This document shows, one piece after another, positions 1 to 21,159 of a stretch of DNA of 21,159 nucleotides; position 1 is the first letter of the stretch; each line of letters begins with the position of its first letter. Source of the DNA: a virus. The notes below the pieces were generated by a model. It had not been told where the DNA came from. It ran no database searches and was given only the letters and a program-made list of their open reading frames with translations. The stretch covers positions 1 through 21,159 of IMG/VR virus record IMGVR_UViG_3300006793_004518. The stretch is one strand, 5' to 3'. A program made the translations under genes and the position numbers.

Positions 1-546
1 ACTGCCACCATCATCTGTAGGCACTAGCAAGTCGCCGTTCTCTACGGCTATGCGGAGTATGTAAACGGGAGTTCCTGTGGCATCATCGCCCCAAGCAAGA
101 CCTGTCATCAAAGGATAGTTAGGTACTTCTTCAAAAACTACATCGTAGTACCTAAGTGTGCCAGTCGGTCTGATCACCCCTGAAGGATCGTCAATAACTG
201 TTTTTGTAGCTGAGTCCCAATTTACTTCTATAGACCTCTGCGGGTTCTCAATAGCCCTTTCTGATTTCAGGGTTGTCCCCCCACCATCTTTCTGCGCCCA
301 AACCGCAAGGTCTCGCCCGAAGAAGGTAACGTGCTTAACAACTGCATCGCCTTGAGTTCTTTGAGTTGCGCCTGGATCACGCACAATGGAACCCCTCCAA
401 TCGGCATAACCGTTGGAGATGTTCAGCATGTGTTGCTTCTGACCAGTATCTAAAGCGCCTTTGTCTCTTGATGCATCAATGCCTTGGAAATCCTCGTAGG
501 GATAAACCTTAGTCTTTACACCAGATGGGGCGTAGCTTGTTGACAT
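1..546 (-). CDS. Probable tail nozzle/hub protein (N-terminal part, cut by window edge)
   Basis: An open frame runs without a stop from an ATG at 546 to the window edge, giving 182 codons; the C-terminus lies outside. A clear Shine-Dalgarno AGGAG sits about 9 bases upstream, inside the last codons of the preceding gene, and the start lies 2 bases after that gene's stop, so translation is probably coupled. Residues ~18-55 read F-Q-G-I-D-A-S-R-D-K-G-A-L-D-T-G-Q and then L-N-I-S-N-G-Y...G-S-I-V-R-D-P-G. This resembles the start of podovirus tail tubular B/nozzle and P22 gp10-like hub proteins (short pattern: 'F..Gid.s.d..al..gq...l.N', then a 'G-s-l-r...G' turn). Position after the capsid and a probable adaptor also fits T7-type order. 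The function is inferred from this pattern and the gene order; no catalytic motif is visible. Confidence 0.6.
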   Translation of the reverse strand, partial: MSTSYAPSGVKTKVYPYEDFQGIDASRDKGALDTGQKQHMLNISNGYADWRGSIVRDPGATQRTQGDAVVKHVTFFGRDLAVWAQKDGGGTTLKSERAIENPQRSIEVNWDSATKTVIDDPSGVIRPTGTLRYYDVVFEEVPNYPLMTGLAWGDDATGTPVYILRIAVENGDLLVPTDDGGS

Positions 547-548
547 TA

Positions 549-1190
549 TTAACGTCTCCTAGCGTCGTAACCCTGCGTTCCGTTAGGGGCTTGAGACCGA
601 TCCCAAGGCGACACTTCAATTTTTCCAGAACCGAATTTTCTTTGGTAAAGTATTCTGTTCATCATCTTGAAGTACATAGGGCCGTAAGCTTCGATCTTGT
701 TAGACTGTTGCTGAACAGAGTAGTGGTACAATAGTCCAGACACAACGATACTGTCAGGTATGGGTCGCTGTTCAGATGGATGTGTGTAGTAATCTATCTC
801 TGGGTTGTCCCAGTAAGCATGGCCGCGCAAGTCTTCAATGGTTAAGTTAGCAAACTCAACAAACATCATCATAACTTCGCCGTCGATTGTGCCAGGATGC
901 ATGTCGCCATAACGACGTAGAGCTTGGAACACAAGTGCCTCCAAGTTTGAGTATGGCTCAGAAAGGTGAGGGTTGTTTACAGAGTATCTGTTACGACCCT
1001 CCTTACCGTCCCAGTATTCACGCCACTTACCTTCAATGTCGTTCTTAGTGTTGGCGTCTAAAGTATCACGTAAATCTCTGGCACCAGGCATGTCACTTCG
1101 GCCAGTGCCAGGATCGTAATGCTTTACGTCCTCGTTTGCTGGTCTGTCGCCTTTTATGTCGTCGTATAAACGTGGTACTTCGATAGCCAT
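549..1190 (-). CDS. Probable head-tail adaptor (tail tubular A-like), 213 aa
   Basis: A 213-residue protein rich in aromatic and charged residues, with no membrane segment or enzymatic motif. It lies between the major capsid region and the probable tail nozzle, the place and approximate size of the adaptor (gp11-type) in T7-like phages. Helical stretches around residues ~80-120 and ~150-190 (the latter including S-G-L-L-Y-H-Y-S-V-Q-Q-Q and a Y-F-K-M-M-N-R-I-L segment) would suit an all-helical adaptor. The gene begins 4 bases after the stop of the upstream gene, with a weak GAGG-type ribosome site overlapping that gene's end. The assignment rests on synteny and size; I do not recognise the sequence itself. 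It could instead be a different head-completion or connector protein. Confidence 0.5.
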   Translation of the reverse strand: MAIEVPRLYDDIKGDRPANEDVKHYDPGTGRSDMPGARDLRDTLDANTKNDIEGKWREYWDGKEGRNRYSVNNPHLSEPYSNLEALVFQALRRYGDMHPGTIDGEVMMMFVEFANLTIEDLRGHAYWDNPEIDYYTHPSEQRPIPDSIVVSGLLYHYSVQQQSNKIEAYGPMYFKMMNRILYQRKFGSGKIEVSPWDRSQAPNGTQGYDARRR

Positions 1191-1194
1191 TTAA

Positions 1195-1488
1195 CTATGC
1201 CTCGTGTTTCATAAACCGACCTTGGACAAACCAAGTGTGCATCTCAAAAGCTTCTGTATGTTCTGGTGCTACTGAAAAGAACAAATACTCTCGGTCTTCG
1301 TCCCAGTAACTACGGTATCTTTGACCACGCAAAGTAATATCCAAACGCACAATTTCTTCATCAGAAGAAACATAGATTGTGTTGCTTTTGCGCTGTTCGT
1401 TTTTAGGCGCAGGAGTGGCTTTACTAGCCGCTACTTTCTTGACCGCCTTAATTGCGCTGGCTTTGTCAGACTTCTCAATTATTGCCAT
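1195..1488 (-). CDS. Unknown small virion-module protein, 97 aa
   Basis: The best start is the ATG at 1488, preceded by GGAG with a 6-base spacer. A TTG at 1500 would add four residues but overlaps that ribosome site, so I reject it. The first ~40 residues are Ala/Lys-rich and probably disordered (A-I-K-A-V-K-K-V-A-A-S-K). A compact second half (residues ~42-97) has alternating hydrophobic residues and several Tyr/Trp (G-Q-R-Y-R-S-Y-W-D-E-D-R-E-Y-L-F-F), suggestive of a small beta-rich fold. It sits right after the terminator-like hairpin behind the capsid gene, so it may be transcribed at a lower level than the capsid gene. A decoration or head-completion role is possible but not shown; I do not recognise a family. 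Confidence 0.6.
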   Translation of the reverse strand: MAIIEKSDKASAIKAVKKVAASKATPAPKNEQRKSNTIYVSSDEEIVRLDITLRGQRYRSYWDEDREYLFFSVAPEHTEAFEMHTWFVQGRFMKHEA

Positions 1489-1501
1489 TTTTGACTCCAA
1501 A

Positions 1502-1531
1502 CAAAAATAAAGGGCGGGTTGCCCCGCCCTT
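1502..1531 (-). terminator. Rho-independent-type terminator behind the capsid gene
   Basis: A perfect 9-bp GC-rich stem (AAGGGCGGG pairing with CCCGCCCTT, 4-base loop) lies about 40 bases after the capsid stop codon. Read on the minus strand, it is followed by a T-rich run (TTATTTTTGTTT). The T tract runs straight into the ribosome site of the next gene, so termination is probably partial and acts as a step-down after the highly expressed capsid gene. Confidence 0.75.
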
Positions 1532-1570
1532 AGTGTATGTGTTTAGAAACAAGCTAGTCGTCCCTATGAC

Positions 1571-2749
1571 TTAGGCAACTGCTGACCAGCCTTTGATGCG
1601 GTGATGCACTTTAGCTTGAGTCATTTCCAAGCCGCACTCAGTCATGTACATGTGCTTCACACCGTCAAAGTCTGGAGTCTGGATGTCACGAACAAGCTGG
1701 GTGTCACGACCCTGCATGTAACGGTACTTCAGTTCAGCCATATCTAGGACGAACATTTCCTGATCCATACCTGTTTGACGGAACATTGGGTGCATGTAAA
1801 CCAACAGATCGCCAGCGTATGTGGTGTAACGTGTTAGTGAAACACCGTAAGCGTTGTCAATCTGAGTTGGTTGCCAGCGGTTCTTGCCGATTTCCATAAG
1901 GTTGGAAATAACGCGAGAGCCACAGAAAGCAACTTTTTCAGATGCACCGTATGCGAAGATGTCTTCAATCAACAGACGGTCAAACTCTTTTTCAGTAATC
2001 ACGTTTGCTGATGCGCCGAAAGAAGCACCGTCAGTTACGTTAGTGATCATGCTTTGCAGACCGCCAGTGTAACGTGTTGGTGAGGCTGTTGAGCCGTTTG
2101 CTTCGTGACGCTGACCAAAGAACATAGCCCGCTCAATGTCGCCCATGTGCAACTTGAGTGCTTTCGTCAATTGCTCCTGCTCTTTGTCACCTGTACGCAA
2201 GTATGTGTTCTGCAATGTGCCTGATACTTGTACGGCAGTCTTGAAGATTTGCGTAAAGTTGTGATCAAGAGTTGGATCAAAGCTAATAGCTGTTGGGCTA
2301 GAGCCACCTTCTTGGTCTGCGAAGCCAGCAATAACAAGTACGTCGCCATCAGCAATCTGATGAGTTGTACCACCGATGTTACGAGTAACAGTCAGTGTGT
2401 TTGTGCCGAGGTTCGCATCCGCTGTTGCATGCATGATTTCACCAGTTGACTGGTTCTGCAAAACAGTACCAGAAACAACGAAGGCTTCGTCATCATCGTT
2501 GTCAACCACGACAGAGCCTGTTGCGGCAGATGCAATAGCACCGTCAACAGTCAGTGTGCGGTCAGGTAATTCGTCGCGGAAGTGGTTGTACTTAGGGTCA
2601 TCTGTGCTTTCTGAGCCAGCCATTGAAAGCAGGGCTTGCAGAGGCGCAGTGCCGTTTGGTTCTAGGAGTGTAAATAACTCCCGATAATTCGTAGGACGAA
2701 ACTCAGTAGTGAACTGACCAGTCCCACGTAGTCCTGTAATAGCAGTCAT
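1571..2749 (-). CDS. Major capsid protein (SU10/DUF5309-like, HK97 fold)
   Basis: A 392-residue protein that builds the procapsid shell. The sequence reads like the SU10-type major capsid family (Pfam DUF5309). The N-terminal segment (~15-50) has F-R-P-T-N-Y-R-E-L-F-T-L-L-E-P-N-G-T-A-P-L. A Val/Thr-rich beta region follows (~65-140), including T-V-T-R-N-I-G-G-T-T. The central helix (~185-215) contains Y-L-R-T-G-D-K-E-Q and K-L-H-M-G-D-I-E-R-A-M-F-F-G. The C-terminal half has the H-P-M-F-R and Y-M-T-E-C-G-L-E segments. AGGAG sits 6 bases before the ATG. The gene follows the scaffold-like gene after a 179-base spacer that begins with a stem-loop, and is followed by a terminator. This isolates it transcriptionally, as is usual for an abundantly made capsid protein. 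The family identification is from memory of the pattern. Confidence 0.9.
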   Translation of the reverse strand: MTAITGLRGTGQFTTEFRPTNYRELFTLLEPNGTAPLQALLSMAGSESTDDPKYNHFRDELPDRTLTVDGAIASAATGSVVVDNDDDEAFVVSGTVLQNQSTGEIMHATADANLGTNTLTVTRNIGGTTHQIADGDVLVIAGFADQEGGSSPTAISFDPTLDHNFTQIFKTAVQVSGTLQNTYLRTGDKEQEQLTKALKLHMGDIERAMFFGQRHEANGSTASPTRYTGGLQSMITNVTDGASFGASANVITEKEFDRLLIEDIFAYGASEKVAFCGSRVISNLMEIGKNRWQPTQIDNAYGVSLTRYTTYAGDLLVYMHPMFRQTGMDQEMFVLDMAELKYRYMQGRDTQLVRDIQTPDFDGVKHMYMTECGLEMTQAKVHHRIKGWSAVA

Positions 2750-2894
2750 GTTTATCTCCTGACAGCAAAAGGTTACGTTAAGATTTGGTGGGCCACTACA
2801 AACAGTTTAGCGTACAGCTTAATAGTTTGTTTTTAGCCTTATTTTGCACAGCTAAATGAGGCCGTAGCGTCACTGTACTTTGTTATTAAAGTAT

Positions 2895-2920
2895 AAGAGG
2901 GACGTAGTGTCGTCCCTCTT
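2895..2920 (-). terminator. Stem-loop between scaffold-like and capsid genes (terminator or processing site)
   Basis: A perfect 10-bp stem (AAGAGGGACG with CGTCCCTCTT, 6-base loop) begins 9 bases after the scaffold-like stop codon. On the minus strand the tail is only moderately T-rich (ATACTTTAATAAC), so full termination is doubtful; attenuation or RNase processing before the capsid message is equally plausible. The remaining ~145 bases up to the capsid start are AT-rich and hold no gene; I could not find a convincing sigma-70 promoter in them. Confidence 0.55.
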
Positions 2921-2928
2921 TTAAGAAT

Positions 2929-4047
2929 TTACATCAAGTTACGTTTACGCATGGCTTTTTCTGCCACGCTGTTCATAAAGTCTTGGTCTGCATTTGGTGA
3001 AGAACTCTCGCCTGGCGAACCTGGAGACGACGAAGATGCGCCTGTGTAGGCTTGACGACGTTTAGCCATGTTGCGTAGACGCTCCATTTCTGGAGTGTTC
3101 TTTACTGCGGCGTAGTCTCCCATCACTTTCTTAGTGAGGTCTCCGTCGATGAAGTCTTCCAGCGTAAACCCTCTCTCGAAAGCAAAGTTAAAGAAGTCGT
3201 CTTCGTCGGAGTCTGGCAGACCGTACTCAGATTGAGCGCTATTAAGGTTGTTTGCCGCTTGTTGACGATAGGCTTGGTTAGCTTGCTCTTCAGCAGACAT
3301 TGCCGCCTTTGCCGCGTCTTGGTTTATGCCCTGTGCTGAAGCCAAAAACTGGTTCATCATCTGTTGCATCTGAGCGTTCTCTTGGCGCAAAGCCGCCATC
3401 TGAGCCATGCCATCGCGGTAGAGAGGCGGTAGAGTAACTGCGTTCTCTTCTTCCCAGCGCTTGATCTGGTCTTCCATCTCGCTGGATACGTTTCGTTGAC
3501 CAGTAACACTATCGCCTTGTCGGTCTGGGGTATTGTCTTTCTGACCACCCATCTGAGGGTTTTTTACAAAAGCTTGAGTAGCCGCTTGTAAAAACTGCGC
3601 CATGTCTTCGCCGTTTATTTCTTTACCGCTTTGCTTTGCACGGTTCATAATGTCCTGCACAAACTTCATTGCAGGCTCTACAGGCTTTATTTCATTCGCA
3701 TGCTTGTAGTTTAAGTCACGATATCTATTAAAAGTTTCCCGTATCTGATCCTCGGATAGCTGTCTTTTCTCCCCACCAAAATCAACCTCAAGCATTTTAA
3801 TGCTGTCGTTCATGGAGTTGTCAGCTTCTGTAGTAGGCGAAATCATTGAAGACGCCTTCTCCTGATCTGTTGTCGGAGTTTCTTTTTCTGGTGGTGGACC
3901 CTGTGGTGCAGGCGGACCCTGCGGTGCAGGCTGGCCTTGTGGTGGTGGACCTTGTGGTGGTGGGCCTTGTGGTGCAGGCTGTGCGTTTGCGTCGCCCAGC
4001 TTTTGTCCTGCCATTTGTTGGATCAGTTGATCATCTCTTTCTGCCAT
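2929..4047 (-). CDS. Scaffold-like virion assembly protein with proline-rich N-terminus
   Basis: A 372-residue, acidic, Gln/Ala-rich and largely helical protein directly upstream of the capsid gene, the usual place of a phage scaffolding protein. Order: a charged start; a repeat tract of P-Q-G-P-P type (~24-54); a helical region with V-D-F-G-G-E-K-R-Q-L-S-E-D-Q-I-R (~88-105), a motif common in phage scaffold or capsid-assembly proteins; a long Gln/Met-rich coiled-coil-like stretch (~210-275); an acidic D-S-D-E-D-D-F-F-N-F-A segment (~280); and a Ser/Pro-rich linker before a short basic C-terminal helix (E-K-A-M-R-K-R-N). A basic C-terminal helix is how several scaffold proteins bind capsid subunits. 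The start has AGGAGAG 4-5 bases upstream. Function is by context and composition; no protease motif is visible. Confidence 0.7.
   Translation of the reverse strand: MAERDDQLIQQMAGQKLGDANAQPAPQGPPPQGPPPQGQPAPQGPPAPQGPPPEKETPTTDQEKASSMISPTTEADNSMNDSIKMLEVDFGGEKRQLSEDQIRETFNRYRDLNYKHANEIKPVEPAMKFVQDIMNRAKQSGKEINGEDMAQFLQAATQAFVKNPQMGGQKDNTPDRQGDSVTGQRNVSSEMEDQIKRWEEENAVTLPPLYRDGMAQMAALRQENAQMQQMMNQFLASAQGINQDAAKAAMSAEEQANQAYRQQAANNLNSAQSEYGLPDSDEDDFFNFAFERGFTLEDFIDGDLTKKVMGDYAAVKNTPEMERLRNMAKRRQAYTGASSSSPGSPGESSSPNADQDFMNSVAEKAMRKRNLM
3889..3981 (-). repeat. In-frame 15/18-bp repeats coding for a P-Q-G-P-P tract
   Basis: Six imperfect tandem units of 15 or 18 bp (plus-strand core GGTGGTGGACCTTGT or GGTGCAGGCGGACC) encode repeated Pro-Gln-Gly-Pro near the N-terminus of the scaffold-like protein. 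Unit lengths are multiples of three, so copy-number change by slippage keeps the frame. Confidence 0.8.
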
Positions 4048-4097
4048 TTTACTCTCCTGTCAGCCGTAGCGGACTGTTGTTTGAGGGCCGTAGCACT

Positions 4098-4370
4098 CTA
4101 TTGGTTTTTGGTTTCTGCCCCAGCCGTTGCCGCATCCATCAGCAACTCGTTGTCGATAAGCATTTTCATATTAGTCGGCAGTTCTATCATCCGACGAGCG
4201 GCCCACATAGCCCCTCTTCGGAAGTGCATCTCATCAGTAGTCAACTGTTTGTTTTCTGAAAGTTGATATGCCGCTGAGATAATTTCGTCTTGCATCTTCT
4301 GGTGTAACAATCCCCAGCCGTTAGAAGATAAAAGCTCGTCAAGTATTCTTGATTGTTCCTGTTTAGTCAT
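4098..4370 (-). CDS. Unknown small helical protein, 90 aa
   Basis: A small protein that reads as mostly alpha-helical, with a conserved-looking centre D-E-M-H-F-R-R-G-A-M-W-A-A-R-R-M-I-E-L-P. I chose the ATG at 4370, which overlaps the stop of the preceding gene by 8 bases (ATGACTAA), the pattern seen elsewhere in this operon. An ATG at 4388 would add six residues and cannot be excluded, since neither start has a strong ribosome site. No membrane segment or enzymatic motif is visible. It lies between the small membrane protein and the scaffold-like gene, so a virion assembly role is likely. I do not recognise a named family. Confidence 0.6.
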   Translation of the reverse strand: MTKQEQSRILDELLSSNGWGLLHQKMQDEIISAAYQLSENKQLTTDEMHFRRGAMWAARRMIELPTNMKMLIDNELLMDAATAGAETKNQ

Positions 4371-4617
4371 TGAAGCGTGTCCATGCACCCACTGATATGA
4401 TCCCCAGTATAACTAGAACAAACCACTTAACGGTGGTCGTTACAACAGATTTCTTCACGTCTCTCCAACCGTCAATGAGTTGGCGTAAGTCGTGTATATC
4501 CTTGCCCGCGTCTTCGTCGTGCAGTCCAATGCTAGACAGAGCTTCTTTAGCACCACGTCGAGCGGAACGCTCAACAAGTTGCTCTAGCTCTAATTTTGTC
4601 ATCGTTACTTGCGCCAT
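4363..4617 (-). CDS. Small C-terminally membrane-anchored phage protein (DUF6127-like)
   Basis: 84 residues: a soluble, amphipathic helical N-terminal part (~5-55) with E-L-E-Q-L-V-E-R-S-A-R-R-G-A, then D-E-D-A-G-K-D-I-H-D-L-R-Q-L-I-D-G-W-R, followed by one hydrophobic segment at ~63-79 (K-W-F-V-L-V-I-L-G-I-I-S-V-G). The pattern '.D..A.kDI.DLR.L...WR..K' plus a C-terminal transmembrane helix recalls a family of small proteins found in phage structural operons that I remember as DUF6127; this name is from memory. The start codon shares one base with the stop of the RCC1 protein upstream (TAATG). A single membrane helix near tail genes could mean a holin-like or accessory role, but nothing here proves it. 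Confidence 0.7.
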   Translation of the reverse strand: MAQVTMTKLELEQLVERSARRGAKEALSSIGLHDEDAGKDIHDLRQLIDGWRDVKKSVVTTTVKWFVLVILGIISVGAWTRFND

Positions 4618-6833
4618 TAAAACTGCAACATCGTTGGTGCGTAACGAGCATAGTTTTCGTTACCCAATGAGTATTCAGCGCTGTATCCCCATGTGTAAGC
4701 GTTGCCGTCTTCGGTTAAGGCAATCCCCATAATTTGGTTGGAAGTGCCGTACAGTCCTATATCTATTACCTCTTTTGCAATACCGAGACAGTGGTATTTG
4801 CCAGAATTAGAGTGAGAGGTGGTGTCTCCGACGCCCACTGTACCTGTTCCGTTATAGCCCCAGCAAAGGACTTCACCATCGTCTGTCAACACACAGAAAA
4901 CAAGATAGCTACCAGTTCCACAAACAACCATTCTTTTTACATTGGATGGAAAGTTAGGATAGCCTGTCGGCTCGTATTCACCAGGCCATACAACTGTAGG
5001 GTTGGATGACGGGATGCTGACAAAGTTCTTTCTTGCTGTTGTGCCGCCATCAAGCAGTTGTCCGTAACCGTTGTATCCTGAACTGTAAACTACACCCGCC
5101 GCATCTCTGATGATTGCGGTATTATATTGATCCACATACGTTGCCGCCACACATTCGGATATTGTTGTGTCGCCGTTTGCTTGAGTGTTATTCATAACAA
5201 TAGTAGGCGGTAAGTTTCCGTGAACGCCTTGCCCTAAAGCGCCAGAGTGGGTGGAGTTACTGTCCTGACCCCATGTCCATAAATTGCCGTCGATGTCTCT
5301 AACGTAACCACCCTTTGCTGTCACAAACAGTATTTCTGCGGCAGGCACAGTGATAGCAACCTTTGAATAGTTAGTATTGTTACTATTGCTTACAGGGTTC
5401 TGTCCGCTTGTGTAATGACCAGAGTACCCGCAATGGTAAATGGTTCCATCTTTACCTTGGGCAATAGCAAACGGAGAGTCTTGGTTTGCCGCCCAAAGGT
5501 CTACAAACTGGTCTAGGGAAGCCGTTTGAAACTTGCCAAGTTGTGGGCTGGCTTGCACAAAGTTAAGAGTGGTTGTTGTGTTGCCATCGCCTCTGGAGCC
5601 ATAGCCACCATATCCGCAGTAGTGTATGGTTCCATCATCACAAAGCGCCCATGCGCCGTTGTATGTGCTAACAGACGTACCTCCTTGAGCAAGAACACAT
5701 TTAATTACATTCTTACCGTTCAGAGAGTTTGCGGAATCTGAAGATGCGTTCTGAGGAACGTAAACATCAGTTGTGTTTCCTGTTCCATGCTCGCCGAGGT
5801 GGTTTCGTCCCCATGTCCACAGGTTGTTATCATTATCTACAGCCAGACACATTTGCTGGTAATTATATTGCCAGTACCACCCTTTGTTAGCGTATTCATA
5901 AACAAACCCAGTTGTGTTCAGGGTAATAGTGTTCCCCGCCGTAGCTGTTGTAGAGCCAACGTAGCGGTACATATCCGCCTCTTCGTCGCCGATACGAATG
6001 TATGTAACGCGGTCTGTACCAGCGGTTAAGCCAGCCGCTGTGTATACAGTTGTTTTGTCTTTATCACCAATGTCGGCAAGAGTTAGTGAAGTCCAAGTTG
6101 TGCCGCCGTCTGTGCTTTCTTCAAATACTAAGTCTTCTGTATTTGTGCTGTCAGTCTGATCGAACTTGTAGATGTTCCCCTTGGTCATGTCGATGTTGGG
6201 GTTATCTGTACCATCTATTACAAAGATCGGGTCGCCATTGGTGTCAGTCCCCATTGTCACTGTATGAGTGACTGTGCGTTTATGACGGTTTACCAACTTA
6301 CGTTCAGTCAGCTTTACCCCAGAGAAGTTATGGGGAAAGGCGGCTGTGGTTGGGTTAGGACGGTTGCTTGTCTCTGACCCAATGCCTTGCTGGTAATAAG
6401 TGTTATACCCCCAACTGCGCCAAGTACCGTCTTCCATGATTGCCGCGCCGTATCGGTAAGAGTTTGTGTTCGGCTGGGGTAGGTTGGCAACACGGACGCT
6501 AGAGCGCTGATCGTCTTCAGTCCAAACAGGGAGGTTGGTTACTTCGTCAACTCTTAGAACTTGGTTAGTGTTGGTAGGGGCGATTGATTGAACGCTTGTG
6601 CCATCGTAATACCAAATGCCGCCAGCAGGGGTTCCTGTGCCTTGGCCGATGCCGTTAGTAAATATTACCCATTTAGTAGCGTCTGTGCCAGGTGTTGTAC
6701 CTGTATTGCTATCAATCAAGCTGATGTATGTATCGACGCCCCCAGTAACAATATCTTGTTTACTGTAAGTAGTCGCCGCGTCGTATGCGCCTCTAAATGT
6801 GAAACCTATGGTTCCTAAATTTATTGTTGCCAT
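4617..6833 (-). CDS. RCC1-repeat beta-propeller tail protein, 738 aa
   Basis: A large probable tail-appendage protein. Residues ~11-57 form a small module with F-R-G-A-Y-D-A-A-T-T-Y and a final W, like the carbohydrate-binding-type modules (CBM5/12-like pattern) found in phage fibres. Seven to eight RCC1-like blades follow, each with a W/C-G-Y/R/Q core: R-S-W-G-Y (~139), L-W-T-W-G-R (~338), then further copies to the C-terminal Y-T-W-G-Y. Between the first two blades (~185-315) is a beta-rich insert with N-I-Y-K-F-D-Q-T-D-S, a pattern common in marine phage structural proteins. The gene is 12 bases after its smaller paralogue, with AGGGG as ribosome site. RCC1 propellers are protein- or ligand-binding folds; receptor recognition is inferred from the tail context. 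Confidence 0.8.
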   Translation of the reverse strand: MATINLGTIGFTFRGAYDAATTYSKQDIVTGGVDTYISLIDSNTGTTPGTDATKWVIFTNGIGQGTGTPAGGIWYYDGTSVQSIAPTNTNQVLRVDEVTNLPVWTEDDQRSSVRVANLPQPNTNSYRYGAAIMEDGTWRSWGYNTYYQQGIGSETSNRPNPTTAAFPHNFSGVKLTERKLVNRHKRTVTHTVTMGTDTNGDPIFVIDGTDNPNIDMTKGNIYKFDQTDSTNTEDLVFEESTDGGTTWTSLTLADIGDKDKTTVYTAAGLTAGTDRVTYIRIGDEEADMYRYVGSTTATAGNTITLNTTGFVYEYANKGWYWQYNYQQMCLAVDNDNNLWTWGRNHLGEHGTGNTTDVYVPQNASSDSANSLNGKNVIKCVLAQGGTSVSTYNGAWALCDDGTIHYCGYGGYGSRGDGNTTTTLNFVQASPQLGKFQTASLDQFVDLWAANQDSPFAIAQGKDGTIYHCGYSGHYTSGQNPVSNSNNTNYSKVAITVPAAEILFVTAKGGYVRDIDGNLWTWGQDSNSTHSGALGQGVHGNLPPTIVMNNTQANGDTTISECVAATYVDQYNTAIIRDAAGVVYSSGYNGYGQLLDGGTTARKNFVSIPSSNPTVVWPGEYEPTGYPNFPSNVKRMVVCGTGSYLVFCVLTDDGEVLCWGYNGTGTVGVGDTTSHSNSGKYHCLGIAKEVIDIGLYGTSNQIMGIALTEDGNAYTWGYSAEYSLGNENYARYAPTMLQF

Positions 6834-6845
6834 TTCTTACCCCTG

Positions 6846-8573
6846 TTAAAACTTTACTTGAACTGGCGCATACAGATTGCCAGTTAGTCCACCATCCGCC
6901 AAATTGTAGTTGGAGTTATACCCCCAGTGATATGTCTCGCCGTTTGTGCAATGTGCTATCAAACAAGTATCAGTAGTAGCATCGTGTGCGTATCCAGTCA
7001 TTACCAGTTGGTCTACGGGAGGTAATTTTGCTGGAATCACAATAGATGGTGACGCACCTTGGTCTGTGTGGCCCGTCCCCTTTTGCCCCTTACTACTGTA
7101 ACCAATAACATACACCAACCCGCCGCTCGTCCTTATGGCGTAACAACTACCGTACCTACCACCAACGCTAACAATATCTACCGCGTTTGCTACAGCCACG
7201 TTGTTAAAATCAAGAAGCGTCTCAAAAGTAGTAATTTGGCTTGTGTTACTGCTATTGAGTGGGCTGTGTCCTGTAGTTACTACGGTCTTGTCTTTTTTGA
7301 TAGCCAAGAAGTTAGTGTAAGAACCAGCGGCTCCCTGATAAAAATCTACGTCTTCAAGGACTGGAAGTGATGGATCAAATCTGTCGTTGAAAACCCAACC
7401 GTCTGCACGAGGTGTGGCTTGGTTCCAATACTGATATACACCTTGTTGACTGCCCTGTATGTAAAGCCTTCCGTCTTCTAACAAAACCGCGTCTGTGGGT
7501 TTTTGAGTAGTGTAACTGCCGTTCGTCCGATTGTTATGCGCCCAAGCCTGTTTTACCCTTACGTTTTCACTACCCCACGGATCAAACTTAGCAAATGTGT
7601 ATCTGTCTCTTCCTGTAAAGTTTCTGTTAGCCGAGCCAGACGCCCACAACTTACCGTCGTAATCAATCATATACGAAACCGCTTCATTGCTGTTGCATAT
7701 TGATATGTACTTCATTGGGTGGTCTGCCGTAAAAGGTATTAAGGTCGGAGTTAAAACAGCAGTATTATTGTCAAAGCCAAGGAGACCATCTTGGTTAGCT
7801 CCCCAAGCGTAAACCTTACCAGATGCGCCTCTTGCTAAATAGTTTACGCCTCCGTTGTCATATGCGTTGGCGCTGTAGCCGCCCTTAATCTCAACAATTT
7901 CGTCGTCGCCTATGTCACTGTACCTTGATATAGGAGTGAATTTTGTGCTTTGAAATGTTGCCGCGCCGTGGGTAGCAGACCCATTGTAGTAGTGTCCCGC
8001 AGACCAAAGAACATTGTCAGTGTCTAACAAAAAAGTGTTTAGGTACGAAGTCCATGCTTTTTTTATAAACGTATTGCGAGGAAGAGGCAGTGCTGTCGCG
8101 GAAGCAAGAAACGGGTAGTTTGTTGTCGCCGTAGGGCCAGACTGCATGCCGCTTACTCCGTAAGCGTTATAACCCCAAGCTCTTGCAGTGCCGTCTGTCA
8201 TAACAGCCACATGTTGCCACGCCGCATACCGAGGATGCTCGCTCATCATGTGGGCAAGTTCTTTTACCTTAGTGCCGTTCCTGTCCCTTGAATGGCGAAA
8301 CTCTGGTGTGAAAGTTGCCGTGCCTCCAATGGTCGTCGCCTTTGAGCGAAGTTCATTGCCTCGTGCGCCGACAGGAGAAATGGTATTGTCTACGGCTACA
8401 GAACCTTTTTCCGTTAGCTGTGTTTGACCGACAGCAAACTTACGCTTGTTTGTGCTGTCAGTGAACACATGGGTTTCGTCGCCAACTTTAACAACGTCGC
8501 CTTTCGCGTAAGTGGAAGCTGAGTTATAAGTCCCCTTCCAACGATAACCGAGTTTAGATACGTCTATCTTCAT
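6846..8573 (-). CDS. RCC1-repeat beta-propeller tail protein, 575 aa (paralogue of next gene)
   Basis: The N-terminus (Y-R-W-K-G-T-Y-N-S-A-S-T-Y-A-K-G-D-V-V) aligns by eye with that of the adjacent 738-residue protein, and the C-termini match too (H-W-G-Y-N-S-N-Y-N-L...Y-A-P-V-Q-V-K-F versus T-W-G-Y-S-A-E-Y-S-L...Y-A-P-T-M-L-Q-F). About eight RCC1-like blades can be traced: A-R-A-W-G-Y, L-W-S-A-G-H, V-Y-A-W-G-A, L-W-A-S-G-S, L-Y-I-Q-G-S, V-V-T-T-G-H, V-Y-V-I-G-Y and T-Y-H-W-G-Y. It lacks the beta insert after blade 1. The start overlaps the stop of the upstream gene (ATGA), so translation is coupled. Probably a tail-attached, receptor-facing propeller; the binding partner is unknown. Confidence 0.8.
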   Translation of the reverse strand: MKIDVSKLGYRWKGTYNSASTYAKGDVVKVGDETHVFTDSTNKRKFAVGQTQLTEKGSVAVDNTISPVGARGNELRSKATTIGGTATFTPEFRHSRDRNGTKVKELAHMMSEHPRYAAWQHVAVMTDGTARAWGYNAYGVSGMQSGPTATTNYPFLASATALPLPRNTFIKKAWTSYLNTFLLDTDNVLWSAGHYYNGSATHGAATFQSTKFTPISRYSDIGDDEIVEIKGGYSANAYDNGGVNYLARGASGKVYAWGANQDGLLGFDNNTAVLTPTLIPFTADHPMKYISICNSNEAVSYMIDYDGKLWASGSANRNFTGRDRYTFAKFDPWGSENVRVKQAWAHNNRTNGSYTTQKPTDAVLLEDGRLYIQGSQQGVYQYWNQATPRADGWVFNDRFDPSLPVLEDVDFYQGAAGSYTNFLAIKKDKTVVTTGHSPLNSSNTSQITTFETLLDFNNVAVANAVDIVSVGGRYGSCYAIRTSGGLVYVIGYSSKGQKGTGHTDQGASPSIVIPAKLPPVDQLVMTGYAHDATTDTCLIAHCTNGETYHWGYNSNYNLADGGLTGNLYAPVQVKF

Positions 8574-9679
8574 AGTATGTTCACCACTAATTTATTATCG
8601 ACCACCGCTAGGTCTAGGTTGCCGTTAGAAATCATGTATTCATCGTAGTCGTCTACGTCAAAAGACTGTGCCTGAGAAGATTGAATCTCTTGGAAAAGAG
8701 GAACTGTTCCAGTGCCTAAAGGTATCAACATGTTTTCGTAGGTGGCTTGGTTGGCAATGATGTAGGGCTTTATAGTGTTTAGCCAAAAGTGATAATAGTC
8801 AGTCGGAAAAGCTGTATTACCTTTGTCATAAACGTGAGCAGGCTTGTTCTGTAGGATGTTAGCTAACTCTTGTACGTCGTCAAGGTCAGGAGTTGCATGT
8901 GAAAAGCCTGGCAAACTTGAGAAGTTGTCGTCTTGGTTTACGTCTCCGTATATAAAAGAGAAGGTGACTGATGGCGCGGGTGGTGCTTTAGGAGCTAAGT
9001 AGCTCCTGTCCCAGAAGCCGTCTGTCACGAGCGGGTCGGTGATGCCACTGGCATAGTTATAAAGACTTTGAACAAGTGAAGAGTCAGAAAGAACTTTGTC
9101 CTTTCCTACAGTAGTAATCTCTATCTCGTTACCAGAAGTGTTTAAGCCGTAAAATACGTTGCTGTCAGCGAACGGCGTGATCTCATAAGCTGAGGCTGTG
9201 TCGTTCAACCTGATGAAAGAGTTGTAGTTTCCAGCTATTTCCACGTTGCTCGCTGGCACAATGGAGTTTCCTCCAGATATGGCAAGCATAACTTTGGTCA
9301 AGTCTGGAGACGCACCAGCGGTGTGAGGCTCAGAAACTATGTAAAGATTGTCGTTGAAAGAGAATAGGTCGTGGTTCTGGTATACCGCGCCTACTTGGAA
9401 GTTGCCTGTAGGCTTGAAGAAAGTGCCTTCTGGCACATCAATCCAAGGCGCTGTTACGCTAGTACCGACACGAACTTGAAGTTTTTGTGTGGCTACCTCT
9501 ACCCGAAAAGCAAAGATGTTAGGGTCTGGGTTTCCGTTTGCGTCGAAAACATCTCCAAGCAAAGCGTAAAGAGTTCGTCCCCCTAGCTCACAGTTCTCTA
9601 GGTAGGTGTCAAGAAGATGTGTACCAGTGTTGGCAGAACGAAAATTTATCTGTTCGCCAGTAGGTCTAGTAAAGGCCAT
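8570..9679 (-). CDS. Tail-fibre-base-like structural protein, 369 aa
   Basis: The N-terminal ~70 residues (T-R-P-T-G-E-Q-I-N-F-R-S-A-N-T-G then L-D-T-Y-L-E) look like the fibre or tail-attachment domain at the start of appendage proteins in marine phages. The middle (~60-180) is beta-rich with a repeated hydrophobic/Gly pattern (L-Q-V-R-V-G-T-S-V-T-A-P-W-I-D-V), consistent with a trimeric fibre shaft or plug domain. The C-terminal third is more globular and acidic (V-D-D-Y-D-E-Y). It starts 1 base after the preceding stop and overlaps the first RCC1 gene by four bases, suggesting the three proteins are made together and may assemble into one appendage, with this one as the tail-proximal part. 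That arrangement is inference. Confidence 0.6.
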   Translation of the reverse strand: MAFTRPTGEQINFRSANTGTHLLDTYLENCELGGRTLYALLGDVFDANGNPDPNIFAFRVEVATQKLQVRVGTSVTAPWIDVPEGTFFKPTGNFQVGAVYQNHDLFSFNDNLYIVSEPHTAGASPDLTKVMLAISGGNSIVPASNVEIAGNYNSFIRLNDTASAYEITPFADSNVFYGLNTSGNEIEITTVGKDKVLSDSSLVQSLYNYASGITDPLVTDGFWDRSYLAPKAPPAPSVTFSFIYGDVNQDDNFSSLPGFSHATPDLDDVQELANILQNKPAHVYDKGNTAFPTDYYHFWLNTIKPYIIANQATYENMLIPLGTGTVPLFQEIQSSQAQSFDVDDYDEYMISNGNLDLAVVDNKLVVNIL

Positions 9680-9680
9680 C

Positions 9681-9971
9681 CTATTCTATCCCCATACTCT
9701 TCATTAAGTGTTTTAATTTAGCAGTAGTGAGGGCATACCTGTCGTCCTCGTTGTAACGATCTTCTAAATCAGACACACGTTTTACCAAATCTAGGAGAAC
9801 TCTGTCCTCTACTGTTGGGGTCGCGGCTTCTCCAATATGCTGTACTAATTCAGCGCGAAGCTCGGCCACAAGTAGTTTGGCTATGCTTTTGATCTTTGCG
9901 TCTACGTATTCTTTTTGGATGCCTGAGAAGTTTGCGGCACTCTCTAGGCTCTCTGGTGACGGGTTAGACAT
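9681..9971 (-). CDS. Unknown small helical protein after portal, 96 aa
   Basis: Highly charged and predicted by eye to be helical, with heptad-like spacing around residues ~22-45 (E-Y-V-D-A-K-I-K-S-I-A-K-L-L-V-A-E-L) and ~60-75 (L-D-L-V-K-R-V-S-D-L-E-D-R), so a short coiled coil is likely. The start shares a base with the portal stop (TAATG) and has GGGAG upstream. No membrane segment or catalytic motif is visible. Small coiled-coil proteins directly after portal often act in head-tail joining or as fibre chaperones; which applies here cannot be told. Confidence 0.65.
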   Translation of the reverse strand: MSNPSPESLESAANFSGIQKEYVDAKIKSIAKLLVAELRAELVQHIGEAATPTVEDRVLLDLVKRVSDLEDRYNEDDRYALTTAKLKHLMKSMGIE

Positions 9972-11863
9972 TACATATTCTCCCTTGCTGGCTTTAAGTT
10001 TCCTTTTTCTATCTCCCTTTGCATCTGCTCTTCAGGCATTACAGATGCGCCACGGGCTTTCTCCATAAGGGCCATTTCTTGAGAAGGGGTCGGCCCTTGA
10101 GCCGCCTCTTCTTTGCTGATCTTGAACTGTTCTACGTCGGAGACACCCATAGCGCGGATGGCTTCTTCGATTATACGACCAGTCTTGTACTCCATTTGCA
10201 AACCTGATTTACCGACTACAGAAAGCATATTCATCCAAGTCTCGGCGTTTCTTGTTGGCTCTACTGGTAATGTACCATCCACTACTAAGTAGTCGATATC
10301 GCCCTGAAGCATAGATACGTCAAAGTCTATGTACCCGTCTTCAATCATGCAGCTTAACTCGCCAGGCGCTTGACCGTCCATCATACGCAGAGAACCTTCG
10401 TATTCTAAGGCATCTTGCAAGTTCGCTGTCATCATCCTTACTAGCGGCCTAACTGACTGAGCAGAAAGAACACGGGCAAGGACACCAAGGCGCTGAGAGC
10501 CTAGTTGAGTAAGTCTCTGTATTTCTGTGGCAGTTCGTACACCATCTGCTGTTGGCATGCCCTGTTGGGCATCTGACGCGGCACTGACACGTTGTTTCAG
10601 GTCTGACATTGCAGATATGTCGTTCCAGTGGCCTCGTGTCACGTCTGGGACTTCTGCAATAAATATCCCGTCACCTGGTTTTGTGCCTGGCAGTGTTCGG
10701 ACTACACCCCACGGGTTGCGGTCAATCAAGTCAGGAACACTAACCGACGTTGGGTCTACGAAAATAAGATTGTTCAGCGCGGCTTGCACGTTGTCGATAC
10801 GCGAGCGTAGCAACCATGTGCTAATCTCATGCATAGGAAGCAACAGATCGTAAAGAGATTGGCTGTATGTTTTGTGCTGATCGTTGTACAGACCACCAAA
10901 AGCGACAGGGAACTGCCTGCCGTATGGGTTCAACTGCATACGAATTACTGCGTCTTCATCAAGAATGGTTATGAGAACCCATAGCTGTTCTATCTGAGGT
11001 AGTCCGACTTCGTAGCCGTTCAACCTAACCCACGCCTCATCAATTACTCGTGTGTCGTCAAGGGTAAAGTGGTAGCCGTTCTCGTCGCCCTTCGGGTCTT
11101 CAGGATTGATATTTAACCCCTTGCCCTCTTCCTTTACCCAGCGGTGGGCATCCCAACCTGACTTAAAGTTGGCGTTGTGCTTGCTACGTAGGCCAGGATA
11201 TTTCTGAAGCTTGGGGTAATGACCTGATCCGTACAAGGCGTTTGTGGACATGTGGTCTGTAAAGACCACGTACTGCATACGATCCCAATCTCCCCACTGT
11301 ACCCGTGGGTCTGGGAAGCATTTGCGAGGATCGAAGTTAATGATTTGATTAGTGTTTGTCTTTGTGTCCCATATACATTTTGTGGGGGCGAAGCCGTATC
11401 TTATGCTGTCCATAAGCATCTGCGCTATGCGGGCTTCCCCTGCTGTACGACGCATGTGCTGGTGCAAAAGGCGCTCAAGAATAAGAGAGGCTTTACGAGA
11501 CTTCCTGTTAAGACCTTCAAGCTGGAACATAGGGTTACGCCCAGCGAGCGCCGCCATAAGGTATGTCATAACTGTGTCGGCAATTGCGCGAGTGTCGGCT
11601 ACCACTGCCTTCTCTCGAAACTTCGTGCTGTCGGCTGGAACCCATACGTCGTGAGCGCGGTCAGCGTCCCGCCAATGATCGTACCGTCGGCTAATCCGCT
11701 CAAAGGACATCTTTGTTAGCGCACGGACGTAATCAACAATCTTTATTTCTTGTTCATCAGAAAGCATGTCGGAGATGTCTTGGTAGTCCATTAGAGGCTC
11801 TGCCAAGTTGGACAGGTCTACAACCATGTTATGCTTATCAAGCTTTATATCTTTATAACGCAT
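9971..11863 (-). CDS. Portal protein, 630 aa
   Basis: The dodecameric portal forms the DNA entry and exit vertex and docks terminase. The evidence is size and place directly after the large terminase, plus typical portal features. These are a helical N-terminal region with M-S-F-E-R-I-S-R-R-Y-D-H-W-R-D-A-D-R (~52-70) followed by D-T-V-M-T-Y-L-M-A-A-L-A-G-R-N-P-M-F (~97-114); then L-M-D-S-I-R-Y-G-F-A-P-T-K-C-I-W-D (~147-163) and F-D-P-R-K-C-F-P-D-P-R (~174-184), the 'conversion to beta wing' block seen in podovirus portals. Later comes a long stem/crown region with Q-G-M-P-T-A-D-G-V-R-T-A-T-E-I-Q-R. The ATG directly abuts the terminase TAG. The C-terminal ~50 residues are Glu/Met-rich and may form the barrel. 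No frameshift or internal break is seen. Confidence 0.9.
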   Translation of the reverse strand: MRYKDIKLDKHNMVVDLSNLAEPLMDYQDISDMLSDEQEIKIVDYVRALTKMSFERISRRYDHWRDADRAHDVWVPADSTKFREKAVVADTRAIADTVMTYLMAALAGRNPMFQLEGLNRKSRKASLILERLLHQHMRRTAGEARIAQMLMDSIRYGFAPTKCIWDTKTNTNQIINFDPRKCFPDPRVQWGDWDRMQYVVFTDHMSTNALYGSGHYPKLQKYPGLRSKHNANFKSGWDAHRWVKEEGKGLNINPEDPKGDENGYHFTLDDTRVIDEAWVRLNGYEVGLPQIEQLWVLITILDEDAVIRMQLNPYGRQFPVAFGGLYNDQHKTYSQSLYDLLLPMHEISTWLLRSRIDNVQAALNNLIFVDPTSVSVPDLIDRNPWGVVRTLPGTKPGDGIFIAEVPDVTRGHWNDISAMSDLKQRVSAASDAQQGMPTADGVRTATEIQRLTQLGSQRLGVLARVLSAQSVRPLVRMMTANLQDALEYEGSLRMMDGQAPGELSCMIEDGYIDFDVSMLQGDIDYLVVDGTLPVEPTRNAETWMNMLSVVGKSGLQMEYKTGRIIEEAIRAMGVSDVEQFKISKEEAAQGPTPSQEMALMEKARGASVMPEEQMQREIEKGNLKPARENM

Positions 11864-13486
11864 CTACATTTCACCCCAAGACTTCATGTACTTGTCTTCC
11901 GATTTAGCGGCTTTTTCCCACCAACTGGTAGCGTCGCTCTTCTGGTCAAACTGTTTATTAAGCGACGAAGACACATCCATCGTCCCACTAAACATATCAT
12001 TTACAACGCCGCCCATTCTGGATAATACATCAAGTCCCATAGATAAAGCGTCCACTTGGTCGTCGTTTGTTCCGTTAGGGAAAGCTTGGCACTCCAGCAT
12101 GAATGTGTCCAGCCAATGTGCAGAGCGAGGAAGGAACACTCTGCCGCCTTCTATTAGAGGCGTCACAGCGTTTAACCTAGCTACTTTATCTGCCGTAACT
12201 TTGTACGGAAGGACAGACACACCTGACTGGTTCCTTAGTTCTTGTATCAAGGATTGACCGCTGGCCTTGTCCTCAATGTACATCCCCCTTAATCCATTGC
12301 CGCGCCATCTGGCATTGACCTGTGTGCAGACTCTCTTTAGCTCAGGGAAGTCGTACTTGTTTCTTATTAGGTCGAGGATGTGCATGTCACCGTTTCTGTC
12401 TAGCCCCATAACCATTAGCACGGAGAAGTCAGCTTGCTCGGTTTTCTTGAACGCGGTGTCTGCTACAATTATAAGCTGGTTGCAGTCAGGCTTGTCGTCG
12501 TCCCACTGCCACCAACTTTCTTTTATGATATTACCGCCACGGATGAAAGGTGACTGCTGATAGAGGGACGCAAACTCTCTGGGGTCTAGGCGTTCTCTTT
12601 TCTTGAGTTCTTCAAGAGGGAACCTCTCAGGCCAGAGTGCTTCCTCTCGCTCATCTTGGTAGTGTCTTTTTGTGACAGAGACCTTGCTGAGTTGACCCTG
12701 CGGTATGAAGCGAGGATCGTCTTCTGGGAGTTCCGCCACTGACCTCTTGACATTGCTTGACACCTTTCTGACCGCTGGGAAGTTTACATGATGCCAAGCA
12801 CCCTCTCTCCAGTCGTCCGTTTCCATCAAGCGCCCAGCTACGTCGTCAGGATGCCAGCGGGTTAGGATGACAATCTCAATTGCCGCAGTTCCGTCTGGCT
12901 CTGGTTGCTTACGAGTTGTTAGAGCAGAGACATAGTAACTCCAAGTCTTGTTGCGCTGTGTTGCGCTGTCGGCTTCTTCACGAGCTTTGATAGGGTCATC
13001 TACTAATAGGAGCGTCGCCGCACGACCTGTTGTAGAACCGCCGATGCCTGTCGCGTAATAAGTTCCGCCCATCGTCGTGCGCCAGTCGTCAACAGCACGG
13101 CTCTCCTCAGACAACGTAAAGTCAGAAAACGCCTGACCGACAATAGGCTCCCGCGCATGGTCGCGTGTTTGTCTGCCGAATGTTTTGGCAAGGTCTTGAT
13201 TGTATGAGGTGGCGAGAACATTTCTATTCGGCTTCTTTGCAAGGTAGTAGACTGGAAATAGAGTAGAAGCCAACCATGACTTACCATGTCGAGGCGGCAT
13301 AGTGATGAGTAAACGTCTTGTTCCAAGCGTGTCATTTTCAAGTCTGTTGAGAACATCTACAAGCTCTTCTTGGAACGGGGCCAACTCAAACGATGGGGCT
13401 AGGGCTTTCACGAACCCCCTGAAGTCCGTCTTCGCTTGCTGTATCTGTAATAGTTTTTTCGCCGCTTCCGATCTCGTTATCGTCAT
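11864..13486 (-). CDS. terL: Terminase large subunit, packaging ATPase/nuclease, 540 aa
   Basis: The packaging motor cuts concatemeric DNA and pumps it into the procapsid. ATPase motifs: Walker A M-P-P-R-H-G-K-S at ~63-70 and Walker B L-L-L-V-D-D at ~159-164, with L-T-R-W-H-P-D-D (~208-215) as the coupling-motif region. The C-terminal RNase H-like nuclease has V-A-D-T-A (Asp ~343), I-E-D (~404-406) and the terminal acidic motif N-D-D-Q-V-D-A (~474-480). I chose the ATG at 13486, which has AGGAGAGG 6 bases upstream; an ATG at 13525 would add 13 residues but lacks a ribosome site. Even so, the first 101 bases overlap the preceding gene in another frame. Motif order and length fit the general terminase family. 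Confidence 0.96.
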   Translation of the reverse strand: MTITRSEAAKKLLQIQQAKTDFRGFVKALAPSFELAPFQEELVDVLNRLENDTLGTRRLLITMPPRHGKSWLASTLFPVYYLAKKPNRNVLATSYNQDLAKTFGRQTRDHAREPIVGQAFSDFTLSEESRAVDDWRTTMGGTYYATGIGGSTTGRAATLLLVDDPIKAREEADSATQRNKTWSYYVSALTTRKQPEPDGTAAIEIVILTRWHPDDVAGRLMETDDWREGAWHHVNFPAVRKVSSNVKRSVAELPEDDPRFIPQGQLSKVSVTKRHYQDEREEALWPERFPLEELKKRERLDPREFASLYQQSPFIRGGNIIKESWWQWDDDKPDCNQLIIVADTAFKKTEQADFSVLMVMGLDRNGDMHILDLIRNKYDFPELKRVCTQVNARWRGNGLRGMYIEDKASGQSLIQELRNQSGVSVLPYKVTADKVARLNAVTPLIEGGRVFLPRSAHWLDTFMLECQAFPNGTNDDQVDALSMGLDVLSRMGGVVNDMFSGTMDVSSSLNKQFDQKSDATSWWEKAAKSEDKYMKSWGEM

Positions 13487-13811
13487 CGTTGACCTCTCCT
13501 TCGATTGTTTCTCCTTGACGAGCAATTTCCATTAGCTCATCGACAGTCAACTCATCGACGTTTTTGTTTTCTACCGTGTGTTGGTTAAAGCTGTGGTGAA
13601 GATCAGGCATTACCTTGTTGAGCATCATACCAAACAAACGGACTTGTTGGTTGTCCCATTTGCGTTGGCCATCAAGAACTTCTCTTACGACTGGTATGTT
13701 TTTTCTAACAACGTCAAGAACACTCCGACGAACTCTATCAACTTGTTGTGGTGTAACTGCTGGCAGTCCCGTCCCGTGTGTAGGGTGTGGGTTTTTCTTA
13801 ACATTAGCCAT
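13386..13811 (-). CDS. Probable terminase small subunit, 141 aa
   Basis: First gene of the leftward virion operon and directly upstream of the large terminase, the standard place of the small (DNA-recognition) terminase subunit. The N-terminal third is basic (N-V-K-K-N-P-H-P), followed by a helical region with Q-V-D-R-V-R-R-S-V-L-D-V-V-R-K-N-I-P-V-V-R and W-D-N-Q-Q-V-R-L-F-G-M-M-L-N-K-V-M-P-D. The last ~45 residues are acidic and probably disordered, the part overlapping the terL start. I place the start at 13811, which has AGGA 5 bases upstream; an in-frame ATG at 13823 would add four residues but its ribosome site would be lost. I cannot point to a clear helix-turn-helix, so the call rests mainly on synteny. 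Confidence 0.65.
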   Translation of the reverse strand: MANVKKNPHPTHGTGLPAVTPQQVDRVRRSVLDVVRKNIPVVREVLDGQRKWDNQQVRLFGMMLNKVMPDLHHSFNQHTVENKNVDELTVDELMEIARQGETIEGEVNDDDNEIGSGEKTITDTASEDGLQGVRESPSPIV

Positions 13812-13871
13812 AGGTTTCCTCAAATATTTTCTGCTTGTAACAATAACGCGACAGTAAAAGTTAAATCGTCC

Positions 13872-13900
13872 CTGTTACAAATGTAAGACATCGTTTTCAA
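13872..13900 (-). promoter_or_regulatory. Candidate sigma-70-like promoter for the leftward operon
   Basis: On the minus strand TTGAAA (plus 13895-13900) is followed 17 bases later by TAACAG (plus 13872-13877). The -35 matches consensus at five of six positions; the -10 is weak (three of six). It would start transcription about 50-60 bases upstream of the small terminase ATG. A phage-specific factor may be used instead. Confidence 0.3.
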
Positions 13901-13955
13901 AATCAGGTGAAAAAATTCGGAATGGTGGTGACTGGCATACAGGAAACCCGTCGGC

Positions 13956-13974
13956 GGGGTGGCATTGCCACCCC
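13956..13974. repeat. Perfect 8-bp hairpin in divergent region
   Basis: GGGGTGGC and GCCACCCC flank the 3-base loop ATT. No T-run follows on either strand, so it is not a standard terminator. It may act in the leader of an early transcript or as a protein-binding dyad. Confidence 0.6.
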
Positions 13975-14028
13975 CCCCATCTACTTATGACAAATATCTG
14001 TCAGTTACTACTGCTAAGTGTTTGTTTT

Positions 14029-14037
14029 TGTTATAGT
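14029..14037 (+). promoter_or_regulatory. Candidate extended -10 promoter for the rightward block
   Basis: TGTTATAGT matches the extended -10 pattern (TGn followed by TATAGT, five of six to consensus). No good -35 lies 16-18 bases upstream, which extended -10 promoters tolerate. The transcript would begin about 200 bases before the first rightward gene and would include the dyads at 14123-14172 in its leader. Weakly supported. Confidence 0.35.
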
Positions 14038-14249
14038 TCTGTAGCCTTCTAAGGGCTATATTGGGAGATAGTTCTGAGATACTGCTAATCTATCAGCAAT
14101 TAATAGGGGGATAGAGTGTAGTTGTCTGTCATATCAGACACTTGGCTTCGTCGTCGAACCCCCCAAAGGGGGTAGGGGGGAGTAAATTGTGTCGCTGATG
14201 CCGCTGGCTCAGTGAGACAAACAACCAACCCTCTCAGGAGATACTACCA

Positions 14250-14624
14250 ATGAGCAAGATAACTGTAACCAAAACATTCACATCCAAGTCCCTTTCAACC
14301 GATTGCGCTGTCAACGTCAAGGTCGGTCGCAAGAACTACGACCTCAACAGAACTTCTGCCGACGACATCTCGGCTTGGTTCGATGGCAAGTTCGAGGTCT
14401 CTGTCGATGACCTTCGGAACATTGCCGCCTTCCTGTTGTTCAGGCTTCGGAAGAATGAATACTCTCGCAACAGAGCCAACGATGCTGGCTTCAAGACTTG
14501 GTTCCAACGCAAGAACCCAACCAAGGACTACAGCCAGTACAAAGCTGGTCTGACCAAGAAAGCTAACACCAACCGCCAAGCCTACGACAAGGTTTGTGCA
14601 ATCGGCAAAGCGATGACTGCCTAA
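14250..14624 (+). CDS. Unknown basic small protein, 124 aa
   Basis: First gene of the rightward block, with AGGAG 9 bases before the ATG and a strong terminator right after the stop, so it can be made as a single-gene message. It is Lys/Arg/Asn-rich, with a beta-like N-terminal part (K-I-T-V-T-K-T-F then V-N-V-K-V-G) and a helical second half (L-R-N-I-A-A-F-L-L-F-R-L-R-K). The basic charge would allow nucleic-acid binding, and its place as the first gene of a block suits an early protein, but I recognise no family and no motif. Composition does not differ clearly from its neighbours. Confidence 0.75.
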   Translation: MSKITVTKTFTSKSLSTDCAVNVKVGRKNYDLNRTSADDISAWFDGKFEVSVDDLRNIAAFLLFRLRKNEYSRNRANDAGFKTWFQRKNPTKDYSQYKAGLTKKANTNRQAYDKVCAIGKAMTA

Positions 14625-14632
14625 CAACACCA

Positions 14633-14673
14633 ACGACGAGGATGGCTTCGGCTGTCCTCGTTGTATTTTTTTT
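14633..14673 (+). terminator. Strong rho-independent terminator with UUCG loop
   Basis: A continuous stem of about 14 bp (two or three G-T wobbles) closes on C-TTCG-G, the extra-stable tetraloop, and is followed two bases later by eight Ts. It ends the single-gene transcript of 14250-14624. The next gene needs read-through or its own promoter. Confidence 0.9.
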
Positions 14674-14717
14674 GTCCATTTTTTAGTTCATTTACCACAA
14701 CCACGAAGGAGATACCA

Positions 14718-15041
14718 ATGAACGCACCGATGAGCAGAGATGAACGCTATGCCTCAACTTGGGGAACACCAATGGGGAAGGATTGCATCTCGCTCGACAT
14801 CACCCTGTGCAAGTGGCTCGGTGAACGGATGATATTCCTAGCCGAACACACCAACTCATACCACCCTGACTACACCTACGAAAGCTGGGTTGGTAACTTG
14901 ACACAGCATGGCTATGCACTGCTTGCATACCATGACCACTGGGACAACAACGATGACGACAAGCCTACGGTTGACTACCACCTCAAGGCTCAAGCCGCCA
15001 TGTTGTTCGTTGCCGCCAACCTCGGTCACTTCTGGGACTAA
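14718..15041 (+). CDS. Unknown acidic small protein, 107 aa
   Basis: I start at the ATG at 14718, which has AAGGAG 6 bases upstream; the frame extends 19 codons further up, into the terminator T-run, so the longer form is not credible. The protein is rich in Trp, His, Asp and Tyr (A-Y-H-D-H-W-D-N-N-D-D-D-K, then N-L-G-H-F-W-D at the C-terminus). Its clustered His/Asp suggest a possible metal site, but the arrangement matches no family I know. Residues ~25-40 (L-D-I-T-L-C-K-W-L-G-E-R-M-I-F-L-A-E-H) form an amphipathic helix. It is bracketed by two hairpins, so it may be regulated apart from its neighbours. Confidence 0.75.
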   Translation: MNAPMSRDERYASTWGTPMGKDCISLDITLCKWLGERMIFLAEHTNSYHPDYTYESWVGNLTQHGYALLAYHDHWDNNDDDKPTVDYHLKAQAAMLFVAANLGHFWD

Positions 15042-15044
15042 CAA

Positions 15045-15068
15045 AGGGGGACGCTTCGGTGTCCCCTT
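15045..15068 (+). terminator. UUCG-loop stem downstream of 107-aa gene
   Basis: A stem of about 8-10 bp (GGGGAC with GTCCCC, extended by a wobble and A-T pairs) closes on C-TTCG-G four bases after the stop codon. The tail has few Ts (TTCCCTGTC), so it may be a weak terminator or an mRNA 3'-end stabiliser rather than a full stop. Confidence 0.55.
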
Positions 15069-15101
15069 CCCTGTCGTATGGCAATCGTAGCCATGCCTGA
15101 T

Positions 15102-15211
15102 GAGTTACTGCGAAACAGGGCATAACAAGTCATTGGACATTAGCGAGCCTCTTGAACCGCATGGTCGGGGAGAGGTCGTGACCCACGCTTATGACCCTTT
15201 CGCAATAACTC
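15102..15211 (+). ncRNA. Candidate structured RNA or long-stem leader element
   Basis: The ends of this 110-base non-coding segment pair over about 21 base pairs: 15102-15125 with 15189-15211, interrupted only by one C-A mismatch, a 2-base bulge and a 1-base bulge. Inside, further nested pairs can be drawn: GTCA 129-132 with TGAC 179-182, G/CCTCT 147-152 with AGAGGT 171-176, and ACC/GGT around a GCAT loop (offsets from 15000). It is not a tRNA: there is no T-arm GTTC pattern and no acceptor-like 7-bp arrangement. The right arm ends 34 bases before the next ATG, so it may be a cis-regulatory leader, an RNase III processing stem, or an independent small RNA. No family recognised. Confidence 0.55.
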
Positions 15212-15245
15212 TTTCCTACACACACCAACCCATACGGAGACTTGT

Positions 15246-15491
15246 ATGAAGCATATTAGCAGAGCAATGACCAACACAATGGTCGAAACATCTCGTGCAA
15301 CCTTGGCCTATTGGCTGGAAAGAGCAAAGACTTGTTCCACTCTCATGGAGGGCGAAAGCAAGCAGTTCTTGTTCAACCAGATTACCTGTGAGTTCGAGTC
15401 CATTTGTGACACCGTTCTAAACAACAACATCCTGTCAACAGTAGAGGTTGATGACCATCGTCGTCGCTTCTACGGACTGCAATCTTCTTGA
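15246..15491 (+). CDS. Unknown small helical protein, 81 aa
   Basis: The ATG has GGAG 6 bases upstream and lies 34 bases after the long-stem RNA element. The protein is helical by eye and has four cysteines (C-S-T within the N-terminal third, C-E-F, C-D-T), with an aromatic/charged C-terminus (D-D-H-R-R-R-F-Y-G-L). The cysteines do not form a zinc-finger spacing I recognise. It probably belongs to the early/accessory block. No family recognised. Confidence 0.65.
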   Translation: MKHISRAMTNTMVETSRATLAYWLERAKTCSTLMEGESKQFLFNQITCEFESICDTVLNNNILSTVEVDDHRRRFYGLQSS

Positions 15492-15537
15492 CATCTGTAG
15501 CCCATCTGTTACATATGTGAGACAGAGGAGTCAAACT

Positions 15538-15636
15538 ATGCAACCAACACAATTAGAAATTGATGTAGCGATGTTCGCTATTGACTTAATCGGGTTTGCC
15601 TTTGAGCTTGCCATTAACCTTGTCGCTGGAGGGTAA
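15538..15636 (+). CDS. Tiny hydrophobic protein, 32 aa
   Basis: A very short frame supported by an excellent ribosome site (AGAGGAG, 7-base spacer) and by coupling to the next gene, whose ATG begins 1 base after this stop. The peptide reads M-Q-P-T-Q-L-E-I-D-V then A-M-F-A-I-D-L-I-G-F-A-F-E-L-A-I-N-L-V. That is a hydrophobic helix carrying acidic residues at i, i+9, i+16 positions, so it would be amphipathic or membrane-associated rather than a plain transmembrane span. Its function is unknown; small hydrophobic phage peptides can be lysis or membrane-modulating factors. Confidence 0.6.
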   Translation: MQPTQLEIDVAMFAIDLIGFAFELAINLVAGG

Positions 15637-15637
15637 T

Positions 15638-15877
15638 ATGAAACGTACAAAGATAACCTTGTTGCCTACGTTGCCACCACAACAACCGCTAACACAACGA
15701 GTAGCCAAAGCGCTCGGCTACATCAGCCTTGGTATCATCGTTTACATTGTGATGATAGTAGTAGCCTTTGAGTTCTTGGCTGGTTGTGGTGAGAAAGTGT
15801 ACCACTCGAACGGTACTTGGGAGACCAACTCTTGTCTGTTCGTGCCATACACACCATCGAAGGGAACGTGGCGATGA
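15638..15877 (+). CDS. Small membrane or lipoprotein-like protein, 79 aa
   Basis: The start at 15638 has GGAGGG just upstream; the frame extends 14 codons further up, but without a ribosome site. A basic N-terminus (M-K-R-T-K, later R21 and K24) is followed by a hydrophobic stretch at ~26-48 (G-Y-I-S-L-G-I-I-V-Y-I-V-M-I-V-V-A). Then comes L-A-G-C at 47-50, a good lipobox, and a ~30-residue exported tail with a second cysteine at 66. If cleaved, the product would be a very short lipoprotein; if not, a single-span protein with its C-terminus outside. Outer spanin-like or superinfection-related roles are possible, but no lysis enzyme lies nearby. It overlaps the next tiny gene by four bases (ATGA). 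Confidence 0.65.
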   Translation: MKRTKITLLPTLPPQQPLTQRVAKALGYISLGIIVYIVMIVVAFEFLAGCGEKVYHSNGTWETNSCLFVPYTPSKGTWR

Positions 15878-15963
15878 ACGACGGTACTCAGTTCAAACGC
15901 TACGCCGCGGAGGTGTGCATAATCATTTTCCTTGCTTGGGCTATGTGTCCATGCAACGGGTAA
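15874..15963 (+). CDS. Tiny Cys-rich hydrophobic protein, 29 aa
   Basis: The ATG overlaps the previous stop as ATGA, a strong sign of coupled translation in compact phage operons. The product has a short charged start (N-D-G-T-Q-F-K-R-Y) and a hydrophobic end C-I-I-I-F-L-A-W-A-M-C-P-C-N-G with three cysteines. It could be a membrane micropeptide. It is too short to place in a family; support comes from spacing and hydrophobicity only. Confidence 0.45.
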   Translation: MNDGTQFKRYAAEVCIIIFLAWAMCPCNG

Positions 15964-16424
15964 GAACATTACGGTATGTAGTCTATGACCAAGTGCATGA
16001 CTACGTTCGCAATGGGTGGGTGGTATCTGCGACATTCCCACCAAGCGTTCATCACTCGCAGTATTCACTAATCATGGAGAAACGGATGGCAGTTACACAA
16101 GACAGCCCCCTCTATGGTATGGCCTGTAACCTAAAAGACATCGAATACAGGCTGACCAACGAGTTCACTTGTCAACCTCACACAGTTGGCAGTGAATTAA
16201 TAGCATCAGTCATCGAACTACGAGAGAAACTCGACGACATGAGCAACGCTCTCATTGATGTCATGCCTCACCTTGAGGAAATCGGAGACTACTCATACTC
16301 AGATGAGCAACGTGACTTTGAAGATGTGAGGGAGCAAGAAGGCAAGGAGCCAGACCAACATATCTTCTACTCCTATGAAGCACTAAATGACTTCCTCACT
16401 TGGGTAAAACACCAAGACGACTAA
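15951..16424 (+). CDS. Unknown two-part protein, 157 aa
   Basis: Residues ~8-42 (Y-V-V-Y-D-Q-V-H-D-Y-V-R-N-G-W-V-V-S-A-T then H-H-S-Q-Y-S-L-I-M-E) match the pattern of many ~50-residue standalone phage proteins ('Y..h..v..y...GW.v...l....h..ysvLM'). Here that unit continues in frame, with no stop, into an acidic helical part (C-N-L-K-D-I-E-Y-R-L-T-N-E-F...L-R-E-K-L-D-D-M-S-N). An internal ATG at 16087 has GGAG 6 bases upstream and could produce the second part alone (112 residues). The ATG at 15951 overlaps the previous gene by 13 bases and has only a weak ribosome site. Either one fused protein or two nested products are made. Function unknown. Confidence 0.6.
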   Translation: MQRVRTLRYVVYDQVHDYVRNGWVVSATFPPSVHHSQYSLIMEKRMAVTQDSPLYGMACNLKDIEYRLTNEFTCQPHTVGSELIASVIELREKLDDMSNALIDVMPHLEEIGDYSYSDEQRDFEDVREQEGKEPDQHIFYSYEALNDFLTWVKHQDD

Positions 16425-16467
16425 GCCTACCACTAAAACTGAAACCGAAACTGAAACGAGGTAAACA

Positions 16468-18522
16468 ATGCTTACACGAGCATCCATTACTGATTTCCTC
16501 AATACCTACCAAGGTATGGATGGCAATCAGTCCCGAAACCACCTACGAAAGTTCATCGCTGATAACTTTGTCATGCTAGTAGACCATGACTACTCATACA
16601 GTGATGAGATAATACGTTACTCACAACTTAGTCTACGCAAGTGGATAGACAAGGTTGATTACTGCGTTCTACTCAGCTTGATTCAAGCGGCTCTGCACGA
16701 CTGGCATCAGCGAGACACCACAGGCAATGCGAAGCATGACTATCGCACTGACTGGTTCAATGCAGTTGTCACCGCACTCAATGATACCAACACCTGTCAC
16801 CCAAAACGTAGAGGTCTTGGCAAGTCTTGGGGGTTTCCCAGAACAATCAGTAAAGATGGCAAATCAATATGTCAGGACATAAGGAACCTGGCAGGAACTG
16901 GAGACCAAAACAACGCCGTGTTCAACCACGGACAACAACCAAACCAAAACTCAAACCAAACAGGAGATAGCATGTCTGTACCTAACCCAAGCGAAATGAT
17001 GTACGCAAATACTTGTGTCGCAATACACAATCAGACACTGGTCATGGACGGATTCGCAAACAGCCATGACCCAGTGACTTACCCCGACGAGTCACAAGTC
17101 AGGGACATCATGGCCACGATGAACGTAGCGACTACCAGAGGGGATGACTACGCTGGTGCAGTGTCCGCTACCGTCCAGCTTATGAGCATTGGCGGTGTTC
17201 AAGATTGGCAGAACATTGACCAGCTACTAGCAATGGCGAGTAACTCAGACAACTTTGATACCGTAGCAATCAAGCAATCTATGGAGAAACTTACAGCCAG
17301 TGACAACGAGCCAACGGCAGAGCCAAGCGACGAGCCTACTCAAGCGAAGGCTTCGTGGTCTATTGACCCGACGCTCAAGCCAGCTATTGATGCTTTGCTC
17401 AAACAGAACAACAACCTGTCCTTTGACCAGATGGTTGACCAGTTCAACGAGCAAGTATCCAAGGTCATGGAGTTATCCAACCAAGTCACGAGGCTATCCA
17501 ATGCTTCAAGCAACGTGCCAGCCATGCCTACTGGTGGTGTGGATGATGACCTGACCTTCGAGGTTGTGATGGCTGACGCTGGTAAAGTCTTTGGACGCAA
17601 GGTCAAAGCACTGGCTTTCGAGATACCTACGTTGGTATGGCGCAATGCAAGTGGTGATGAGGTTCGTCACCCACTATGCCCCGACACTGATGACAACTAC
17701 GAGTTCAGACCTGACCACCTAATCAAGTTCTTGTCTGCTCACTTGTTCGGGCAGAACCTATGGCTACATGGCCACACTGGTACAGGCAAGACTACGTTGG
17801 CTGAACAAGTTGCGGCGAGAGTTGGCTTCCCTGTTCACCGACTAAACCTCGATAGTAACATCGAGCGTAGCGATATGGTTGGCTCAAAAGAGTTGGTCGT
17901 TGAGAACGGTGTACCAGTTACGTCGTATGCTGAGGGTATCCTACCACGAGCCATGCAACAGCCATCATTCCTTATCCTCGACGAGATGGATGCAGGACAA
18001 GCCGATGTGTTGTTCACTATTCAACGTGCGTTGGAGAAGAAGGGATTGGTACTGACCGAGGATGGTGGTCGTGTTGTTCAATCACACCCACTGTTCCGCT
18101 TCATCGCCACTGCTAACAGCCGCGGACAGGGTGACGAGTATGGCTGGTATCAAGGTGTTCGCCCCATGAATGTGGCTACGTTGGATCGCTTCGGTGTGTT
18201 CATTGAGGTTGACTACCTAGACAAAACCACTGAGCAGAAGTTGCTATGCAACAAGTACCCGACGTTGAGCAAGCCAGAGGCTACCGAGATGTGCCAGTTC
18301 AGCACTGAGATACGCCAAGCGTTCAAGACTGGCGAGTTGTCTACCACCATATCACCACGAGGCATGGACAGTTTGGTCATGTACTACTTGCATATGTCCA
18401 AGCTAATGCCTGACCGCAAGACAGCACTCAAGAAATCGCTTGAGGTTGTTATCACTGACCGCGCACCAGCAGACAGCACTCGAACCGTTATCGAAATGGC
18501 TGACCGCGTATTCTCATACTAA
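16468..18522 (+). CDS. MoxR/CobS-like AAA+ ATPase, 684 aa
   Basis: The C-terminal half is a clear AAA+ ATPase of the MoxR/CobS type. Motifs: Walker A G-H-T-G-T-G-K-T (~435-442), then Q-V-A-A-R-V-G-F-P-V-H-R-L-N-L-D-S and D-M-V-G (CobS-like), Walker B F-L-I-L-D-E (~501-506) followed by M-D-A-G, sensor F-I-A-T-A-N-S, and L-D-R-F-G as arginine-finger region. This closely follows CobS, the AAA+ partner of CobT. Residues 1-~168 are an unrelated N-terminal part, and ~290-365 a helical linker. MoxR ATPases remodel or load partner proteins together with VWA proteins, and the next gene encodes just such a protein. The start has GAGG 6 bases upstream; a second, stronger start lies at 16972. No cobN is visible, so cobalt insertion is unlikely to be the role. 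Confidence 0.88.
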   Translation: MLTRASITDFLNTYQGMDGNQSRNHLRKFIADNFVMLVDHDYSYSDEIIRYSQLSLRKWIDKVDYCVLLSLIQAALHDWHQRDTTGNAKHDYRTDWFNAVVTALNDTNTCHPKRRGLGKSWGFPRTISKDGKSICQDIRNLAGTGDQNNAVFNHGQQPNQNSNQTGDSMSVPNPSEMMYANTCVAIHNQTLVMDGFANSHDPVTYPDESQVRDIMATMNVATTRGDDYAGAVSATVQLMSIGGVQDWQNIDQLLAMASNSDNFDTVAIKQSMEKLTASDNEPTAEPSDEPTQAKASWSIDPTLKPAIDALLKQNNNLSFDQMVDQFNEQVSKVMELSNQVTRLSNASSNVPAMPTGGVDDDLTFEVVMADAGKVFGRKVKALAFEIPTLVWRNASGDEVRHPLCPDTDDNYEFRPDHLIKFLSAHLFGQNLWLHGHTGTGKTTLAEQVAARVGFPVHRLNLDSNIERSDMVGSKELVVENGVPVTSYAEGILPRAMQQPSFLILDEMDAGQADVLFTIQRALEKKGLVLTEDGGRVVQSHPLFRFIATANSRGQGDEYGWYQGVRPMNVATLDRFGVFIEVDYLDKTTEQKLLCNKYPTLSKPEATEMCQFSTEIRQAFKTGELSTTISPRGMDSLVMYYLHMSKLMPDRKTALKKSLEVVITDRAPADSTRTVIEMADRVFSY
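16962..16974 (+). promoter_or_regulatory. Internal ribosome-binding site and ATG within the AAA+ gene
   Basis: AGGAG, a 5-base spacer and ATG (16972-16974) lie in frame inside the AAA+ gene. The preceding A/C-rich stretch (ACCAAACC-type) looks like the leaders before the genes at 14250 and 14718. Translation from here would give a 516-residue ATPase that lacks the first 168 residues. Confidence 0.65.
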
Positions 18523-18533
18523 GGGAGAGATGA

Positions 18534-20681
18534 ATGAGAAAATCACAACGTAAAATCACATACATACCAGACACTGGCGACTTGGATACAGCCTACTGCT
18601 CTGGTGGAGAGTTGATGGACGCAACGAAAGCTGTTGTGTCCACGCTCTCAAGAAAATCCAAGACCACTGTCAGCTTTGCTGGTGACGGTGCGTACACTGA
18701 TGGTGAGAACGTAGTGCTACCAGCATTGCCGACTAACGCTACGATCACTAAGCGTCAGGGACTGGTGACTGGCGGCTATGCCAACCACGAGACACTGCAC
18801 AATCTGCTCACCGAGTTCGGTGGTGAGACAGAGAACATGTGTCGTCAATGGCATATAGATGGGCGCAAGTTCACGTTGTCACTAGCCAATGCTATGGAGG
18901 ATATCCGTATTGAGATGGGTGGTCGTGATCTATACAACGGCTTGCCCAAAGCTATTGACCACACTGCACATGCAGTCAACCAAGTATTCCTTGACAACTA
19001 CAATGCTGGCAAGGAAGGGTACACAGATGCGGTCAATGACTTTGCTCAGATTGCGGCAGTCGCAGTGACTTGGGAGGGTCGTCGTCGGCTTGGGTATCCA
19101 TCAGATACAATGCAGAAATGCCTAGACCTTTTGCCAGCAGACATACTGAAGAGGGTCAACATCATTGTTGATGCTGTTCAGACGTTGCCTACTGGTGTGA
19201 CAGGGATGGGAGACGTAGACCAACAAGCCGCGTACCGTGGTTGTAGACAATTACACAAACTTGCAGAGAGGATTGCAGATGACTACCAAAGAGAACAAAC
19301 AAACAACGGCCAATCTTCCAGCAATAATGACAAGACTGTTGGAGGAGGGGGGAGCGCCACAAATAGCCAAGACAATGGCGATGCTCAACGAGAGGGAGAT
19401 CAAGGAACTGCTGGAGGTTCTACAGTTCCAGATGCAACAAGCCCTGTTGGAGATGGCAGTCAAGGTTCTGGCGAGGGACAACGAGATCAAGAGTCTCAAG
19501 ACCCAACTAGCGGAGACCGAGAAGTAGCCACTACCAGTGAGGTATCTGGTAACGACAAACAGACTTCGTATGACCAAGCCTGTGATAGTGCAATTGACAC
19601 AGCATGGGAAGCCAACAACTGTAAGCCAGCCATTGATGGTGATCTGACCAGAGCCATCGAAGATGTTACGTCGGAGATAATGAAGCAGAAGATCGAAGGT
19701 GGTCGTCACCTAGTATTCTGCAAGGATGCCGACTACTGGCTCACCAGTCTGAAGGACAAGACCAAGTTCAATGGTATGCAAGCCACCAGATCAACCAGAC
19801 TGGTAGGCGGTGAGAGTGAGTATGCACGACGGCTCAAAGGTATGGGCAACAAGCTGGGTACAATGCGCCGCAAGCTTGAACGTGCTTTGTCCTCACAAAA
19901 ACGTAGCCGCTACGAGCCTCGTAAGAGGCATGGCAAGCTAGACACTGGCAAGCTAACTAACATCGTGAGGTTTGACCCCAACGTATTCAGACACAAAGTA
20001 ATTGATGACCATGTTAATACTGCTGTGTCTGTATGCGTTGACCTGTCTGGCTCTATGGGTGGTGCAGAAGTAAGTCTAGCAACCGACTGCTGTATTGCGA
20101 TTGGTGAAGCACTGCAAGGCACTGGTGTCGCTCTTGAGATCACTGGTCACAATACTGCTGGTCGTAGCAAGGGTGTGTTCAAAGACTCTGGTACTAGAAG
20201 ATACAATCGCAAGTCATCCATCCGCATGGTTATGTTCAAGCCGTTTGACCAGCCACTGCAACGTAGTCGTGGTGCTATCGGCAAGATGCCTTACAGCACT
20301 GGGGCTACCAATGCTGACGGTGACGCTTGGATGTATGCGGCTGACAGATTGTTGGACAGACCAGAACAACGCAAGGTGATGATGATCTTGGCAGATGGTC
20401 GTCCCAACTACAGTAACGATTACGGATCAGGTGATTGCTACAAGCACACAAGAAATGTTGTCGAGTGGCTGGGGCTTAATGGCATTGACACTGTTGGCAT
20501 CGGTATCGGTGATGATTGTGTCAAGCAGTTCTTCCCTCGCTACGTTGTCGTCCAAGACATAGACGATCTGTCCAAGCATGTGATGGATCAGCTTGGCAAG
20601 ATGCTCCTCGGTGAGAGGTTCCACGTTGATAACTCTGACCTCATCTCAAGTAGTGTTCGTGATGCCCGCAACGCCCGCTAA
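18534..20681 (+). CDS. CobT-like protein: HExxH N-domain plus VWA domain, 715 aa
   Basis: Partner of the AAA+ protein, starting 11 bases after its stop with GGGAGAG upstream. The N-terminal domain has H-E-T-L-H at 85-89 and E-D-I-R-I-E at 122-127, the combination seen in the putative metallopeptidase domain that accompanies VWA domains (DUF2201_N type) and in many phage CobT-like proteins. Residues ~255-345 are a low-complexity Gly/Ser/Asp/Asn/Gln linker. The C-terminal VWA domain (~495-690) has the MIDAS D-L-S-G-S (503-507), a likely MIDAS Thr in G-A-T-N-A-D-G (~590-596) and L-A-D-G-R (D621), all intact. CobT family members work with CobS-like ATPases. Peptidase activity is only suggested by the motif. 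A second gene is nested in its linker. Confidence 0.88.
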   Translation: MRKSQRKITYIPDTGDLDTAYCSGGELMDATKAVVSTLSRKSKTTVSFAGDGAYTDGENVVLPALPTNATITKRQGLVTGGYANHETLHNLLTEFGGETENMCRQWHIDGRKFTLSLANAMEDIRIEMGGRDLYNGLPKAIDHTAHAVNQVFLDNYNAGKEGYTDAVNDFAQIAAVAVTWEGRRRLGYPSDTMQKCLDLLPADILKRVNIIVDAVQTLPTGVTGMGDVDQQAAYRGCRQLHKLAERIADDYQREQTNNGQSSSNNDKTVGGGGSATNSQDNGDAQREGDQGTAGGSTVPDATSPVGDGSQGSGEGQRDQESQDPTSGDREVATTSEVSGNDKQTSYDQACDSAIDTAWEANNCKPAIDGDLTRAIEDVTSEIMKQKIEGGRHLVFCKDADYWLTSLKDKTKFNGMQATRSTRLVGGESEYARRLKGMGNKLGTMRRKLERALSSQKRSRYEPRKRHGKLDTGKLTNIVRFDPNVFRHKVIDDHVNTAVSVCVDLSGSMGGAEVSLATDCCIAIGEALQGTGVALEITGHNTAGRSKGVFKDSGTRRYNRKSSIRMVMFKPFDQPLQRSRGAIGKMPYSTGATNADGDAWMYAADRLLDRPEQRKVMMILADGRPNYSNDYGSGDCYKHTRNVVEWLGLNGIDTVGIGIGDDCVKQFFPRYVVVQDIDDLSKHVMDQLGKMLLGERFHVDNSDLISSSVRDARNAR
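19279..19527 (+). CDS. Candidate overlapping gene nested in the CobT-like linker, 82 aa
   Basis: In another frame (+1 relative to the CobT-like gene) an ATG at 19279 has GAGAGGA 6 bases upstream and opens 82 codons to TAG. The product looks like a real protein: L-P-A-I-M-T-R-L-L-E-E-G-G-A-P-Q, then L-N-E-R-E-I-K-E-L-L-E-V-L-Q-F-Q-M and L-A-R-D-N-E-I-K-S-L-K-T-Q-L-A-E, a helical, coiled-coil-like sequence. The host frame over the same bases (CobT-like residues ~249-331) is low-complexity Gly/Ser/Asn/Asp filler. The nested frame thus occupies almost exactly the unconstrained linker, which favours a true overlapping gene over chance. Its function is unknown; a small helical partner of the AAA+/VWA pair is a guess. 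Confidence 0.6.
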   Translation: MTTKENKQTTANLPAIMTRLLEEGGAPQIAKTMAMLNEREIKELLEVLQFQMQQALLEMAVKVLARDNEIKSLKTQLAETEK

Positions 20682-20874
20682 GTTGAAGGGATTACGCATC
20701 CCTGCTGAGTGGTTCGGCCTGATACCAGGTCGCCCACTTAGCTTTTGGAAACGTGTACGTCGTAGGGTTAAAGACTCAAACACTCGACTGCGTGACTATC
20801 GAAAGGTTAAGGCAATCGCTTTAGCCGAACCATACCCAATCAAAAAGGAAGCTGATTATGACAGACCATTCTAA
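20662..20874 (+). CDS. Unknown small basic protein, 70 aa
   Basis: The ATG at 20662 overlaps the end of the CobT-like gene by 20 bases; no strong ribosome site precedes it, so translation would depend on coupling. The frame is open further up to 20593, but that part lies inside the upstream gene. The protein is strongly basic in the middle (F-W-K-R-V-R-R-R-V-K-D-S-N-T-R-L-R-D-Y-R-K-V-K) after G-L-R-I-P-A-E-W-F-G-L-I-P-G-R-P. The non-overlapping part fills the space to the next gene and reads like coding sequence. Possibly nucleic-acid binding; no family recognised. It overlaps the next gene by 17 bases. Confidence 0.55.
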   Translation: MPATPAKLKGLRIPAEWFGLIPGRPLSFWKRVRRRVKDSNTRLRDYRKVKAIALAEPYPIKKEADYDRPF

Positions 20875-21159
20875 AAATATATCCGAAACCATTGTTGAAG
20901 GCGAGTTGGCAAAGTATGGCATTGGTGAGAAGCCCAAGCCAAAGCCAGTGTTCAAGACTGTTACGACTAAGCGGAAGGCTAGTGCTACACCCGATCTGTT
21001 TGGTATCGATACACCTCGCAAGGTGGTCAAGCCAATGAAGGAAGAGACCGCACAAGAGATCATGCAACAGAAGCTGTACGTCAGACAGTGTGAGTTGGAG
21101 CGCATGCTAAACAAGCCCGACGATTGGTCAATGGCTCATGCCAAAGCTGATGCGGAGAT
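20858..21159 (+). CDS. Unknown protein, N-terminal 100 residues (cut by window edge)
   Basis: The ATG at 20858 has AAGGA about 7 bases upstream and the frame stays open to the window end. The first ~60 residues are Lys/Pro-rich and probably disordered (G-E-K-P-K-P-K-P-V-F-K), with T-P-D-L-F-G-I-D-T-P-R after them. From ~72 on a helical region begins (E-T-A-Q-E-I-M-Q-Q-K-L-Y-V-R-Q-C-E-L-E-R-M-L). The rest lies outside the window, so the function cannot be judged. Confidence 0.6.
   Translation, partial: MTDHSKNISETIVEGELAKYGIGEKPKPKPVFKTVTTKRKASATPDLFGIDTPRKVVKPMKEETAQEIMQQKLYVRQCELERMLNKPDDWSMAHAKADAE

Follow-up and report, generated by a model that had tools for sequence, protein, structure and literature searches.

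A probable overprinted gene nested in the linker of a CobT-like VWA gene in one clade of marine phages

In phage lambda the gene Rz1 lies wholly embedded, as an overprinted gene, within Rz. Gene E of phiX174 stands in the same relation to gene D (PMC8227390). The candidate gene described here, in the window (the whole stretch of viral DNA analysed, 21,159 nucleotides of IMG/VR record IMGVR_UViG_3300006793_004518), resembles both in being small, wholly inside another gene, in a different frame of the same strand and with a start of its own. It is unlike them in that the predicted product is no lysis protein and shows neither a hydrophobic nor a lipoprotein segment in its sequence, and in that the gene lies in the linker of one belonging to a tailed-phage AAA+/VWA system. 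An Rz/Rz1 spanin pair was considered and set aside, the nested sequence having neither a hydrophobic N-terminus nor a lipobox and the neighbouring gene encoding an AAA+ ATPase. Two products from one chelatase-type gene are also the outcome for the frameshifted chlD of Antonov and colleagues, where programmed frameshifting gives subunits sharing their N-terminus, whereas here an unrelated protein would be made from an internal start (PMC9227772). A further likeness is to overlapping orphan genes of E. coli in the de novo origin within a pre-existing gene (PMC4683798, PMC2268670), although the present case differs in its nested-frame selection over several lineages and in that the residues of the enclosing gene, and not those of the nested one, are nearly unconstrained. 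Small overprinted nested genes are a known kind, and it is the protein family and its site that appear to be new within the searches made; the nested gene was absent from searches of annotated phages.

The enclosing gene (the host gene below) is part of a CobS/CobT-like pair shared with CRP-810-type phages and other tailed viruses (PMC11288001, PMC8651126). Roseobacter phage CRP-810 is the founder of a globally distributed marine phage family of eight subgroups, almost all members of which have cobS and cobT, the phage function of cobT being uncertain (PMC11288001). The terminase and capsid proteins of the window are 57.6% and 61.6% identical to those of CRP-810, and this places the phage near it. 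CRP-810 itself is without the nested gene, unlike the window phage. Its cobT linker (L006, 3693-5645) is open in the +1 frame for 111 codons from stop to stop, and that frame was rejected as a nested homologue, its translation not being recognisably related. The word "overlap" is absent from the main text of the CRP-810 paper (PMC11288001). The pair and the domains of the host protein lie as follows.

16468..18522, + strand: CobS-like AAA+ ATPase gene, 684 aa, directly upstream of the host gene (PF07728 E=1.3e-16; PHROG 249 E=1.7e-56; Walker A GHTGTGKTT)
18534..20681, + strand: host gene, CobT-like VWA-domain protein, 715 aa (PF11775 CobT_C E=2e-32; PHROG 1576 E=4.5e-61)
19279..19568, + strand: low-complexity Gly/Ser/Asn/Asp/Gln linker, host residues ~249-345 (translation; alignment to relatives, both those having the nested gene and those lacking it)
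19983..20609, + strand: C-terminal VWA domain with the MIDAS-type motif DLSGSMG (PF11775 on residues 484-692; motif from the translation)

Assignment of the host to the CobT family is by PF11775 at 113.1 bits, against a Pfam cut-off of 21, and an AAA+ ORF is also upstream in the 10 related loci examined. In nine related phage records, fragments among them, no CobN was found, which leaves the CobNST cobaltochelatase set incomplete there; nothing therefore suggests that a complete chelatase is encoded by these phages. It has been proposed that phage CobS/CobT hijack the CobN of the infected cell (PMC8651126), and a chelatase-independent AAA+/VWA remodelling role for the phage pair is equally conceivable. 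Within the CobS-like gene the stretch 16729-17143 (codons ~87-225) evolves fast and with little periodicity, the third-position share between relatives being 0.21-0.36; a scan of it gave no consistent alternative-frame signal. Elsewhere in the window, at 4617-6833 and 6846-8573 on the minus strand, two adjacent large proteins among the structural genes both match PHROG families named for the regulator of chromosome condensation; they have RCC1-like repeats (phrog_4219) and are possibly tail-fibre or receptor-binding proteins.

Within the host gene the nested ORF and its putative ribosome-binding site are placed thus.

19266..19272, + strand: Shine-Dalgarno element GAGAGGA of the nested gene, 6-nt spacer (duplex energy, codon retention)
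19279..19527, + strand: nested gene in the +1 frame of the host gene, predicted product acidic, helical and of 82 aa (conservation, dNN/dNS, codon periodicity)

The ORF of 82 codons, to whose product the peptide EIKELLEVLQFQ belongs, runs from an ATG at 19279 to a TAG at 19525-19527, +1 relative to the host frame, and the start and the Shine-Dalgarno element with a 6-base spacer were found just where a sequence-only reading of this DNA had placed them. That reading had also described the overlapped host residues (~249-331) as repetitive Gly/Ser/Asn/Asp filler, as their translation confirms, and they make up the linker separating the N-terminal domain from the VWA domain. An in-frame GTG at 19237 would yield 96 aa and is unavailable in some carriers. 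Annotation that forbids long overlaps would miss such a gene. The nested frame stands at the identical place in the window and 12 other IMG/VR contigs (13 in total), the host proteins of these relatives being 92%, ~70%, ~56% or ~45% identical. Start and stop are both conserved within the host gene, and the ATG is kept wherever the contig extends far enough to include it (in L053 the nested start is lost to the contig end). Length changes in the region are in-frame and leave the nested frame open. Nested products can be aligned throughout, with 14 invariant positions, and between the window and L004 the nested proteins are 72% identical when only about half of the overlapped host residues are. 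A nested-protein profile searched against 142 sequences recovers carriers only, at E<1e-30, with no weaker matches. Judged from such comparisons the nested ORF is almost certainly a protein-coding gene, and that it is at once real and internally initiated is very probable.

The predicted products have 82-98 aa and a pI of 5.1-6.6. AlphaFold gives the window protein two short helices followed by one of 44 residues (pLDDT 82), in keeping with the helical, coiled-coil-like product that had been proposed from the letters. The L022 model (pLDDT 72) is likewise helical and matches in the first two helices, with the long helix broken in two; the alignments are shallow, so the tertiary details of either model are not to be trusted. 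There was no credible match to a known family in Pfam, PHROGs, PADLOC or PDB sequences, and Foldseek against PDB and BFVD found no fold relative with E<=0.001. An MLLE domain was rejected, its best E of 0.0035 lying below the Pfam cut-off and occurring in 2 of 7 members, with no hit among the window protein's own matches and no MLLE structural match.

What such a protein does can be framed in two ways. It may be an adaptor or regulator of the CobS-like AAA+ and CobT-like VWA pair, and conjecturally would be made in step with CobT because one message encodes both. Co-location and co-inheritance are the basis for supposing that it works with the pair, which is possible though somewhat short of an even prospect. 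The fuller proposal, of a third AAA+/VWA subunit, helical and folded, born de novo in the flexible linker of the subunit it serves and co-produced with it, is more tentative again. Nearly evenly balanced is the reading that the gene is real and independent of CobS/CobT, its product being, for instance, a small protein for host takeover or counter-defence. Accessory roles are common among viral overprinted proteins (PMC8227390), embedding alone says nothing on partnership and the nested protein is without a known relative in the searches made; the gene has never been lost or moved away from cobT in any carrier, which tells against independence weakly, because an embedded gene cannot easily move. 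For the phage CobS/CobT pair the nested protein is a new candidate partner, and one that can be tested.

On the cobS-cobT message the nested protein would be translated from a Shine-Dalgarno and an ATG of its own. The duplex energy of the Shine-Dalgarno in the window is -6.5, a value matched by just 2 of the gene's 53 other ATGs, and across the 7 of 7 carrier lineages tested the anti-Shine-Dalgarno duplex energy is -5.4 to -6.6, with rivals usually at 1-2 of the ~50 other ATGs of the same gene (6 of 54 in L027). The sequence-predicted ribosome-binding site includes a rare Arg codon AGG (19269-19271), retained in 7 of 8 aligned carriers and in L020 the sole AGG of the entire gene. Non-carriers have CGT, CGG, CGC, CGA, AGA or ATG at the homologous Arg site. 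In L051/L052 Lys (AAA) replaces the AGG, and a GGAG slightly further upstream takes its place. A nested-frame stop lies 2 codons upstream of the ATG in L027 and 6 codons upstream in L051/L052, with no start codon between in the latter, and so no alternative in-frame start is to be had there and almost no space for entry by frameshifting. The start region is predicted to be poorly accessible in the window (rank 45 of 53), which tells against it there, and to be more accessible in most relatives. Accessibility apart, these features taken together give strong indirect support to internal initiation.

Programmed +1 frameshifting that fuses the CobT N-terminal domain to a nested helical tail is by comparison quite improbable. 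It has a precedent in the alternative decoding documented for the related chelatase gene chlD (PMC9227772), and the AGG, a codon sometimes shift-prone, stands just before the start in most lineages. Against it are the ATG conserved in every complete carrier, the strong Shine-Dalgarno of each lineage tested (even with AGG changed to AAA in L051/L052), the upstream stops that confine any shift to a few codons and the want of a slippery heptamer evident by eye.

Selection on the two frames carries most of the argument for a coding function of the internally initiated ORF. The two frames are offset so that host third positions coincide with nested second positions and host first positions with nested third ones. 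Outside the ORF host third positions change most, and inside it they change least, with host first positions changing most. Between the window and L002 the differences at host positions 1/2/3 are 10/2/0 inside and 34/23/104 outside (Fisher 9e-6), which is.12/.02/.00 against.05/.04/.16 per position, and 0 of 82 host third positions have changed across the ORF as against 104 of 631 elsewhere. L004 and L019 give 17/5/4 inside and 40/24/123 outside (Fisher 1.6e-6), L020 and L022 give 43/30/22 and 130/103/271 (Fisher 2.7e-8), and for the window and L052 the periodicity flip stands at 1.5e-8. Binned along the gene, periodicity is normal until just before the ATG, inverted within the ORF and normal again after the stop. 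Pooled over the three independent pairs window-L002, L004-L019 and L020-L022, with a pairwise estimator that simplifies the OLGenie approach and was written for this analysis (not OLGenie as published), nested dNN/dNS is 0.30 (95% 0.20-0.43) and host dNN/dSN is 1.16 (0.77-1.84), so that the nested frame is under purifying selection and the linker residues not detectably so. For the deepest sub-clades (L052-L020) the nested dNN/dNS of 0.96 is attributable to saturation and weak alignment, and the positional test still holds there (1.2e-5).

No inversion of comparable strength was seen in ten control pairs from other CobT-like lineages. Nested genes were looked for in the CobT-like families of Vibrio ICP2, Rhizobium, SSU5/Klebsiella and Pseudomonas phages and in IMG/VR L031/L033/L034, and were rejected for want of a comparable flip; the lowest third-position share in any 60-codon window is 0.25-0.55 in non-clade families, falling at differing places, versus 0.00, 0.00 and 0.35 in carrier pairs. 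A comparison of substitution in both frames had been proposed as the check on the sequence-only reading, and it bears that reading out: start and frame persist in relatives, and the suppression of host-synonymous change coincides precisely with the extent of the ORF. Stops or a missing start beside unreduced synonymous variation, the pattern named beforehand as fatal to the idea, did not turn up among carrier relatives.

Synonymous suppression can come from any overlapping function, and a structured RNA or a DNA signal within the linker, with no protein made, might have the same effect; that explanation is hardly credible here, as the substitutions that remain sit at the third position of nested codons, dNN/dNS for the nested frame is far under 1, the length changes keep the nested frame open and it is a translated profile that recovers every carrier. 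ORF length by itself was rejected as proof of a gene. With host synonymous codons shuffled, a +1-frame ATG ORF of at least the nested length arose in 1251 of 2000 trials (~63%) and the nested region stayed open in 1166 of 2000, so the length is no better than chance and the case for a gene depends on comparison and on the Shine-Dalgarno. A chance open frame left by a low-complexity linker, which this non-significant length and the likewise +1-open outgroup linkers with their unrelated translations might seem to favour, has a negligible claim in the face of clade-wide conservation, the periodicity switch, Shine-Dalgarno retention and monophyly.

On the tree the carriers are 10 of 70 distinct host proteins and form one clade with support of 1.0, nine sister-clade sequences all being without the nested gene; the nested gene is restricted to a sub-clade of an older host gene. 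Alignment shows a low-complexity linker of like kind in relatives that lack it, and since the linker is older than the nested gene, overprinting would have happened once. The simplest reading of these sequences is that the ancestor of one marine phage clade already had the flexible linker, that this was overprinted a single time and that the nested gene has been retained since; loss in all sister lineages is less economical, and within the carrier clade no loss was seen. Being nearly unconstrained, the linker sequence would tolerate the overlap, and the nested frame would set the linker residues in use. An earlier suggestion that the linker was shaped by the nested gene survives in that sense, its current residues being dictated by the nested frame, and fails as to the linker itself, which non-carriers also possess. 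A stand-alone homologue of the 82-aa product, which it had been advised to seek, was not found in annotated phage records, IMG/VR, GTDB contigs or outgroup-locus records within search sensitivity, and scans of bacterial and archaeal genomes gave no relative of either protein.

L072 and L094, of the sister lineage, both have an ATG at the corresponding site with the same Ile-Ala-Asn context, but there the +1 frame stays open for only 6 codons, and CGG encodes the Arg. This resembles the state before gene birth, and L093 clusters with the two on the tree. The tree thus allows the gene's birth to be located, beside a sister having the ATG and a closed frame, and the finding supports disordered linkers as permissive sites of gene birth. 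It also adds a statistically well-supported hidden gene to relatives of a globally distributed marine phage family. The CobT-like gene reaches far beyond phages. Distant relatives of its protein, full-length or C-terminal, occur in about 1760 plasmid records, under the annotations hypothetical, VWA, CobT or porphyrin biosynthesis protein.
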